64,000 nucleotides of DNA from Peptostreptococcaceae bacterium. GTDB lineage: Bacteria; Bacillota; Clostridia; Peptostreptococcales; Filifactoraceae. Within the stretch, counting starts at the first letter, position 1. The number at the start of each line of letters is the position of its first letter. The notes beneath the pieces were generated by a model, which saw only the letters and a program-made list of their open reading frames with translations, searched no databases and had not been told where the DNA came from. This document shows positions 1 through 64,000 of this stretch, one piece after another. A program made the translations under genes and the position numbers. The DNA lies in NCBI GenBank assembly GCA_030528605.1, contig JAUMYO010000001.1, positions 1-64,000 on the forward strand, in the 5' to 3' direction.

Positions 1-70
1 CTAAACCATTTGGAGCTTGTCAATAGAAAAACTCCACAACAACTTGACACGACCTCCTGTTAAAGTGGAA

Positions 71-99
71 TTGAAACTTGCGGAAAAATGTTATATAAT
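71..99 (+). promoter_or_regulatory. Promoter of the DUF2156 gene
   Basis: A -35 box TTGAAA (71-76) and a perfect -10 box TATAAT (94-99) are separated by 17 bases, the optimal sigma-A spacing. Transcription would start near 106, a few bases before the GGAGG at 111-115. The leader is therefore very short, which limits where the downstream gene can start. Confidence 0.8.
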
Positions 100-122
100 A
101 AACTTGGAATGGAGGCGATACT

Positions 123-1034
123 ATTAGCATATTTGATGAACTCTGCGGCTTAAAACCGATAAGCGCAGATTCTTTGCAGGAGATGGGGCCTTTTTTTAAG
201 CTTGTTGATTATGAGGCCTGTGAGTATAATTTTATAACCCTTTATATGTGGCAGACGGTATATGACTTCCATTTTGCTACAACGGATAATTTTATGGCGG
301 TCTTTGGTGTTAAAGAAGGCGAACTGTTTGCGATCCAGCCCTACTGTCGAGCGGAGCATTTTGAAGAAGCGATGATCTTTATTGAGAGTTTTTTCAAAAA
401 AGTGGATCAGAAATTAGAGTTTAAAGCGGTAACGGAGGAGGTCCTCGCGAAGATGGAAGCACTTTATCCCGGGAGATTTCGTTGGGAGACGAATCGGGAT
501 GACTCCGACTACATCTATGAAGCGGAGAAGCTGCGTACGCTCGCGGGAAGAAAGATGCACTCGAAGAAGAATCATTTGAACGCTTTTATCAAAGAGTACG
601 GGGAACGATTCGTATATAAAAGGCTGGATAAAAATGATTTTTCGGATTGTATCCGGCTTTCAGAGAAGTGGGCATTTTCGCGGGAGAAGGACCAAAATCT
701 GATCGGAGAGAGTCTGGCGATCAAAAAAGTTCTGAAGAATTATTCGAAGTTCAGCAAGTTGAAGGTAGGAGGGATTTACATCGACAATCAGCTGGAAGCT
801 TTCACTTTTGGGGATCATTTGAATCCGAACATGGCGTTGATCCATATCGAGAAAGCGAATCCGGATATTCGAGGTCTATACACGGCGATCAACAAATTCT
901 TTGTGGAAAAAGAGTTTCCGGATGTGGAATTTGTGAATCGTGAGGATGATCTGGGGATAGAAGGGCTTCGATTGGCAAAGCTTTCGTACAAGCCAACGAA
1001 ACTGGTTGATAAATACTCGGTTCTAGAGGAGTGA
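123..1034 (+). CDS. DUF2156 family protein (GNAT-fold, lysyl-transferase-like), probable ATT start
   Basis: About 303 residues, resembling the DUF2156 family, which is related to the C-terminal GNAT-fold domain of phosphatidylglycerol lysyltransferases. The segment KMHSKKNHLNAFIKEY (about residue 145) is typical of the family. The substrate is unknown. Start choice: the first ATG/GTG/TTG in frame is TTG at 174, which has no ribosome binding site. GGAGG at 111-115 sits seven bases before an in-frame ATT at 123, and the reading frame from there encodes family-like sequence (ISIFDELCGLKPI). ATT is a rare but real start codon, as in infC. If ATT is wrong, the gene is 174-1034. The next gene begins 13 bases after the stop, which suggests an operon. 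Confidence 0.8.
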   Translation: MSIFDELCGLKPISADSLQEMGPFFKLVDYEACEYNFITLYMWQTVYDFHFATTDNFMAVFGVKEGELFAIQPYCRAEHFEEAMIFIESFFKKVDQKLEFKAVTEEVLAKMEALYPGRFRWETNRDDSDYIYEAEKLRTLAGRKMHSKKNHLNAFIKEYGERFVYKRLDKNDFSDCIRLSEKWAFSREKDQNLIGESLAIKKVLKNYSKFSKLKVGGIYIDNQLEAFTFGDHLNPNMALIHIEKANPDIRGLYTAINKFFVEKEFPDVEFVNREDDLGIEGLRLAKLSYKPTKLVDKYSVLEE

Positions 1035-1047
1035 GTTGGAGGACGAA

Positions 1048-2319
1048 ATGAGGGACAAAAAGATCGAAATACGAGTAGCTTCGAGTAAAGACAAAAAGTC
1101 GGTCAGGGATCTGTGGGAATACAGCTTCTCGGATACGGATCGTTTTGTTGACTATTATTTTGCTGAGCGTTTTTCGCCGGATAACACAGTATGCCTGTTC
1201 AGTGATGATCATTTGGAGGCGGCTCTTCAGTTGAACCCTTACAATCTGGTCATCAGCGATGTCGTTACCGAAGTGAAGTATGTCGTCGGGGTGAGTGTTC
1301 AGCCGGAGTCGAGGGGACAGGGCTATATGTCCGCTTTGATCAAAGAAACGCTGAATATGCAATATCAAAACGGGGAAGAGTTTTCGATCTTAATGCCCAT
1401 CGACACAAGGATCTATGAGAAATACGGTTATGCAAATTGTTTTTTTCGGCATGAGTTTTTGATGGATCTGGATCGTATCGATGTGAAAGATACGCGATAT
1501 CAGGTCCGTCGTATCGACCTGCAGAGCGTAGAGAATGCCGAGCGTGATATCCACAATCTCAGTCAGATCTATTATGATGCGGTGTCGAGGCATCACAGTT
1601 TTATCAGTAGAAATTCGCGTTACTGGAAAAATCGAATGGCGGAGCTTGCCGTGGAGGACGGGCAGTTTTTTATCGCCTACGACGGAAAAACGCCGAAGGG
1701 TTATGCGATGATCATTGCGAAGACTTCGGATGGGATCGGCAATGTGGTGGAGATGGCTTTTGGCGACAAAGATGCCTATTACGCATTGATGAAGCTGATA
1801 AGATCGCATGTTACTCAATTCAAAAGGGTGCGTATCAATACGCCTCAGTTGGAAGAATTTTTGTTGATGAGCGGTTTTGACAACAAGATCGAGCATCGGG
1901 TACAGCCTTTTATGATGGGGCGCGTGATCGATGCGGAGAAGGTCTTGGATGTCATTTTATATAAGACACATATTTTTGGAGACAAGCGTCAGGAAAAATT
2001 CAATGATCCGGAGGAATTGGCGGTCGAGATCAAAGATCCGTATATCGAGGAGAATAATATCATCGCGGTCTGCAAGGATGGAAAGATCGTTCGGATGCTT
2101 CGCGAAGGGAAGGACGATATGTCACAGGTCGGCGAATCGGCTATGGCAAACCGCCTGACGATGGACATCGGTGCGTTGACGCAGCTTTATACCAAGGCGA
2201 TCACGCTTCGGCGACTGTATCAGATGGGCAAGGTCAAGATGACGGGAGAAAAACTGTATCTGTTTGAAAAATTATTCGGGACTGAGACCGGTTCGAGTTA
2301 TGTTAATGATTATATCTAG
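1048..2319 (+). CDS. GNAT family N-acetyltransferase, Eis-like
   Basis: A 423-residue protein. Its N-terminal half carries the acetyl-CoA binding signature in VSVQPESRGQGYMSALIKE (motif RGQGYM, about residues 90-100). The length, with a second GNAT-like half and a C-terminal region resembling a sterol carrier fold, fits the Eis/DUF4111-type enhanced acetyltransferases rather than the usual 150-residue enzymes. The substrate cannot be told. ATG 1048 is chosen over TTG 1036 because GGAGG at 1038-1042 is correctly placed for it. It follows the DUF2156 gene closely and precedes the ComEC-like gene by 17 bases, so the three are probably cotranscribed. Confidence 0.82.
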   Translation: MRDKKIEIRVASSKDKKSVRDLWEYSFSDTDRFVDYYFAERFSPDNTVCLFSDDHLEAALQLNPYNLVISDVVTEVKYVVGVSVQPESRGQGYMSALIKETLNMQYQNGEEFSILMPIDTRIYEKYGYANCFFRHEFLMDLDRIDVKDTRYQVRRIDLQSVENAERDIHNLSQIYYDAVSRHHSFISRNSRYWKNRMAELAVEDGQFFIAYDGKTPKGYAMIIAKTSDGIGNVVEMAFGDKDAYYALMKLIRSHVTQFKRVRINTPQLEEFLLMSGFDNKIEHRVQPFMMGRVIDAEKVLDVILYKTHIFGDKRQEKFNDPEELAVEIKDPYIEENNIIAVCKDGKIVRMLREGKDDMSQVGESAMANRLTMDIGALTQLYTKAITLRRLYQMGKVKMTGEKLYLFEKLFGTETGSSYVNDYI

Positions 2320-2336
2320 GATCTTAAGGAGGGAGT

Positions 2337-3662
2337 ATGACGAGGCGACTTTCACTGTTGGTGTTGGTTAGCGTCGTCGTTGCTTCCTTTTTTGCTGTTC
2401 GGATCTTTGAGCCTCCGATCCGTCCGTCTCATCCCTGCACGGTCGAGGCGGTGGTGAAAGAAGTTCGGCGCAATGGTTTTGCGATGGATCTTCGGGCGGG
2501 AGATATGATGATCCGATATTATGGTGAAGTCGGCGATCTTCGGGCAGGAGATCTCGTGCGAGCGAGCGGATATTGCACGGATGTTCGGGATCCTTCGGGC
2601 AAGTATTATTCGCCGAGTTATGCACGCTATCTGACTTCACAGGGCATCTATCATAAGGTCGATGCGAAGAAGCTTGAAACGATCGAAAAACGGTATGATC
2701 TATACACGCTCCGCCATGATGTGCTCCGTTTTGCCGAAGCCAAACTGGAGGCGATGTACGGGAAGGATGCGCCGATGATCAAAGCACTGGTCTATGGAGA
2801 TCGCAGTGAGATGTCGGACGAGCTGACGGATCTGTTTTCAAAGAGCGGAACGGCACATATTCTGGCGTTGAGCGGATTCCATGTCGGGATCCTGGCGGCT
2901 GCGGTCCATGTTCTTTTTGCTAAGCAATCGGTGAGGACGCGTGGGATCGGGGTCTGTTTGGTGCTGATCACCTATGCTTTTTTGACGGGACTCAGACCGT
3001 CGATCTTACGAGCGGTGATATTTTTTGCGTTGTATTACCTGGCATTTCTTCAGACGGAAAAGTTTGATCTGTTCAGTGCGTCAGCGATGACGGCGTCGTT
3101 CCTGCTGGTCCTCGATCCGAGAGATCTTTATGATCGGGGGTTCGTGCTGTCTTTTGTGGGCGTGTTCTCGATCGCATTGTTTTATATCCCGTTTCGCCGA
3201 CTGTTCAAAAGCCGGCGATCCGGCTCGCATCCGATCGTGGAGGCGGTTTCGTTGACACTTGCGGCGCAGGTCTTGACCCTGCCGCTGGGCTGGTATTATT
3301 TCGGGCGGATCTCGTTGGTTTCGGTTTTGTCGAATCTCGTGGTCGTGCCGCTGATCTCGTTGATGATGATCCTTGCGATCCTGTCGATCTTCGTCCATAC
3401 GCTGAGCCTGATCGTTCCGCTGTTCTATGCGGTGGATCCGGGACTGATCGCATCGGTGCGTTTTTTACAGGATATAGTACTGGAGGCAAACCGGTTCTTC
3501 GCAGGGTTGCCCTATGCCTATCTGGATCCGAAGAAGCCTTCTTTGGCTGAGCTTATGCTCGTTTATGCGGTAATACTGGCACTCTATCTTCTGTGGGAGC
3601 TTTATATGATAAAGGAGAATCGCTATGAACCACAAAGAATTAAAAAAGTTATTATCGAATGA
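2337..3662 (+). CDS. comEC: ComEC/Rec2-family DNA channel protein, lacking the metallo-beta-lactamase domain
   Basis: A 441-residue integral membrane protein related to ComEC, the inner-membrane channel for single-stranded DNA in transformation. The N-terminal part (residues 1-110) resembles the DUF4131/OB-like domain. The competence domain follows, with the family signature around ALVYGDRSEM and GTAHILALSGFHVGIL (residues 150-190) and multiple membrane helices to about residue 425. Classical ComEC (about 750 residues) has a C-terminal metallo-beta-lactamase-like domain, which is absent here; the reading frame ends after the last helix. AAGGAGG precedes ATG 2337. Its last 38 bases overlap the start of holA. 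No other competence genes are in the window, so a transformation role is inferred only from family. Confidence 0.85.
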   Translation: MTRRLSLLVLVSVVVASFFAVRIFEPPIRPSHPCTVEAVVKEVRRNGFAMDLRAGDMMIRYYGEVGDLRAGDLVRASGYCTDVRDPSGKYYSPSYARYLTSQGIYHKVDAKKLETIEKRYDLYTLRHDVLRFAEAKLEAMYGKDAPMIKALVYGDRSEMSDELTDLFSKSGTAHILALSGFHVGILAAAVHVLFAKQSVRTRGIGVCLVLITYAFLTGLRPSILRAVIFFALYYLAFLQTEKFDLFSASAMTASFLLVLDPRDLYDRGFVLSFVGVFSIALFYIPFRRLFKSRRSGSHPIVEAVSLTLAAQVLTLPLGWYYFGRISLVSVLSNLVVVPLISLMMILAILSIFVHTLSLIVPLFYAVDPGLIASVRFLQDIVLEANRFFAGLPYAYLDPKKPSLAELMLVYAVILALYLLWELYMIKENRYEPQRIKKVIIE

Positions 3663-4671
3663 AAATAAATTTATTTTTATCGGAGAAGAGTCTTACTTCT
3701 TCCATTACGCGCTGGATCATTTGAAGAAGCAACTGGACCCGGCTTTTGCGATCTTCAATCATATCGAGATCGATCAGAAAACGGCAGAGTATGTTGATTG
3801 TATCGCCAAGCTGGAATCGGTGCCGATGATGGATCAAAAGAAGATCGTGCATATCAAAAATTTTAATTTTGCCGTTGAAGGGAATCCATGGAACAAAAAA
3901 GAGTTGGAAGATCTGGGCGAGCGGATCCAAAAATTGTCGGATGATACGGTCTTGATCTTGTCAAACGAGAGCATTTCCAAACCGGGAAATCTCAAGTTGA
4001 TAAAAGATCTGGGCAAACGGATGCGATCGATCGAGTTTGCACGACTGTCCAACAAGGAGCTGGTCGATTTTTTGGTCGATCATTTCGGGTCGCTTGTCGG
4101 AGAGAGGGCGATCGATCGAGCTGTCATAGCGAAGTTCGCGCAGTCTTCGGGCTATCTCCAAAAAGATTCCAAGATCGATCTCTATCGGATCCAAGGCATG
4201 GCGGAAAAGGCGGCGGCATATTTCCGAGAGTACGGAAAGCTGGATCACTCGGATGTGGAATTTCTGTTCGAGCCGCCGGTGGACGGCGATATTTTTCGAC
4301 TGATCGATGCGATCTCGTCAGGGAAGAAGAAGGAAGCGTTTCGTCATTATCATGGGCTGCGAACAAAGGGCGAGGCGAATATCAAGATCATGGTGACGAT
4401 CGGCAAGATCTTTTCTACGGCGGTGAAGGCAAGCTATTATTTTGAGGAAGGATACAGCCGCGAGGAGATCGCCAAAGTATTGAAAAAAAGCCCTTATGCG
4501 ATCGGCAGTGCTGCCGATCAGATCAAAAAGCTCGGGAGGGATCGGCTGATCGATCTGATCGATGCGATCGTCGAGGTGGATCATTTGATGAAGCGTGGGA
4601 TGCTCGATGAGAGTGTGTATGGCGAGCTGGCTTTGATGAAGATCTTTGAAGTCATCGAAGGTAAATCGTGA
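3625..4671 (+). CDS. holA: DNA polymerase III subunit delta
   Basis: A 348-residue protein matching HolA, the clamp-loader subunit that opens the sliding clamp. The N-terminal segment (KFIFIGEESYFFHYALDHLKK) and overall length fit the family. In many Firmicutes holA follows comEC, as here, and often precedes rpsT. Here rpsT lies convergently about 1.9 kb further on, which supports the call. ATG 3625 has AAGGAG upstream and lies inside the end of the comEC-like frame, so translation is probably coupled. A terminator-like hairpin at 4691-4718 follows. Confidence 0.9.
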   Translation: MNHKELKKLLSNENKFIFIGEESYFFHYALDHLKKQLDPAFAIFNHIEIDQKTAEYVDCIAKLESVPMMDQKKIVHIKNFNFAVEGNPWNKKELEDLGERIQKLSDDTVLILSNESISKPGNLKLIKDLGKRMRSIEFARLSNKELVDFLVDHFGSLVGERAIDRAVIAKFAQSSGYLQKDSKIDLYRIQGMAEKAAAYFREYGKLDHSDVEFLFEPPVDGDIFRLIDAISSGKKKEAFRHYHGLRTKGEANIKIMVTIGKIFSTAVKASYYFEEGYSREEIAKVLKKSPYAIGSAADQIKKLGRDRLIDLIDAIVEVDHLMKRGMLDESVYGELALMKIFEVIEGKS

Positions 4672-4690
4672 TCCCCAATGTGTTTGGAAG

Positions 4691-4718
4691 AAAAAGCGAC
4701 CGGATCTTTCGCTTTTTT
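4691..4718 (+). terminator. Rho-independent terminator after holA
   Basis: AAAAAGCGA (4691-4699) pairs with TCGCTTTTT (4709-4717) around a nine-base loop, ending in a T run. It separates the DUF2156-holA operon from the phosphoesterase promoter. Confidence 0.75.
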
Positions 4719-4735
4719 ACGCGGGATGTCGAGAC

Positions 4736-4764
4736 TTCACAGCTTGGCAGAGGGATGATATAAT
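4736..4764 (+). promoter_or_regulatory. Promoter of the phosphoesterase-udk operon
   Basis: TTCACA (4736-4741, five of six matches to the -35 consensus), 17-base spacer, perfect TATAAT (4759-4764). It starts directly after the holA terminator. Confidence 0.75.
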
Positions 4765-4792
4765 GGATAGCACAAAAAGATTGGAGAAAACT

Positions 4793-5638
4793 ATGTCGAG
4801 GATCGCGATCATCTCGGATATCCATAGCAACCTTCCGGCGCTGGAGGCGGTGCTTTGCGATATCCAAAAACAGGATATCGATCGGATCTATAACCTGGGG
4901 GACATCATAGGGAAAGGTCCATCTCCGGCGGAATGTATCGACTTGTGCAAAAGATATTGCGACAAGAGCATTTTGGGGAATTGGGAAGATTTTTTCCTTC
5001 AATACGATGTTGACAAGGGACCGATCCATTATTACCGCAAGAATATCCCGGAGGAACAGGTGGAGTTTTTGCGATCGCTGGGCTATCTTATCGAGTTCTA
5101 TCTCAGCGGTCATCTGGTGCGACTCTTTCATGCGCATCCCAACGATGTTTATTGTCGGGTGTTTCGTCGCAGCGAGCTGTCGGTTTATAGCGAGATGTTC
5201 GATGTGCCTGCAACATTCTTTACGGTCTTTCCGGACCGAAGGACGGATATTGCGATCTATGGTGATATCCATTTTCCGTACAGCATATATTTTGATGAAG
5301 AGCATTACAAAAAATATTATGAGGCTCACAAGGGCTCTTACATATCTTATCATGATCTTTGCATTGCCGAACAGGAGGCGATCGAACGGACATGTGGACG
5401 ATGGCTCATCAATGCCGGCAGCGTAGGGCAGCCTTTCGACGGGACGATGGCTTCATATCTGATCCTGGAAGGGGAGATGTTCTCGACAAAGAAGGGGGCA
5501 TTTTCTTATTCGATCCGAAAGGTCGTTTATGATAATCGATATGCGGCAGATCTTGCGCTGGCATCTGATATGAGCGACAAAGAGGAGTATGCGCAGGAGA
5601 TCTTAACAGGAGTTTTTAGAGGACTGAGCAAGGAGTGA
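4793..5638 (+). CDS. Calcineurin-like metallophosphoesterase, variant metal-site motifs
   Basis: A 281-residue protein of the YfcE/MJ0936-like metallophosphoesterase group. Recognisable motifs are SDIHSNLPALEAVL at the N-terminus (motif DxH), GDIIGKGP, HAHPND, and NAGSVGQPFDG near the C-terminus. Two metal-site motifs differ from the usual form: GNHD/E reads GNWED (about residue 65), and GHTH reads GDIHFP (about residue 160). Activity may therefore differ from typical diesterases. ATG 4793 is preceded by GGAGAAA, and an upstream in-frame ATG at 4646 lies before the promoter, so it is rejected. It ends three bases before udk. Confidence 0.8.
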   Translation: MSRIAIISDIHSNLPALEAVLCDIQKQDIDRIYNLGDIIGKGPSPAECIDLCKRYCDKSILGNWEDFFLQYDVDKGPIHYYRKNIPEEQVEFLRSLGYLIEFYLSGHLVRLFHAHPNDVYCRVFRRSELSVYSEMFDVPATFFTVFPDRRTDIAIYGDIHFPYSIYFDEEHYKKYYEAHKGSYISYHDLCIAEQEAIERTCGRWLINAGSVGQPFDGTMASYLILEGEMFSTKKGAFSYSIRKVVYDNRYAADLALASDMSDKEEYAQEILTGVFRGLSKE

Positions 5639-5640
5639 AA

Positions 5641-6264
5641 ATGAATACGACCCCATTGGTCATCGGTGTGGCAGGCGGTTCCGGATCGGGAAAGACTACG
5701 CTGGCAAGAAATTTGAATTTGGCGATCCCCAATTCCGTGATATTGTCTCATGATTTTTATTATAAAGATAATCGGGACATCCCTTTTGAAGAAAGACTGA
5801 AGATGAACTATGATCATCCCAACGCATTCGATACGGAGCGGATGGTCGAGGATCTCAAAAAACTGAAAGCACATCGGGCGATCGACCGACCGGAGTATTC
5901 TTTCATCACCTACACGAGAGTGGATGAGACCGTGCGCATCGAGCCTTCTCCGGTCATCATCGTCGAAGGGCTGCTGATCTTTGACAGCCATGAGCTGATG
6001 GATCTGATGGACATCAAGATCTTTGTCGAGTCGGACGATGATATTCGATTCATCCGTCGCTTGACAAGGGATGTTCAGCAGAGAGGAAGGACGCTGGAGT
6101 CGGTCGTGGAACAATATCTTACGACAGTCAAACCGATGTTCGATCGATTTATCGAGCCGACCAAAAGGCATGCGGACATCATCGTTCCGCGCGGTGGAAA
6201 GAATGAAGTGGCACTCAGCATGATCCTTGCGAGGATACGGACCGTGCTGGCGGAGCATAACTAA
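5641..6264 (+). CDS. udk: Uridine kinase family protein
   Basis: A 207-residue P-loop kinase with Walker A motif GGSGSGKTT at residues 13-21, then SHDFYYKDN and ILSxD-type substrate segments typical of uridine/cytidine kinases, which phosphorylate uridine with ATP or GTP in pyrimidine salvage. Length is normal for Udk. ATG 5641 has AAGGAG five bases upstream, overlapping the previous stop codon, so the two genes are cotranscribed. The last base of its TAA stop is the first base of a dispersed repeat copy (6264-6398). Phosphoribulokinase-like paralogues share this fold, so substrate specificity is inferred. Confidence 0.85.
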   Translation: MNTTPLVIGVAGGSGSGKTTLARNLNLAIPNSVILSHDFYYKDNRDIPFEERLKMNYDHPNAFDTERMVEDLKKLKAHRAIDRPEYSFITYTRVDETVRIEPSPVIIVEGLLIFDSHELMDLMDIKIFVESDDDIRFIRRLTRDVQQRGRTLESVVEQYLTTVKPMFDRFIEPTKRHADIIVPRGGKNEVALSMILARIRTVLAEHN

Positions 6265-6398
6265 TACTGAAACTTGATAGACAGCATAGAAAAATTTTCT
6301 CGCCTTTTGATACGATCAGTAAATTACTCTAACAGATATTTAGGAATATCACTTATAGAAGCCCGAACCGATCCTATTGTTCTAATGAATTTTAGTAT
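6264..6398 (+). repeat. Dispersed repeat copy A, 135 bp, with terminal inverted repeats
   Basis: Starts ATACTGAAACTTGATAG and ends CTAATGAATTTTAGTAT; the reverse complement of the end is ATACTAAAATTCATTAG. An internal hairpin, GATATT TAGG AATATC, lies at 6335-6350. It is very similar to the reverse complement of copy B and to copy E. It begins on the last A of the udk stop codon. No coding capacity is evident. Confidence 0.85.
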
Positions 6399-6405
6399 AA
6401 ATAAT

Positions 6406-6487
6406 AAAAGCAGGAGACTGTATCGATCCCGAAAGTCTGATAAAGAGGCTGACATTCGGTGATCGTTACGATCGCTCCTGCTTTTTT
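6406..6487 (+). terminator. Large composite hairpin/terminator after udk
   Basis: AAAAGCAGGAG (6406-6416) pairs with CTCCTGCTTTT (6475-6485) followed by T residues. The closing stem encloses nearly 60 bases with further partial pairing (CGAAAGTC with GAC-ATTCG). It is a probable terminator, but the loop is much larger than usual, so a small structured RNA is possible. Confidence 0.6.
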
Positions 6488-6499
6488 GTGCAAAAAGGC

Positions 6500-6530
6500 A
6501 AAACAAAAACCATAGTGAAAACTATGGTCG
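6500..6530 (-). terminator. Terminator of rpsT (minus strand)
   Basis: ACCATAG (6509-6515) pairs with CTATGGT (6522-6528). Read on the minus strand, the stem is followed by TTTTTGTTTT. It lies downstream of rpsT. Confidence 0.7.
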
Positions 6531-6561
6531 TTTCTGTGCTATATAACTCAAGTTATAAGTA

Positions 6562-6825
6562 CTATTTTGCTGCGTTCAATTTTGCTGCAAGTCTCGAAAC
6601 TTTTCTGGAAGCGGCGTTCTTGTGGATCGTTCCCTTCGATGCAAGCTGCATGATCTTCTTTTGTGCGTATTGGAAAGTGGAATTTGCAAGCTCCATATTT
6701 CCTGCCGCCAACGCTTCTTCAAATCTTCGGATAGCAGTTTTAACCTGAGATTTTCTCATTCTATTGATAGATGTTTTCTTTGCGATAACAAGAATTCTCT
6801 TCTTTGCGGATTTAATATTTGCCAA
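6562..6825 (-). CDS. rpsT: 30S ribosomal protein S20
   Basis: An 87-residue basic protein with the S20 start ANIKSAKKRI and the conserved internal stretch KSQVKTAIRRFEEAL. S20 binds 16S rRNA and helps assemble the small subunit. The start is a TTG at 6825-6823, giving M-ANIKSAK as in other S20 proteins. AGGAGG lies eight bases upstream, and the longer GTG-initiated reading adds three non-family residues. It is monocistronic, with its own promoter and terminator. Confidence 0.95.
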   Translation of the reverse strand: MANIKSAKKRILVIAKKTSINRMRKSQVKTAIRRFEEALAAGNMELANSTFQYAQKKIMQLASKGTIHKNAASRKVSRLAAKLNAAK

Positions 6826-6870
6826 TGGTCTCACCTCCTCGTCGTGTAATGGGCATTAATAACGTATATG

Positions 6871-6899
6871 AGTATATCACAGTTTTTGAAGAGTGTAAA
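6871..6899 (-). promoter_or_regulatory. Promoter of rpsT
   Basis: On the minus strand, TTTACA (6899-6894), a 17-base spacer and TATACT (6876-6871). Five of six matches at each box. The leader to the TTG start is about 40 bases. Confidence 0.75.
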
Positions 6900-7134
6900 T
6901 AAAAACTTTGGTAAAATGAAAAGATTTTTGTGTACGATCTGTAAGAGCGGGCAGTCACAAAATCGAAAAGAGTCGGACGATCGGAAGGTCCGCTCGAGAA
7001 GGAGCGATCAAAAGATCCCGGCGCATCGATTCTTTTTGGAAAGCTTCCGGATCGCCGGATCGGGAAGCGTACAAAAGGAATTTGCCGGGATCTGTTTTTA
7101 CAAGATCATTTGACGGATCGGATGAGGATCACGC
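6900..7134. other. Intergenic stretch between rpsT promoter and pepD end
   Basis: No gene is supported here. It is rich in GATC. One hairpin, GCTTCC (7043-7048) with GGAAGC (7063-7068), could weakly terminate the minus-strand pepD transcript, but its T tract is poor. A short plus-strand reading frame (6868-7113) has no ribosome binding site or family resemblance. Confidence 0.4.
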
Positions 7135-8595
7135 CTATAGTTTGTCGGATCGTTTGAGCACTTCGAGCAGGAAGCTGTAGACTCGATCGACACTGGAGAT
7201 GCGTACATGTTCATCCGGGGAATGCGGATCGAAGATGTCCGGTCCGAGTGAGATCATATCGACGTCGCTGAGTTTTTTCTTGAGGATACCGCACTCAAGA
7301 CCTGCGTGGATCGCTTCGACTTTCGGCTCTGTGCTGTTGACCTCTTTGTAGGTGCTGACGAAAAGATCGCGAAGTTTGGATCGGGGATCGTATTCCCAGC
7401 CCGGATACAGTCCGCGGATGCCGATGTCTCCGCCAAGAAGTGCAGTAAGCTGCTCGAGATCGTTGATCTGTGAGAAGAGCAAAGATTCCACCGAGCTGCG
7501 GATCGAGAAGGATGCGGAAAAATTGTCCGAACCGGTTTGGATCACGCCGAGGTTCTTTGACGATTCTACCAGACCGTGGATGTTCGCACTCATCGTGTTC
7601 ACACCATTGGATGCCAGCGCGAGCAATGCGAGGACATTGCGCTTTGTCAGTTGGTCAAAGACAGAGATCTTGGTGCTTTCGATCACTTCGGCAGAGATGC
7701 TCAGTGCATTGTCCTTGCTTTGAAGCTCGTTGTTGAATATTTGCTCCCAATGCGCAAGTCGTTTTTGGAGCGAGTCCAAAGAATTTTTGTCGATCGCGAC
7801 GATCGCGACGGCCTCACGAGGGATCGCATTGTCCTTCGACCCGCCTTCCAGGCTTTGGATCTCAAGATCGATCTCTTTTTGAATCTCGGAAAGCAAGCGT
7901 CCCAGAAGTTTGATCGAGTTTCCTCTCTCTTCGTGGATGCTGATGCCCGAGTGTCCGCCTTTGAGTCCGGACAATGTGATCGTGCACATATCAAATTCGC
8001 CGTCCAAGATGGTCCATCCGATCGGGATCGAGATATCCGCGCGACATCCGCCGGCACAGCTTACCAGGAAAGTACCTTCTTCTTCGGAGTCGATGTTGAT
8101 CAGGTATTTCCCGTCCAATTTGGTCGGATCGATCTCCTGTGCTCCGAGAAGCCCGACTTCCTCCTGGACGGTAAACAGACATTCGAGTTTCGGATGTGGG
8201 ATATCTTTTGAATCGAGCAGTGCCAAAGACATTGCTACGGCGATGCCGTTGTCCGCGCCCAATGTCGTTCCGTCCGCAAAGAGCATATCCTCCTTGACGA
8301 CATGAACGATCGGATCGGTTTTGAAATCATGCACTTTGGATGCGTTTTTTTCGCAGACCATATCGATATGGCTCTGCAAGATGATCGCCGGTGCATTCTC
8401 ATAGCCTGCCGACGCTTCTTTTTTGATGATGACATTCAATTTTTCGTCTTGATAATATTCAAGGTTTCGCTCCTGAGCAAATCGTACAAGATGATCGCTG
8501 ATCTGCTGTTCCTCGAAAGAGCAGTGCGGGATGTTCGATATCACTTCAAAAAAATGGAATACTTCTTTTGAAGTGAGTTGGTCATAATATTTCAT
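7135..8595 (-). CDS. pepD: Aminoacyl-histidine dipeptidase (M20C, PepD-like)
   Basis: A 486-residue cytoplasmic zinc peptidase of the M20C group, which cleaves Xaa-His and related dipeptides. Visible metal-site motifs are LQSHIDMVCEK (about residue 75), the LGADNGIAVAM aspartate (about 117), TVQEEVGLLGA with the catalytic and metal glutamates (about 147), and a C-terminal HAGLECGIL histidine. Length is normal for PepD. AAGGAGG precedes the ATG, and the gene has its own promoter (8628-8656). Downstream there is only a weak hairpin. Confidence 0.92.
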   Translation of the reverse strand: MKYYDQLTSKEVFHFFEVISNIPHCSFEEQQISDHLVRFAQERNLEYYQDEKLNVIIKKEASAGYENAPAIILQSHIDMVCEKNASKVHDFKTDPIVHVVKEDMLFADGTTLGADNGIAVAMSLALLDSKDIPHPKLECLFTVQEEVGLLGAQEIDPTKLDGKYLINIDSEEEGTFLVSCAGGCRADISIPIGWTILDGEFDMCTITLSGLKGGHSGISIHEERGNSIKLLGRLLSEIQKEIDLEIQSLEGGSKDNAIPREAVAIVAIDKNSLDSLQKRLAHWEQIFNNELQSKDNALSISAEVIESTKISVFDQLTKRNVLALLALASNGVNTMSANIHGLVESSKNLGVIQTGSDNFSASFSIRSSVESLLFSQINDLEQLTALLGGDIGIRGLYPGWEYDPRSKLRDLFVSTYKEVNSTEPKVEAIHAGLECGILKKKLSDVDMISLGPDIFDPHSPDEHVRISSVDRVYSFLLEVLKRSDKL

Positions 8596-8627
8596 TCAAA
8601 AGCCTCCTTGTTTTTTCTTTATATAGT

Positions 8628-8656
8628 AGCATATCGTGCGCAAATTTTCTATTCAA
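8628..8656 (-). promoter_or_regulatory. Promoter of pepD
   Basis: On the minus strand, TTGAAT (8656-8651), a 17-base spacer and TATGCT (8633-8628), about 30 bases before the start codon. Confidence 0.65.
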
Positions 8657-8853
8657 AGTTTTGAAAAAATAAAAGTATCTCGCACATCGTTATAACGACC
8701 TGAAAATGACGGCAAATGACAAAGAGGTGATGCGTGATATGTTGTTACGAAATAAATTTTGTTATCCATATTTTGTTTGGATTGCTTAAGTAAGATCTTG
8801 GGTAATTAGAATACATAGAATGGAAAATTGCAAAAGTATCGAAGGAGTGGAGT

Positions 8854-10032
8854 ATGCCGGAAAACAAAAAAGAACTTCAGGATCTTATCATCATGCATCG
8901 AAGGGATCTGCATCAGATCCCGGAACTGGGGCTGGAGCTTCCGCAAACGGTCAGCTATGTGACCAAGGTTTTGGATTCCCTGGATATCAAGTACAAAGTC
9001 TATGAGGATATATCCTGTATCGTTGCAGTTATCGAAGGGGAAGGCGAAGGAAGGACATTGGCGATACGCGCAGATATGGATGCGCTGCCGGTGAAGGAGG
9101 AGACGGAGCTGCCTTTCCGATCGGTCAACGGGAAGATGCACGCCTGCGGTCATGATGGTCATACCGCGATCTTGCTTGGTGCGGCAAAATATCTGAAAGA
9201 GCATAGCACCGATTTTTCGGGCAGAGTGAAACTTCTTTTTCAAGCCGGAGAAGAGTATCCGGGTGGCGCACAGCCGATGATCGAACGAGGAGCACTCCAA
9301 GATCCGAAAGTGGATGCCGTGATCGGTCTACATCAAGGATGCATCCATCCCGATGTGCCGAAGGGGTCGGTCGGGATCTCCTATGGCGCATTGATGGCTT
9401 CGGTCGACCGTTTTTTGATCAAAGTGATCGGAAAAGGCGCGCATGGTGCCTATCCTCAGGATTCGGTGGATGCGATCTCCATCGCTGCCGAGCTTGTAAC
9501 AGCGCTCGATCGGATCGTATCAAGAGAAGTCCCGGCGGTCGAGGCGGCGGTGCTCTCGATCTGTCGGATCGAAGGAGGATCCAATCATAATATCCTGCCG
9601 GAGGTCGTGGAGCTGGAAGGGACCGTACGCACGACGGATCCCAAGATCCGCGAGAAGATCGCAAGGAGGATGAATGAGATCGCCAACGGGATCGCGATCG
9701 CATCCGGGGCGAAGATCGAAGTGCTCTATGATCCGAAATATCCCGCAACGATCAATGATCCGCAGTTCACCGCATTTTTTGAGAAGGTCGCTGTGGATGT
9801 CGTGGGCAGAGACAAAGTAGTCGTGCTGACCAAACCGGTCATGAGCAGCGAAGACATGTCCTTCTTCCTGAACGAAGTGCCGGGCACTTTTTTCTTCCTG
9901 TCCAATCCGAAAGACGGGGAAGATCCGGTATCGCATCACAACCCGAAATTTGATATCGAAGAAGACCTGATGATGACCGGATGTATGCTTTTTGTGAAGA
10001 CGGTACTCGAATATTTGAAGAAAGAGGAGTAA
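8854..10032 (+). CDS. M20D amidohydrolase (N-acyl-L-amino acid / hippurate hydrolase-like)
   Basis: A 392-residue zinc-type amidohydrolase. Motifs are IRADMDALPVKEETELPF (about residue 70), KMHACGHDGHTAILLGAA (about 93, including the metal-binding Cys and His), FQAGEEYPGGA with the catalytic glutamates (about 130), and SSEDMSFFLNEVPGTFFF near the C-terminus. This family removes acyl groups from amino acids, or acts on N-acetyldiaminopimelate or indole conjugates; the exact substrate cannot be read. AAGGAG precedes ATG 8854. It is monocistronic, and a terminator follows. It is divergent from pepD across a 258-base gap in which I see only weak -10-like TAGAAT sequences for this gene. Confidence 0.9.
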   Translation: MPENKKELQDLIIMHRRDLHQIPELGLELPQTVSYVTKVLDSLDIKYKVYEDISCIVAVIEGEGEGRTLAIRADMDALPVKEETELPFRSVNGKMHACGHDGHTAILLGAAKYLKEHSTDFSGRVKLLFQAGEEYPGGAQPMIERGALQDPKVDAVIGLHQGCIHPDVPKGSVGISYGALMASVDRFLIKVIGKGAHGAYPQDSVDAISIAAELVTALDRIVSREVPAVEAAVLSICRIEGGSNHNILPEVVELEGTVRTTDPKIREKIARRMNEIANGIAIASGAKIEVLYDPKYPATINDPQFTAFFEKVAVDVVGRDKVVVLTKPVMSSEDMSFFLNEVPGTFFFLSNPKDGEDPVSHHNPKFDIEEDLMMTGCMLFVKTVLEYLKKEE

Positions 10033-10053
10033 ATTTCTTTGATTTTCTTCCTT

Positions 10054-10085
10054 AAGATCAAGGGATAAAAACCTTGGTCTTTTTG
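10054..10085 (+). terminator. Terminator after the M20 amidohydrolase
   Basis: AAGATCAAGG (10054-10063) pairs with CCTTGGTCTT (10072-10081) with one G-U pair, followed by TTTTG. Confidence 0.7.
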
Positions 10086-10330
10086 TTGGTATTTTTTGGA
10101 ATAAGACTATTATTCTTTAGAACGATCACTTATAAACATTTTTGTTTTTTACAACTTGGAAGGAATGCTACCTCGCCGTTGCGGCGCTCTATCGGAGCGG
10201 AAAGATGTCTATGTGATGATCTTATTGGATGATCGTATAAGATCGGAAAGTTTTATCGATCGGGCGCGTCACTCCGGTCTGTATATAGTGTTTCGATCAA
10301 AAATTCAGGACCGAACTTATAAGCTGTGAT

Positions 10331-10346
10331 ATACTATATATTGTGC
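10331..10346 (+). promoter_or_regulatory. Candidate NrdR box 1
   Basis: ATACTATATATTGTGC matches 14 of 16 positions of the NrdR consensus ACACWATATATWGTGT. It lies upstream of the nrdD promoter. NrdR is the dedicated repressor of ribonucleotide reductase genes in bacteria. Confidence 0.65.
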
Positions 10347-10371
10347 GGGATTTTGAAAATATACAATTTGA

Positions 10372-10387
10372 TTTCTATATATTGATG
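10372..10387 (+). promoter_or_regulatory. Candidate NrdR box 2
   Basis: Shares the identical core CTATATATTG with box 1, exactly 41 bases downstream (close to four helical turns) and nine bases before the -35 element. The flanks match the consensus less well (about 10 of 16), so it is weaker on its own; the phased pair is the main support. Confidence 0.5.
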
Positions 10388-10395
10388 AAAAACTA

Positions 10396-10424
10396 TTGAA
10401 TCTCGACACCAGATATTGTATAAT
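10396..10424 (+). promoter_or_regulatory. Promoter of nrdDG
   Basis: TTGAAT (10396-10401), 17-base spacer, perfect TATAAT (10419-10424). The reading frame that begins at TTG 10416 overlaps this promoter, so that upstream start is rejected. Confidence 0.8.
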
Positions 10425-10457
10425 AACCAGAAGAATATACGAGATAGGGGGACTGTC

Positions 10458-12608
10458 ATGTTACAGGTCATCAAACGGGACGGAACCAAGGTTCCTTTCG
10501 ATAAAGAAAAGATCGTCATCGCGATCAAAAAAGCGATGAACAGCAGTAGCGGTGTTTTTGAAGAGGGATTGGCAGAAAAGATCGCAGACGAGATCGAAGA
10601 GTTTGCCACTTCGCTACATAAGGAATTGACCATCTATGGTATCGAGGACCAGGTGTATTACAAGCTGATCCGATATAATAATCCGGCAACGGCAAGAGCA
10701 TACGAAAATTATAAAGCGGTCCAGGCGTACAAACGTCGCGTCAACACGATCGACGAGGATGTAGTCGGCATACTGGATCGAAGCAATGTCAATGTGATCG
10801 ACGAGAATTCCAACAAGGATGCGAAGATCGTTTCGACACAGCGGGATCTGATCGCGGGCGAGGTGTCCAAGGATATCGCGCGCCGTTTGACAATTCCGAC
10901 GGACATCGTGCAGGCGCATGACAGCGGTGCGATCCATTTTCACGATATGGATTATATCATCCAGCCGATGTTTAACTGCTGCCTGATCAATCTGGAGGAT
11001 ATGTTGACCAACGGTACGGTGATCAACGGCAAGAAGATCGATCCGCCGAGATCGTTTCGTGTGGCTTGTACGGTGACGACTCAGATCATCGCACAGGTGG
11101 CGAGCGGTCAGTATGGCGGACAGAGTATCAACGGCATCGACCGTATATTGGCTCCGTTCGTTCGCAGATCGTATCAGAAATATTATGAAAGCGTCGTCGA
11201 GGAGCAGCGAGAAGTCTACGGGATCGAGCCGGATCTGAAAAAAGCGGATGAGATCGCGTGGAAAAGAACGCGCAAGGAGATCAAGGACGGGATCCAGACG
11301 ATCCAATATCAGATCAACACGCTGATGACGACGAACGGACAGGCACCTTTTGTGACCCTGTTTATGAATTTTCAGCCGGGCTATGAATTTGAGCGCGAGG
11401 CGGCATATATCCAGGAAGAGATCCTTCTGCAGCGCCTTGAAGGGATCAAAAATGAGCAGGATGTCTATGTGACACCGGCTTTCCCGAAACTGATCTATGT
11501 TTTGGATGAGCATAATGTTCATCCGGGAAGCAAGTATTACCATCTGACGAAGCTGGCGGCAAAATGTACTGCGAAAAGGATGTATCCGGACTATATTTCT
11601 GCGAAGAAGATGCGTGAGAACTATGAAGGCAATGTATTCAGTCCGATGGGCTGTCGTTCCTTCCTTGCGCCGTGGAAGAATGAGGCAGGGGAGTATGTTT
11701 TTGACGGTCGGTTCAATATGGGCGTCGTGTCGTTGAATCTTCCTCAGATCGGGATCTTGGCAAATGGCTCGGAGCAGAAGTTTTTTGAGATCTTGGAAAA
11801 GCGGCTTGAATTGACGAAGAAGGCACTGATCCTTCGATATGATCTGTTGAAGACCGTAACGAGCGATTGTTCGCCGATCCATTGGCAATATGGTGCGATC
11901 GCAAGATTGGCTCCGCATGAAAATATTTTGAAATTCATGGATAGCGGATATGCGACGCTATCTTTGGGATATATTGGCGTGTATGAGGCGACCAAGCTGA
12001 TCAAGGGCGTTTCGCACACTGCTCCGGAGGGCAAAGAGTTTGCGATCCGTTTGATGGATACGCTCAATGAGGCGGTGGATTCGTGGAAAGCGGAGACCGG
12101 CATCGGTTTTGCGCTTTACGGAACGCCGGCTGAGAATCTGACCAATCGTTTCTGTTCGATCGACCGTGCGCGTTTTGGCGTGATCGAAGATATCACGGAC
12201 AAGGGCTACTATACCAACAGCTATCATGTCGATGTGCGAGAGTCGATCTCGGTGTTCGATAAATTTGCGTTTGAAGCGGAATTCCAGAAACGATCCAAAG
12301 GCGGCTGCATCTCTTATGCGGAGATCCCGAATATGACTCACAATCCGGAAGCGATCGAGATGATGATCCAATATATCTATGACAACATCACCTATGCCGA
12401 ATTCAATACGAAATCTGATTTTTGTCATGTCTGCGGATATGACGGCGAGATCCCGGTCGATGAAGACAATACATGGACCTGCCCGCAATGCGGCAACTCC
12501 GAACGAAGCAAACTTACAGTGATCCGCAGAACTTGCGGCTATCTGGGCGAGAACTTCTGGAATGAAGGACGGACAAAAGAGATCAAGGATCGGGTGATGC
12601 ATATCTGA
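10458..12608 (+). CDS. nrdD: Anaerobic (class III) ribonucleoside-triphosphate reductase
   Basis: A 716-residue enzyme that reduces ribonucleotides to deoxyribonucleotides using a glycyl radical. It has an N-terminal ATP-cone (VIKRDGTKVPFDKEKI), then the large catalytic barrel. Near the C-terminus is a zinc site of two CxxC pairs (CHVCG and CPQCG, about residues 657-680). The glycyl radical motif RTCGYLGENFWNEGRTKEI follows (about 689-707). ATG 10458 has an AGGGGGA site and starts with the ATP-cone. It overlaps nrdG by one base. Probable NrdR control is described at 10331-10387. Confidence 0.96.
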   Translation: MLQVIKRDGTKVPFDKEKIVIAIKKAMNSSSGVFEEGLAEKIADEIEEFATSLHKELTIYGIEDQVYYKLIRYNNPATARAYENYKAVQAYKRRVNTIDEDVVGILDRSNVNVIDENSNKDAKIVSTQRDLIAGEVSKDIARRLTIPTDIVQAHDSGAIHFHDMDYIIQPMFNCCLINLEDMLTNGTVINGKKIDPPRSFRVACTVTTQIIAQVASGQYGGQSINGIDRILAPFVRRSYQKYYESVVEEQREVYGIEPDLKKADEIAWKRTRKEIKDGIQTIQYQINTLMTTNGQAPFVTLFMNFQPGYEFEREAAYIQEEILLQRLEGIKNEQDVYVTPAFPKLIYVLDEHNVHPGSKYYHLTKLAAKCTAKRMYPDYISAKKMRENYEGNVFSPMGCRSFLAPWKNEAGEYVFDGRFNMGVVSLNLPQIGILANGSEQKFFEILEKRLELTKKALILRYDLLKTVTSDCSPIHWQYGAIARLAPHENILKFMDSGYATLSLGYIGVYEATKLIKGVSHTAPEGKEFAIRLMDTLNEAVDSWKAETGIGFALYGTPAENLTNRFCSIDRARFGVIEDITDKGYYTNSYHVDVRESISVFDKFAFEAEFQKRSKGGCISYAEIPNMTHNPEAIEMMIQYIYDNITYAEFNTKSDFCHVCGYDGEIPVDEDNTWTCPQCGNSERSKLTVIRRTCGYLGENFWNEGRTKEIKDRVMHI

Positions 12609-13105
12609 TGCGTTACGGACAGATCCGGCGATTTGACATCGCCAACGGAGAAGGGATCCGCACCAGTATTTTTGTAACGGGCTGCACGCATGATTGCAAA
12701 GGATGTTTCAACAAAGAGTATCAGGATTTTCAGGCGGGGGAGCTTTGGACGGATCGGGAGACGGATCGGGTCATCGGGTATTTGAAAGATCCCGTGATCA
12801 AAGGACTGTCCCTTCTCGGCGGAGAGCCTTTTCAAAATGCCTGCGAGCTGGCAGAAGTATTGAGAGCGATAAAAAAAGAATGCGATAAGGATATTTGGGT
12901 CTATTCGGGCTACACCTATGAGCAGATCTGCGCCGATAATAAGATGAGAGCGTTGCTCGAGCTGTGCGATGTGCTTGTGGACGGATTGTTTGTCGAGGAG
13001 AAAAAAGATCTAAGGCTTCGTTTTCGAGGATCTTCCAATCAAAGGGTACTCGACATCCACAGGTCTTTAGAGAACGGATGTCCGATCGAATACGATCTCG
13101 CTTAG
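12608..13105 (+). CDS. nrdG: Anaerobic ribonucleotide reductase activating protein
   Basis: A 165-residue radical SAM enzyme that installs the glycyl radical in NrdD. The cluster motif is GCTHDCKGCFN (Cys-x3-Cys-x2-Cys, about residues 25-35), followed by LSLLGGEPFQ (the GGE SAM-binding segment). Length is typical. The start ATG overlaps the nrdD stop, so translation is coupled. A strong terminator follows at 13179. Confidence 0.95.
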   Translation: MRYGQIRRFDIANGEGIRTSIFVTGCTHDCKGCFNKEYQDFQAGELWTDRETDRVIGYLKDPVIKGLSLLGGEPFQNACELAEVLRAIKKECDKDIWVYSGYTYEQICADNKMRALLELCDVLVDGLFVEEKKDLRLRFRGSSNQRVLDIHRSLENGCPIEYDLA

Positions 13106-13178
13106 GTGTTTGGAGCTTTCAAAAGCCAGGCGATGACAAAACGAGATGATACGAGAAAGCAAATATCGATAGGATCTG

Positions 13179-13213
13179 AAAGAGCGGTACAAAGCGTGCC
13201 GCTCTTTTTTTTT
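13179..13213 (+). terminator. Terminator of nrdDG
   Basis: AAGAGCGGTAC (13179-13189) pairs with GTGCCGCTCTT (13196-13206) with one G-U pair, followed by a long T run. Confidence 0.9.
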
Positions 13214-13227
13214 GAGAATGATCGGCA

Positions 13228-13390
13228 GGAGGGATCGTTCGGCGGAGGAAGTCCGCTACAGGTTTGGTAGAAGGAATCGTTAGCAGAGGGCATCCTGTCC
13301 GCCGTAAAGCGAGATCTGAAGGAAGCTCGGTGCAAACGGTTTGTTGACGAACGGAGCTCATATAGAAGGCATTGTAAAGCGGACAAGAGA
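13228..13390 (+). ncRNA. Putative structured RNA, HEARO/omega-RNA-like or group II intron domain I-like remnant
   Basis: No reading frame is supported in this GA-rich stretch, but it has ordered pairing. GCGGA ggaag TCCGC forms a hairpin (13242-13256). ACAGG pairs with CCTGT. GTCCGC (13297-13302) pairs with GCGGAC (13379-13384), closing a domain with GAAGGAAGC (13318-13326), the hairpin CAAACGGTTTG, GACGAAC (13346-13352) and ATATAGAAGGC (13360-13370). From memory, this motif order resembles HEARO RNA (the omega RNA of IscB) or bacterial group II intron domain I; I cannot verify which. No IscB, TnpB or reverse transcriptase gene is nearby, so it would be a solo or decayed copy. A diverged relative lies at 25841-26053. 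Confidence 0.35.
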
Positions 13391-13403
13391 AGATGATCTC
13401 CTA

Positions 13404-13432
13404 TTGCTTTGCTATGGATCTTATGCTAAGAT
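13404..13432 (+). promoter_or_regulatory. Promoter of csoR-copA
   Basis: TTGCTT (13404-13409), 17-base spacer, TAAGAT (13427-13432). The G-tract palindrome follows directly and would cover the transcription start. Confidence 0.6.
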
Positions 13433-13434
13433 AA

Positions 13435-13464
13435 CAATACACCCACCCCGTGGGGGTGTTGTTG
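13435..13464 (+). promoter_or_regulatory. CsoR operator
   Basis: A near-palindrome built on ACACCCACCCC and GTGGGGGTGTT lies between the promoter and the csoR start. CsoR operators are pseudo-palindromes with G/C tracts of this kind. Binding by apo-CsoR here would repress csoR and copA until copper is bound. Confidence 0.75.
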
Positions 13465-13480
13465 ATTGGAGGAAGTTCGG

Positions 13481-13747
13481 ATGAATGAAGAAAAAAAGAA
13501 AGCGGTCCAGGCACTAAAAACGGCGCGAGGACAGATCGACGGGATCATCAAGATGATCGAGGACGGGAGATATTGTATCGATATCTCAAATCAGATCCTG
13601 GCGACTTCGGCGATGATAAAAAGAGCAAATCTGCTGATCTTGGAGCAGCATATGAATAATTGTCTGGTAGAAGCGATCGATGAGGACGGAGGGAAGGACA
13701 AGATCTCGGAGATCTTGAGAATCCTGTCCAAGATCATGGGGAAATAG
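13481..13747 (+). CDS. csoR: Copper-sensing transcriptional repressor CsoR
   Basis: An 88-residue all-helical metal sensor of the CsoR/RcnR family. Cys32 (GRYCID), His57 (EQHM) and Cys61 (NNCL) form the Cys-His-Cys copper(I) site that distinguishes CsoR from RcnR and FrmR. ATG 13481 has GGAGG eight bases upstream; a TTG at 13466 is in frame but unneeded. The gene sits behind its own operator and 30 bases before copA, the classic arrangement for copper efflux control. Confidence 0.93.
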   Translation: MNEEKKKAVQALKTARGQIDGIIKMIEDGRYCIDISNQILATSAMIKRANLLILEQHMNNCLVEAIDEDGGKDKISEILRILSKIMGK

Positions 13748-13777
13748 CGGATCATATAGAGATCAAAGGAGGGTTCG

Positions 13778-16252
13778 ATGAAAGAAACATTCAGTATTCA
13801 GGGCATGACCTGCGCGGCTTGTGCGGCAAGGATCGAAAAAGTCGTATCCAAGATGGAAGGTGTGGATCATGCAAATGTCAATTTTGCTTCGGAAAAGATG
13901 GTCGTCGAGGGGAATGACCTGGTCAAGACGGAGGATATCATAGCGAAGATCGAGAAGGCGGGCTATAAGGCGAAGGCTTTGCCGAAGGGCAATGTCGAAA
14001 CGCTCAAGGTGCTCGGGATGACTTGTGCAGCCTGCTCGGCACGAGTGGAAAAGATGGTGGGTCGAGTCGACGGCGTGGACAAGGTGAATGTCAATCTGAC
14101 GACGGAGCGGATGACGGTCGAGCTGGATCGCAGCAAGACCAATCTCGCGGAGATCAAAAAAGTCGTTGAGAAGGCAGGTTATCGCTGGGAGGAGATCCGC
14201 AAGGAGACGGTGGATGAGGATAAGATCCGCAAGGAGAAGGAGATCAAGACATTGCGCATCAAATTGGTGGTGGCGATGTTGTTTGCGATCCCTTTGCTGT
14301 ATGTTGCGATGGCTCCGATGATCCCGTGGATCCCGTTGCCATTCCCTGCTTTTTTGGATCCGGAAATTCATCCGAAAAACTTTGCATTGGCACAGATCCT
14401 GCTGCTGATCCCGATCCTGATCGCGGGAAACAGATTTTACAAAGTGGGATTCCGGGCGCTTCGACTGCTCGCGCCGAATATGGACAGTCTGATAGCGATC
14501 GGAACGACTTCGGCGGTACTTTACAGTTTGTATCACAGCTATCTGCTCTTTAAGAGCGGAGATCACGGTCATGCGCATGCGCTGTATTTTGAATCCGCAG
14601 GGGTGATCATCGCGCTCATCCTGCTCGGGAAATATCTGGAGTCGGTATCGAAGGGCAAAACGAGCGAAGCGATCAAGAAATTGATGGGGCTTGCGCCTAA
14701 GACCGCTTTTGTAGAGCGTGACGGAGCGGAGATGGAGATCCCGATCGAGGATGTGATGCCGAAGGATATCATCATCGTCAAGCCGGGTGCGAAGATCCCG
14801 GTGGATGGGATCGTTGTGAGCGGTACGACGTCGATCGATGAGTCGATGCTGACCGGAGAGAGTATGCCGGTAGAGAAACAGCAGGGAGACCGAGTCTTTG
14901 CGGCTACGATAAATAAAAATGGAACGATCAAATTTGAAGCGACCAAGGTCGGAGCGGATACCGCGCTGGCACAGATCATCAAACTGGTCGAAGATGCTCA
15001 AGGGTCGAAAGCACCGATCGCCCAGATGGCGGATATCGTATCGGGCTATTTTGTTCCGATCGTCGTTGCGATCGCTACGATCTCTTTCATCCTGTGGCTG
15101 ATCGCCGGAGAGACGCTCTCTTTCGCGCTCACGGCATTCATATCGGTGCTTGTCATCGCCTGCCCTTGTGCTCTGGGGCTTGCGACGCCGACCGCGATCA
15201 TGGTCGGTACAGGAAAAGGCGCGGAGTACGGCATCTTGATCAAAGGCGGCGAGGCGCTGGAGACGACGCACAAGATCCGGACCATCATTTTTGACAAGAC
15301 GGGGACGATCACCGAAGGAAAACCTCAGGTGACGGACATCGTTGTCGGGAAGGCTCGGGATGCGGAGGAAGAAGCGAAGCGACAGGAAGAGCTTTTGCGC
15401 CTGGTGGCATCTGCCGAAAAAAGGTCGGAGCATCCGCTCGGGGAGGCGATCGTCAAAGAGGCGGAAGGCAGAGGGCTCGCTTTGTCCGAGGTAGATGCTT
15501 TTGAAGCTGTCACCGGACAGGGGATCAAAGTTTCGGTTCAAGGGAAAGAGCTGTTGATCGGAAATGCCAAGCTGATGGATGCGAATAATATCTCCATATC
15601 CATGCTTCGGGAAGAGTCCGATCGTTTGGCGGACGAAGGCAAGACACCGATGTATGTGGCAGGTGACGGTCAGCTGCAAGGGATCATCGCGGTCGCGGAT
15701 GTGGTGAAGCCGAGCTCGGCAAAGGCGATCCAAAAGCTTACCGAGATGGGTATCGAGGTCGCAATGATCACGGGCGACAACAAGAAGACCGCCGAGGCGA
15801 TCGCAAAACAGGTGGGCATCCATCGTGTGTTATCGGAAGTATTGCCTCAAGATAAGGCGAATGAAGTGAAAAAGATCCAGGAAGAAGGCAAGATGGTCGC
15901 TATGGTCGGCGACGGGATCAATGATGCGCCGGCTCTCGCACGATCGGACATCGGGATCGCGATCGGCTCCGGTACGGATGTTGCGATGGAGTCGGCGGAC
16001 ATCGTATTGATGCATTCCGATCTGATGGATGTACCGACGGCGATCTTGTTGTCCAAGCGTACGATCCGGACGATCAAGCAAAATCTCTTCTGGGCTTTCG
16101 GTTACAATATCGCAGGCATCCCGATCGCGGCAGGCTTGCTCCATATATTCGGCGGACCGCTTCTTGATCCGATGTTTGCGGCTGCTGCGATGTCTTTGAG
16201 CTCCGTATCGGTGCTCACCAATGCACTAAGGCTCAAAACTTTTAAGCCGTAG
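13778..16252 (+). CDS. copA: Copper-translocating P-type ATPase (P1B-1)
   Basis: An 824-residue copper(I) exporter. Two N-terminal heavy-metal domains carry GMTCAAC motifs (about residues 9-14 and 81-86). The membrane metal site is CPC within [13 protein letters not shown]. The phosphorylation loop is DKTGT (about residue 507), with TGES and [10 protein letters not shown] in the actuator and ATP-binding domains. The C-terminus has the MSLSS segment in the last helix pair, typical of copper exporters. AAGGAGG precedes the ATG. It is in an operon with csoR, and a terminator follows at 16368. Confidence 0.95.
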
Positions 16253-16367
16253 CATTTGCCGGGATGCTCTGATCGATCGTAAGATCGGTCGAGAGAATGG
16301 ATCGATAAAAGTACGAGCTGAAATTTTCGTCAGCGTTCTATAAAAGTTTACAGCAGAACTTCACAGG

Positions 16368-16413
16368 AGAATATCTGTTTGCTTTCAACAGGCAAGGGAT
16401 ATTCTTCTTTTTC
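16368..16413 (+). terminator. Terminator of csoR-copA
   Basis: AGAATATC (16368-16375) pairs with GATATTCT (16398-16405), with further partial pairing inside the loop, then TCTTTTT. Confidence 0.75.
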
Positions 16414-16420
16414 ATGCCTG

Positions 16421-16555
16421 ATACTAAAACCTATTTGGATCTAGAGTATCGATTCGATCTCTACGCGTGATATTCCTGAATATCTGTTAGAGTGATCAGC
16501 TGATCGTATCAAAAAGGCGAGAAAATTTTCTATGCTGTCTATTGGGTTTCAGTAT
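16421..16555 (-). repeat. Dispersed repeat copy B, 135 bp, inverted orientation
   Basis: Starts ATACTAAAACCTATTTGG and ends CTATTGGGTTTCAGTAT. Its reverse complement aligns along its whole length with copy A, including AGACAGCATAGAAAA, GATACGATCAG and AACAGATATT. It lies between the copA terminator and the pyrB promoter. Confidence 0.85.
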
Positions 16556-16692
16556 GAGATCGATCGGCTGTTTCAGAGAAATTCAATCATTTTAATATAG
16601 GGATATAGAAGAATGATATCGATCGGTCCTCCGTACGGAATTCATCAAAAATGTCAGCATTAAATTGACAGGATCCAATTTGCTCGTGCTGA

Positions 16693-16721
16693 TTGACAAG
16701 CCTCCTATTTTGAAGTATCAT
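16693..16721 (+). promoter_or_regulatory. Promoter of the pyr operon
   Basis: Perfect -35 TTGACA (16693-16698), 17-base spacer, TATCAT (16716-16721). The leader to pyrB is only about 50 bases and holds a weak AAGAG/CTCTTTT hairpin. No PyrR-type anti-terminator/terminator pair is seen. Confidence 0.85.
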
Positions 16722-16778
16722 ATAAAAGATCAAGAGAACTCTTTTAATTTGGTACTGAGAGACTGACAAGGAGGTAAT

Positions 16779-17699
16779 ATGAGACACTTAACAGAGATAA
16801 GTGATTTTAGCGTGGAGGAAATTTCTTCACTTATTAGCGTTGCTAAAGATATTATGGCAGATCGAAGCAAGTATATGGATGCTTTGAGGGGTCGTATCTT
16901 GGCAACGCTTTTTTATGAGCCGAGTACAAGAACGAGACTGAGCTTTGAGACTGCGATGCTCAGACTGGGCGGCAGCGTGATCGGCTTTTCCGGCGCGGAG
17001 AACACATCGGTCTCCAAGGGTGAGACGGTGAAGGATACGGCTCGCATCGTATCGGGCTATGCGGACATCATCGCGATGCGCCATTATCAGGCAGGTGCTC
17101 CGATGGAAGCGGCGAGCGTTGCAAGCGTGCCGGTGATCAATGCAGGAGATGGCGGCAATCAGCATCCGACTCAGACTTTGACGGATCTGTTGACGATCTC
17201 TTCCGAGCTGGATCGTTTGGAAGGATTGACCATCGTGATGGTGGGAGATCTCAAATACGGAAGGACGGTCCATTCGCTGACCAAAGCGATGAAACGCTAC
17301 AAGAACAATCATTTTATTTTCGTTTCGCCAAAAGAATTGGCGATGCCCGATCATATCAAAGAGATGCTGACTTCCGACGGGATCACATTTGAAGAGACCG
17401 AGCATTTTGAGGAAGCGATCCCGAAAGCGGATGTGCTATATATGACAAGGATCCAAAAAGAGCGTTTTGACGATGAGGCGGAATATGATCGATTGAAGGA
17501 TCCTTTTATCCTGGATGAAGAAAAGATGAAGCTCGGCAAAAAAGAAATGATCGTGCTCCATCCATTGCCAAGGGTGAATGAGATCACCGAAGGCGTCGAT
17601 GAAGATCCGCGTGCAAAATATTTTCAGCAGGCGAGATATGGGATGTTCATCCGTATGGCATTGATATTGACACTCGTCCGTATCAATGAACGATCGTAA
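16779..17699 (+). CDS. pyrB: Aspartate carbamoyltransferase catalytic subunit
   Basis: A 306-residue enzyme joining carbamoyl phosphate and aspartate in pyrimidine synthesis. The carbamoyl phosphate site is [10 protein letters not shown] (about residues 47-56). HPTQTLTD (about 128-135) and HPLPRVNEI near the C-terminus are family signatures. AAGGAGG precedes ATG 16779. No pyrI regulatory subunit follows. It is the first gene of pyrB-pyrC-pyrF-pyrK-pyrD-pyrE. Confidence 0.95.
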
Positions 17700-17775
17700 T
17701 GATGTTGAAAAGAAGGACGGTATGAATCGGTGAAGAAGGCAGAGGACTTTTGAGCCGAAGAATATGGGAGGAACG

Positions 17776-19011
17776 ATGATAAGAATAAAGAATATAAGAA
17801 TGATCGATAAATATATGGATCGGACGGATGATGTCCTGATCGTGGGCGAGAAGGTCGAATTGATCGGAAAATCGAAGATCGATGCGTATCTGGAGAAAAA
17901 AGCGTCTGTAACGCTTCGGGAAGAAGATCTGAAAGCGGATATGTTAAAGGAAAACGGACTTTGCGACGATGTTTTCGGGGATGAAAAGCTCTTGGTGATC
18001 GAGGGCGAAGGCAGATACCTTTCGCCAAGTTTTGTGGATCTGCACTTCCACTTGCGCAATCCGGGACAGGAGTACAAACAGACCTTTGAGGAAGCTTCGG
18101 CGGCGTGCATCCGAGGCGGTTATACCAAGGTGGTCGCGATGGCGAATACCAAGCCGATCGCCGATCATGGCGAGGTGCTGGATGCGGTTTCGGAAGGGAT
18201 GAAGGATCTTCCGCTGGAAGTCGTGCAGACCTGTGCGGTGACCGTCGGGCTCAAGGGAGAGACCTTGGTCGATTTTGAGACGATGCGCAAAAAGACTTTT
18301 GTTTTCTCGGATGACGGGCGCAATGTCGACAGTGCGGACATCATGGAAAAAGCGCTTGAAAGATCGAAGGAGCTGGACTTCATCATCATGGATCATGACG
18401 AGCCTGAGAGCGATATGGTCATCCGAAATATCGAGCTTGCGAGAAATACCGGAGGACGCCTTCATTTTTGCCATATCAGCGAAAAAAGATCGATCGATGC
18501 GATCACCAAAGCGAAGGAGGATGGGCTGAATGTGACCTTTGAGGTATCTCCTCATCATATTTTCAGCAAGGATCTGAGCTATCGGGTCAATCCGCCGATC
18601 GGAACGCAGGAAGACAATGAGGCGATCATCGCCGTGATAAAAGATGGAAGAGTCGATGCGATCGCGACCGATCATGCGCCGCATACCGAAGAGGATAAAC
18701 AAAAAGGTGCGCCGGGGATCGCCAATATCGAGACGGCATTCGGGATGGTCCGCAAAGTTTTGAAAAAAGAGGGAGTCTCGTTGCAGCGTCAGATCGAGCT
18801 GATGAGCAACGCACCTTCGGAGATCCTTGGTGCGGACAATCGTATCCGGGAAGGCGGTCGTGCGGATCTGGTCCTTTTCAACGATGAAGAATATAAGATC
18901 GACAGCCAAAAATTCGTAACCAGAAGCAAGAACACCCCTTATGACGGATGGGATGCGCAAGGGATCATCGAATATACGATCGTAGGTGGAAAAATATATA
19001 AAAACCGATGA
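17776..19011 (+). CDS. pyrC: Dihydroorotase (class I)
   Basis: A 411-residue amidohydrolase-fold enzyme that cyclises carbamoyl aspartate to dihydroorotate. The N-terminal metal motif is HFHLRNPGQEYKQTF (usual form HxHxR-PG). It is followed by MANTKP (about residue 120), FSDDGR, the HH pair in EVSPHH, and the catalytic ATDHAPHT (about residue 295). An extra polar stretch (about residues 45-70) lengthens the region before the barrel. ATG 17776 is preferred over ATG 17764 because GGGAGG at 17766-17771 serves it. Confidence 0.94.
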   Translation: MIRIKNIRMIDKYMDRTDDVLIVGEKVELIGKSKIDAYLEKKASVTLREEDLKADMLKENGLCDDVFGDEKLLVIEGEGRYLSPSFVDLHFHLRNPGQEYKQTFEEASAACIRGGYTKVVAMANTKPIADHGEVLDAVSEGMKDLPLEVVQTCAVTVGLKGETLVDFETMRKKTFVFSDDGRNVDSADIMEKALERSKELDFIIMDHDEPESDMVIRNIELARNTGGRLHFCHISEKRSIDAITKAKEDGLNVTFEVSPHHIFSKDLSYRVNPPIGTQEDNEAIIAVIKDGRVDAIATDHAPHTEEDKQKGAPGIANIETAFGMVRKVLKKEGVSLQRQIELMSNAPSEILGADNRIREGGRADLVLFNDEEYKIDSQKFVTRSKNTPYDGWDAQGIIEYTIVGGKIYKNR

Positions 19012-19214
19012 TCTTGAAAAGATCACAGTTAGATCGTTGCAAAACATTAAGGTGAAGGTGATGAGGGAGTCGGTCGAGCCGAAGGCGGCGGATCGACTCC
19101 TCTTTATAAATAAAAGGACCGGGATCTTCTGACGGACAAGCATGCTTTGGCGGTACGATAGTATGCGGAGCTAGACAGAGGTTTCGGCAGGCGAAGTTTT
19201 TGGAGGGAATCGTT
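19012..19214 (+). other. pyrC-pyrF spacer with hairpin
   Basis: A 203-base spacer, long for this operon. GAGGGAGTCG (19063-19072) can pair with CGACTCCTC (19094-19102), followed by TTTATAAAT. This could be a weak or partial terminator between pyrC and pyrF. No gene is supported. Confidence 0.35.
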
Positions 19215-20051
19215 ATGATAATGAATGAGTTGAGAAAGCGTGCGATGGAGATCAGCCCGCTGTGCGTAGGGATCGATCTGAGGGAGGATCATGTTCCTCA
19301 GGAGCTGAAAAATTTGCCGATCGAGGAGCAGTTCGTCGAGTATGCAAAGGAGATCATCGACGCATCCAAGGAGTATGCGGCATGCTACAAACTGCAGATC
19401 GCATGCTACGAGGGCTATGGTCTGGCAGGGCTTCGAGCATACAAAACGATCCTGGAGACGGTACGACGGGCAGGACATATCTCGATCGCGGACATCAAAA
19501 GGGGCGACATCGGCTCTACGGCGGAGATGTATGCCAAAGGTCATTTTGAAGGGGATCTTGAGGCGGATATCCTGACGCTCAATCCGTACATGGGTCATGA
19601 TGCGATCAGTCCTTATGCAAAATATGTTTCGACAAAAAACAAGGGCGCTTTTATCCTGGGGAAAACATCCAATCCGGGCTCTCGCGATTTTCAAGATCTG
19701 AAGGTCGGTGATGAATATCTGTATCAGCAGGTGATCCGGACGATCGATCGATGGAACAAAGAGCTCGAAGGCTATGAGGGCTTTGGCGGCTACGGCGTCG
19801 TAGTGGGTGTGAACAATGCGGACGATATCGCATTGCTCCGATCCGTCACTTCCCAACTTTTTATGCTCATCCCGGGCTACGGTGCGCAGGGGGCGAAGAT
19901 CGAAGACATCGCGGCGCTCGTAAGGGAGCATAAGAATGGTGTGGTCAATGTCTCTCGTGGACTGACCGCCAAGATCGAGGGAGATTTCCGAAAAGTTTTG
20001 AGAGATAGAGCGGCAACGCTGGCAGGAGAACTAAGAGAATGTTTCAGATAA
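19215..20051 (+). CDS. pyrF: Orotidine 5'-phosphate decarboxylase (type 2)
   Basis: A 278-residue decarboxylase making UMP from OMP. The catalytic motif is IADIKRGDIGSTAEMYAKG (Asp-x-Lys-x2-Asp, about residue 95). The length of about 280 residues and the downstream GYGAQGAK phosphate-binding segment place it in the longer type 2 PyrF group rather than the 240-residue type 1. ATG 19215 has GGAGG eight bases upstream. Its last 13 bases overlap pyrK. Confidence 0.94.
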   Translation: MIMNELRKRAMEISPLCVGIDLREDHVPQELKNLPIEEQFVEYAKEIIDASKEYAACYKLQIACYEGYGLAGLRAYKTILETVRRAGHISIADIKRGDIGSTAEMYAKGHFEGDLEADILTLNPYMGHDAISPYAKYVSTKNKGAFILGKTSNPGSRDFQDLKVGDEYLYQQVIRTIDRWNKELEGYEGFGGYGVVVGVNNADDIALLRSVTSQLFMLIPGYGAQGAKIEDIAALVREHKNGVVNVSRGLTAKIEGDFRKVLRDRAATLAGELRECFR

Positions 20052-20737
20052 AAAAAGCGAAGATCATTGAAAACTGTGCGATCACCCATGATCTGTATCT
20101 GATGAAGATCGAGGGGCGATATGAGATCCGGGCGGGACAATTTTTTATGCTAAAGGCGATCGATGCCGATATGACACTCTATCGCCCGATCAGTATTTTT
20201 GATGCGGACGAAGAGTCGGTCAGTTTCTTGTACTCGGTGAGGGGCAAGGGGACTGCGATCTTTTCGCGCCTTCGGGCAGGAGATGAGATCCTTCTGCATG
20301 GGGCGTACGGCAATGGATTTCCAAAGGCAAGCGGAAAGCCGGCGCTCGTCGGTGGAGGGATCGGGATGGCTCCTCTGCTTTATACCGCTAAACAAAACGA
20401 AGGATCGGTCGTCTATATCGGCGTAAGGGATGGTCTGTATTCTGAAGACGAACTGGCGAGGATCCGAAAGCTGTTTGAAGGGACAGATCTCGTGCTGAAG
20501 GTCGGCGGTATCATTACCGATGCGGTCGAATTTGAGCGGTTCGACGAGATCTTCACCTGCGGACCGGAAGTGATGATGGCAGCAGTCTCCAAAAAACATC
20601 AGCGCGTCTTCGTTTCGATGGAGAAGCATATGGGCTGCGGTGTAGGTGCTTGTTTGTCGTGCAGCTGCAAGGTGGATGGAAAGATGAAAAAAGTATGTCA
20701 GGACGGACCGGTATTCTTGGGGCAGGAGGTGTTTTGA
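20039..20737 (+). CDS. pyrK: Dihydroorotate dehydrogenase electron transfer subunit
   Basis: A 232-residue flavin and iron-sulfur protein that passes electrons from PyrD to NAD. The flavin-binding segment includes YRPISIFD (about residue 45), the nucleotide-binding part includes [10 protein letters not shown] (about residue 103), and the [2Fe-2S] site is [14 protein letters not shown] with a later VCQDGPVF (four cysteines, about residues 200-222). Translation starts inside the end of pyrF and stops at the first base of the pyrD ATG. Confidence 0.94.
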
Positions 20738-21642
20738 TGCGTGAGGTATTTTTTGGCAAAGAGTTTAAGAACATCGTGATCGGAGCATCGGGGACCTTCG
20801 GATTCGGCAGAGAGTTTGACAAGTTTTATGATGTCTCGATGTTGGGCGGCATTTCTTCCAAAGGATTGACCTTGGAGCCTCGAGAGGGTAACAAGGGGAT
20901 CCGCATCACCGAAACGCCGTCGGGCATCATGAATTCGATCGGTCTGGAAAATCCGGGCGTGAAGGCTTTTTTGGAGCATGAACTGCCTTTTATGAAGAGT
21001 AAGAACAATGTGTTGATCGCCAATGTGGGAGGATCGGATCCGGAGAGCTATGTTCGTGCGGTCGAGCTGATCGATGAGCATGCGAAGGCGAATGACGGCG
21101 TGGACATCATCGAGCTGAATATTTCCTGCCCCAATGTAAAACAGGGCGGGATGGCTTTTGGGATCAATGCCTGCGATGCGGCTTTTATCACGAAAGAGAT
21201 CCGAAAGACGACGGATCTGCCGCTGGTGGTCAAACTTTCGCCCAATGCCTACAATATCATCGAAGTGGCAAAATCGGTCGAGGCGGAAGGGGCGGACGGT
21301 CTGTCGCTCGTGAATACTTTTACGGCGCTGGAGATCGATGTGGTGAACAAGAAGGCATTGTTTGACAATATCTATGCCGGTCTGTCCGGTCCGGCGATCA
21401 TGCCGATCGCGCTTCGTATGACGAGAGATGTGTGCAAAAGCGTGAATGTGCCCGTCATGGCGATGGGAGGTATCACTACGGCGATCGATGCGATCAAGTT
21501 TGTAATGGCGGGTGCATCATTGATCCAGGTCGGTACAGGAAATTTTGCCAATCCGATGGCATGTTGTGATATAATAAAAGGGTTGGAAGAATATTTGGCA
21601 AAAGAAAAGATCACATTGGCTGAGATAAGGGGGATCGTATGA
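20737..21642 (+). CDS. pyrD: Dihydroorotate dehydrogenase B (NAD-linked) catalytic subunit
   Basis: A 301-residue FMN barrel that oxidises dihydroorotate. The class 1B pattern is visible in [18 protein letters not shown] (catalytic Cys region, about residue 130), VVKLSPNA, and [20 protein letters not shown] near the C-terminus. Pairing with pyrK confirms the NAD-linked 1B type suited to anaerobes. ATG 20737 overlaps the pyrK stop; an upstream in-frame start at 20650 would lie inside pyrK and is rejected. Confidence 0.95.
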
Positions 21643-22193
21643 TCGAGATTCTAAAACAAAGTGATGCGCTGTTGGAAGGACATTTTTTGCTCACATCGGG
21701 CAAACATTCCGATCGATATGTTCAATGCGCAAAAGTGCTTCGTTATCCGGATAAGGCGGAACAGATCCTCAAACCGGTTGCGGACAAACTGCGCGCGATG
21801 AACATCGATCTTTTGGTCGGTCCGGCAATGGGCGGCATCATCGTGGCATATGAGCTCGGAAGACAGCTCGGGAAAGAGGCGATCTTTACAGAGCGTGTCG
21901 ACGGCAAGATGGAGCTGAGAAGAGGTTTTGAGGTGGAGAAAGGGCAGCGGATCGCGATCTGCGAGGATGTGATCACGACGGCAAAGTCATCTTTTGAGGT
22001 CAAAGAACTATTGGAGAGCATGGGCGGTGAAGTGGTCGCTCTGGCTTCGATCATCGACCGTACGAAGGGGAATGTGGATATCGAGATCATCTCCGCGATC
22101 CGGCTGGAGATCGATACTTATGATCCGCAGGATTGCCCTTTGTGCAAACAAAACATTCCTTATGTCAAGCCGGGTAGCAGAAATATTAAGTAA
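21639..22193 (+). CDS. pyrE: Orotate phosphoribosyltransferase
   Basis: A 184-residue enzyme joining orotate and PRPP to give OMP. Visible are the [18 protein letters not shown] segment (about residue 65), [17 protein letters not shown], and the PRPP loop [13 protein letters not shown] (about residues 107-119), where the usual TTG-GS is TTAKS. The start overlaps pyrD by four bases (ATGA), so translation is coupled. Confidence 0.94.
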
Positions 22194-22203
22194 CGAGGGA
22201 ACT

Positions 22204-23484
22204 ATGCAAGTCTTTAATCTTACGAGTTTGAATATTTTGCAGGAAGTGCCGCGCGTTTTGTTCAAACCGATCAATCGCAACGGGCAGTTCATCTTTTTTG
22301 AAAAACTTGTGACCGGGATCGATGATACATGGAGTGAAGGGATCTGGGCATACGATATCGATACGCATGAGATGAGTCGCGTGGATCAGGGACAGCATGT
22401 TCAGTACAAAGAGCTGTATGATCTGGATACACCGCAGATCTTTTGGAACGGAACATCCAGGATCGACCCTGACTTCATGTATTTTGCAACGATCACTGCA
22501 TTGGAGGAGGAAGAATTTATCGAGTTTTACGAGATCGACCTTCTTTCCGGCTTGCAGCGAAACATCTTGGGCTTTCGTTTTGAGAAGGACAGTTTTGTTT
22601 ACAAAAGTATGGATCTTCTCGCTCCGGGCTATCTTCTGTTTCGGCTCAGCTATGAGGCGGATCTTATCGATGTGGACTTTTTTGATGATCTGTATCTGTT
22701 GGATGTCAAAGAAAAAAAATATTACGAAGTCAAGGATGAGGCATTCAAGATCAATATCGGCAGTCTGATCGTATCGGGCAAGGGGAGAAACGCCAGAATT
22801 TTTCTTGAAGAGTGCTATCTTGGAGAACAGGAGCAATATGATCTGCTCACATCCGAAGAAGTCGAACTTGCCTATGATCTTCATGAATCGATCGATCCGC
22901 AGCAGATCTATCACAATGCGATCAAAACGACGACCTTGGCAAATTTTATCAAACAGATCAAGGCGGGAACGGAGAAGATCGCATTTGATGTGATCGACGA
23001 GATCGCGATGGAAGGAAGCATCCGTCTGATCGGAGAGACCGCAGAGAGCATCTATTATAAAAAGCAGATCTATGATTTTGTACTTCGGGAAAAAGGGGAC
23101 TTTGTATCCAGACGAAAGATCGGGAGTTATGAGGTCTACAAGATCGATAAAAAGAGCCTCAAAAGCGAGTTTGTCCGCGATGTACATGGCAATGTCGAGA
23201 TCAAAGTCAATTCCAAACGTGCCTATCTGATCAAAGACCTTCGCTTTCATTCAAAGATCGAAGACTTTGACAGTAGGGAGATCGTGTTTGACTATAAAAA
23301 GCGTTTTGTCGGAAGAGCTTATGAGGAGATCTCGGATGTTATAAACGATGAATTTTTTGTGGTCCATCTGGACTCGGACGATCCGAAGGTGGCAAACTAT
23401 ATGATCGTCGATATCGCTTCAGACGAGATGATCGTTGCGGGGCAGGATATCTTGGTGCTGGAAGATCATCTTTTTGTAATATAG
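22204..23484 (+). CDS. Unknown 426-residue protein attached to the pyr operon
   Basis: Not recognised. ATG 22204 follows GAGGGA, ten bases after the pyrE stop, so it is likely cotranscribed. The protein is acidic, has no signal peptide or membrane helix, and is rich in short alternating beta-like stretches (FEKLVTGIDDTWSEGIWAYDI, YLLDVKEKKYYEV, VDIASDEMIVAGQD). These recall the blades of a beta-propeller, but I cannot count convincing repeats. No catalytic motif was seen. A dispersed repeat follows its stop by 16 bases. Confidence 0.75.
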   Translation: MQVFNLTSLNILQEVPRVLFKPINRNGQFIFFEKLVTGIDDTWSEGIWAYDIDTHEMSRVDQGQHVQYKELYDLDTPQIFWNGTSRIDPDFMYFATITALEEEEFIEFYEIDLLSGLQRNILGFRFEKDSFVYKSMDLLAPGYLLFRLSYEADLIDVDFFDDLYLLDVKEKKYYEVKDEAFKINIGSLIVSGKGRNARIFLEECYLGEQEQYDLLTSEEVELAYDLHESIDPQQIYHNAIKTTTLANFIKQIKAGTEKIAFDVIDEIAMEGSIRLIGETAESIYYKKQIYDFVLREKGDFVSRRKIGSYEVYKIDKKSLKSEFVRDVHGNVEIKVNSKRAYLIKDLRFHSKIEDFDSREIVFDYKKRFVGRAYEEISDVINDEFFVVHLDSDDPKVANYMIVDIASDEMIVAGQDILVLEDHLFVI

Positions 23485-23500
23485 ATCTCGTATCTTATTG

Positions 23501-23639
23501 ATACCAAAACCTATTTGGACTTAGAGCATCGATCCGAGCTCCTATGAGTGATATCTCCGAATATTTTTTAGGACGATCTGTTGATCGGATCAAACTAAGG
23601 AGCGAAAATATCTCGATGCTTTTTATCGGGTTTTAGTAT
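23501..23639 (-). repeat. Dispersed repeat copy C, 139 bp, inverted orientation
   Basis: Starts ATACCAAAACCTATTTGGAC and ends CGATGCTTTTTATCGGGTTTTAGTAT. It has the same order of blocks as copy B (CCTATTTGGA, GAGTGATAT, GAATAT, GATCTGTTGATCGGATCAAA). It lies between the unknown pyr-linked gene and a membrane protein gene. Confidence 0.8.
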
Positions 23640-23671
23640 GAGTAGAAAGTTTATAAATTTCGGGAGGTTTT

Positions 23672-24622
23672 ATGGAAAGCGGAAAGTTTAGATTTTTAAG
23701 GGAAGATCATGGCATGACCTTCGCAAAAGGGAATTTGTACTACGGTAAGGTCGAAGGCTTTTACACGACATTCAAGATCGAGGAGCAGGCAAAAAGAACG
23801 ATGATCATGGTCGGTGCGAATCGGGAAGAATTTGATCCTCGGCTGTCCGGTCTTTTGGAAGAGATCCGAAGGATCGATGGGATAGAATCCGCCGAACTGT
23901 CGTATAAGAGCATCCTGATCAAAACGAAGATCCAATTTCAAAAGAAAAATTTTCAAATGATGGTGCAGGATTGCTTTGGAAAACTGTTCGGCTACCTGAG
24001 ATCGAATGGCTATAAGAGCGGATGTTTTGTCACGGGGATCGACGATCCTTCGATCCGACTTCGCCGCCTCAATGATCTGCATTTTATGTTCCTGACCGAT
24101 ACCGGGCTGAATGTGATGACAGAGCATTTGGAAGAAAAGCGAGCAGAGATCGCGCGTCGTCCGGAGAACTTCTTTTTGGGTGCGATCGGTGCCATCATCG
24201 GCGCGTCGCTGGGCGGTCTACTGTGGGCTGTCATGGGAGTCATGGGCTTCTGGGCATGGTTCGCGGGGATCTTAGGATTTACGATGGCATTTTACGGATA
24301 TCAAAAGCTGGGCGGAAGAGTCAGCAAATTGGCAAGTGTATTTATCTTCATCGTCTGTATCATAGCTATCTTTGTCGGAAGCGTCGCGGAATGGGCATGG
24401 CATTTCTACAGAGCATATAAGATCGAGATCCCGGACCTGACTTACTTTGAAGTGTTCGTTGATATCGTACCTTTTATATTTTCTACACCGGGAGAACTCA
24501 TGAGAGAATTTTTGATGGATGTCGGAGTCGGGGTCGGATTGACGTTCTTGGTCGGGATCCCGATGGTCAAGAAGATGTATTCCGAAAGTGCGGGAGAATA
24601 TACGATCAAAGACATCGACTAG
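23672..24622 (+). CDS. Unknown membrane protein
   Basis: Not recognised. 316 residues: a soluble N-terminal region (1-165) of mixed helix and strand, then hydrophobic segments at about 168-210 (two or three helices with glycine-rich small-residue packing), 222-245, 265-280 and 290-308, giving four to six membrane passes, and a short polar tail. GGGAGG precedes ATG 23672. It stands alone between a repeat and the 24718 inverted-repeat element, convergent with yaaA. Confidence 0.8.
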   Translation: MESGKFRFLREDHGMTFAKGNLYYGKVEGFYTTFKIEEQAKRTMIMVGANREEFDPRLSGLLEEIRRIDGIESAELSYKSILIKTKIQFQKKNFQMMVQDCFGKLFGYLRSNGYKSGCFVTGIDDPSIRLRRLNDLHFMFLTDTGLNVMTEHLEEKRAEIARRPENFFLGAIGAIIGASLGGLLWAVMGVMGFWAWFAGILGFTMAFYGYQKLGGRVSKLASVFIFIVCIIAIFVGSVAEWAWHFYRAYKIEIPDLTYFEVFVDIVPFIFSTPGELMREFLMDVGVGVGLTFLVGIPMVKKMYSESAGEYTIKDID

Positions 24623-24717
24623 AAATGATGTTGCGGACATAATGGTGATAGATGGTCATTGGAACGAGAGATCGCGCGATCTTGATACGGATCATCGAAA
24701 TAATAGCAGTAAACCGA

Positions 24718-24817
24718 AAGGGCTGTTGCAATTTGAGACTTCGCACAAAATATATGATGAGAGACCTGTGGTCTACTACGATATTTTGTGTGAGATCTGT
24801 GTTTTGCGACAGCCCTT
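24718..24817. mobile_element. 100-bp inverted-repeat element, possible IS-derived miniature element and terminator
   Basis: AAGGGCTGTTGCAA begins the left end; the reverse complement of the right end begins AAGGGCTGTCGCAA. Inside, CACAAAATAT (24744-24753) pairs perfectly with ATATTTTGTG (24781-24790), and AGACC tgt GGTCT forms the tip. The imperfect ends extend about 34 bases. End sequences of this kind occur in clostridial insertion sequences (IS1182-like, from memory), so it may be a non-autonomous remnant. The run of T after the right end could also terminate the plus-strand transcript. It overlaps the last two bases of the yaaA stop codon. Confidence 0.55.
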
Positions 24818-25559
24818 ATTTTTTTATAAAAACATATTTTTTGTCATCGGAATCCTCTTTTGAAAAAGTGTGACCCAGATCATTGAAAGATCGGATGTCC
24901 TCGATCTTCGTGATTCTGTTTTCTGCGATAAAGCGTACCATCGCACCTCTTGCCATTTTGCATAATGTCCCTTTTTCGACGATCTTTCCATTGATCTTCT
25001 CGCCAAAAACACAACTCACCAAAGGGTAGCCCTTTGGCAGACCCGCTGTGACGACTTTGCTGTATTCCTTGGAAGCCAGATCCAGGATCGGTCCGCCTTT
25101 CTCCATCAATTCATTTGCTATCTTCGGACCCCAAAAGCCATAGAGATCCTTGTAAGGCTCGATCGCAAGTTTTGCCTGCATCTCCAAGCGGTACGGAACG
25201 ACGGCATCAAACGGCTTGAGCGATCCGTACATCGCCGAAAGGATGTGGAGGTGTTTGTCGATATGATCGAAATGATCTCTTTCAAATACCTGAACACCCA
25301 TGTATTGAAACTGGATCCCTTCGTAGGAAAAGATCGCCGGTGTCATCGCCTGCTGAAGATCCATATTTTGCAGTCGCTCGTGATTGAGTTTGGTGATCGC
25401 CTCGCTCGCTCCGTATAATAGACGCAGTTCATCAAAAGAAAGCTTTTGTAAAGCATCTTTTATGATCTGTGCTTCCGATAGAAATCGGGGAAGTTGTTTT
25501 GGTGGCAAAAAGTCGGTATCGACATTCATTTTTTTTGCCGGCGATATGATGATGCGCAT
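24816..25559 (-). CDS. yaaA: YaaA family peroxide stress protein
   Basis: A 247-residue protein of the YaaA/DUF328 family, which lowers intracellular iron and limits oxidative DNA damage in E. coli. The N-terminus MRIIISPAKKM and segments LYGASEAI, FSYEGIQFQYMG and YGFWGPKIANEL are family-like. The start is placed at the ATG giving MRIIISPAKK; a longer reading frame upstream adds 27 residues without family similarity. The ribosome binding site is weak (AAAGA). A promoter lies at 25645-25673. Confidence 0.9.
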   Translation of the reverse strand: MRIIISPAKKMNVDTDFLPPKQLPRFLSEAQIIKDALQKLSFDELRLLYGASEAITKLNHERLQNMDLQQAMTPAIFSYEGIQFQYMGVQVFERDHFDHIDKHLHILSAMYGSLKPFDAVVPYRLEMQAKLAIEPYKDLYGFWGPKIANELMEKGGPILDLASKEYSKVVTAGLPKGYPLVSCVFGEKINGKIVEKGTLCKMARGAMVRFIAENRITKIEDIRSFNDLGHTFSKEDSDDKKYVFIKK

Positions 25560-25644
25560 GATCTTTTTATAGTGAAGGCGGAAGCGTGTCACTATCCTTT
25601 CTTTTGTTTGATATAGACTTACAGATCTTTGCAAGGTCATTTTT

Positions 25645-25673
25645 ATTGTACTATTTTTCCGATCCGCTGTCTA
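25645..25673 (-). promoter_or_regulatory. Promoter of yaaA
   Basis: On the minus strand, TAGACA (25673-25668), 17-base spacer, TACAAT (25650-25645). Five of six matches at each box. The leader is about 80 bases. Confidence 0.65.
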
Positions 25674-25791
25674 TCTATCGATAAAATATTTTGCAACGAA
25701 GACTTTTTACAAGAGAAAAAAATACTCAGGTCGATCGCTATTGAATGGATCAAAACGATCGTTGTATGACGAGGATAAAAAGAGTACAATA

Positions 25792-25820
25792 TTGACTTTT
25801 TGTGCTGAATTGGATATACT
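25792..25820 (+). promoter_or_regulatory. Promoter of the ferredoxin-like/hydrogenase transcript or of a leader RNA
   Basis: TTGACT (25792-25797), 17-base spacer, TATACT (25815-25820). The next start codon is 270 bases away, an unusually long leader. Confidence 0.75.
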
Positions 25821-25840
25821 GTAATTTGATCCTATATTGT

Positions 25841-26053
25841 CCGGGTCGAAGCGGAAAAGTTAGTCTTTGCAAACTGTTCCGAGGATGTATGCGATCGGAT
25901 CTTACGATGAGTTGCTTTTTGGCAGCGATCGTGCTTTTATTCACAGAAAGTGCGAGAGCGGATCGATCGGGAAGGAAGCATCGGAGCGGTTTGCCCCAAA
26001 CAGATCTCGTCAGGACCGGATGAAGAGCGATATAAGGAAGTAGGGACCTTATA
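25841..26053 (+). ncRNA. Putative structured leader RNA, diverged relative of the 13228 element
   Basis: Shares ordered blocks with 13228-13390: an AAAG...GCGAGA stretch, GAAGGAAGC (25971-25979), TCGG-GC, AAAC, a GTCAGGACCGG block in place of GACGAAC, and ATATAAGG. ATATAAGG also forms a perfect eight-base hairpin with CCTTATAT (26029-26053). The similarity is patchy, and spacing differs. It could be a second decayed copy, a leader acting on the 26090 gene, or chance. An SRP RNA was considered and rejected. Confidence 0.25.
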
Positions 26054-26089
26054 TGGTCGGGGATAGGTAAAATCGGAAAGGAGAATGTT

Positions 26090-26350
26090 ATGATCAATGT
26101 AGAAATTTGTTCGGGATCCAAATGTATGATGGCAGGAGCATCGACGATGTTCGATGTGATCGAGTCTTTGGTGGATGATCTCAAAGAGCAAGGGTATGAA
26201 GCGGAAGTGAATCTCGGATTTTCAAAATGTATGCAGTATTGCCGTCAGGATCCGAATCTTACACCGGTCGTGAAGATCAACGATGAAGTCGTCACAAAGG
26301 CTACGACACAAGGTGTGATGGAAATGATCGTGGAAATGGCAAAAAAATAG
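26090..26350 (+). CDS. Small thioredoxin-like [2Fe-2S] protein (NuoE/HydC C-terminal-like)
   Basis: An 86-residue protein with Cys7 and Cys12 (EICSGSKC), then Cys47 and Cys51 (FSKCMQYC). This is the four-cysteine pattern of thioredoxin-like [2Fe-2S] ferredoxins found at the C-terminus of NuoE and of hydrogenase subunits such as HndA/HydC. It lies 78 bases before an [FeFe] hydrogenase gene and is probably its electron carrier. AAGGAG precedes the ATG. No flavin or NAD subunit is present next to it. Confidence 0.85.
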   Translation: MINVEICSGSKCMMAGASTMFDVIESLVDDLKEQGYEAEVNLGFSKCMQYCRQDPNLTPVVKINDEVVTKATTQGVMEMIVEMAKK

Positions 26351-26428
26351 GAAATGTACTAAGATTGGTTGATCAAAATTAATTAAGGTCGAAGTTGTAG
26401 AACTTGCGAGGAGTAACAGGAGATACAT

Positions 26429-27919
26429 ATGTTAGGAATTTTTACAGATGTCATCAGTATTAGGAGAAAAGTTTTTGCGGAGGTGGCATCGATTGCTTAT
26501 GAGGACAGACCGCTTAGCGAACTGCCAAAATCAGTATTTAATATTTTGCCGGGAGAAGAGGCAAGATATCGTCAGGATATTTTCAAAGAGCGAGCGATCG
26601 TCGGAGAGAGGATCCGTCTTGCGATGGGGCTGGATGTTCGGAGTGCGGGCGTTTATGGACCGCTCACCGATGGGGTGGAAGAGATCGACGTCAATGAGCG
26701 GATCTATGAAGCACCGCTGATCAATGTCATTCCCTTCGCTTGCGAAGCATGCCCGACAAAGACCTATGAGATAACGAATCATTGTAGGCGTTGCATCGGA
26801 CACCCTTGTCAGAATGTTTGTCCGGTCAATGCGATCTCTTTGGATAAGAAAAAGGCGAATATCGATCAGAGCAAATGTATCAAATGCGGAAGATGTAAGG
26901 ATGTCTGTCCGTACAGTATCATCATCATGTACGATCGTCCGTGCGCGGTCTCATGCGGTGTCAATGCGATCGGCAGCGATGAGCTGGGACGGGCAAAGAT
27001 CGATCATGAAAAATGTGTTTCTTGCGGAAACTGTATGCAAGCTTGTCCATTCTCGGCTATCGCGGACAAATCACAGATCTATCAGCTCGTGAAGGCACTC
27101 AGATCCCATGATAATATCTATGCGATCATCGCGCCGGCTTTTGTCGGTCAATTCGGACCGATGGCAGGACCGGCTCAGGTGTTTGAGGCGATCCGAAGAC
27201 TCGGATTCAAGCAGGTCGTAGAGGTCGGGCTCGGTGCGGATATAGAAACGATCCACGAGGCGCAGGAGTTCTTGGACCAAGTGCCGCACAAACGCCCTTA
27301 TATGGGCACCAGCTGCTGTCCGGCATGGTTCGGTATGGTCCGCAAAATGTTCCCGGATCAGTTGCCATATATTTCGGAATCTGCGACACCGATGATCGCA
27401 ACAGCTCATTATCTGAAGAAAAAAGATCCGGACTCCAAGGTGGTGTTCATCGGACCATGCGTTGCGAAAAAATTGGAAGCGTTGGATGACAATGTGAAAG
27501 ACTATGTCGATTTCGTCATCACTTTTGAAGAATTGTTCGGATTGTTTATCGCAAAAGATATCGAACCGTCCGAGATCGAGACCGACGAGGTCGTCAACGA
27601 TGCTTCGACCGTCGGACGAGGATTCGCGGCGGCAGGCGGTGTTGCCAATGCCGTCAGTCGCGTTGCAAAACAGCTGGATCCGAGTGCGGTGATCCAGATC
27701 GAGAGCGCGAATGGACTTCATGAATGCGTCAAGATGATCCGACTGGCAAAAGCAGGCAAGAAAAACGGGATGCTGCTCGAAGGAATGGGATGTGAAGGAG
27801 GCTGCATCGGTGGCGCGGGAACGGTCATCTCGATGGCACAGGCTCGTAAAGCGTTGCAGCAATTCAGTAATGAGGCGAAAGCCACTCTTTCTACCGAGAA
27901 TGAGTTGATCAAGAAATAA
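26429..27919 (+). CDS. [FeFe] hydrogenase, group B-like
   Basis: A 496-residue iron-sulfur enzyme. The N-terminal half carries cysteine-rich ferredoxin segments: CEACP, CRRCIGHPCQNVCP, CIKCGRCKDVCP and CVSCGNCMQACP (about residues 107-210). The H-cluster motifs follow: TSCCPAW (about 294), GPCVAKK (about 342) and MGCEGGCIGGAG (about 452). TSCCPAW and GPC differ from the TSCSPGW and MPC of the well-studied group A enzymes and fit the poorly characterised group B. It reversibly makes or oxidises H2, probably with ferredoxin. It is cotranscribed with the small [2Fe-2S] protein. The maturases HydEFG are not in the window. Confidence 0.88.
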   Translation: MLGIFTDVISIRRKVFAEVASIAYEDRPLSELPKSVFNILPGEEARYRQDIFKERAIVGERIRLAMGLDVRSAGVYGPLTDGVEEIDVNERIYEAPLINVIPFACEACPTKTYEITNHCRRCIGHPCQNVCPVNAISLDKKKANIDQSKCIKCGRCKDVCPYSIIIMYDRPCAVSCGVNAIGSDELGRAKIDHEKCVSCGNCMQACPFSAIADKSQIYQLVKALRSHDNIYAIIAPAFVGQFGPMAGPAQVFEAIRRLGFKQVVEVGLGADIETIHEAQEFLDQVPHKRPYMGTSCCPAWFGMVRKMFPDQLPYISESATPMIATAHYLKKKDPDSKVVFIGPCVAKKLEALDDNVKDYVDFVITFEELFGLFIAKDIEPSEIETDEVVNDASTVGRGFAAAGGVANAVSRVAKQLDPSAVIQIESANGLHECVKMIRLAKAGKKNGMLLEGMGCEGGCIGGAGTVISMAQARKALQQFSNEAKATLSTENELIKK

Positions 27920-27954
27920 TATCGAAAGATCGAGAAATAGAGTCATACACAGAG

Positions 27955-27979
27955 CAAGACCGGAGACGGTCTTGTTTTT
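27955..27979 (+). terminator. Terminator of the hydrogenase gene
   Basis: CAAGACCG (27955-27962), tetraloop GAGA, CGGTCTTG (27967-27974), then TTTTTC. Confidence 0.92.
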
Positions 27980-28020
27980 CTGTCTAAAAAAATCGAGAAG
28001 ATATTGATCCGGGATATTCT

Positions 28021-28130
28021 GTACGAAAATCTGATAGAGAGCATAGAAATATTTTCAATCTTTATTCAATGAGATCGATAAAGTCATGCAAGACGATCCG
28101 TAGATCGTATGAACAGATCGGATAGAAATG
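28021..28130 (+). repeat. Dispersed repeat copy F, decayed
   Basis: GTACGAAAATCTGATAGAGAGCATAG matches the left part of copies A, D and E, and the following block (TTTATTCAATGAGATCGATAAAG) parallels copy D. The right inverted repeat is not recognisable. It lies just before the ecfA1 promoter. Confidence 0.6.
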
Positions 28131-28159
28131 TTGATATAAAATTGAAAATATGGTAGAAT
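28131..28159 (+). promoter_or_regulatory. Promoter of ecfA1-ecfA2-ecfT
   Basis: TTGATA (28131-28136), 17-base spacer, TAGAAT (28154-28159), directly after the decayed repeat copy F. Confidence 0.75.
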
Positions 28160-28201
28160 AACAAGGTGTTTATTGAGTTTAGCGGTAAGGCAAGGGGCAT
28201 G

Positions 28202-29035
28202 ATGTCAGAGATCATTAAAATAGAGGATTTAGTTTATCGATACGATGATGACAAAAACAAAAATGCGGTGGATGGCGTCAGCCTGTCGATCGCAAAAGGT
28301 GAGTTTGTGGTGATCATCGGACACAACGGTTCCGGTAAAAGTACGCTGGCAAAGCATTTTAACGGGATCTTTCTCCCAAGCTCGGGGGATGTGTATGTCA
28401 ACGGCATGAATACCAAAGAAGAGGATAAGATCTGGGCGATCCGGCAAAATGCCGGGATGGTCTTTCAAAACCCGGACAATCAGATCGTTGCTACCGTCGT
28501 AGAAGATGATGTGGCATTTGGACCCGAGAACCTCGGGATCGACAAACATGAGATCCGTCGTCGAGTCGATGAGGCACTTGCGATCGTTCGGATGAGCGAG
28601 TTTTCCAAGAAGCCGCCGTTCAATCTTTCGGGAGGGCAGAAACAGCGTGTTGCGATCGCAGGGATCATCGCGATGAGTCCGGACTGCATCGTATTCGATG
28701 AGCCGACGGCGATGCTGGATCCGCGCGGACGCAAGGAAGTGATGGATACCATCGTTCGGCTGAACAAGGAAGAGCATAAAACGATCGTCCATATCACGCA
28801 TTTTATGGATGAAGCGACTGAGGCGGATCGCGTGATCGTGATGGAAGAAGGGAAGATCATCATGGAGGGGCGACCTCGTGAGATCTTTTCACAGGTGAAG
28901 AAATTGAAAGAGCTGGGACTGGATGTTCCTCAGATGACGGAGTTCGCTCATGAGTTGAGGGAGGACGGTCTGGCACTCAGCCAAGATATCCTGACGGTGG
29001 AAGAAATGGTGGAAGAACTATGTCGGTTGATATAA
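28202..29035 (+). CDS. ecfA1: ECF transporter ATPase EcfA1
   Basis: A 277-residue ABC ATPase. Walker A is GHNGSGKST (about residue 40), the Q-loop is FQNPDNQIV, the signature is [13 protein letters not shown] (about 142), and Walker B is [20 protein letters not shown] is typical of energy-coupling factor ATPases. It powers vitamin uptake with EcfA2, EcfT and interchangeable substrate-binding S proteins. ATG 28202 is chosen over ATG 28199 and upstream codons because AGGGG is best placed for it. It overlaps ecfA2 by 16 bases. Confidence 0.93.
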
Positions 29036-29883
29036 AAGAACTCAGTTATATATATGATCCGGGCACGCCGTTTGAAAGTCATGCGCTGGATAATGTTTTT
29101 TTGGAAATAAAAAATGGCGAGTTTGTCGGGTTGATCGGTCATACCGGATCGGGAAAAAGTACGCTGATACAGCATCTCAACGGACTTTTGAAACCGACAA
29201 AGGGGACGATCTTCATCAATGATCTGGAGATCACGGCAAAGGAGACTTCACTCGTCAATATAAGGAAAAAAGTGGGATTGGTATTTCAGTACCCGGAGTA
29301 TCAGCTCTTTGAAGAGACGATCTACCGGGATGTCGCTTTTGGACCGCAAAAGCTCGGTCTGGATGAAGAAGAAGTTCGCCGCAGGGTGTACGCATCGCTT
29401 GAGGCGGTAGGACTGGATCCGGAAGAGAAAAAAGACAACTCGCCTTTTGAGATGTCGGGCGGACAGAAACGAAGAGTGGCGATCGCCGGGGTCATCGCGA
29501 TGGAGCCGGAGATCCTGATACTGGATGAGCCGACTGCAGGGCTGGATCCGCACGGAAGAGATGAGATCCTTGCGCAGATCAAGAAGATCCATGAGACAAG
29601 AGGAACGACGATCATTTTGGTATCGCACTCGATGGAGGATGTTTCAAAGCTTGCGGATCGTCTGATCGTGATGAATCGGGGCGGGATCGAGCTGGTCGGG
29701 TCGCCGAAGGAAGTGTTTCGACATGAAAAAAGACTTTTGGAGATCGGGCTTGGAGTCCCTAAGATCGTAACGCTGATGAATATCCTGCGCGAGAAGGGTC
29801 ATTCGATCGATGAGGATATCATAACGATGGATGAGGCAAAAAAACAGATCGTGGAGCTGGTAAGGAGAAAGAAGAATGCTTAA
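29020..29883 (+). CDS. ecfA2: ECF transporter ATPase EcfA2
   Basis: A 287-residue ABC ATPase. Walker A is GHTGSGKST (about residue 37), Q-loop [12 protein letters not shown] (about 91), signature [13 protein letters not shown] (about 144), Walker [14 protein letters not shown]. The [10 protein letters not shown] form is the EcfA2-type Q-loop, differing from its neighbour. The start lies inside the end of ecfA1, and the end overlaps ecfT by eight bases, consistent with a fixed-ratio complex. Confidence 0.93.
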
Positions 29884-30685
29884 AGACATTACGCTCGGGC
29901 AATATTATCCAACAGATTCCAAGATCCATCAGCTGGATCCGAGGGTAAAACTGATGTTCACTTTCGTGTTTATGACGGCACTTTTTATGATCGATCGTTT
30001 TTATCCTTTTGCAGTGATCGTTGTTTTTGTGGGATTTCTTGCGAAAGTATCGCGCATCCCGATCAAATATCTGGTCAAAGGAGTCAAGCCATTGTGGGCG
30101 ATCCTGTTGTTTACCTTTTTGATCAACTCCTTGCTGACACCGGGAAAGATCCTGTTCCAGTATTGGATCTTCAAAGTGACGGCGGAAGGATTGCAGGTCG
30201 GATGCTTTATGATCTTGCGGCTGGTGCTCCTTATCATAGGGACTTCGCTGCTCACGCTCACGACTTCGCCGATCGAGTTGACGGAAGGGATCGAGAAGCT
30301 GCTGGATCCGTTGAGACCCATCGGTGTTCCGGCGCATGAGATCGCGATGATGATGACGATCTCGCTGCGATTTATCCCGACTTTGCTGGATGAGACGGAT
30401 AAGATCATGAAGGCGCAGATGGCGCGTGGTGCGGATTTTGAGAGCAAGAATATCGTGGAGAGGGCAAAAAGTTTGATCCCTCTGCTCGTGCCGCTTTTTA
30501 TCTCGGCGTTTCGTCGCGCGGAAGAATTGGCGATGGCGATGGAATCCCGATGCTATCGAGGCGGTGACGGACGGACCAGAATGAATGAGATCATCCTGAC
30601 CCGCTCGGATATCGTGTATTTTTCGATCGCAAGCCTGTTGATGGTCGCAGTGGCGTCAACAAGATTTTTTGATTTTGGAATTTGA
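29876..30685 (+). CDS. ecfT: ECF transporter transmembrane protein EcfT
   Basis: A 269-residue membrane scaffold linking the two ATPases to S components. It begins [22 protein letters not shown], typical of EcfT, followed by about five to six membrane helices. The two coupling motifs are [11 protein letters not shown] (about residue 182) and [10 protein letters not shown] (about 222), the Ala-Arg-Gly-type helices that bind the ATPase grooves. No S component gene is adjacent, so the module is probably a shared group II type. Its 3' end contains a promoter for the next gene. Confidence 0.93.
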
Positions 30686-30696
30686 TGATTATATAA
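30668..30696 (+). promoter_or_regulatory. Promoter of the 30755 gene
   Basis: TTGATT (30668-30673), 17-base spacer, perfect TATAAT (30691-30696). The -35 lies in the last codons of ecfT. Confidence 0.7.
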
Positions 30697-30754
30697 TAAA
30701 TAAAAACGAGGCAGAGCTTCGTAAAAAGGATCGAGTAAAGGAAAAGGTGATAAG

Positions 30755-31186
30755 ATGTCAGAAAAGACCAAAGCGTATTTGAGGATCGCCGCAATGGCGG
30801 GGGTATTTGTATTGATGGTGGTTTCGTTGTTTGTGTATAAGAGTTTGTGGATCAGGATCCCTTCGTTGATCCTTGCTGTAGGATTGGGCTGGATCCTTGT
30901 ACGAACTTTTGTTGCGATGAAACGAAAGAAACATGCGATCTACGGCAAGGTGCTTTCGATCACCAAGCCGACCAACAAGTTCAAGATCGGCAAGACCGTC
31001 GTTGTCGTAAAGGCAGGAAAGGTGTCGAAAAAACTCTACTCTTGGCAGCCGCTCAGCCTGAAGGTCGGCAATGAATACGGGTTCTACTATGAAGAAAGAT
31101 CCAATCAGATCTTGAAGTATGAAACGATCAAGATGAGTCAGATCGGGCGTCCGAAGGGGAATTCTTTGCCGCCTCAATACAGATAG
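30755..31186 (+). CDS. Unknown small membrane protein
   Basis: Not recognised. 143 residues: two membrane helices (about 10-27 and 33-51), then a basic cytoplasmic domain (52-143) with beta-like stretches (HAIYGKVLSITK, KTVVVVKAGKV, NEYGFYYEERSNQILKYETI). It may be a small beta-barrel/NfeD-like fold, but I cannot confirm that. GGAAAAGG lies upstream. The next gene follows after eight bases, so the two are cotranscribed from 30668. Confidence 0.8.
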   Translation: MSEKTKAYLRIAAMAGVFVLMVVSLFVYKSLWIRIPSLILAVGLGWILVRTFVAMKRKKHAIYGKVLSITKPTNKFKIGKTVVVVKAGKVSKKLYSWQPLSLKVGNEYGFYYEERSNQILKYETIKMSQIGRPKGNSLPPQYR

Positions 31187-31194
31187 GAGAAAAG

Positions 31195-31581
31195 ATGTAC
31201 CGATTGTTGGGAGATATCGTGATCGATACGGATGAATTGATCGAAAAGTTCTCAGAGCATCAGATCAAAGTGATCGAGAATGTAACGAATGCGGCAAAAC
31301 GGGATGATGCCGTCGCGTTTCGGATCGCGGCACCTTTGGAAGAGCTGGGGGGATCCGGCATGGTCTTGGATGAGGAGCGGATGGATCAGCTGATGCAAAA
31401 AGCGGAGATGCTATATGCCGAAAAGATCCGACCTCATTTGGAGGAGAGACTGTCCTATCGTCTTTATGCGTATCATTATAATGAAGTGGAGGATGCGGTC
31501 ATACTGAATCTGGTCATTATGGACCGGGAGATCGGAAGAAGGAAGCTGGATGATGTGATCAAAAGATTGCTTGATGTGTAA
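31195..31581 (+). CDS. Unknown 128-residue cytoplasmic protein
   Basis: Not recognised. It has mixed helix and strand, no membrane segment and no cysteines. It shares a transcript with the 30755 membrane protein (eight-base gap, AGGAG before ATG 31195). The last A of its TAA stop is the first base of repeat copy D, the same arrangement as udk with copy A. Confidence 0.75.
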   Translation: MYRLLGDIVIDTDELIEKFSEHQIKVIENVTNAAKRDDAVAFRIAAPLEELGGSGMVLDEERMDQLMQKAEMLYAEKIRPHLEERLSYRLYAYHYNEVEDAVILNLVIMDREIGRRKLDDVIKRLLDV

Positions 31582-31740
31582 TACTGAGACCCGATAGAAA
31601 GCATAAAAATAATTTTTATTCTGTATTCGATGCGATCGACAGACTATGCAGAGCGATCGATACGTTGATCTAACAAATTTTGGAAGCATCATCCATAGGG
31701 ATCGGATCGATACTATTGTGCTTCAAATGGGTTTTAGTAT
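31581..31740 (+). repeat. Dispersed repeat copy D, 160 bp
   Basis: Starts ATACTGAGACCCGATAGAAA and ends CAAATGGGTTTTAGTAT. It is longer than the other copies because of extra bases in the middle. The left block GATAGAAAGCATAAAAA and right block CATCCATAGGGATCGGATCG match copies A and E. Confidence 0.8.
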
Positions 31741-31761
31741 AAGAGTGACAAAGGAGCCGTC

Positions 31762-31986
31762 ATGGAGAAAAAGTACAGGGTATTTTTATTGGCATCGATA
31801 GCAGGACTGATCGTCTTAACTTTTTTGGTGAAGGCTTTTACGCAATCGGAACCGGGTGATATCATCGGCGGAGCGGATGCACCGACGCAGATCGTTCTTC
31901 GATCGACGATCCCGCCGGCAGGGTGGCTGGCTTTTGGGGTCCTCGTTTTGGGAACGGGATATCGAATAAAAAGAAAGAATAAATAA
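31762..31986 (+). CDS. Small membrane peptide with GGADAPT motif
   Basis: A 74-residue protein with two membrane segments (about 7-25 and 52-68) flanking GDIIGGADAPTQIVL (about 32-46). This matches the conserved GGADGPT-type motif of the beta subunit of sodium-pumping decarboxylases, a very large membrane protein of which only this fragment is present. Tiny proteins with this motif recur in Clostridia and are often mislabelled as decarboxylase subunits; their role is unknown. AAGGAG precedes ATG 31762. It follows repeat D and precedes a strong terminator. Confidence 0.75.
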   Translation: MEKKYRVFLLASIAGLIVLTFLVKAFTQSEPGDIIGGADAPTQIVLRSTIPPAGWLAFGVLVLGTGYRIKRKNK

Positions 31987-31991
31987 ATATC

Positions 31992-32026
31992 AGGTGGATG
32001 AACAGCGGTTTATCCACTTTTTTATT
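31992..32026 (+). terminator. Terminator after the GGADAPT peptide
   Basis: AGGTGGATGAAC (31992-32003) pairs with GGTTTATCCACTT (32007-32019), including G-U pairs, followed by TTTTATTT. Confidence 0.8.
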
Positions 32027-32043
32027 TTACAAAACCGAAAAAA

Positions 32044-32049
32044 TATAAT
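32044..32049 (+). promoter_or_regulatory. -10 element of the Hsp70-like gene
   Basis: Perfect TATAAT at 32044-32049. The -35 17 bases upstream (TTTATT, 32021-32026) is poor, and it coincides with the terminator T tract. The leader to ATG 32151 is about 95 bases. An upstream in-frame start at 32061 would give a non-family N-terminus. Confidence 0.5.
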
Positions 32050-32150
32050 ATGATAGTTATGTGCGACCCAAAAAGAAGAGAAATAAAAATATCAGAGGAT
32101 ATCGTACAAAAAATTTTATTCGGTCGCAAGAAAACAATAAGGTGGGGAAT

Positions 32151-33851
32151 ATGGTCATAGGAATCGATTTAGGAACAACAAACAGTCTTGCCGCATATTT
32201 TAAGGATGGCGAGGCAAAGATCATACCGAATCGTTTTGGCGAAAATTTGACTCCGTCCGTCGTGAGTTTGTCTGAGACGGGAGAACTTTTTGTCGGAAAG
32301 ACGGCGAAGGAACGTAAGGTGCTGTACCCGGATCGGACGGCGGATGTATTCAAGCGTTCGATCGGAACGGATATGGAATATAAATTGGGAGAGCAGACTT
32401 TCTCAGCGGAGGAGCTTTCTTCTTTTGTGCTGCGTGCACTCAAGGAAGATGCGGAGGCTTTTCTGAAGGAAGAAGTAACGGAAGCGATCATTTCGGTCCC
32501 GGCTTACTTCAACGATCTTCAGCGAAAAGCGACCAAAAGAGCCGGCGAGCTTGCAGGAATGAAGGTGGAACGCATCATCAGCGAGCCGACGGCGGCAGCG
32601 ATCACTTATGGATTGTATCAAAAGCGTGATTATACCAAGTTTTTGGTGTTTGACCTCGGTGGAGGGACTTTTGACATCTCGATCCTGGAGAGGGCAAAGA
32701 ATATTTTGGAAGTAAGAGCGGTAGCAGGGGATAATTATTTGGGCGGCGAGGATTTTACCGCGATCCTTTTGGAACTGTTCTTATCAAAGACCGAACTGGA
32801 TATCGAGAAACTGAGCAACAAAGAAAAGAATATGCTGGTCCACATTGCGGAGCGTGCAAAACTGGATCTGAGCCGTGAGGAAACGAAGCCGGCAACGATG
32901 ACGGTAGTGATCGGCGGAGAAGAGAAAAGCGCGACCATCCATAATGCGGAATATGAGGCGGCTTGTCAACCGCTATTGTCTCGTATCCGAAAGCCGATCG
33001 AGAAGAGTCTGCGCGATGCCAATATAAAGATCGCGGAGATCGATGAGATCGTGCTCGTAGGAGGTGCAACGAAATCTCCGATCGTGAAGCGTTTTGTTTC
33101 AAAGCTATTTAATAAATTTCCGAACTTTACGGTCGATCCGGATGAGGCGGTCGCTGTCGGGGTGGCGATGGAAGTCGCGATCAAGGAGCGTAATGAGAGT
33201 CTCAAAGAAGTGATCATGACCGATGTATGTCCGTACACTCTGGGGACTTCGATCGTTGTGCGCAAGGAGAATGATCGCTACGAGGGCGGTCATTATCTGC
33301 CGATCATCGAAAGAAATACCGTGATCCCTTGCAGCCGTACGGAAAGGCTTTATACGGTGAATGATAATCAGACGAATATCTATGTGGATATTCTGCAAGG
33401 GGAGAGTCGATTGGCGCGCAACAATCTCAAGATCGGAGAGATCCGCATCCCGATCCCTCGTGCAAAAGCGGGGGAAGAGCCTGTGGATGTGACCTACACT
33501 TATGATGTGAATGCGATCCTGGAGGTCATCGTAAAAGTCGTATCGACGAATGAAAGTAAAAAACTGATCATCCAGCGGGATGAAACGCAGATGACCCTCG
33601 AAGAAGCGGAAAAGCGTATGGAGGAATTGAACTATCTGAAGATCCATCCGAGGGATCAGGAAGAAAATCAATATATCCTTTTCCGCGCGGAGCGACTGTA
33701 TGAGATGAATACGGGTCAGACCAGAGAATATATCGGCTATTGGATCCGTCGTTTCGAGTTTGCGTTGGATCGCCAGGATCCGGAGGAGATCGAGGAGAGA
33801 CGTGCAGAGTTGAAATACGCGCTGGATGAGCTCGGATCTGATCTTGAGTAG
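32151..33851 (+). CDS. hscC: Hsp70 family protein, HscC-like
   Basis: A 566-residue chaperone. The N-terminal ATPase has IGIDLGTTNSLAAYF (phosphate loop, residues 3-17), AIISVPAYFNDLQRKATKRAGELAG, ISEPTAAAITYGL and FDLGGGTFDISIL. The beta-sandwich substrate domain follows from about residue 385, and the helical lid is short. Length and sequence resemble HscC rather than DnaK (about 610-640). The neighbouring gene encodes a J-like domain plus TPRs, mirroring the J-domain partners of E. coli HscC. The canonical dnaK is not here. GGTGGGG precedes ATG 32151. Confidence 0.88.
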   Translation: MVIGIDLGTTNSLAAYFKDGEAKIIPNRFGENLTPSVVSLSETGELFVGKTAKERKVLYPDRTADVFKRSIGTDMEYKLGEQTFSAEELSSFVLRALKEDAEAFLKEEVTEAIISVPAYFNDLQRKATKRAGELAGMKVERIISEPTAAAITYGLYQKRDYTKFLVFDLGGGTFDISILERAKNILEVRAVAGDNYLGGEDFTAILLELFLSKTELDIEKLSNKEKNMLVHIAERAKLDLSREETKPATMTVVIGGEEKSATIHNAEYEAACQPLLSRIRKPIEKSLRDANIKIAEIDEIVLVGGATKSPIVKRFVSKLFNKFPNFTVDPDEAVAVGVAMEVAIKERNESLKEVIMTDVCPYTLGTSIVVRKENDRYEGGHYLPIIERNTVIPCSRTERLYTVNDNQTNIYVDILQGESRLARNNLKIGEIRIPIPRAKAGEEPVDVTYTYDVNAILEVIVKVVSTNESKKLIIQRDETQMTLEEAEKRMEELNYLKIHPRDQEENQYILFRAERLYEMNTGQTREYIGYWIRRFEFALDRQDPEEIEERRAELKYALDELGSDLE

Positions 33852-34019
33852 ATCGGGAATGTACAAATGGGGGAATGGAGAATATCTGACAGTCGATCCG
33901 ATCGAAAGGCTTCACGGATCAGGAACGGATCAAAAAAATCGGCACGGGAAAGATCCGAAAGCAAGGGTCTGGAAGGGGAGACGAGCTCCCGATAAAATGA
34001 TTTTGGATAGGAGAGAGCT

Positions 34020-37000
34020 ATGGATATCTGGGAAATACTGGGGATAGAAAAAACGAAGTCAAAAGACGAGATCGTGCAGGCATATCGCGAGCAGCTGGCA
34101 CACAATAATCCGGAAGAAAATCAGGAAGGATTCATGGCACTGAGAAAAGCGTATGAAGAAGCGATCGCCTACAGCGAAGGGGATGACGATGCGTTTGAAA
34201 AACTGATCGAAGAGATGGGAAACATTTATGGATGTTTCAGCAAGCGGATCGATCTCAAAAGATGGCAGGAGATCTTTCAGGATCCTTTGCTTCAAAGGAT
34301 CGACAGCAGGATGGAAGGAGAAGTGAAGATCATTCGCTTTTTGATGGAGCACTATCGTCTGTCCAAAGAGGTTTTTTCCCTATTTGCAGAAGAATTTGGG
34401 TGGCGCGACCGGATGGATGAGCTGGGTCAGCATTTTGCGATCGGTTTTTTCAACTATGTCTTTGACGTGATCGATAATGGCGAATACTACAGGATGGATC
34501 ATTTTGACGGAGACGACTATGCCGACTATGATCTGTTTATCGAGAAATGTATGGATCTTGCCGGGCTTGTTCAGCAGGACGACGAGAATGCGAAAGATCT
34601 CATCGAGGAGATCGATGCACTGGAGATCTATCATCCGTATTATTCGGAGATCAAGGCGGAGTATTTTATCAAGAAAAATGATCTTGCGGCGGCGGATGAG
34701 ATCACGGCAGATCTCGCATCGCTCTATCCGGATAATGTCCGTCTGCTCAGTCTGAGGCTTCGTATCCTGACCAAGCTGGGACGCTTGGAAGAGGGGCGTC
34801 ATATCGCCGATATGCTCAAGCAACTCGAACCGGAAAATCGAATGATGCTTCTCTTTGAGATCGTGGAAAGAGGGGATCGAGATATCGAGGCGGCGAAAGA
34901 TGATTACTATGATTTTAACCGCGCTTATACTTATGGAGAGGATGCGGGGGAGATCGCCGAACTTTTGAATAAAAAACTGATCCCGCATCTGGAATCGAAG
35001 ATGGAAGATCTGACTCCGCTGGATAAGATCGCTCTTGCATGGGGTTATTATGAACAGGAGCAGGAAGAGCGAGCATATCAGTTTTTAGAAACTTTTGAAC
35101 CGATGCTGATGGAACAGGATCTGATGAAAGAACATTATAAAAAAAATGAACTGACAGATCGGGATGTAAAGTTCAAGTACTATAAGCTGAAGGGATATCT
35201 TGCCGTTCAGACGGAGCGCTTTGAGCGAGCGATCGAAGATATCGAGCGTTGGGAAAAGCTTAGAGCGGAAAAAGATCTTGAGAAAGATCCGAGCGGTGAA
35301 GAAGACAGTGAAGCGAAGAAGCAAAATGACATCACGGAGCGTGCGGCACTTTATCGCTCCAAATCCTATGCGTACAGTATGCTTGGAGATAAGGAGAAAG
35401 AAAAAGAATATATCAAGAAGATCATCGATATGGATCCGCGCAATCTGGATGCCTACATCACCCTGAGCAATATTTATTTAGAGGAAGGAAAATTTGAGGA
35501 GGTCGTTGAGATCAATACGGAAGCGATGCAGCGTAACGGAGAAGTCGGACCGCTTTTGTATCTTACAGGGCTTGCAGAGTTTCGCCGAGAGCGCTATTCC
35601 GACTCGATCCGCCTGATGGATCTGGCGCTGGAATATATGCCGTATCTTACGAGGATCTATCATTACAAATTGATGATGTTCGATGGTTGGAATCTGTTGA
35701 ATGAGTTTGAAAATCAGCTTGAAGAATTGAAGAAATCATCGAACGAACCGTTATCTCCCAAATTGATGAAGCTATATGAGATCAAAAGGGATCGGATGAA
35801 AGGCGATCTTGCCGATCTTCGCACACAGATCGACCGATTGTTGTTGACGGTCGAAGAAGAAGATGAACAGATCGGCAGAGACGATCGGGCACTGATCTAT
35901 CAGGAGGCTTCGAATATCTATCGGGATATGAAGTCTTATGATGCCGCACTTTCGTATATTGAAAAGGCTGCCGCTCATAATCCGCTCAATCGAAGCATCG
36001 AACTGGACAAAGGATATCTTCTCGTCCTGCTCGGAAATTATGCGGAAGCGGAAAGATTTTATATGGATCTGGTCCGGCGTTATCCGAATGATTCGGTCTA
36101 TTTTATCCGTCTTGCCGCTACGAAATCGAGAAGCAACGACAAAAAAGGAGCGATCGAGTACTACCACAAAGCACTGGAGATCGATCCGGAGCGATATGAC
36201 ATCTATACTTATATCGCCGACGTCTATATCGACCTGGGAGATCATGACAAAGCTACGGAATACAAGACGATGATGGTGGACAAAGATCCCGGTTTTGAAA
36301 GCTACTATGAAAGAGCGAATCATCTGTATCATATCGGGAAGATCGACGAAGCCTACGAGGATCTGCTCAAAGCGAAAGAATATCAGCCGTATGATTCGGA
36401 TGTGCTGACTTTCCTCGCACGATGCGATATGAAACGCAGAGATCTGAAACAGGCGGAGGAGCATTATCAAAAAGCACTGGAATATTTTGATGCGAACCGT
36501 TTCAGCCTCAACACCTATATGTATTTGACGGTCAAATATATTCGAGAAAAAAGATATGACAAAGTGATCAAGACTCTCGAAAAAGCGTTCGAGCTTTTTG
36601 GCGAGGGAGGGGTGTGGCCGGTACTTCGTCTGGCACAAGCATATCACTGGACAGGCGATCTGTCCAAAGCGGAAGAAAACTACAAGAAAGCGATCCGGAT
36701 CGATCCGTTCAGCGCAGAGGCGCATCATCAGTATGCGGTCTATCTTGCGCAGACCGGAAGAGCGGAGATGGGACGTGCGCATTTTGAACGTTTGAGCCGT
36801 GAGCAGCTGACCGATGTGAACATCCGCAGGAATTTTGGACTGTATTGCTATATGACCTTGCTTGATTTTTCCGAAGCGCAAAAGCATTACCAAAAAGTGC
36901 TGGAGCTGTCCGGTTCGGAGGCGGATCTTTTTGTGATCAATCTTTTTGAGGCGATTTGGTATGAACTGAGGTCATCACAAGGAAAGATCTCGGACCGATT

Positions 37001-37415
37001 GGATATCCAAAAGATCTTTTTTGTAAAAAAGAAGAAGCAAAGGATGGAGGATTTTTTCCAAGAAATGATCCTTCGTGCCGATCGTTATTATGAGCAGCAT
37101 GGAGTGTATGAAGAAGGATCTTCGGCACATTGGCTCTCTCTGATGAGCGAATGCTTCTTCTATTCGGGCGATCTGAATCAGGCAGAAAAGTTTGCGAGGA
37201 TGTGTCTTGCGCTTCCGCCGGCTGATTTTGATCTCGTGGATCGCTCGATGGACGCACTCTACATCTTAGGGATGGTGGAAGAGATGCGTGGAGAGTACGA
37301 CAAGGCACTTGAATACTATGAAGAGATCCATGAAAGATCTTCAAAAACTGACTACGCTTTTGCTTTGTTTGAAGAAGCACGCGAGCGGATCAAAAGAAAG
37401 ATAAAGAAGGTCTGA
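34020..37415 (+). CDS. Large TPR protein with degenerate J-like N-terminal domain
   Basis: An 1131-residue protein. Residues 1-55 (DIWEILGIEKTKSKDEIVQAYREQ, then EGFMALRKAYEEA) resemble a J domain. The catalytic HPD is not intact: the loop reads HNNPEENQ. This resembles the variant J domains of DjlB/DjlC-type partners of HscC. The rest is mostly helical, with many tetratricopeptide units, clearest at about 465-510 (MDPRNLDAYITLSNIYLEEG), 640-760 and 810-900 (ALEIDPERYDIYTYIADVY). It lies 168 bases after the Hsp70 gene, so they probably act together. GAGAG precedes ATG 34020. No membrane segments. Confidence 0.85.
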   Translation: MDIWEILGIEKTKSKDEIVQAYREQLAHNNPEENQEGFMALRKAYEEAIAYSEGDDDAFEKLIEEMGNIYGCFSKRIDLKRWQEIFQDPLLQRIDSRMEGEVKIIRFLMEHYRLSKEVFSLFAEEFGWRDRMDELGQHFAIGFFNYVFDVIDNGEYYRMDHFDGDDYADYDLFIEKCMDLAGLVQQDDENAKDLIEEIDALEIYHPYYSEIKAEYFIKKNDLAAADEITADLASLYPDNVRLLSLRLRILTKLGRLEEGRHIADMLKQLEPENRMMLLFEIVERGDRDIEAAKDDYYDFNRAYTYGEDAGEIAELLNKKLIPHLESKMEDLTPLDKIALAWGYYEQEQEERAYQFLETFEPMLMEQDLMKEHYKKNELTDRDVKFKYYKLKGYLAVQTERFERAIEDIERWEKLRAEKDLEKDPSGEEDSEAKKQNDITERAALYRSKSYAYSMLGDKEKEKEYIKKIIDMDPRNLDAYITLSNIYLEEGKFEEVVEINTEAMQRNGEVGPLLYLTGLAEFRRERYSDSIRLMDLALEYMPYLTRIYHYKLMMFDGWNLLNEFENQLEELKKSSNEPLSPKLMKLYEIKRDRMKGDLADLRTQIDRLLLTVEEEDEQIGRDDRALIYQEASNIYRDMKSYDAALSYIEKAAAHNPLNRSIELDKGYLLVLLGNYAEAERFYMDLVRRYPNDSVYFIRLAATKSRSNDKKGAIEYYHKALEIDPERYDIYTYIADVYIDLGDHDKATEYKTMMVDKDPGFESYYERANHLYHIGKIDEAYEDLLKAKEYQPYDSDVLTFLARCDMKRRDLKQAEEHYQKALEYFDANRFSLNTYMYLTVKYIREKRYDKVIKTLEKAFELFGEGGVWPVLRLAQAYHWTGDLSKAEENYKKAIRIDPFSAEAHHQYAVYLAQTGRAEMGRAHFERLSREQLTDVNIRRNFGLYCYMTLLDFSEAQKHYQKVLELSGSEADLFVINLFEAIWYELRSSQGKISDRLDIQKIFFVKKKKQRMEDFFQEMILRADRYYEQHGVYEEGSSAHWLSLMSECFFYSGDLNQAEKFARMCLALPPADFDLVDRSMDALYILGMVEEMRGEYDKALEYYEEIHERSSKTDYAFALFEEARERIKRKIKKV

Positions 37416-37440
37416 TCGCTTTTTCGAGCGGATCTTTTGT
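37408..37440 (+). terminator. Weak terminator after the TPR gene
   Basis: GATCGCT pairs with AGCGGATC around TTTTCG, with one bulge, then CTTTTG. It overlaps the stop codon region. Confidence 0.4.
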
Positions 37441-37583
37441 GAGTGGATATATCATCGCTAGGAGATCATATACCGCTCGATCATCTTAAGAGGCGATCGT
37501 TCTTGGATAAGCGAGTAGAACCAGAGACCGATCCGATCTTAGCGATCGTTTGTAAATCTTTTCTCAAAAAAATAATAAAACGA

Positions 37584-37612
37584 TACATTAAAAAGCAATT
37601 ATATGCTATAAT
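37584..37612 (+). promoter_or_regulatory. Extended -10 promoter of the SARP-like gene
   Basis: TGCTATAAT (37604-37612) is an extended -10. The -35 (TACATT, 37584-37589) is poor, as expected for this class. Confidence 0.65.
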
Positions 37613-37653
37613 GGCTCTAGGAGACATCTTTTAATAGAAATAGGAGATTAAAA

Positions 37654-38898
37654 GTGGCAAAAAAACAGCAATCGAAAATAAAAATACAAACCTTTGGTTT
37701 TTTTGATCTTTTGATAGAGTCTGAGTCAGCGATCCAAAACTTCGGGAGCAGCAAAAAGACACTGGCGCTCTTTAAGTTTTTTGTGGCACATATCAATGAA
37801 AAGCTGCCAACTCATAAGATCATGGAAGCGAATTTCAGCGAATATAATTATTCCGATCCGGGCAATACTTTGCGGGGACATATCCATCGTCTTCGTGCGG
37901 TACTCAATACGTTGAACAAACAAGTGAGTTTCAAAGCGTTCAGTGTGGATTATGTTGCAGATTACTACATTTTTACTGCAAGTAAGGGCTGCAGCATCGA
38001 CTTTGTCGAATTTCTCTCACTGATAAAAGAAGAACCGACCACGGAAAGCTCGTCCGGACGAGATCGGCTCGATCGTGTGAAAGAGCTTTATAGAGGTAAT
38101 TTTTTGCAGGACTCCGAAAATCTTGAGTGGATCAAACCGATCCGTTTTGAAATGCGTAAGAAGTTTTCGCGTTATATCGATTCGGTATTGGAGCATCTAT
38201 ATGAGAAGCAGGAATATAGCGAGGCACTCGTCGAAGCGGATTCCGTAATGGAAAAACTCTTCTTTGAAGAGGATTTTCAAGAGTGGTACCTCAAGATCAT
38301 GATCGCTTTGGAAAAAGCACAGGAAGCGATGGATCATTTCGATTTTATGAGTCACCGATTCCAGAGTGAAAAAGGGATGTTGCCTTCCGAAAAACTGTCA
38401 GGCCTGTTCAAGAAGATCTCGGAAATGAGTAACAGCGTGTCCAGTACCGATTTTTTCACGATCGAGAAAAAATTGCGTCAGACGGAGGCGGGAAGCAGCA
38501 ATGGAGTATTTGTAAGTTCAAAAGAATTTTTCATGGATCTGTATCGTTTGGAGGTTCGTCGTAAAAAGCGTCATGGCGACCGGATCACTTCGGTAGGGAT
38601 CGTCAATATCGCAACGGCAGATTTTCGAGATATGAAAAAAGAAGAGGTCCGCATCGTTCAAGATGAATTGACGGAACTGATCTCCAAAACGATCCGTGCA
38701 CAGGATGTGATGACGATCCTTAATGACAGCCAAGTCGCATTTATGCTTTTTGATGCTCTGGATACGACTGTTGTCGATGTGGATGAACGAATGAAGACGG
38801 AACTGAATCGGATCCGAGAAGAATATAAGCTCGTGATCACGATCAGTTATAAAACGATCACTGCCGGCAATGAATTTTCAGGGGAATTGACACTATAA
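37654..38898 (+). CDS. SARP/BTAD-type transcriptional regulator with GGDEF-like C-terminal domain
   Basis: A 414-residue protein starting at GTG 37654 behind AGGAG. Residues 5-105 look like a winged-helix domain of OmpR/SARP type (KIKIQTFGFFDLLI, then LRGHIHRLRAVLN). Residues 120-260 resemble the helical bacterial transcriptional activation domain (GNFLQDSENLEWIKPIRFEMR). Residues 290-414 recall a degenerate nucleotide cyclase fold: FMDLYRLEVRRKKRHGDRITSVGIVNI is followed by AQDVMTILNDSQVAFMLFDA, at the place of the GGDEF motif, which is absent. It may be a ligand or c-di-GMP sensor module, though that is inference. A strong terminator follows. Confidence 0.75.
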   Translation: MAKKQQSKIKIQTFGFFDLLIESESAIQNFGSSKKTLALFKFFVAHINEKLPTHKIMEANFSEYNYSDPGNTLRGHIHRLRAVLNTLNKQVSFKAFSVDYVADYYIFTASKGCSIDFVEFLSLIKEEPTTESSSGRDRLDRVKELYRGNFLQDSENLEWIKPIRFEMRKKFSRYIDSVLEHLYEKQEYSEALVEADSVMEKLFFEEDFQEWYLKIMIALEKAQEAMDHFDFMSHRFQSEKGMLPSEKLSGLFKKISEMSNSVSSTDFFTIEKKLRQTEAGSSNGVFVSSKEFFMDLYRLEVRRKKRHGDRITSVGIVNIATADFRDMKKEEVRIVQDELTELISKTIRAQDVMTILNDSQVAFMLFDALDTTVVDVDERMKTELNRIREEYKLVITISYKTITAGNEFSGELTL

Positions 38899-38909
38899 TG
38901 ATGAATGGA

Positions 38910-38952
38910 GCCTCGATATTGGATGAACGATCCGATCATCGAGGCTTTTTTT
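38910..38952 (+). terminator. Terminator of the SARP-like gene
   Basis: GCCTCGAT (38910-38917) pairs with ATCGAGGC (38938-38945), followed by seven T. Confidence 0.88.
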
Positions 38953-39282
38953 GTAAATAGCGGTACAAAAGATCGGAGGACCTTGTCGATCCACAGAACA
39001 TGGGCAGGACAGGGATCTGTAACGCAAAATTCGTTTACGGCGGAGGAGATCGGACGGATATTTCTAAAAAGACAACTATGACACGAATATACGATCCCAA
39101 TACCGCCGAGTCGAAGATCGCGAGCTGCCACCGAGACCTCATTGAAAATCGCAAGAAGAGGCGCAAAGGGATCTGGAATGATATTTTGTATTTAACGGTC
39201 TTGACCCGTAGATCGTTTGGTTACAGGAAAAGATTTTTTCCGGTATGATAAAGCAAAGTTATCGGATCGATAGGGAGTTTTT
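38953..39282. other. 330-base intergenic stretch before the sensor operon
   Basis: No gene, repeat copy or clear RNA fold is seen. A -10-like TATGAT (39244-39249) lies 34 bases before the next start without a good -35. A reading frame at 39000-39248 has no ribosome binding site and no family resemblance. Confidence 0.4.
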
Positions 39283-41754
39283 ATGGAGGGAAAGTTATTT
39301 TACAAGATCTTTGTTTTGCCGATCATTATCAGTTGTATTTTTATGATCACGAGCCATGCGGAAGGAACGACCGAGGAGAACAAAACGATCTACTTGGGGA
39401 CGAGATCCCATGATACTTACCGGAATGTGATCGAAGAAGTCTTGCCGCAGTATCGGGTGATACAGCAGACGCATCCGGCAACGCAAGCCTTTTTGGAAGA
39501 AGGGACAGGGCTTGTGACGATCGATGTGATCGCACAGATGCTCTTACGCTCCGGTCGAGACAAGTATCATTGGTATCCTCAAAGCAGGGCGACTGTAGTG
39601 ATCGCGATAGATACGAATCGGACAGAGGGGACGATCGACGGGTGGAACGACGTGATATACAGCGATGCGACAGTCGGAATGAGTGATGAATTTATTGAGG
39701 CGGGCTGTATCATCACATCGATGGCGTATGGATTGGATAATGAGTCGCCTTCTCCTGAACAGGCGGTAAAGCATTTGGCGGATCTTTATGATCGCAAGAG
39801 GTTACGGTTCAACGATCTTGATGCACCGATCCTCATTTTGTTCGACTATCAGGCAGCGGCTTTGGAGCGATCCGGTCAGGATCGTGTGATCGTCGTGCCC
39901 GAAGAAGGGACCTATACTTTTGATCGAGGGATCATCTCAAAGGTCGAGCTCCGTTTTCCTTCCGATCTGGATCTCATTATGGCTCGAGAGGGTCTTTGTA
40001 CGATCGGATCGTGCGAAAGCGGGGATCACTATCCGAGCATTGCTGACTATCAGCGTGCAGTATACCCGAAGGATCCGGAATATATACATAAAGAGTTGAT
40101 CAATACGAGAGAGTACCTCAACCGAGAGATCTATGGAACGCATGTAGTGATCGCCGCAACAGCGATCGAATACACCCTCTCGGCATTAGTGCCGATCGTT
40201 TTGTTCGTTTTTTGGATCGGATCTTGTCAGATGAGATCGATGCAAAAGAATGTCTCGTATGCACTTTTAGTGATCGGTGTGTGCATGGTCCTATGGATGT
40301 CGGTACGTTTTTTCAAATGGCAGGTCTCCACGATCAGTTTGGCGAACCGATATTTTTGGTATTCCTATTATATTTTTATGTTGTCGATAACTAATTTTTT
40401 CCTATGGATGTCCACATCCGTCAATTCGTTGGAAGAAAAGGTGGCTTTTCCGCGATGGTTTAAGGCTCTGTTGTTGTATGAATCGTTCCTCCTGTTACTG
40501 GTATTTACGAACGATCTTCATCAATGGGTGTTTGTGTTTGATAGAGGTGCGGATTTTTGGGAGAAGGATTATACTTACAACTGGGGATATTATCTGGTCT
40601 ATAGCAGTTCTTTTTTGAGTTTGATCGCCGGCGTTTTTGTCTTGGCTTTTCGCGTTTGGCGAAGTCCCAAACGAGTGCGGATCTTGATGCCGATCATTGT
40701 ACTGATACTTATGAGTGCTTATACGATCTTGTATATCAAGCGCGTTCCGTGGGCTTTTTATGGAGACCTGTCCCTGATGATCTGTCTTTTTACGCTTTCC
40801 TTTGGAGAGGCGGCTATGCGGACCGGACTGATCCTGGTCAACACCAAATATGTTATGTTGTTTGACAATTCCTCCTTAAATATGAAGATCATTTCTCGTG
40901 AAGGGGAAGTGGCATATTCTTCCGATCCCAAAGAAGAGATCTCTCAAGAAAGGATGAAACGACTTCTGGAAGAGGAAGGTCCTCAGGTAATGGAAGTCGG
41001 CGAAGATCTGCTCCTTCACTCGGACCCGATCACCGGCGGAAAGATCCTTTGGCATGAAGACATCCGTGAGATCCGAGAGTTGCAAAAAAAAGTACAAAAT
41101 TCCGTTGAAAAGATCAAACGGACCAATGAGATGCTTGAAAAACGATCGATCATACAAGCCAAGCAGGAAGCGGTCAATGCCAAGGTGCTGCTTCACAGTC
41201 AGTTGAACCAAGAGATCGGGGATAAACTTCTTCGGCTGGATCATTTGGCAAATGAGCTGAAGGTCCTTGAGCAAGAAGGGGATGACTCTCGGTATGAGCA
41301 AGTCCTCGCGCTGATCAGTTTGACAGCGATCTATATCAAGCGTCGTTGCAATCTGTTGTTTTATGTGGAACAAAAATATATGTCCTCTGACGCGATCGTT
41401 ACTTACCTCAGCGAGATCTTGGAGTTTGCCGCTCATACCGGACTCCGGAGCGCACCGATCCTGTCGCTGAAGGATGAGATCGAGACGCAGAGCGGGATCT
41501 TGTTATATGATTTTTGTTTTTCGATCCTGGACCTTCTGATACGTGGCGATATTTATGAATTGATGCTTCATCTCTATACAGAGAACGATACGATCTGTCT
41601 TAGGGTGATCGCAGAAGCGGATCTTGCCGCATATCGTCCGTCGGAAAAGATCGAAGCCCAAATGTTTCAGCTGAATGCAAGCTTTGCCCAAAAACATCTG
41701 GGAGAAGCACAGAGTATCCAGCTGGAGATCCCGATGTTGGAGAAGGAGATCTGA
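39283..41754 (+). CDS. Binding-protein/multi-TM sensor with degenerate histidine kinase module
   Basis: An 823-residue protein. It starts with a signal-anchor (residues 8-27, ending SHAEG). An extracellular region follows (30-280) resembling a type 2 periplasmic binding protein fold (KTIYLGTRSHDTYRNVIEEVLPQY). About seven to eight membrane helices span 290-520. The cytoplasmic part has a linker (525-600), a coiled coil (600-635), a segment like a HisKA_3 dimerisation helix (LHSQLNQEIGDKLL, about 637-650), and an ATPase-like tail (690-815). I cannot find the N-box asparagine or the glycine-rich G boxes in that tail. I infer a pseudokinase receptor working with the intact kinase encoded one base downstream. 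Confidence 0.75.
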   Translation: MEGKLFYKIFVLPIIISCIFMITSHAEGTTEENKTIYLGTRSHDTYRNVIEEVLPQYRVIQQTHPATQAFLEEGTGLVTIDVIAQMLLRSGRDKYHWYPQSRATVVIAIDTNRTEGTIDGWNDVIYSDATVGMSDEFIEAGCIITSMAYGLDNESPSPEQAVKHLADLYDRKRLRFNDLDAPILILFDYQAAALERSGQDRVIVVPEEGTYTFDRGIISKVELRFPSDLDLIMAREGLCTIGSCESGDHYPSIADYQRAVYPKDPEYIHKELINTREYLNREIYGTHVVIAATAIEYTLSALVPIVLFVFWIGSCQMRSMQKNVSYALLVIGVCMVLWMSVRFFKWQVSTISLANRYFWYSYYIFMLSITNFFLWMSTSVNSLEEKVAFPRWFKALLLYESFLLLLVFTNDLHQWVFVFDRGADFWEKDYTYNWGYYLVYSSSFLSLIAGVFVLAFRVWRSPKRVRILMPIIVLILMSAYTILYIKRVPWAFYGDLSLMICLFTLSFGEAAMRTGLILVNTKYVMLFDNSSLNMKIISREGEVAYSSDPKEEISQERMKRLLEEEGPQVMEVGEDLLLHSDPITGGKILWHEDIREIRELQKKVQNSVEKIKRTNEMLEKRSIIQAKQEAVNAKVLLHSQLNQEIGDKLLRLDHLANELKVLEQEGDDSRYEQVLALISLTAIYIKRRCNLLFYVEQKYMSSDAIVTYLSEILEFAAHTGLRSAPILSLKDEIETQSGILLYDFCFSILDLLIRGDIYELMLHLYTENDTICLRVIAEADLAAYRPSEKIEAQMFQLNASFAQKHLGEAQSIQLEIPMLEKEI

Positions 41755-41755
41755 A

Positions 41756-43204
41756 ATGCATGATTTTTATATGATGGAGAGGTGGGTCCGGATCGGTATA
41801 AGTTTTTTGGGACTGATCACACTGATCTCGCAAGCGATCCATATCGTCTTTGCATCAAAAAGGATCGATCGCAAAAATTATCGGATCCGCCAACTGTTTG
41901 AATACACCGTATTGGGGAATGTACTGATCCTTGCGACCATCCCGCCGATGTTGAACTTCATTCTTCGTGATGGGTTTTTACCCTCGACGGTTCTTGGAAG
42001 AGAAAGAGTGATCGCGTTTTTGTGTCTGTGTGTCATCACTCTTTTGCGCGTAGCGATCGCACATGAATTTTTGCCGATCGTGAATCTGCCGGCAATGATC
42101 CCGATGATGCCAAATTTTGAGACCTTGCTTGGAAAAGGCTTTTTTGTCTATTATGGATTTCTTATGGTCTACTTTTTGGCAAGGAACATCTATTTTATAC
42201 AGGAAGATCATCGGATGATCCGTCAAAGCATATCGGTCTGGTCGATCAAAGAGGCATTGGATTCTTTGCGATCGGGGATCTTGTTTTGCCAGCATGACGG
42301 ATCGACCTTACTGATCAATCGCAGGATGAAAAAATTGATGAATCAGTTTGGGGGAGGATTTTCCAATGACGGGCTAAAGTGGTTTGAGGACCTGGATCAT
42401 TATGCGCAATGTCCGGTGAAGAGCGGATCGTTTGACGAAAAACGAGCGGTCCTAAGTTTTGACGGAAAGGTTTTTTGGCATTTTACAAAAGAACGACTGG
42501 AGATCGGAAATAAGATCTATTGGCAGATCGTCGCGACGGATGTCACGGAACGATGGGATCTGGTCCGTGAACTGGAGGAACAGGACCGGCTCCTGCGAAA
42601 CAAGAGTATCGAGCTCAACCACATGATCTCAAATATGTTTCAGATACAGCGAGAGCAGGAAAAAAATCGCCTCAGAGGAAAGCTTCACGATGTATTGAGT
42701 CAGAGGATCACTCTGTTTCAGCGATGGATGCAAAGCGATGAGCTTCCGACGGCAGAGCAGATCGTGCAATTAGTAAGTACGCTGAGCCATGGATTCGATG
42801 CGGAAGTGGAAGAATATTCCCAAGACAGCCTACAGGTAGTCATTCGACATTTTGAGGATATCGGGATCCGGGTCCACATAGAAGGGAAGCTTCCGCCGGA
42901 ACCGTTGTTTGCGGGGACCTTTGTCCTGATCATTCGAGAAGCGGTCACCAATGCGGTCCGTCATGGTTTGGCAGACCGGGTATTCATCGATCTGCTGCAA
43001 AATGAAAAGGAGTATGTTTTGAAGGTCCGCAACGATGGTGTGCAGAGTGAGCAAGAGTTAAAATATGGAAATGGTCTTCGTATCATGGAGGAGCGACTCA
43101 AAGCGGTGGGAGGTTTTCTGTCCGTTGAAGTTACTGCGAGTTTTCTGTTGACGGCGATCATTCCGAGGGAGGGGGCTTATGATCAGAGTAGGGATCATAG
43201 ATGA
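41756..43204 (+). CDS. NarL-type membrane sensor histidine kinase
   Basis: A 482-residue kinase. The N-terminus has about five to six membrane helices (15-160). A PAS-like domain (185-275) is followed by the HisKA_3 dimerisation domain with phospho-acceptor His311 in KLHDVLSQRI. The ATPase domain has an N-box in REAVTNAVRHG (about 394) and a G-box in YGNGLRIMEERLKAVGG (about 437). AAGGAG precedes ATG 41756, one base after the previous stop. It overlaps the response regulator by 26 bases. It probably phosphorylates that regulator. The signal is unknown; the upstream pseudokinase may control it. Confidence 0.88.
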   Translation: MHDFYMMERWVRIGISFLGLITLISQAIHIVFASKRIDRKNYRIRQLFEYTVLGNVLILATIPPMLNFILRDGFLPSTVLGRERVIAFLCLCVITLLRVAIAHEFLPIVNLPAMIPMMPNFETLLGKGFFVYYGFLMVYFLARNIYFIQEDHRMIRQSISVWSIKEALDSLRSGILFCQHDGSTLLINRRMKKLMNQFGGGFSNDGLKWFEDLDHYAQCPVKSGSFDEKRAVLSFDGKVFWHFTKERLEIGNKIYWQIVATDVTERWDLVRELEEQDRLLRNKSIELNHMISNMFQIQREQEKNRLRGKLHDVLSQRITLFQRWMQSDELPTAEQIVQLVSTLSHGFDAEVEEYSQDSLQVVIRHFEDIGIRVHIEGKLPPEPLFAGTFVLIIREAVTNAVRHGLADRVFIDLLQNEKEYVLKVRNDGVQSEQELKYGNGLRIMEERLKAVGGFLSVEVTASFLLTAIIPREGAYDQSRDHR

Positions 43205-43796
43205 TCATGCATCGATAAGAGATTCATACAAGATGGCTTTGGAGAGACTCGGTGATTTTGAGGTGATCGGAAGCCTATCTTCCGCTTCGTTGGCGGATAT
43301 ATGGTGTCAAAAAAATAAGCCGGATCTTGTGCTTATGGATATTTGTACGGAAGGGGAGGAATCAGGTCTGGAGGTGACCCGCCTGATCAAACAAAATTCT
43401 CCTGAAGTCAAAGTGATCGTTATGACGGGGTTTGACGAGATCTCCTACATTCCTCGTGCGAAAGAAGTAGGAGCGGACGGTTTTGTGTATAAGAGTAAAA
43501 GTTTTGAATATCTTATTTTTGTGATCCGATCGGTGATGAATGGGGAGAAAATATTTCCCGAACCGGTCGGAATAAGCGTTCCGAAGGGAGATGCCCCGCT
43601 GACGGAGCGTGAGATCGTTATTCTCCGTCTGTTGTGCAAGAACTACTCCAGACAAGAGATCGCAGAGGAATTGTTCATCAGTGAATTCACCGTGAAGCGT
43701 CATATGGCGAATATGCTCCAAAAAACGGGATTCCGCAACATCATGTCGCTGGTAGTCCATATGATATCCAATGGATGGATCAACCCGCATATATGA
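43179..43796 (+). CDS. LuxR/NarL-family response regulator
   Basis: A 205-residue regulator. The receiver domain (1-120) has the acidic pair Asp8-Asp9, phospho-acceptor Asp54 (LVLMDICTEG), a Thr in VIVMTGF and a Lys in FVYKSKS. A GerE/LuxR helix-turn-helix follows at about 140-200 (LTEREIVILRLLCKNYSRQEIAEEL and VKRHMANMLQKTGF). GGGAGGGGG precedes the ATG inside the kinase gene, so translation is coupled and it is the cognate regulator. Targets are not identified. Confidence 0.93.
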   Translation: MIRVGIIDDHASIRDSYKMALERLGDFEVIGSLSSASLADIWCQKNKPDLVLMDICTEGEESGLEVTRLIKQNSPEVKVIVMTGFDEISYIPRAKEVGADGFVYKSKSFEYLIFVIRSVMNGEKIFPEPVGISVPKGDAPLTEREIVILRLLCKNYSRQEIAEELFISEFTVKRHMANMLQKTGFRNIMSLVVHMISNGWINPHI

Positions 43797-43910
43797 AATA
43801 AAAATGGTTCTTTTAGACTATATGAAAGAGAGAGATCTTGGGGTATCATATAAGAGAGGGATGGTATTAGAAAAAGACTATGAGGTGCATTGCACGGAAA
43901 GGAGGCTTTC

Positions 43911-44291
43911 TTGCAAAGGATATTATTGGGATTGCATCGGAAGTTATTAGCGCAATCGATCGCTGAAACGATGAGAGAGGACGCTCGTTTTGTATTCTAT
44001 ACCGAGTATTGTGCAAAAAATATTCCTTTGGCGATCCAAAATTATGATATTGAGATCGCCGTGATCGAAGTACCGGAAAGCGGATCGGATCCTGCGGGGG
44101 AAAAGCTTGAGCTATGCAGAGAGATCGCAAAAGCTTCACCGGGCTGTAAATTGTTGCTTATGTGTTCGGAAGACAGCGAGCAGAGCAAGAGAGCGATGGT
44201 CGAAGCGAAGCAAAAAGGGGAGATCGAAGATTTTGTTTTCTATGATTCCAGTTTGGAATATCTGATCACTAAACTGGAGTCGATGAAATAA
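43911..44291 (+). CDS. Pseudo-receiver domain protein
   Basis: A 126-residue protein with the alternating hydrophobic strand pattern of a receiver domain (RILLGLH, IEIAVIEV, KLLLMCSED, DFVFYDSS, LEYLITKL). The working residues are missing: no acidic pair after strand one, Glu/Pro where the phospho-acceptor Asp should be (VIEVPESG), and Tyr in place of the conserved Lys. The start is TTG 43911, with AAAGGAGG five bases upstream; a TTG at 43890 lacks one. It follows the response regulator and may modulate it or the two sensors. A receiver origin is inferred from pattern only. Confidence 0.65.
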   Translation: MQRILLGLHRKLLAQSIAETMREDARFVFYTEYCAKNIPLAIQNYDIEIAVIEVPESGSDPAGEKLELCREIAKASPGCKLLLMCSEDSEQSKRAMVEAKQKGEIEDFVFYDSSLEYLITKLESMK

Positions 44292-44327
44292 ACAATGTTT
44301 TGAATGATATTATTTTTTGGAGGTATT

Positions 44328-45014
44328 ATGAAAAAATATGAAATTTTAGGGGGAAATCTTCCGGTGGTCGTATGTGAACTTGCAGCAGGAGAGTCGATGA
44401 TCACGGAAAAGGGAAGTATGAGCTGGATGTCACCGAACATGAAGATGGAGACGACTTCAAACGGAGGAGTAAAGAAGATGCTCGGAAGAGTATTTTCGGG
44501 AGAGTCTGCGTTCCAAAATCGCTATACGGCTGAGGGGTCGGACGGTATGATCGCCTTTGCTTCAAGCTTTCCAGGGTCGATAAAGGCTTTTGATATCGCG
44601 CCGGGGAGATCGGTGATCGTACAGAAATCCGCTTTTTTAGCTTCCGAGCCGTCGGTAGAGCTTTCGATGTTTTTTCAAAAAAGTTTGGGGAAAGGACTGT
44701 TCGGAGGAGAGGGCTTCGTGATGCAAAAACTTAGCGGACAGGGAGTCGCCTTTATCGAGATCGACGGTCATGGAGTAGAATATGATCTGAAGGCGGGAGA
44801 GTCCATGGTCATCGATACCGGCTATCTGGTGGCGATGGATGAAACTTGTACGATGGAAGTGGTGACGGTTCCGGGGATCAAAAATATTCTTTTCGGAGGA
44901 GAAGGATTGTTCAATACCGTTGTGAAAGGACCGGGGAAGATCATTCTTCAAACGATGCCGATCTTTAACGTCGCATCGGTACTGATCCCGTATATGCCGA
45001 CCGGAGGGAAATAG
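44328..45014 (+). CDS. TIGR00266/AIM24 family protein
   Basis: A 228-residue beta-rich protein of the TIGR00266 (AIM24-like, DUF124) family. It begins YEILGGNLPVVVCELAAGESM and has the typical SMSWMSPNMKMETTSNGG, FEGLF-type glycine-rich and GPGKIILQT segments. Function is unknown; the family has a trimeric beta-prism fold and may associate with membranes. GGAGG precedes ATG 44328, an in-frame ATG upstream being less well placed. It lies 36 bases after the pseudo-receiver, possibly in the same transcript, and ends in a terminator. Confidence 0.88.
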   Translation: MKKYEILGGNLPVVVCELAAGESMITEKGSMSWMSPNMKMETTSNGGVKKMLGRVFSGESAFQNRYTAEGSDGMIAFASSFPGSIKAFDIAPGRSVIVQKSAFLASEPSVELSMFFQKSLGKGLFGGEGFVMQKLSGQGVAFIEIDGHGVEYDLKAGESMVIDTGYLVAMDETCTMEVVTVPGIKNILFGGEGLFNTVVKGPGKIILQTMPIFNVASVLIPYMPTGGK

Positions 45015-45037
45015 ATCATTCATTTCGATAAGGATAG

Positions 45038-45069
45038 AGAGCTTGTTTTATATAGCAGGCTCTTTTTTT
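45038..45069 (+). terminator. Terminator of the signalling operon
   Basis: AGAGCTTG (45038-45045) pairs with CAGGCTCT (45056-45063) with one G-U pair, followed by TTTTTT. Confidence 0.82.
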
Positions 45070-45188
45070 GAAGTCGTGATAAGGGAATAGCATCGATCAA
45101 AAAGCCTTTTTGTGATCAAAAAGCTTTGGATTATCAAAGATAGACTAGGGGTATAACTCACTAGAAACGAGAAATCACAGGAGGATGT

Positions 45189-46100
45189 ATGATCGAATTT
45201 TTGAGAACGCAGAATATATCATCGAAATTGATCGATGATATTCTATATTTTAGAAATTTTTATCGCTTGGATGAGAGATGGGAGCATCGTGTACCGAAGC
45301 CGAAATATCATTATTATGGGAAAGACGTGTGGGAGATGGCGATCACGGCGATCCTTCAAGGGGACAATATCCTTTTGAGCGGACCCAAAGCGACGGGGAA
45401 AAATGTATTGGCGGATGATCTTGCGGCGACATTTCATCGACCGAGCTGGAATGTATCGTTCCATGTAAATACGGACAGCAGCACGCTGATCGGGACGGAC
45501 ACCTTTACCGATGGGGAGGTCCATTTTCGCAAAGGGTCGATCTATGAGGCTGCGATCTATGGCGGATTCGGGATCTTCGATGAGATCAATATGGCGAAGA
45601 ATGATGCGATCGCTGTATTGCATTCGGCATTGGATCATCGTCGCATCATTGATGTTTCGGGCTACGATCGGATCGAGCTGGCGGAAGAGACCAGATTTAT
45701 CGGTACGATGAATTACGGATATGCAGGAACGAAGGAGCTCAATGAGGCACTGGTCTCCCGGTTTATGGTGATCGATATCCCGCCGGTGGACCGTGAGAAA
45801 TTGAAGATGATCCTCGCTTCAGAGTTTTCGGATCTTCGAGAAGAGTATCTTGAAAATTTCAGTTCACTTTTTTTAGATCTTCAGCTGAAATCTCGCAATT
45901 CCGAGATCTCCAGCAAAGCGGTCGATCTAAGAGGACTGATCGGTGCGGTGAAAGCGATGGACCGGGGGCTGGATCCTTTTGCCGCGATCCGGATGGGGAT
46001 CTTGGGAAAGATCTTCGATGACTTTGAAAAAGAGATCGTGGAAGATGTGGTAAAGTTGCATCTTCCGAGAAAAGCGACACGAGAGGACATTTTTAGATGA
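45189..46100 (+). CDS. MoxR/NorQ-type AAA+ ATPase
   Basis: A 303-residue ATPase. Walker A is GPKATGKN (about residue 65), a form typical of the MoxR/CbbQ/NorQ branch. Walker B is FGIFDEINM (about 121), followed by sensor 1 in FIGTMN and an arginine-finger region in EALVSRFMVIDI. These ATPases act as metal-cofactor insertion or complex-remodelling chaperones together with a VWA-domain partner, encoded here by the next gene with a four-base overlap. The target complex is unknown. AGGAGG precedes ATG 45189. Confidence 0.88.
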   Translation: MIEFLRTQNISSKLIDDILYFRNFYRLDERWEHRVPKPKYHYYGKDVWEMAITAILQGDNILLSGPKATGKNVLADDLAATFHRPSWNVSFHVNTDSSTLIGTDTFTDGEVHFRKGSIYEAAIYGGFGIFDEINMAKNDAIAVLHSALDHRRIIDVSGYDRIELAEETRFIGTMNYGYAGTKELNEALVSRFMVIDIPPVDREKLKMILASEFSDLREEYLENFSSLFLDLQLKSRNSEISSKAVDLRGLIGAVKAMDRGLDPFAAIRMGILGKIFDDFEKEIVEDVVKLHLPRKATREDIFR

Positions 46101-47860
46101 TGATGAAAAAAACGGAAGACCGTTCTTCGATAAGAGATGAGAATATCGTCTGGACAGTCAGCCGAGATTATGATCGATCGCCATCGCTGGAGCTGGTTGA
46201 CAAAACAGGGATCGATTCTCTGGATCGATATCGGATGGTGATCTTCGGGATGTTGTACCGAGAAGATCATTCTTCGATACTGTCCTATTGTATTCAAAAA
46301 AGAGAAGCGACTCGGAAGCTGTCGATCTTTTCGGAGCTGATGATATTGACGATGGAAGAGATGTTCCATACGGTCCTTCGCCAAAACTTTTCGGGTCTTT
46401 GGGATATGCAGGATGTGGTGTTGGAAGATGTTGCGAGATTTTATGACAAAATGCGTAAAAGAGGGGATGCCTCTCATGAGATCCGCTACGCTTACTATGC
46501 TATGAAAAAAGGGGTCGTTCCCAAGAGCAATCGTCGCGTGATCGATCTTTTGGATGAGATCGTTCAGTTTAGAGACATGGAGCGCGTTGAATATATCTCG
46601 AAAATGGAGAATTTACTAAAAAAGCATTTTCATTTTGAAAAAATTGCCGAAATAGAATTGAAAGATCCCGAGATAGAGCGTAAGGAGCAGAGCGATCGCC
46701 ACAGGGCGGATCGGGGGAAGCTTCGACATGTGGATAGGGCTATCGATATCGGGGATCAAGAACAGGTGATGTCTGCCGAGTTTAGCCAAGTCGATATCGG
46801 AAGGATCGCGGAGCGGATGAAAAAAGATCAGGCGGATGATCCGATGGATGCGATGACTGCCGAAGAGGGAAGGATCTACCAAAAGATCGTGGAGCGCTAT
46901 GGTATGCCTACGATCACCGGACCTCGGCTCGCAGATATGGAGAGGCGTTTATCGATCGGGATCCATCAAGGCGAACGACTTCATATCACGGACCGATTTA
47001 TGCAGATCGAAGGCTACAAAAAACAGATTTTACTGGAACAAACACAGGAAAATACCGATCATTTCGATCATCAACACCGGATCTATCGACGCAATATCGC
47101 TCGATTGGTCGAAAAACTGACTCGAACGATCATGGCGGATACAGATCATTCACCCAACAAGCTGGACAACGGGATGGTGATGTCTTCACAGATATGGCGC
47201 AAGGCGATCCTTGGGGACAACAAAGTGTTCTACAAAAATATTCGAGACACGAGGGGAAGATTTGTTGTCGATATTTTGCTGGATGCAAGCGGTTCACAGA
47301 TCGAAAGGCAAAGCCTCGTGGCGGCGCAAGGTTATATCATCGCGGAGGCACTCAGCCAGGTAGGGATCCCATGTAGAGTGAGCAGCTTCAATAATCTTTT
47401 TGATTACCTGATCCTCAAAGTATATCGCGATCACAAAGATCCGAGGTCTAAAAATCGGCAGATCTTCAGCTATCAGGCGGAAGGCAGCAATCGTGACGGA
47501 ATGGCGGTCGCGGTCGTCGGAGACATGTTGATGGAACGGGAAGAAGAGCACAAAGTGCTGATCGTGTTAAGTGACGGGAAACCGAACGACGAACGAGTAG
47601 GTGGAGCATTTAATACGATATCGTCCAAGACGAAGCCTTATACGGGAGATATCGCGGTGGATGACACTGCTCATCAGGTACGATCGCTGAGGGCGAAAGA
47701 GATCGCCGTTTTGGGCGTTTTTACCGGAGAGGATGAAGACTTGGAAGCCGAGCGGCGCATTTTTGGGAAAGACCTTGCTTATATCACGAAGATCGAGCGA
47801 TTCTCCGAGGTGGTAGGAACTTATTTGAAAAGGCAGATCACGAATGTTTTGGCGATCTAA
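46097..47860 (+). CDS. VWA-domain protein, CobT/NorD-like partner of the MoxR ATPase
   Basis: A 587-residue protein. The N-terminal two-thirds is helical and charged. The C-terminal von Willebrand A domain (about 390-585) has the metal-ion site DASGS (about residue 399) and SDGKPND (about 493). This arrangement, next to a MoxR ATPase, matches NorD/CbbO/CobT-type pairs that activate or assemble target enzymes. It overlaps the ATPase gene by four bases. The nearest downstream gene is a c-di-GMP enzyme, which gives no clear clue to the target. Confidence 0.85.
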   Translation: MMMKKTEDRSSIRDENIVWTVSRDYDRSPSLELVDKTGIDSLDRYRMVIFGMLYREDHSSILSYCIQKREATRKLSIFSELMILTMEEMFHTVLRQNFSGLWDMQDVVLEDVARFYDKMRKRGDASHEIRYAYYAMKKGVVPKSNRRVIDLLDEIVQFRDMERVEYISKMENLLKKHFHFEKIAEIELKDPEIERKEQSDRHRADRGKLRHVDRAIDIGDQEQVMSAEFSQVDIGRIAERMKKDQADDPMDAMTAEEGRIYQKIVERYGMPTITGPRLADMERRLSIGIHQGERLHITDRFMQIEGYKKQILLEQTQENTDHFDHQHRIYRRNIARLVEKLTRTIMADTDHSPNKLDNGMVMSSQIWRKAILGDNKVFYKNIRDTRGRFVVDILLDASGSQIERQSLVAAQGYIIAEALSQVGIPCRVSSFNNLFDYLILKVYRDHKDPRSKNRQIFSYQAEGSNRDGMAVAVVGDMLMEREEEHKVLIVLSDGKPNDERVGGAFNTISSKTKPYTGDIAVDDTAHQVRSLRAKEIAVLGVFTGEDEDLEAERRIFGKDLAYITKIERFSEVVGTYLKRQITNVLAI

Positions 47861-47917
47861 AACGGGATAGGCTTTGGAAGCTGACAAAATTTTTTAACAG
47901 GCAAAGAGGGGAAGAAG

Positions 47918-50662
47918 ATGGACCTTATACTGAACGGACTAGACAAATTTTATCGAGAGAATGATGTAAGTGAATGTCTTCAGCGCATCATTTCCATTAC
48001 GAATCCCAGTGAAGCGATCGAAGATATTTTAGATTTTTTGGGCGAAAAATGTTCTTGCGGACGTGTATATATTTTTGAGCATAATGGGAACGATACGATC
48101 AGTAATACGTACGAATGGTGCGCTGAAGGCGTCAGTCCTCAGAAGGACCTTCTTCAGAATGAGCCTATCGCGACGATCAGGTCCTGGTGGCAAGTTTTTC
48201 AAAACAATGATCCGGTCATGATCAAAGATCTGGAGGATATCAAGGAAAGTCATCCGGAATTGTATGCAGGTCTGAAGCCGCAAGATATTCGTTCGCTCGT
48301 AGCGGCACCGATCCGGCTTCATGATGAATTGATCGGATTTTTGGGCGTAGATGACCCGAAAGAAGAGGTAGATCCGGTCGCATCGATGTTATTCGTTGCC
48401 GGGAATTTTATTTCCTTCATCATCGAGCGCCGAGATCTTATGAAAAAACTGGAATATTTGAGCTATCATGATCAGCTCACGGGCGCGCTGAATCGGCATG
48501 CCTATGGAGAAGGGCTCCTTCAGATCCAAAGCCGGCGTTCTTTGGGGGTCGTTTATTGCGATATTTCCGAACTCAAGAAAACAAATGATAATTTGGGTCA
48601 TGATACGGGTGACCGTTTGATCTTATGTTGTTATGAATTGCTGAAAAATGTGTTTTCGGAGGAAGAGATCTATCGGGTAGGTGGCGATGAATTTATCGTG
48701 ATCTGTAGCGATCAGTCGGAGAAGAAATTTGAACATCAAGTAACAAAATTACGCAGCTTGATCTGTCAGAATGAATGTCACATGGCAGTTGGGAGCGTAT
48801 GGAGCAACGAGATGTCGATCGATGTGGAAGCTCAGGTAAAAAAGGCTGAAAAAGCAATGTATCGAGATAAGTCGCGCTACTACAGCCAGAGAAGTCCGGT
48901 GTCGGTGGGATCCGGAGATCGACGAAGAGCTCCGCGGGATGCGAGCGGAACGAAAGGGCGAGATGTCCTGCAAGGGGATGCCGCCGATTTTTTTGAGAGC
49001 AATTATTTTGATCCGGCGATGTTTTTCCGATCGATCGCAATGTCGGACTACTATCCTTATGTTGGGGATCTCAGCACGAATCTTTTTTATATTTCCGATG
49101 AGATGCGAGATGCTTTCGGCTTTACGAGCAACCAGGTATCGGATCTTCTCGGAGAGTGGGAAAAGAGGATCACCGATTCGGAAGAATTGGCTTTGTATCG
49201 TCAAGATATCAGCGAGGTACTTAGCCGGAAGAAGGATCTGCACGATCTACGCTACAGGGTAAAAGATAAAGATGGGAATGACATATGGATCCACTGTCGG
49301 GGGATGATCAAATGGAACGAAGACGGGACCAGACCGTTGTTTTTTTCGGGCGGGATCTCTCGTCAGGTGCAGAATTTTGTGATCGATCCGGTGACCAATT
49401 TTCCGAGAGAATATGTGGCTACCATGAAGATCCGTGAGCTTCAAAAGAGGAATGAAGTGATCACCATCATCGGATTTACGTTGAACAATTTTTCCGAGGT
49501 CAATGAGCTCAGAGGAAGGCATGCGGCAGACACATTTTTGCGAGAGATCTCACGAAAATTGATACGATATTTTGAAACGAAGATGACTTTTTATCGTTTG
49601 GACGGGATGCGTTTTATAGCGATCGTCGCTTCGGATTGTGAAGAAAGCGTGGAGCAGCTCATCCAGCGACTAAAAGAGATCATCAGTGCTTTGTACTACA
49701 GTAACAATATCGTAGTTCGGATCCCTTGTTCGGTGGGCGTGATCTGTGAGACCGGGAGCGATACCTTGCCTCAGGATATGTTGTTAAATATGATCTCTCT
49801 CTTATCAACGGCAAAAAACAGTTCGGAAGCGGAGTTTGTGGTACACTCACCGGTCAACATCCATTTGCAGCGGACAAAAACGCAAATGAGCATGGAGCTG
49901 AATAAGAATGTGGTCGACGGTCTGGAGAATTTTCGTATCGTTGTGCAACCGACCGTGTCGGCAGATGATTTCAGGATCACCTCCGGAGAGGTCTTGCTGA
50001 GATGGCAGTTTGAAGGAAAAGATGTTCCGCCGAGCATATTTATACCGATGTTGGAGAACAATCACCTCATCCTTCCGGTAGGGAAATGGGTCTTTGAGCA
50101 GGCGGTCCGGACCTGTAAACGAATAACGACGACCTATCTTTCAAATTTCAAATTGGCGGTCAATGTGAGCTATTATCAGATCCTTGACCCGGATTTTCTT
50201 CCGTTTATGGAAAGAACATTGCAAAAGTATAATCTGAATGGGAATCGTCTGATCCTGGAGATCACCGAGACGCATTATGACGAAACGCCGACCAAGGTCT
50301 TTGAGTTTGTTGAGAACTGTAAGAAACTCGGGATGGGCGTGGCGATCGATGATTTTGGGAATGGGTATTCCTCATTGGCATTTTTGTTGAAATATCCTGC
50401 GAACATCGTTAAACTGGATCGAAGTTTGATCAATGAGATGGTCACATCGAAGGATAATATCAATTTCATATCGAGTATCGTTTATGCTTGCCACAAGTTC
50501 GGCAAAAAAGTTTGTGCAGAAGGTGTCGAGACGGAAGCGGAGCTTGAGATCATCCGAGGAGCGGAATGTGATATGATCCAAGGATACTATTTCTATAAAC
50601 CGCTGGAGCTTCGGGATTTCTATAGGATCCTTCCGGAAGAACAGGACAAACAGGCTGAATAA
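47918..50662 (+). CDS. Cyclic-di-GMP signalling protein with GAF, GGDEF, PAS, degenerate GGDEF and EAL domains
   Basis: A 914-residue soluble protein. A GAF-like domain (1-175) is followed by GGDEF-1 with an intact RVGGDEF motif (about 255). A PAS domain (about 370-480) precedes a second cyclase-like domain (490-640), in which the motif reads LDGMRF and so is inactive. The EAL phosphodiesterase domain (about 665-905) has EVLLRW in the EAL position, LEITET, DDFGNGYSSL and EGVETEAEL, so its catalytic set looks complete. It could make and break c-di-GMP under control of ligands bound by GAF and PAS. No RxxD inhibitory site lies at its usual position. AGAGGGGAAG precedes ATG 47918; a terminator follows. 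Confidence 0.92.
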   Translation: MDLILNGLDKFYRENDVSECLQRIISITNPSEAIEDILDFLGEKCSCGRVYIFEHNGNDTISNTYEWCAEGVSPQKDLLQNEPIATIRSWWQVFQNNDPVMIKDLEDIKESHPELYAGLKPQDIRSLVAAPIRLHDELIGFLGVDDPKEEVDPVASMLFVAGNFISFIIERRDLMKKLEYLSYHDQLTGALNRHAYGEGLLQIQSRRSLGVVYCDISELKKTNDNLGHDTGDRLILCCYELLKNVFSEEEIYRVGGDEFIVICSDQSEKKFEHQVTKLRSLICQNECHMAVGSVWSNEMSIDVEAQVKKAEKAMYRDKSRYYSQRSPVSVGSGDRRRAPRDASGTKGRDVLQGDAADFFESNYFDPAMFFRSIAMSDYYPYVGDLSTNLFYISDEMRDAFGFTSNQVSDLLGEWEKRITDSEELALYRQDISEVLSRKKDLHDLRYRVKDKDGNDIWIHCRGMIKWNEDGTRPLFFSGGISRQVQNFVIDPVTNFPREYVATMKIRELQKRNEVITIIGFTLNNFSEVNELRGRHAADTFLREISRKLIRYFETKMTFYRLDGMRFIAIVASDCEESVEQLIQRLKEIISALYYSNNIVVRIPCSVGVICETGSDTLPQDMLLNMISLLSTAKNSSEAEFVVHSPVNIHLQRTKTQMSMELNKNVVDGLENFRIVVQPTVSADDFRITSGEVLLRWQFEGKDVPPSIFIPMLENNHLILPVGKWVFEQAVRTCKRITTTYLSNFKLAVNVSYYQILDPDFLPFMERTLQKYNLNGNRLILEITETHYDETPTKVFEFVENCKKLGMGVAIDDFGNGYSSLAFLLKYPANIVKLDRSLINEMVTSKDNINFISSIVYACHKFGKKVCAEGVETEAELEIIRGAECDMIQGYYFYKPLELRDFYRILPEEQDKQAE

Positions 50663-50693
50663 TACGAGTCGATCGAATTAAAAATGATATCAA

Positions 50694-50738
50694 GAGTCCC
50701 GCTGCATCGCTCCATTCGGATGTGGTGGGGCTTTTTTA
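50694..50738 (+). terminator. Terminator of the GGDEF-EAL gene
   Basis: AGTCCCGCTGCATC pairs with GATGTGGTGGGGCT, including G-U pairs, followed by TTTTTAT. Confidence 0.82.
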
Positions 50739-50852
50739 TGTAAAAGACAAAAAGCATTATGTATAAAGCAGGGATCGTTATAGCAAAAGATCTTCGCGCC
50801 GAATGAGCAGATGTTTCTTTCCTAAGAGATCGAAGGGATACTTGGAGGAAAT

Positions 50853-50889
50853 AAAAAAGACATTGTTGCCTGTGTGGAAACAATGTCTT
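50853..50889 (-). terminator. Terminator of the rpsF-ssb-rpsR operon
   Basis: On the minus strand, AAGACATTGTT (50889-50879) pairs with AACAATGTCTT (50867-50857), followed by TTTTTATTT. Confidence 0.88.
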
Positions 50890-50910
50890 TTGTGATCTCA
50901 TCCTCTTGGA

Positions 50911-51144
50911 TCATTCTACTGAGTATGGAAGCAATGCCAAGTTTCTTGCTCTTTTGATCGCAAGAGTCAGCTTTCTTTGAGCCTTTGCAGAAGTTCCTGT
51001 CACTCGGCGAGGAAGGATCTTTCCTCTCTCGGTGATATATTTCTTTAGAAGCGCAACATCCTTGTAGTCGATCTGATCGATCTTATCCCCTGCAAACGGA
51101 TCGGCTTTTTTTCTTCTTTTTCTCATTCCTTTTTGTGCTGCCAT
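50911..51144 (-). CDS. rpsR: 30S ribosomal protein S18
   Basis: A 77-residue basic protein. The central [25 protein letters not shown] and end of type [19 protein letters not shown] are S18 signatures. S18 binds S6 on the small-subunit platform. It is the last gene of rpsF-ssb-rpsR, the normal order in Firmicutes. AAGGAGG lies before the ATG. No cysteine pair is present, so this is the zinc-free form. Confidence 0.97.
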
Positions 51145-51159
51145 GATAAACCTCCTTTG

Positions 51160-51636
51160 TTAAAATGGTACATCATCATCTTCAAGCGCTTTGTAACCAT
51201 CCTCATCGAGCCCCTTCGGCGAGAAAGCATTTACATTGTCTTCATAACCCGACGGCATAAACTCATTGTCGCTTGATGATACTTGACTAAAATCATTTCT
51301 TGGCGATGCAGATCCGGAAGGTCTGCCCAAGAATTGTACATTGTCGGCAATAATCTCTGTGATATATCGCTTTTCACCATTCGGCGTTTCGTAGCTCCTG
51401 TTTTGGATCTGACCTCGAACTGCTACCTGACTTCCTTTTGCCAAGTAATTAGCGACATTTTCAGCTTGCTTTCCCCATACGACGATGTTGAAAAAATCGG
51501 TCTGTTTTTGTCCGTCCTTACCTACAAAAGTTCTGTCAACTGCGATCGAAAAAGTTGCAACGGGTCTTCCGCTGGAGGGAATATAACGCAACTCCGGATC
51601 CTTTGTCAATCTCCCGATCAAAATAGCAACATTCAT
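51160..51636 (-). CDS. ssb: Single-stranded DNA-binding protein
   Basis: A 158-residue protein. The OB-fold N-terminal domain (1-105) starts MNVAILIGRLTKDPELRY and contains FNIVVWGKQAENVANYLAKG. A disordered linker leads to the acidic tail DDDVPF, the docking site for replication and repair partners. It lies between rpsF and rpsR. Confidence 0.97.
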   Translation of the reverse strand: MNVAILIGRLTKDPELRYIPSSGRPVATFSIAVDRTFVGKDGQKQTDFFNIVVWGKQAENVANYLAKGSQVAVRGQIQNRSYETPNGEKRYITEIIADNVQFLGRPSGSASPRNDFSQVSSSDNEFMPSGYEDNVNAFSPKGLDEDGYKALEDDDVPF

Positions 51637-51645
51637 ATCGGACTC

Positions 51646-51933
51646 CTAGTTCTCTTCCAAGTTGATCACCATGTGGCGGATCACGTTATCGTTGATCTTC
51701 AGATTTCGATCAAGCTCTTTCGGAACATCTACGCCGGCTTTGAATGTTACAAGTACATAGTAGCCTTCTCTTAGCTTTTGTATTTCGTATGCAAGTCTTT
51801 TTACACCCCATACGTCAACCTGCTCAACTTCGCCGGATGATTCGATCACCGCTTTTACTTTGTCAAGTACAGCTTCTTTTGCCTCATCTTCGATTGCTGG
51901 TCTGAGTACATAAACCAATTCGTAATTTTTCAT
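51646..51933 (-). CDS. rpsF: 30S ribosomal protein S6
   Basis: A 95-residue protein. It begins MKNYELVYVLRPAIEDE and has DVWGVKRLAYEIQKLREGYYVLVTF, typical of S6. It is the first gene of the operon. GGGAGG precedes the ATG. The leader upstream probably carries the S6:S18 autoregulatory element. Confidence 0.97.
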   Translation of the reverse strand: MKNYELVYVLRPAIEDEAKEAVLDKVKAVIESSGEVEQVDVWGVKRLAYEIQKLREGYYVLVTFKAGVDVPKELDRNLKINDNVIRHMVINLEEN

Positions 51934-51939
51934 TACTTT

Positions 51940-52026
51940 TCACCTCCCTTTGGACTATACGGCTCGCATCTGCGAGCAGAAAGCGGAGAAAGGATCGCTC
52001 CTCGCATATTCGCGTTAATCTCACAT
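51940..52026 (-). promoter_or_regulatory. Probable S6:S18-binding leader of rpsF
   Basis: The roughly 90-base leader has a perfect hairpin, GCTCGCA/TGCGAGC (51962-51977), followed by CCG and TATAGTCC before the ribosome binding site. A stem with an adjacent CCG is the hallmark of rpsF leaders bound by the S6:S18 complex. The overall fold was not computed. Confidence 0.5.
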
Positions 52027-52032
52027 CATCGT

Positions 52033-52061
52033 ATTATAACATAAGATGAAGTGAGGTGCAA
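52033..52061 (-). promoter_or_regulatory. Promoter of rpsF-ssb-rpsR
   Basis: On the minus strand, TTGCAC (52061-52056), 17-base spacer, perfect TATAAT (52038-52033). Confidence 0.82.
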
Positions 52062-52197
52062 ACATTTTTTGGCAAGAGGAAGGGTCTTTGTTCAGTTTCT
52101 ACCTTCTTCTTGAAAAAGGGAAGACCGTAAAACGATTTTATCTCATCTATAAAATATTTTTATTATAAAAGATCTGTTTGCTCTATATAAAAAAAAT

Positions 52198-52380
52198 TAT
52201 AATGGTATAATAGAGATTGCCGAAACAAGTCCGGATCGCATTCGGTCTGATCGAAGGGTCGATAGTTCAGCCGAAGTATTTTGAACAAAAGATCGGACGA
52301 AGAGGAAAGCGGGATACATACAAACTACAGAAAGACGGTTTCGATACAGAGAAGATCGATCCGTGGATAGAGGGGAGATC
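52198..52380 (+). promoter_or_regulatory. LysR gene promoter region and long leader
   Basis: Two TATAAT boxes (52198-52203 and 52206-52211) lack good -35 partners. The leader to ATG 52381 is about 160 bases with no recognised fold. A reading frame at 52217-52462 runs into the LysR gene in another frame and is not supported. Confidence 0.4.
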
Positions 52381-53277
52381 ATGGATTTCAAACAACTTGA
52401 ATCATTTATTACGATCGCGAAATACAATAGCTTTTCTAAAGCGAGCAGGGAGCTTTATTTGACGCAGCCGACGCTGACAAATCATATTCAAAACTTGGAA
52501 AAAGAATTGATGACACCTTTGTTTGAGCGGCATGGAAAAACGATCGAACTCACACAGGCGGGTCGGGTCTTTCATGATCATGCGATCGAGTTGATCAAAC
52601 AAAGAGACACCGCATTGTTTCAGATCAATGATCTGATCGGTCAATTTGGCGGATCGATCGAGTTGCCGTATAGTACGGTGCCGGGTGAAGCGATCGTTCC
52701 ACAGCTTGTGGCAGATTTTGTAAAAGCATTTCCGGGCATTCGATTTATATTACATCATATGGACTCTCAGGATGTGATCGAGGCGGTGACGGAGAAGAAG
52801 TTTGCGCTCGGATTTGTAGGGTCGAAACCGAATAATGATTTTGAGTCCATACAGGTATATGAGGATGATATGGTATTTATCGGACCGAAGGAAACGCCAC
52901 TTGCGCAAAAAACTTTGGCGATCGAACAGATCTTCCATTTGCCGATGATCATTCGAGAAGAGGGTTCCGGATCGGGATCGATCATCGGGCGTGAATTGGC
53001 AAAGCATGATCTGCGCTATCGCCAACTGAATGTCGTTGCGGTGGCGGAGAGTTTTTATATGGCGAAAAAGCTGGTGGAGTTGAATGCGGGTTTTGCATTT
53101 GTTCCGCGCTCTTTTGCGGAGACGTTCACTTCAAAAGATAAGGTGTTGCTCTATGAGATCGAGGATCTGCATTCCGATCGACAGTTTTATTTCATCCATC
53201 ATAAAAAAGCGACACTCAGTCCTTTAGAATCTCAGTTTCGTCAATTTGTGATCCAATATTTCGATAATGAGCGATAG
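52381..53277 (+). CDS. LysR-family transcriptional regulator
   Basis: A 298-residue regulator. The winged helix-turn-helix is at residues 1-60 (DFKQLESFITIAKYNSFSKAS, then TQPTLTNHIQNLEKELMTPLF), followed by a two-lobed effector domain. Sequence is nearest to the CysB/CysL-like group (GSIELPYSTVPGEAIVP), which often controls sulfur or selenium genes, but the target is unknown. ATG 52381 has GAGGGGAG upstream; an earlier in-frame GTG is not needed. The divergent neighbour is the ribosomal operon, which is unlikely to be its target. Confidence 0.9.
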   Translation: MDFKQLESFITIAKYNSFSKASRELYLTQPTLTNHIQNLEKELMTPLFERHGKTIELTQAGRVFHDHAIELIKQRDTALFQINDLIGQFGGSIELPYSTVPGEAIVPQLVADFVKAFPGIRFILHHMDSQDVIEAVTEKKFALGFVGSKPNNDFESIQVYEDDMVFIGPKETPLAQKTLAIEQIFHLPMIIREEGSGSGSIIGRELAKHDLRYRQLNVVAVAESFYMAKKLVELNAGFAFVPRSFAETFTSKDKVLLYEIEDLHSDRQFYFIHHKKATLSPLESQFRQFVIQYFDNER

Positions 53278-53509
53278 ACTTTTTTGAGGGAGCTTTCAAA
53301 ACGTTGGACGGATCATTTTTATTTTGATGCTAAAAAGTTGTTCAAAAGACGACACCATCTATCCGTCGGCGGGATCATGGATCGCAACAGAGCTATATTT
53401 TCTGCATGGTATTTAGATCAAAGAGCAGTTCGGGATCCAAGGACCCCGCTATCACACAGAAGTTTGCCCCGTATAGATAACGTGAGGAGATCACAGAGGG
53501 TAAGGCGGC

Positions 53510-53537
53510 TTGATAGAGACCGGAGCTGTGATATAAT
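53510..53537 (+). promoter_or_regulatory. Promoter of rmuC
   Basis: TTGATA (53510-53515), 16-base spacer, TATAAT (53532-53537) with an upstream TGA making an extended -10. Confidence 0.75.
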
Positions 53538-53576
53538 AGTTTTACAAAAAGATAAGGATAAGAGCGGAGGAGGGAT

Positions 53577-54752
53577 ATGGAGAAGATCGAGTTGATCTTA
53601 ACGGCAGCTGCAGTCATCGGGATATTTTTACTGCTGCTCAAGGGCGAGAATAGTATGCGTCATGTGAAAAATGATCTGGACCGAATGCAGACGAATCTGC
53701 AAAATGAGTTCAGCAATATTCGGGTGGAAACGGCGAACAGCATCAAGCAGGCGATGGATTCTCAGAATAGACTTCTTCAAGGAGAAGCGCTGGAAAGCGA
53801 AAAGCGCATGGAGAATGTGAGGAAGCTGATGGAGAGTCGCTTGAATGCGATCCAGACGGATAACAGTAATAAACTGGAACAGATGCGCGAGATGGTGGAT
53901 CACCGACTGCAGGTGACTTTGGAGAGTAGGATCGGCGATTCTTTTCGTATCGTGAACGATCGTCTGGAACAGGTATATAAAGGGTTGGGCGAGATGCAGA
54001 CGCTGGCGGTCGGCGTGGGCGATCTGAAAAAGATCCTCTCCAATGTTAAAACTAGAGGGATGCTCGGAGAATATCAGTTGGGAGCGATCTTGTCAGAGAT
54101 CCTCGCTCCGGAGCAGTATGAAGCGAATGTGGCGACGAAGAAGAACAGTCAAAACTTTGTGGAATTCGCGGTCAAGATGCCGTCGGATGGGAAGACCGTA
54201 TATCTTCCGATCGACGCCAAATTTCCTGCCGATGCTTATGAGAAGCTGATGGATGCTTATGAAGCCGGTGAGCATGCGGAGATCCGGAAATACAAGATGG
54301 AGCTGGCAACGAGGATCAAAGGTTTTGCTAAAGATATCTCGGAAAAATATATCGATGTTCCTAATACAACAGAATTTGCGATACTCTTCCTTCCTTTCGA
54401 AGGATTATATGCTGAAGTGATACGATCACAGCTTTTTGAAGAGATACAGCGCAAATATCGTGTAACGATCGCCGGACCGACAACGATGGCAGCGTTGTTG
54501 AACAGTCTTCAGATGGGCTTTCAAACACTGGCGATCCAAAAAAGATCCTCTGAGGTTTGGGACATCCTCGCTTCGGTCAAAGCGGAGTTCGATACTTTCG
54601 AGGGGGTCTTGAACAATACGCAAAAGAAACTCGAATCCGTGTCGAGCGAACTGGATAGATTGGTCGGTGTGAGGACCAGACAGATCCAGCGCAAGCTTAA
54701 AGATATCCACAGCGGAAATTCGGAAACTTCGGGGAAGGGGCAGGAGAGTTAG
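53577..54752 (+). CDS. rmuC: DNA recombination protein RmuC
   Basis: A 391-residue protein. An N-terminal membrane anchor (residues 5-21) is followed by a long coiled coil (25-125) and the RmuC nuclease-like domain (about 140-350), with GMLGEYQLGAILSEILAPEQYE, LPIDAKFPADAYEKL and FLPFEGLYAEV. RmuC limits inversions and other rearrangements at short inverted repeats, a suitable function in a genome with many such repeats. GGAGGAGG precedes ATG 53577. The MATE gene follows after 22 bases. Confidence 0.95.
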   Translation: MEKIELILTAAAVIGIFLLLLKGENSMRHVKNDLDRMQTNLQNEFSNIRVETANSIKQAMDSQNRLLQGEALESEKRMENVRKLMESRLNAIQTDNSNKLEQMREMVDHRLQVTLESRIGDSFRIVNDRLEQVYKGLGEMQTLAVGVGDLKKILSNVKTRGMLGEYQLGAILSEILAPEQYEANVATKKNSQNFVEFAVKMPSDGKTVYLPIDAKFPADAYEKLMDAYEAGEHAEIRKYKMELATRIKGFAKDISEKYIDVPNTTEFAILFLPFEGLYAEVIRSQLFEEIQRKYRVTIAGPTTMAALLNSLQMGFQTLAIQKRSSEVWDILASVKAEFDTFEGVLNNTQKKLESVSSELDRLVGVRTRQIQRKLKDIHSGNSETSGKGQES

Positions 54753-54774
54753 GATCAAGGGAGTAAACGAAGGC

Positions 54775-56130
54775 ATGACTGATCGATTGGGAGAAGAAAA
54801 TATCCATAAATTGTTATGGGAGCTGAGTATTCCGGCTATGTTCGGAATGTTGAGTTCCGCATTGTTTAATATCGTGGATCGTTATTTTGTAGGAAAGATC
54901 GACCCATTAGCTCTTTCAGGGGTAGGGATCACGATGCCGATACAGATCCTGCAGATGGCGGTCGTATTGTTGATCGGGATCGGCGCATCCACTTTGGTCT
55001 CGATCCGACTGGGCGAAGGGAAGAAAACGGAAGCGGAAAGTATTTTGTGGCTATCGTTTAAATATATTATTTTGTCGATGGTCTTATTTGTGATCTTTTT
55101 TGTTTTATTCCAAGCAAAACTTTTTCGATGGCTGTCGGTTTCGGATGAGGTCTATCCGTTCGCTCAACCTTATATCCTGATCATTATGATCGGATCGATC
55201 TTCGGCATGCCCGGCTTTTGTTTGAACAATTCGCTTCGAGCGATCGGGAAAGCAAAGGTAACGATGCATGCGATCATGTACTCGTCGATCTTGAATATCA
55301 TTTTGGATCCCATCTTTATTTTTGTCCTTGATCTCGGTGTGACCGGTGCAGCATTGGCGACTGTGATCTCTCAGGTCGCGATGTCGATCTATATCACGAG
55401 ATATTTTATCGTAACGGAAGGATTGGAGATCCATTTGAACGCCCAAAAAGCTAACGAAGAGCTCCGGTTGCTAAAGGAGATATTTCAAAAAGGCTCGCCG
55501 ACTTTTTATGTGCAGATCTTAGCTACTTTTATGAGCGGATATATGAATCGTAGCTTTGTCAAATTCGGATCGGACCTTGACCTTGCCGCCCTCACGATCA
55601 TTACAGCAGTCTTTTCTTTTTATCACTTTTTGATCTTGGGGATCGTTCAGGGGAATCAGCCGATCGTCGGGTATAATTGGGGCAGCGGTCAATATGATAG
55701 AGTGTGCCGATCGCTTGAACTCTCGATCCGATATGCTTTTCTCATATCGCTGATCACTTTCCTGTTCATTTTCCGGAAGCCGGATTTTTTCGTGGCGATA
55801 TTCACCCAAGATGAGGTGTTGACAGAGATCACTTCGGCAGGAATGCGCGCTTATTTTCTTGCGCTCCCGATATTGGGCATACAGATCGTAGGATCTCATT
55901 ACTTCCAATCTGTCGGGAAACCGAAGTGGTCGAGCCTCCTTCTTTTCTTGCGATATGGAGTGATCTTGATCCCATCCATCGCACTTCTGGCACCTCGCAT
56001 CGGCGTTAAGGGGATCTATTTGAGCAATGCGATCTCGGATCTCGTAGCTTCGGCTGTAGCGATCGTTGCCGTCGGATGGGAGATCCGTTGTCTGAAGTTG
56101 ATGAGCAGATCCGATGCAAAAATGGTATAA
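54775..56130 (+). CDS. MATE family efflux transporter
   Basis: A 451-residue protein with about twelve membrane helices in two similar halves. The start, EENIHKLLWELSIPAMFGMLSSALFN, and NIVDRYFVGKIDPLALSGVGI are typical of the DinF/MepA-like MATE group, which exports cationic drugs in exchange for sodium or protons. QGNQPIVGYNWGSGQYDR (about residue 292) is a strong family mark. The substrate is not predictable. It shares the rmuC transcript and ends at a two-way terminator. Confidence 0.94.
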   Translation: MTDRLGEENIHKLLWELSIPAMFGMLSSALFNIVDRYFVGKIDPLALSGVGITMPIQILQMAVVLLIGIGASTLVSIRLGEGKKTEAESILWLSFKYIILSMVLFVIFFVLFQAKLFRWLSVSDEVYPFAQPYILIIMIGSIFGMPGFCLNNSLRAIGKAKVTMHAIMYSSILNIILDPIFIFVLDLGVTGAALATVISQVAMSIYITRYFIVTEGLEIHLNAQKANEELRLLKEIFQKGSPTFYVQILATFMSGYMNRSFVKFGSDLDLAALTIITAVFSFYHFLILGIVQGNQPIVGYNWGSGQYDRVCRSLELSIRYAFLISLITFLFIFRKPDFFVAIFTQDEVLTEITSAGMRAYFLALPILGIQIVGSHYFQSVGKPKWSSLLLFLRYGVILIPSIALLAPRIGVKGIYLSNAISDLVASAVAIVAVGWEIRCLKLMSRSDAKMV

Positions 56131-56177
56131 ACCCGAAAGAGATCTCGTATTTTTGTTGGAAAAATAAAAAGGAATAA

Positions 56178-56213
56178 AAGAACACGATCCGGATAGAAGA
56201 GATCGTGTTTCTT
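56178..56213. terminator. Bidirectional terminator between MATE and CofE-like genes
   Basis: AACACGATC (56181-56189) pairs with GATCGTGTT (56201-56209). It is flanked by a T run on the plus strand and an A-rich run upstream that reads as T on the minus strand. It suits the convergent gene pair. Confidence 0.75.
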
Positions 56214-56238
56214 GTATAATAATTTATTTTGATCGATG

Positions 56239-57432
56239 TTATTTTGTGTAATTATCAAAATATCCCTGGATATAGATCACCGGAGTACCCTTGTCGCCGC
56301 TGCCCGAAGTCAGGTCACACAGCGATCCGATCAGGTCCGTGATCCGTCGTGGTGTCGTTCCTTGGCTTGCCATATTACCTGTCAGATCGCGATCTTTGTT
56401 TATGATATAATCCGAGATCGCTTTTGTGAGCTCTTCACCTTGAAGATGAGCAAATTCATTATCTGCGATATATTTCAGCTTGATCTCATTCGGAGTGCCT
56501 TCCAGTCCTTGGGTATATCCCGGAGAAACTACCGGATCGGCAAGTTCCCAGATCTGTCCTACCGGATCTTTGAATGCACCGTCACCGTAGATCATTACTT
56601 CGATTTTTTTACCGGAGATCTCCAGCAGTTTTTGTTGGATCGTTTTTGCAAGTTCAAAACAATCGCGAGGGAACAGTTTGATCTGATCTTCGGTCGCTTT
56701 GTTGGAGCCGAGAAGACCGTAGTCCGTATTATATCCGCTGCCGTTGATCGGTGAAGAGAGGATATCTTCCAGTCCAAAGACCTTTTCGCATCCTGATTTT
56801 TTGAGAAGTTTTTTGGTTCGTTTTCGGCTGTGGATGTCGCACTGGAGTACGGCATCTGTATGATCTAAGATCGTAAGCGGATTGTTGGAGAACAAGATCT
56901 CACATTCTTTGCCTTCCGCTTCCACGATCTTTTTGTAGTATTCGATGTAGTCGATCCCGGTGAATGTGTGTTTTTCATAACCGAAATGCTCTCTGAACTG
57001 CGTTTCGTTCAACACATCGGTCCACGGATTGACGCCCTTTTCATCCAAACGATCGACATAGACCAGATGATTCCCTACCTCATCGGAGGGATAAGCCAGC
57101 ATAAGAATGATTTTTTTTGCAGCCCCTCGAGCGATACCTTTCAGGTTGATCGCGAAACGGTTTCTGCTCAAGATCGGAAAGATCACACCGATCGTTGAAT
57201 CACCGAACTTTTGGCGAATGTCTGCTGCAATGTCATCCACACCGGCGTAATTGCCTTGTGCCCTTGCTACGACGGATTCGGTGATCGCTAACACATCCTT
57301 TTCACCGATCTCGACTTTCTCTTGATCCCAGAAAGTTCGGACCGTATCGGTCACGATCTTTACTACGTCATCGCCTTGTTGAAAAATAGGAGTTCTAAGT
57401 CCTCTTACTACTGTGCCCAATATTCTGCTCAT
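56239..57432 (-). CDS. Coenzyme F420-0:L-glutamate ligase (CofE)-like protein
   Basis: A 397-residue protein resembling the F420 ligase fold family. It starts SRILGTVVRGLRTPIF and carries VLAITESVVARAQGNYA (about residues 46-62), with GDGAFKDPVGQIWELADPVVSPGY later. True CofE adds glutamate to coenzyme F420 in methanogens and actinobacteria. Firmicutes that carry this longer homologue generally lack F420, so the actual substrate is probably another carboxylate. No other F420 genes are here. It is monocistronic, GGAGG before the ATG, with its own promoter. Confidence 0.85.
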   Translation of the reverse strand: MSRILGTVVRGLRTPIFQQGDDVVKIVTDTVRTFWDQEKVEIGEKDVLAITESVVARAQGNYAGVDDIAADIRQKFGDSTIGVIFPILSRNRFAINLKGIARGAAKKIILMLAYPSDEVGNHLVYVDRLDEKGVNPWTDVLNETQFREHFGYEKHTFTGIDYIEYYKKIVEAEGKECEILFSNNPLTILDHTDAVLQCDIHSRKRTKKLLKKSGCEKVFGLEDILSSPINGSGYNTDYGLLGSNKATEDQIKLFPRDCFELAKTIQQKLLEISGKKIEVMIYGDGAFKDPVGQIWELADPVVSPGYTQGLEGTPNEIKLKYIADNEFAHLQGEELTKAISDYIINKDRDLTGNMASQGTTPRRITDLIGSLCDLTSGSGDKGTPVIYIQGYFDNYTK

Positions 57433-57461
57433 GGGTTACCTCCATTTATTTATCATTGGAT

Positions 57462-57491
57462 ATTATATCATAAAATTTTGAGACATATCAA
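57462..57491 (-). promoter_or_regulatory. Promoter of the CofE-like gene
   Basis: On the minus strand, TTGATA (57491-57486), 18-base spacer, perfect TATAAT (57467-57462). Confidence 0.78.
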
Positions 57492-57750
57492 ATGTTTTTT
57501 GAAGAAGCGAAGAATACAAACAGATCAATGCAAATGAAATTTCGGTATCAGGATAAAATGTTCGGTTTTTGTAAAAAGGGATCCTTGAAAAGTTTTGATC
57601 CGGTAAAAATCGGAAAAAGAGGAGGCGTTTGTCGGAAGAGAAGCGACGGATCGACTGTAACCTCAAGATCTCGGGATCCGGGATGAAGATCGACGATGAG
57701 AGCGGAGCGTTTCGGATCGGTCTGTCCGGCGGAATTATTTATAATTAATC
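57492..57750. other. Intergenic stretch, nothing recognised
   Basis: No supported gene, repeat copy or terminator. It is GATC-rich. Short reading frames (57492-57686 and others) lack ribosome binding sites. Confidence 0.35.
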
Positions 57751-57779
57751 TTGATATTGTGTTGATTATAGGTTATTAT
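57751..57779 (+). promoter_or_regulatory. Promoter of the zinc-ribbon protein gene
   Basis: TTGATA (57751-57756), 17-base spacer, TATTAT (57774-57779). The leader is about 220 bases and contains a strong hairpin: CGATCGAGATCTTT (57814-57827) with AAAGATCGATCG (57830-57841). No T run follows, so it is not a terminator. Confidence 0.6.
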
Positions 57780-58005
57780 ATTTTACAACAGGAAAGCGAT
57801 TTACATATGATGATCGATCGAGATCTTTACAAAGATCGATCGAATGGTTTAGTTAGGAGAGGTCTTCGGGTGCTGATACGTTGAAGGATGGATCGCACTC
57901 GGGCTCGAAAGAGGAGGATCTCACAGATCGAGAAATTTTTTGTTCAGATGATCTATAGAGTTTAGTTTGATCGTTCCATTTATTTTGATTTGAAAAGAGT
58001 AGGGT

Positions 58006-60417
58006 ATGAGTAACAGCGTAATCGAGATCATGTGCGAACTTTGCGGTACGAAAAACACATTGGATGATCAGTTTTGCCGACACTGTGGCGAATCTATGAG
58101 ACCCCAAGTCTTTTCGCCTGTTGAGAGTTCGGGGGAAGAACAGAAGAGGGAAAAAGAAGAGTCTGCCGGATCACAAGAACAGCATAATATCATGCAGGAG
58201 CGCCTGGAGAAGGAACGTCGAGAGAAAGAGCGCAGGCTTCAGCTTGAAAAAGAGAAAGAAGAGGAAAGAAAAGCCCGAGAGGCTGAGTTGCTGAGGACGA
58301 TCCGGATACCTAAGATCCCGGAGGAGTTGTTAGGAGAGCAACTCGATGACGATTCTCTGATCAATAATCCGATGCAGCAACGTTTGAACGAAGAAAAACG
58401 TGAAAAACTGAAAAGAAAGCTCTTGGAAGAAGCGCAACGTGCGGAGATGCAAAAGCAGCTTGAAGAGGAAATGGCACGAGTACGAGAGCAGCTTTCGCTA
58501 CAAGAGGAAGTACCGAAAGAAGAACTTCTGAAAGCTGAAGAGCTGCTGAGAGAGCAGGGTATCATTTCCGATCATAGCGAAGAGCGGGAGAAGCATAAAG
58601 CTGTTTTGGAGAAACTTAAAAAAGAAAGAGAAGAGCGATCTATCCATCCGGGAGGAGAAGGGGCGAAAGAAGAGGATCAGTCTTCGATCGACTCTTTGAT
58701 ACAAAAGTTTATCAAACCTTCCGAGTCGGATGCCATAGCGGAGCCATCTGTTTCCACAAAAGCGGACGCTGCGACAAAGGGAGGATCGGACGCGCCGGAG
58801 AAGCAGAGTGCAGATACGGATCTTTTGAAACCGGTCATGGGATCGCAGAGCATATCAACGACGGGCGAAACGCAGCAGTCGTCCTTTGTGATGTCCGAAA
58901 AAGCGGAGCAAGCGATGGATGAAGTGCGTGCCGAGGTGTCGGTAGAGCCTGTTGTTTCAAATGAAGTACCGCTTCCGCTGGAAAAAGAAGATAGCAAAGA
59001 AGAGATCTCTGCGCTCGAGAGGACGGCAGGGCTTGCGACGCAACAAAGGATACGACGGGAGCAGATGGTGGACCGGATGATGATGAACTCGGTCTCGGAG
59101 CAGGTGAAGCCGGTAAAAAACAAAATATTGGAGCTTCCAAATCTGCGCGTGGTGGATAAGACCGAGCCCAAGAGGACCGAAGAGATCGAGGTAAAAGCGA
59201 AACAGGAGGAAGAGATCTCTTCCGCTGAGCCGAAGAAGGGTGTCGATCCCGAAAAGGTAGAACTCGGTCCGAGCGATAACACACCGAAAGAAGCGGTCCG
59301 ATCGACTGCTCCGATCGTGGAGAAGGTCCTCCGAAATGATGAAGCAAAAAAAGAAGTAGAGGATAAAAAGACTCCGGAAAATAAAATATTTACAGAAGAG
59401 AAAAAAGAAACCGATCCGAGGGAGGTCAGTGCTCAAAAGCATCCGTCTCACGCTTCGGCCGCAATCGGAGGTACTGAGCGAGGGTCTGTTTTGGAGAGCG
59501 TACCACATGACCGGGATGGCATGACCGGTGAGAGAAAGAGATCGGATGTACCCGGAGAAAATAAGGTATCGGTCTCTGAGAGAGAGCCGAGCATGGAGCC
59601 CCAAAAAGAGCAAAACGGCGATAATATGCAGTCGTCAGAAAAGGTTTCTGAGCGATCGGAGGAACCGATCTTTCAGGAGATAGGTCATCCCGAAAGAACG
59701 GTGCAAGAGAGCCCGAAAGGAATGAATGAAGAGCGGAAAAAAGTTCACTGGCTGGATGGCAACCCTTTCGTGCCGATCCCGAAATCGGATATGACAGAGG
59801 AAGAAGTAACGAGTGAAAGGAGATCTGCAAAGCAAAGGGATCACGCTAAGCTTTCTTTAGATCTGAGCGACCGACCGAATGAAGATCTTGGATATCAGAC
59901 TCAGCGATCTGAAAAGATCTTTGGTCTGGAAAAGGATCGGGTGGAAAAGTTCTTAGGAAGAAACGCGGATTACTATCTATTCAAATTCAATCGTTTAGAG
60001 AGCAGGCGCAATATATTATCTTGGAACGGAGCGGCGTTTTTATTCGGGGAGATCTGGTTGATCTATCGTAAGCGATATGTGTCTTTCCTGATCACTTATA
60101 TTACTTTTATTCTTTTAAGAGTCCTATCCAAGGAATTGGTCCTTTGGATGATCCCGATCTGGAGGGTCGGATTAGCATTTATTTGTAATCACAGCTATTT
60201 TCGGTATATGAAGAAACAGGTGGCGGATGAGCAGGAGCTGGATGATCCGTATTTGGAGGATATCCATTGTAAAGCCAAAGGAGGAACGAACCTTACCCTT
60301 GCTTTGATCTATGTCTTGTTCTGGGCAATGATCTTCGGCTTTGTTTTATATGTCGGACTGTTTATTATGCCGGATGCGATGCCGAAGAACCTGAAAGATT
60401 TGGAAACTTTTTTATAG
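58006..60417 (+). CDS. Zinc-ribbon, coiled-coil membrane protein
   Basis: An 803-residue protein. An N-terminal zinc ribbon, CELCGTKNTLDDQFCRHCG (two CxxC pairs, residues 10-28), is followed by a highly charged Glu/Lys/Arg coiled coil (about 45-225). A long disordered, Ser/Glu-rich region runs to about 640. The C-terminal domain (650-803) has four or so membrane helices and resembles DUF2628-type proteins. It is organised like a membrane-anchored scaffold, but the function is unknown. The next gene encodes a stand-alone relative of its C-terminal domain. ATG 58006 follows AGAGTAGGG. Confidence 0.8.
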   Translation: MSNSVIEIMCELCGTKNTLDDQFCRHCGESMRPQVFSPVESSGEEQKREKEESAGSQEQHNIMQERLEKERREKERRLQLEKEKEEERKAREAELLRTIRIPKIPEELLGEQLDDDSLINNPMQQRLNEEKREKLKRKLLEEAQRAEMQKQLEEEMARVREQLSLQEEVPKEELLKAEELLREQGIISDHSEEREKHKAVLEKLKKEREERSIHPGGEGAKEEDQSSIDSLIQKFIKPSESDAIAEPSVSTKADAATKGGSDAPEKQSADTDLLKPVMGSQSISTTGETQQSSFVMSEKAEQAMDEVRAEVSVEPVVSNEVPLPLEKEDSKEEISALERTAGLATQQRIRREQMVDRMMMNSVSEQVKPVKNKILELPNLRVVDKTEPKRTEEIEVKAKQEEEISSAEPKKGVDPEKVELGPSDNTPKEAVRSTAPIVEKVLRNDEAKKEVEDKKTPENKIFTEEKKETDPREVSAQKHPSHASAAIGGTERGSVLESVPHDRDGMTGERKRSDVPGENKVSVSEREPSMEPQKEQNGDNMQSSEKVSERSEEPIFQEIGHPERTVQESPKGMNEERKKVHWLDGNPFVPIPKSDMTEEEVTSERRSAKQRDHAKLSLDLSDRPNEDLGYQTQRSEKIFGLEKDRVEKFLGRNADYYLFKFNRLESRRNILSWNGAAFLFGEIWLIYRKRYVSFLITYITFILLRVLSKELVLWMIPIWRVGLAFICNHSYFRYMKKQVADEQELDDPYLEDIHCKAKGGTNLTLALIYVLFWAMIFGFVLYVGLFIMPDAMPKNLKDLETFL

Positions 60418-60442
60418 ATCGGAAAATTAGGGAGGTCTTTCG

Positions 60443-60937
60443 TTGCAAGAGAATGAGAACTTAAAATTCGATCAGGAAGATGTGGTGAGAGCATACTTGG
60501 TCAAAAGAGATATACCTTATTATCGGCGTGTTTTTCAAAAGTTGGAGAAAAGACCGATCCCGATCTCATTTAATATGTGGGCATTCTTTTTTGCAGTACA
60601 ATGGCTCTTTTTTCGGAGGCTGTTTGGGCTGGGGATCCTTTATCTTGTCGGGGGAACGGTTGTTGGATATATGACAAAAAAGGGTCTGTTATCCGTCTTC
60701 GTTTTGATCCTATACAACCTGGCTTGGACTCCGTTTATGAATTACTTCTATAAACGCAGCATCGATAAAAAAGCAGAGAAAGTTTTGAAAATGCGGACTG
60801 AAGAACGATCTCGATATTTGAAAAAATATAAAGGTGTCAGCTGGGGGTTCTTCATTTTTAGCATCGTGATGCTATTTTTGATATATATATTTATGATGTT
60901 CCAGACGCTGGAGCATATCAAATTATATGGTATCTAG
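60443..60937 (+). CDS. DUF2628-like membrane protein, paralogue of the previous C-terminal domain
   Basis: A 164-residue protein with three to four membrane helices (about 45-62, 68-98, 138-158). The order of segments (YYRRVFQKLEKRPIPISFNMWAFFFAVQWLFFRR, then NYFYKRSIDKKAEK) parallels the C-terminal domain of the 58006 protein (YYLFKFNRLESRRNILSWN, then SYFRYMKKQVADEQ). This suggests a duplication. The start is TTG 60443, with GGGAGG seven bases upstream. It shares a transcript with the 58006 gene. Function unknown. Confidence 0.78.
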   Translation: MQENENLKFDQEDVVRAYLVKRDIPYYRRVFQKLEKRPIPISFNMWAFFFAVQWLFFRRLFGLGILYLVGGTVVGYMTKKGLLSVFVLILYNLAWTPFMNYFYKRSIDKKAEKVLKMRTEERSRYLKKYKGVSWGFFIFSIVMLFLIYIFMMFQTLEHIKLYGI

Positions 60938-61058
60938 AGCTCAAGCTGACAAGGAGATCTTAGTCGATCTTGGAAAAAATATTTCGATGATCCTAACGAT
61001 ATGCTGTTCATTGGTCGGATATGCAATCCTTAGGATCTTTTCTTGTCAAAGATCTTTT

Positions 61059-61196
61059 ATACTGAAACCTGATAGACAGCATAGAAAAACTTTCGTTCCT
61101 GGTTTGATGCGATCCGCTGATCGTACTAACAGATATTTAGGAATATCATTCATAGGAACTCGGATCGATCGAATATGTTCAAATGGGTTTTAGTAT
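61059..61196 (+). repeat. Dispersed repeat copy E, 138 bp
   Basis: Starts ATACTGAAACCTGATAGACAG and ends AAATGGGTTTTAGTAT. It shares AGACAGCATAGAAAAA, AACAGATATTTAGGAATATCA and CATAGGAACTCGGATCGATCG with copy A. It lies between the DUF2628-like gene and the UPF0182 gene. Confidence 0.85.
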
Positions 61197-61493
61197 TACA
61201 CCATCACACCATTACGGGACCAACAGATCATCCTAACAATATATTTGGGGATAAGATCGTTACGGTGAAAGGGGTATGATATTTCATATCATCCGATAGA
61301 TGTGGTCATATCTGTTTTGCAACGACGAAGATCCATGGGGTCTTTTACGGAGAACAGGTCGTTGATATTATGATCCGAAGGAATGATATTTCAAACGGGT
61401 AGCCGGATCAAACGATCTCGGGAAGTTTTGACCTTGATCTGAATGCTCGGATCAAAGCTTTTTAGAAATGTGGAAAAATGCTACATAGTGTGT
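61197..61493. other. Intergenic stretch after repeat E
   Basis: About 300 bases with no supported gene, RNA or terminator. A minus-strand reading frame overlapping the UPF0182 start (61462-61671) is a shadow. Confidence 0.35.
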
Positions 61494-61499
61494 TATACT
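61491..61499 (+). promoter_or_regulatory. Extended -10 of the UPF0182 gene
   Basis: TGTTATACT is an extended -10. The -35 candidate (TGGAAA, 61471-61476) is weak. It lies 36 bases before the start codon. Confidence 0.55.
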
Positions 61500-61534
61500 G
61501 ATTTTTGATAGGGATCGGGACGAAAGGAGTGATT

Positions 61535-64000
61535 ATGCAAAATAAATTCGGTTTTAAATGGATCTTACGTTCTTTGCTGTTGATCGGATCGATCGGGATC
61601 TTATTTTTTCGGACCATCGTACACTTTTTGACAGAGGTATTATGGTTCAGAGAAGTCGGATATCTGGACACCTACTACAAGATCTTGTTTTCAAAAGTGG
61701 TTTTGGCAGTACCGATATTCTTTTTGATCTTTCTCATCCTTGCGATCTATCTTCGTTTGATCAAACGCAAGTATCTGATCGCTTCCGGGGTGAAGAGCGT
61801 TTCGGATAAGACCAAAAGAACGCCTCGATCGTTCTTTTTAGGAGTTGCCGTTGCATCGGGCGTGTTGGCGTACAGTGTTTCAAACTCCTACTGGATGGAG
61901 ATCCTTCGGTTTTTGAATAGAACGAGTTTTGGTATAAAAGATCCGCTCTTTGGGAAAGATCTTTCCTTTTATGTGTTTACTTTCCCGTTGATCGACTCGA
62001 TATTCGGTCTGGCGATCAATATTTTGGTAATGCTGTTTATCATAACGATCATCTACTTTGTTCTGCTCCGAGCGGGCGATCCGTCCGAAAGCGGATCGGA
62101 GCCTTTTGTCGGAGATCTGAACGATCTGAAAGAGAGGATCTTTTCAAGTAAGATGTTGCGTGCACTGTCCACGATCCTGATGGTCGTAGGTGCTCTGTTT
62201 TTTATCGTCCTGGGGACAAAATACCACCTAGACTCTTTTCGATTGCTATATTCCGATCGAGGTGCTGTCTTTGGTGCGGGGTATACCGATGTACATGTGA
62301 CGATCTTGGCAAATCGGATCAAGAGTATCATGTCCGGGCTCATCGCGCTGATGTTGCTGATCGGGCTGAAAGGGAAAAGAAAGAAGAGTATTTTTGCCGG
62401 AGGTGTCGTAGTATTGGTGATCACGACGATGATCTCCGGAGGGATCGAGCTGGGGGTACAAAATCTGACGGTCAGTCCGAATGAGCTTAAGATGGAAAAG
62501 CCTTATATCGAACATAGTATCCGATATACCAACCTGGCTTACGGATTGGACAAGATCGAAGTTCGTGATTTTAAGGTGGATCAAAAATTGACGGCGCAAG
62601 ATATCATGGCAAACGGCGAGACCCTTTCCAATGTTTCGATCAATGATGAGAGGCCGGCTCTGGAAGCGTTTAATCAATTGCAAGGGTTCCGGGGATACTA
62701 TCAGTTTCATGATGTGGATATCGATCGTTATTTGATCGATGGACAGATCCAACAGATCTTTTTGTCGGCGAGAGAGTTAAATAAAGATAAGTTGGACGAA
62801 AATGCGCAGTCGTGGGTAAACACGAAGTTGAAATATACACATGGCTATGGTGTCGCAGCAGCTCCGGCAAGCAAGATCAACCAAGCCGGACAACCGGAGA
62901 TGGTCGTTAGAGATATGCCGATCGCCTCGATGCTCCCGCAGCTCAAAGTCGATCGACCGCAGATCTATTTTGGTGAATTGACCAATGACTATGTCATCGT
63001 CGATACTGCGGAGAGTGAGTTTGATTATCCCAAAGGCGACACCAACGAAGTCAATGAATATGAAGGGAATGCCGGTATACGACTGGGATTCTTCAATCGT
63101 ATCATGTATGCGATAAAATATCATGATCTGAAGCTGCTGATCTCGACAAGCGTGCGCTCCGACTCCAGGATCCTGACAAATCGAAATGTCGTTCAGCGGA
63201 TCAAAAAGATCGCTCCTTTCCTTGAGTTTGAACAGGATGCTTATGCGGTGATCATTGACGGGAAGATCTACTTTGTTCTGGACGGATATACAACAAGCAA
63301 ATATTATCCGTACTCACAGCCTTACGATAACGATGGGAATAATTATATCAGAAACTCGGTCAAAGCGGTCGTTGACGCTTATGACGGAACAGTAACATAC
63401 TATATCTCCGATCCCGAAGACCCGGTGGTCCGAACCTATGATAAGATCTTCGATAAGATGTTCGTACCGATGGAAGAGATGGATGCGAGACTGAGAGCGC
63501 ATATGAGAGTACCGAAAAATATTTTTGAGGTGATGTCAAAAATGTATCTGACTTTCCATGCGACGGATCCGAATGTATTTTATAATCGGGAAGACAAATG
63601 GGCGATCCCGACTGAGACCTACCAGAACCAGGAGACGGAGATGAAACCGCTGTATTTTACCTTCAAATTGCCGGAGGAGGAAGAAGCGGAATTTTTGCTC
63701 AGCGTGCCGTTTACTCCGCTTGGGAAACAGACGCTTACAGCTTTTTTGGTAGCCCGAAATGACGGTGAAAACTATGGAAAGCTCATTCTTTACCGTTTTC
63801 CAAAAGATCGCACGATCATCGGTCCGGAACAGATCGAAGCGCAGATCAGCAACAATGATATTATTTCAAGAGATCTTTCTTTGTGGAATTCTCAAGGTTC
63901 GGAGGTGATCCGAGGACATATTTTGACTATCCCGATGGAAAGCTCTATAATGTACATCGAGCCACTATATATTCGAGCCAGTTCGACCACTGCGATCCCG
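61535..64000 (+). CDS. UPF0182 family membrane protein (partial, runs off the window)
   Basis: An open frame of 822 codons without a stop at the window edge. The first half has about seven membrane helices (12-30, 50-70, 95-112, 145-170, 210-230, 262-280, 290-310), with family-like stretches such as TEVLWFREVGYLDTYYKILFSK and NSYWMEILRFLNRTSFGIKDPLFGKDLSFYVF. A large extracellular domain follows. The end at YIEPLYIRASSTTAIP is close to the usual C-terminal third of UPF0182 proteins (about 900-1000 residues). Function unknown. AAAGGAG precedes ATG 61535. Confidence 0.92.
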   Translation, partial: MQNKFGFKWILRSLLLIGSIGILFFRTIVHFLTEVLWFREVGYLDTYYKILFSKVVLAVPIFFLIFLILAIYLRLIKRKYLIASGVKSVSDKTKRTPRSFFLGVAVASGVLAYSVSNSYWMEILRFLNRTSFGIKDPLFGKDLSFYVFTFPLIDSIFGLAINILVMLFIITIIYFVLLRAGDPSESGSEPFVGDLNDLKERIFSSKMLRALSTILMVVGALFFIVLGTKYHLDSFRLLYSDRGAVFGAGYTDVHVTILANRIKSIMSGLIALMLLIGLKGKRKKSIFAGGVVVLVITTMISGGIELGVQNLTVSPNELKMEKPYIEHSIRYTNLAYGLDKIEVRDFKVDQKLTAQDIMANGETLSNVSINDERPALEAFNQLQGFRGYYQFHDVDIDRYLIDGQIQQIFLSARELNKDKLDENAQSWVNTKLKYTHGYGVAAAPASKINQAGQPEMVVRDMPIASMLPQLKVDRPQIYFGELTNDYVIVDTAESEFDYPKGDTNEVNEYEGNAGIRLGFFNRIMYAIKYHDLKLLISTSVRSDSRILTNRNVVQRIKKIAPFLEFEQDAYAVIIDGKIYFVLDGYTTSKYYPYSQPYDNDGNNYIRNSVKAVVDAYDGTVTYYISDPEDPVVRTYDKIFDKMFVPMEEMDARLRAHMRVPKNIFEVMSKMYLTFHATDPNVFYNREDKWAIPTETYQNQETEMKPLYFTFKLPEEEEAEFLLSVPFTPLGKQTLTAFLVARNDGENYGKLILYRFPKDRTIIGPEQIEAQISNNDIISRDLSLWNSQGSEVIRGHILTIPMESSIMYIEPLYIRASSTTAIP

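Follow-up and report, generated by a model that had tools for sequence, protein, structure and literature searches.

In textbooks, histidine kinases are homodimers and serve as sensor and enzyme at once. A locus that encodes two adjacent kinase-like membrane sensors and one response regulator, with only one of the sensors retaining the catalytic motifs, raises the question of what the other sensor does and how it relates to its neighbour. Such a locus is present at positions 39283-43796 of the 64,000-nucleotide stretch of DNA analysed here (hereafter referred to as the window), which belongs to contig C8 of a 2.2-Mb draft genome (G000). Our preferred reading, to which we assign a probability of about 60%, is that the three genes encode an obligate receptor-pseudokinase/kinase/regulator system, in which the pseudokinase would sense and join its partner and the partner would phosphorylate the regulator. 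The system appears to be a real and widespread, and hitherto undescribed, variant of the kinase-pseudokinase theme; publications on pairs with such a seven-transmembrane (7TM) pseudokinase were not found in the literature searched, most subscription journals lying outside it.

Organisation of the locus and catalytic motifs of its products

All the genes described in this section are on the forward strand. The first (39283-41754; 823 aa) ends in a TGA stop codon and is followed, after one base, by the ATG of the kinase gene (41756-43204; 482 aa), which in turn overlaps the regulator gene (43179-43796) by 26 bases. Re-reading of the open reading frames bore out the coordinates, the one-base gap and the overlap reported in the first-pass annotation.

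An AlphaFold run on a 41-sequence family alignment of the first protein yielded a model with a mean pLDDT of 86.7, which runs from a signal helix through a binding protein with two lobes and a block of seven membrane helices to a PAS fold, helices and an ATPase-like alpha/beta fold. Behind the signal peptide, the ectodomain (residues 30-286; 39370-40140) has a type-2 periplasmic binding protein fold and is SBP_bac_6-like, the SBP_bac_6 domain being found in homologues and scoring above the cut-off in one of them (L143). Its structural matches in VIA include 5t1p (Z 22.9), the hexose-phosphate-binding AfuA (Z 18-19) and 6lkg (Z 17.4), the binding protein of a two-component system, which we take to be HptA. 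The VIA list is taken up by these ectodomain matches and says nothing on the tail of the protein. The membrane helices (residues 294-513; 40162-40821) correspond to HisKA_7TM (PF16927, E 2e-9), and Pfam recognises no kinase domain in the protein. The PAS fold (residues 521-593; 40843-41061) is seen in the model and aligns with the PAS domain of the partner kinase in hhalign. It is followed by a signalling helix with a degenerate DHp domain (residues 595-696; 41065-41370), modelled as one helix of 71 residues (595-665) and a second of residues 668-696, and by a degenerate CA domain (residues 699-817; 41377-41733), an ATPase-like fold in which the ATP-lid region has collapsed. A sequence search of the PDB with the tail matched no kinase; by structure it resembles DesK (Foldseek, E 6e-6). 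The presence of a DHp domain and a Bergerat-like CA fold is thus indicated by hhalign to the partner, by the AlphaFold model and by Foldseek.

The N, G1 and G2 boxes that make up the ATP site of a histidine kinase are all missing from this fold. An intact ATP site, named beforehand as the finding that would speak against a pseudokinase, was detected neither in the first protein nor in 40 aligned homologues. In the 40 aligned pairs of pseudokinase and partner kinase the lid region of the pseudokinases is mostly deleted, and no conserved phospho-accepting His is present at either of the two candidate registers, with no His in any of 71 fresh pairs. The family has instead its own conserved columns, namely G586, W590, the YxKRxxNL motif (684-691), E711 and Y/F742, among which G586, Y684, K686, R687 and E711 are near-invariant. 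On sequence grounds the loss of catalytic function in the first protein is a firm prediction, and the protein cannot be expected to bind ATP in the normal way or to be phosphorylated at a conserved His. Pfam, AlphaFold and the alignment together confirm the architecture first proposed for it, with a binding-protein-like ectodomain, about seven helices, a coiled coil and a kinase-like tail without N and G boxes.

The second protein, composed of a membrane part, PAS, DHp and CA domains, retains H311 (42686-42688), the N-box Asn N399 (42950-42952), D427-G428 and G440, in agreement with the earlier description of an intact NarL-type membrane kinase one base downstream. Its HATPase_c score (22.1) is slightly under the Pfam cut-off of 26.4, yet every motif is present, and the profile of the kinase family recovers DesK at 6e-23. 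With a phospho-accepting His in the DHp helix and N, G1 and G2 boxes, it belongs to the DesK/NarX type (HisKA_3, HPK7). The motifs are equally well kept by the partner kinases of the homologous loci (phospho-His in 39/40, N-box Asn in 40/40 and G2 Gly in 40/40; His in 71/71 of the fresh pairs). HATPase_c is recognised in 19 of 25 partner kinases; neither HATPase_c nor HisKA_3 is recognised in any of 24 pseudokinases, a class of pseudo-histidine kinases that is invisible to the domain models on which surveys depend. The regulator consists of a receiver (PF00072) and a LuxR/GerE domain (PF00196) of the NarL/LuxR type and keeps D9, D54 (43338-43340), T83 and K105 in an alignment of 20 module regulators. 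The suggestion that only one of the two subunits is catalytic is strongly supported by these patterns, the motifs being lost in the first protein and intact in the second.

Pairing and common origin of the two kinase-like families

Homologues of the pseudokinase were searched for with BLAST within the order of the window and with profiles at the level of the class, the phylum and two further orders. Their range spans the class and extends outside it, taking in numerous orders and families of Clostridia and related bacteria; a minority of the genomes carries them (27/198 in the order of the window and 47/188 in the order of genome G511). A pseudokinase gene lies directly before a kinase gene of the same subfamily at a total of 127 loci, the sum of three sets in which four loci common to the phylum-level and the further sets are counted once. 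Of the 52 pseudokinase ORFs in the first set, 46 have the kinase gene immediately behind them, in many cases overlapping by 4 bases, and 34 of these 46 also have the regulator gene next in line; the remaining six are gene fragments, lie at the end of a contig or, in one case, encode a 7TM-only protein. Direct succession was likewise observed in 7/7 scorable phylum-level loci and in 78/83 further loci. The five exceptions in the last set comprise four rows at contig or flank ends (two of which are the same locus, and one of which shows a tandem pseudokinase and then a kinase) and one gene with an internal stop. Weak 7TM-only matches (L048, L119-L121) were excluded, as they carry no pseudokinase tail. 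Conversely, in the 198 genomes of the order, all kinases scoring at least 154 bits adjoin a pseudokinase or are placed at a contig break, the background of other kinases in this search beginning at about 126 bits. The co-conservation that had been proposed as a check on the system is thus found in both directions, and obligate pairing of the pseudokinase with the kinase is a firm prediction from gene order.

Two more pseudokinase-kinase pairs are present in the same draft genome, L046 (G000:C80:1-10500) and L053 (G000:C56). The former has no adjoining regulator and is flanked by an AbiEi/AbiEii pair and a zeta-toxin-like kinase. Another locus (L308; G1175:C14:3500-11500) has pseudokinase genes in tandem, of which the second is partly degenerate, ahead of one kinase and a regulator.

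An hhalign alignment of the cytoplasmic parts of the two families (P 97, E 3e-11) covers PAS, helix, DHp and CA, and in a joint tree the pseudokinases form one clade and the kinases another, the two being sisters with support of 0.87 to 1.0. Two sister clades point to one old duplication behind the pairs and not to repeated recent decay; sensing and catalysis were seemingly split between two genes long ago and have been kept together since. The spacing between PAS and His is 47 residues in 40/40 kinases, and the corresponding stretch of the pseudokinase (595-642), also 47, is free of indels in 40/40 homologues. Tree distances of pseudokinase and kinase are correlated over 44 pairs (r = 0.90, permutation maximum 0.21), part of which is accounted for by linked inheritance, since linked genes yield congruent trees even without contact; with the regulator, which is short and noisier, either protein gives r = 0.71 over 34.

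The input end of the pseudokinase varies between loci: it may consist of the 7TM part only (proteins of about 550 aa), include a binding protein (770-990 aa) or carry two HisKA_7TM blocks in tandem (L102, L104). Partner kinases mostly have 2-5 membrane helices, with which they could form homodimers and act as sensors by themselves. Membrane helices are entirely absent from seven kinases of several families, two in the first set (L043, L099) and five in the fresh set (L257, L272, L274, L279, L296); their frames begin where the pseudokinase gene ends, so no sequence is missing between the two. In those loci the pseudokinase alone could import an outside signal, and the helix-less kinases appear to be the strongest natural argument for a split between receptor and catalyst. 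The strict pairing suggests that the dead copy senses and the live copy does the chemistry.

Proposed hetero-complex and alternative explanations

In the proposed mechanism, the ectodomain would capture a small ligand and the 7TM part, PAS and helix of the pseudokinase would pass the signal inward. The pseudokinase would join the DesK-type kinase, which has the same PAS-helix-DHp-CA layout, most likely through paired helices and DHp domains, with a stoichiometry of 1:1 or of 2:2 within a higher complex. On ligand binding the active subunit would change its balance of kinase and phosphatase activity; it is this subunit that would phosphorylate Asp54 of the LuxR-type regulator. If the dimer were strictly 1:1, the His of the kinase would have to be phosphorylated in cis; phosphorylation in trans would require two kinases per complex. 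In this scheme we infer the existence and stoichiometry of a physical complex, the direction in which ligand binding acts, and both ligand and target genes; a physical heterodimer of pseudokinase and kinase is considered likely.

A search for traces of contact between the two helices gave mixed results. Charge complementarity in the first 40 pairs was best, among 29 offsets, at +5 (z 4.3), just where it should lie if the helices formed a parallel coiled coil in register, with z 2.3 at -5; in the 71 fresh pairs the values at the two offsets were of the same sign and not distinguished (z 1.1 and 1.2). Comparison of the hydrophobic registers of both helices revealed no clearly favoured lag. In the AlphaFold models the DHp helix of the pseudokinase is about 8 residues longer than that of the kinase, so the two hairpins would be mismatched at the far end.

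This mismatch sits more comfortably with an accessory receptor, in which a pseudokinase homodimer or monomer contacts a homodimeric kinase by way of the membrane helices and tilts the balance between its kinase and phosphatase activities, with no shared DHp bundle. The membrane helices kept in most partner kinases agree with such an arrangement, for which RocA provides a possible precedent: this membrane pseudokinase interacts with CovS, and its action depends on the kinase and phosphatase activities of the latter (PMC7028121). However, the seven helix-less kinases still adjoin a pseudokinase, and contact there must be cytoplasmic; membrane action would also have no need of the whole PAS-helix-DHp-CA tail and of the YxKRxxNL motif in the second DHp helix, both of which are kept. 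We regard the accessory receptor as a serious but rather unlikely explanation.

The tail might instead bind the regulator, for which a DHp-like fold is the usual docking surface, or a small pseudo-receiver encoded downstream, and set the level of phosphorylated regulator by sequestration or aided dephosphorylation. The pseudo-receiver gene (43890-44291, forward strand; 133 aa from a TTG start, the sister start lying at about 43914) stands alone and matches the regulator of the module in hhalign (P 94.6, E 6.5e-8), but its Asp site is occupied by Glu, and Thr and Lys are replaced by Cys and Tyr, respectively; the Asp is retained in 2/10 members of its family. Besides the regulator, the family is the only neighbour that recurs across the modules, at 9 first-set loci, and in the 198 genomes of the order 5/5 strong matches adjoin a module, the weaker ones being mostly full regulators, including that of the module itself. 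It may thus be a fourth component, an optional one since most modules do without it. Since at some loci the regulator has diverged or lies upstream, with pseudokinase and kinase still side by side, and since pseudokinase distances follow the kinase better than the regulator, binding of the tail to the regulator or the pseudo-receiver in place of the kinase is improbable. A tentative and rather unlikely further reading is a 'shadow' two-component system, in which the kinase-derived pseudokinase and the regulator-derived pseudo-receiver would form a matched non-catalytic pair tuning the live pair.

It is very improbable that the first protein is still an enzyme, either an unorthodox kinase or a phosphotransfer protein using other residues. 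In the ungapped register Asn642 stands opposite His311 of the partner; hhalign instead sets His638 opposite it by opening a gap of four residues in the helix. In favour of a residual activity are this His and the frequency of Tyr in its column (24/40, and 50/71 in the fresh pairs). The same column is nevertheless Leu in a sister species from within the genus, and conserved His, N and G boxes and a conserved lid are all wanting. That the first protein is a decaying, functionless duplicate, as the loss of all catalytic motifs might imply, can practically be dismissed: its ORF has stayed open, conservation extends through the class and outside it, and the protein has near-invariant columns of its own and strict linkage to the kinase.

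Relation to known systems and neighbouring genes

The nearest precedent by function, compared here by description, is FasBCA of group A Streptococcus, in which, as in the window, two adjacent membrane kinase-like proteins accompany one regulator (PMC12675982). The FasBCA-type arrangement of two adjacent kinase-like genes and a regulator, one of the former encoding a pseudokinase, is found at the present locus. In two-hybrid assays the Fas kinases formed a heterodimer and no homodimers, and FasC was proposed to be a pseudokinase that retains a phospho-accepting His, H246, found important by the authors (PMC12675982). The pseudokinase of FasBCA therefore supplies the phospho-His, whereas those described here have no conserved His, N or G box. 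The Fas proteins have six membrane helices each and no binding-protein ectodomain, in contrast to the 7TM part, PAS and often a binding protein of the present family; the regulator here is of the LuxR type, while FasA reportedly recognises a site resembling that of ComE.

RocA-CovS, also of group A Streptococcus, resembles the window in that a membrane pseudokinase acts on an active kinase, the His of RocA being dispensable; RocA is, however, described as accessory to a two-component system that is itself complete, with no obligate operon pair described and no ectodomain (PMC7028121). Contact of the RocA type, through the membrane part, would be available to most of the partner kinases here and not to those without one. 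In RetS-GacS (PMC12189002) and DivL-CckA (PMC4211667), kinase-like proteins likewise control a different kinase or pathway through direct contact, but these systems are proteobacterial and of network type, with no dedicated two-kinase operon. A binding protein feeds a kinase and a regulator in the three-component systems of the SBP type (CuaDSR, PMC10384115; XylFII-LytS; HptARS) as well, but there it is separate and contacts an active kinase, whereas in the window it is fused to the pseudokinase. The catalytic pair itself is a DesK/NarX-type kinase with a LuxR-type regulator, ordinary members of which function without a pseudokinase partner.

An evolved ChrS pseudokinase raises signalling via HrrS; native ChrS and HrrS heterodimerise, and truncated ChrS was not seen to do so (PMC9491836). 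A survey of kinases with a missing His counted only domains recognised by HisKA-type models (PMC12632262), and the present pseudokinase family would therefore have been missed by it. The loci offer many natural pairs, including ones with soluble kinases, for asking how a dead partner controls a live kinase, in cis or in trans and at 1:1 or 2:2.

Other genes of interest were observed around the module. The gene at 34020-37415 encodes a protein of 1131 aa that has a DnaJ-like match at its N terminus and numerous TPR repeats, and directly upstream of the module (37654-38898) is a GTG-start gene whose product combines a BTAD-type activator domain with a weak match to a winged helix. Downstream, at 45189-47860, a MoxR-type AAA ATPase is followed by a CobT/VWA protein, forming a MoxR-VWA pair; the ATPase and the AIM24-like gene preceding it (44304-45014) recur in two sister loci (L009, L041).
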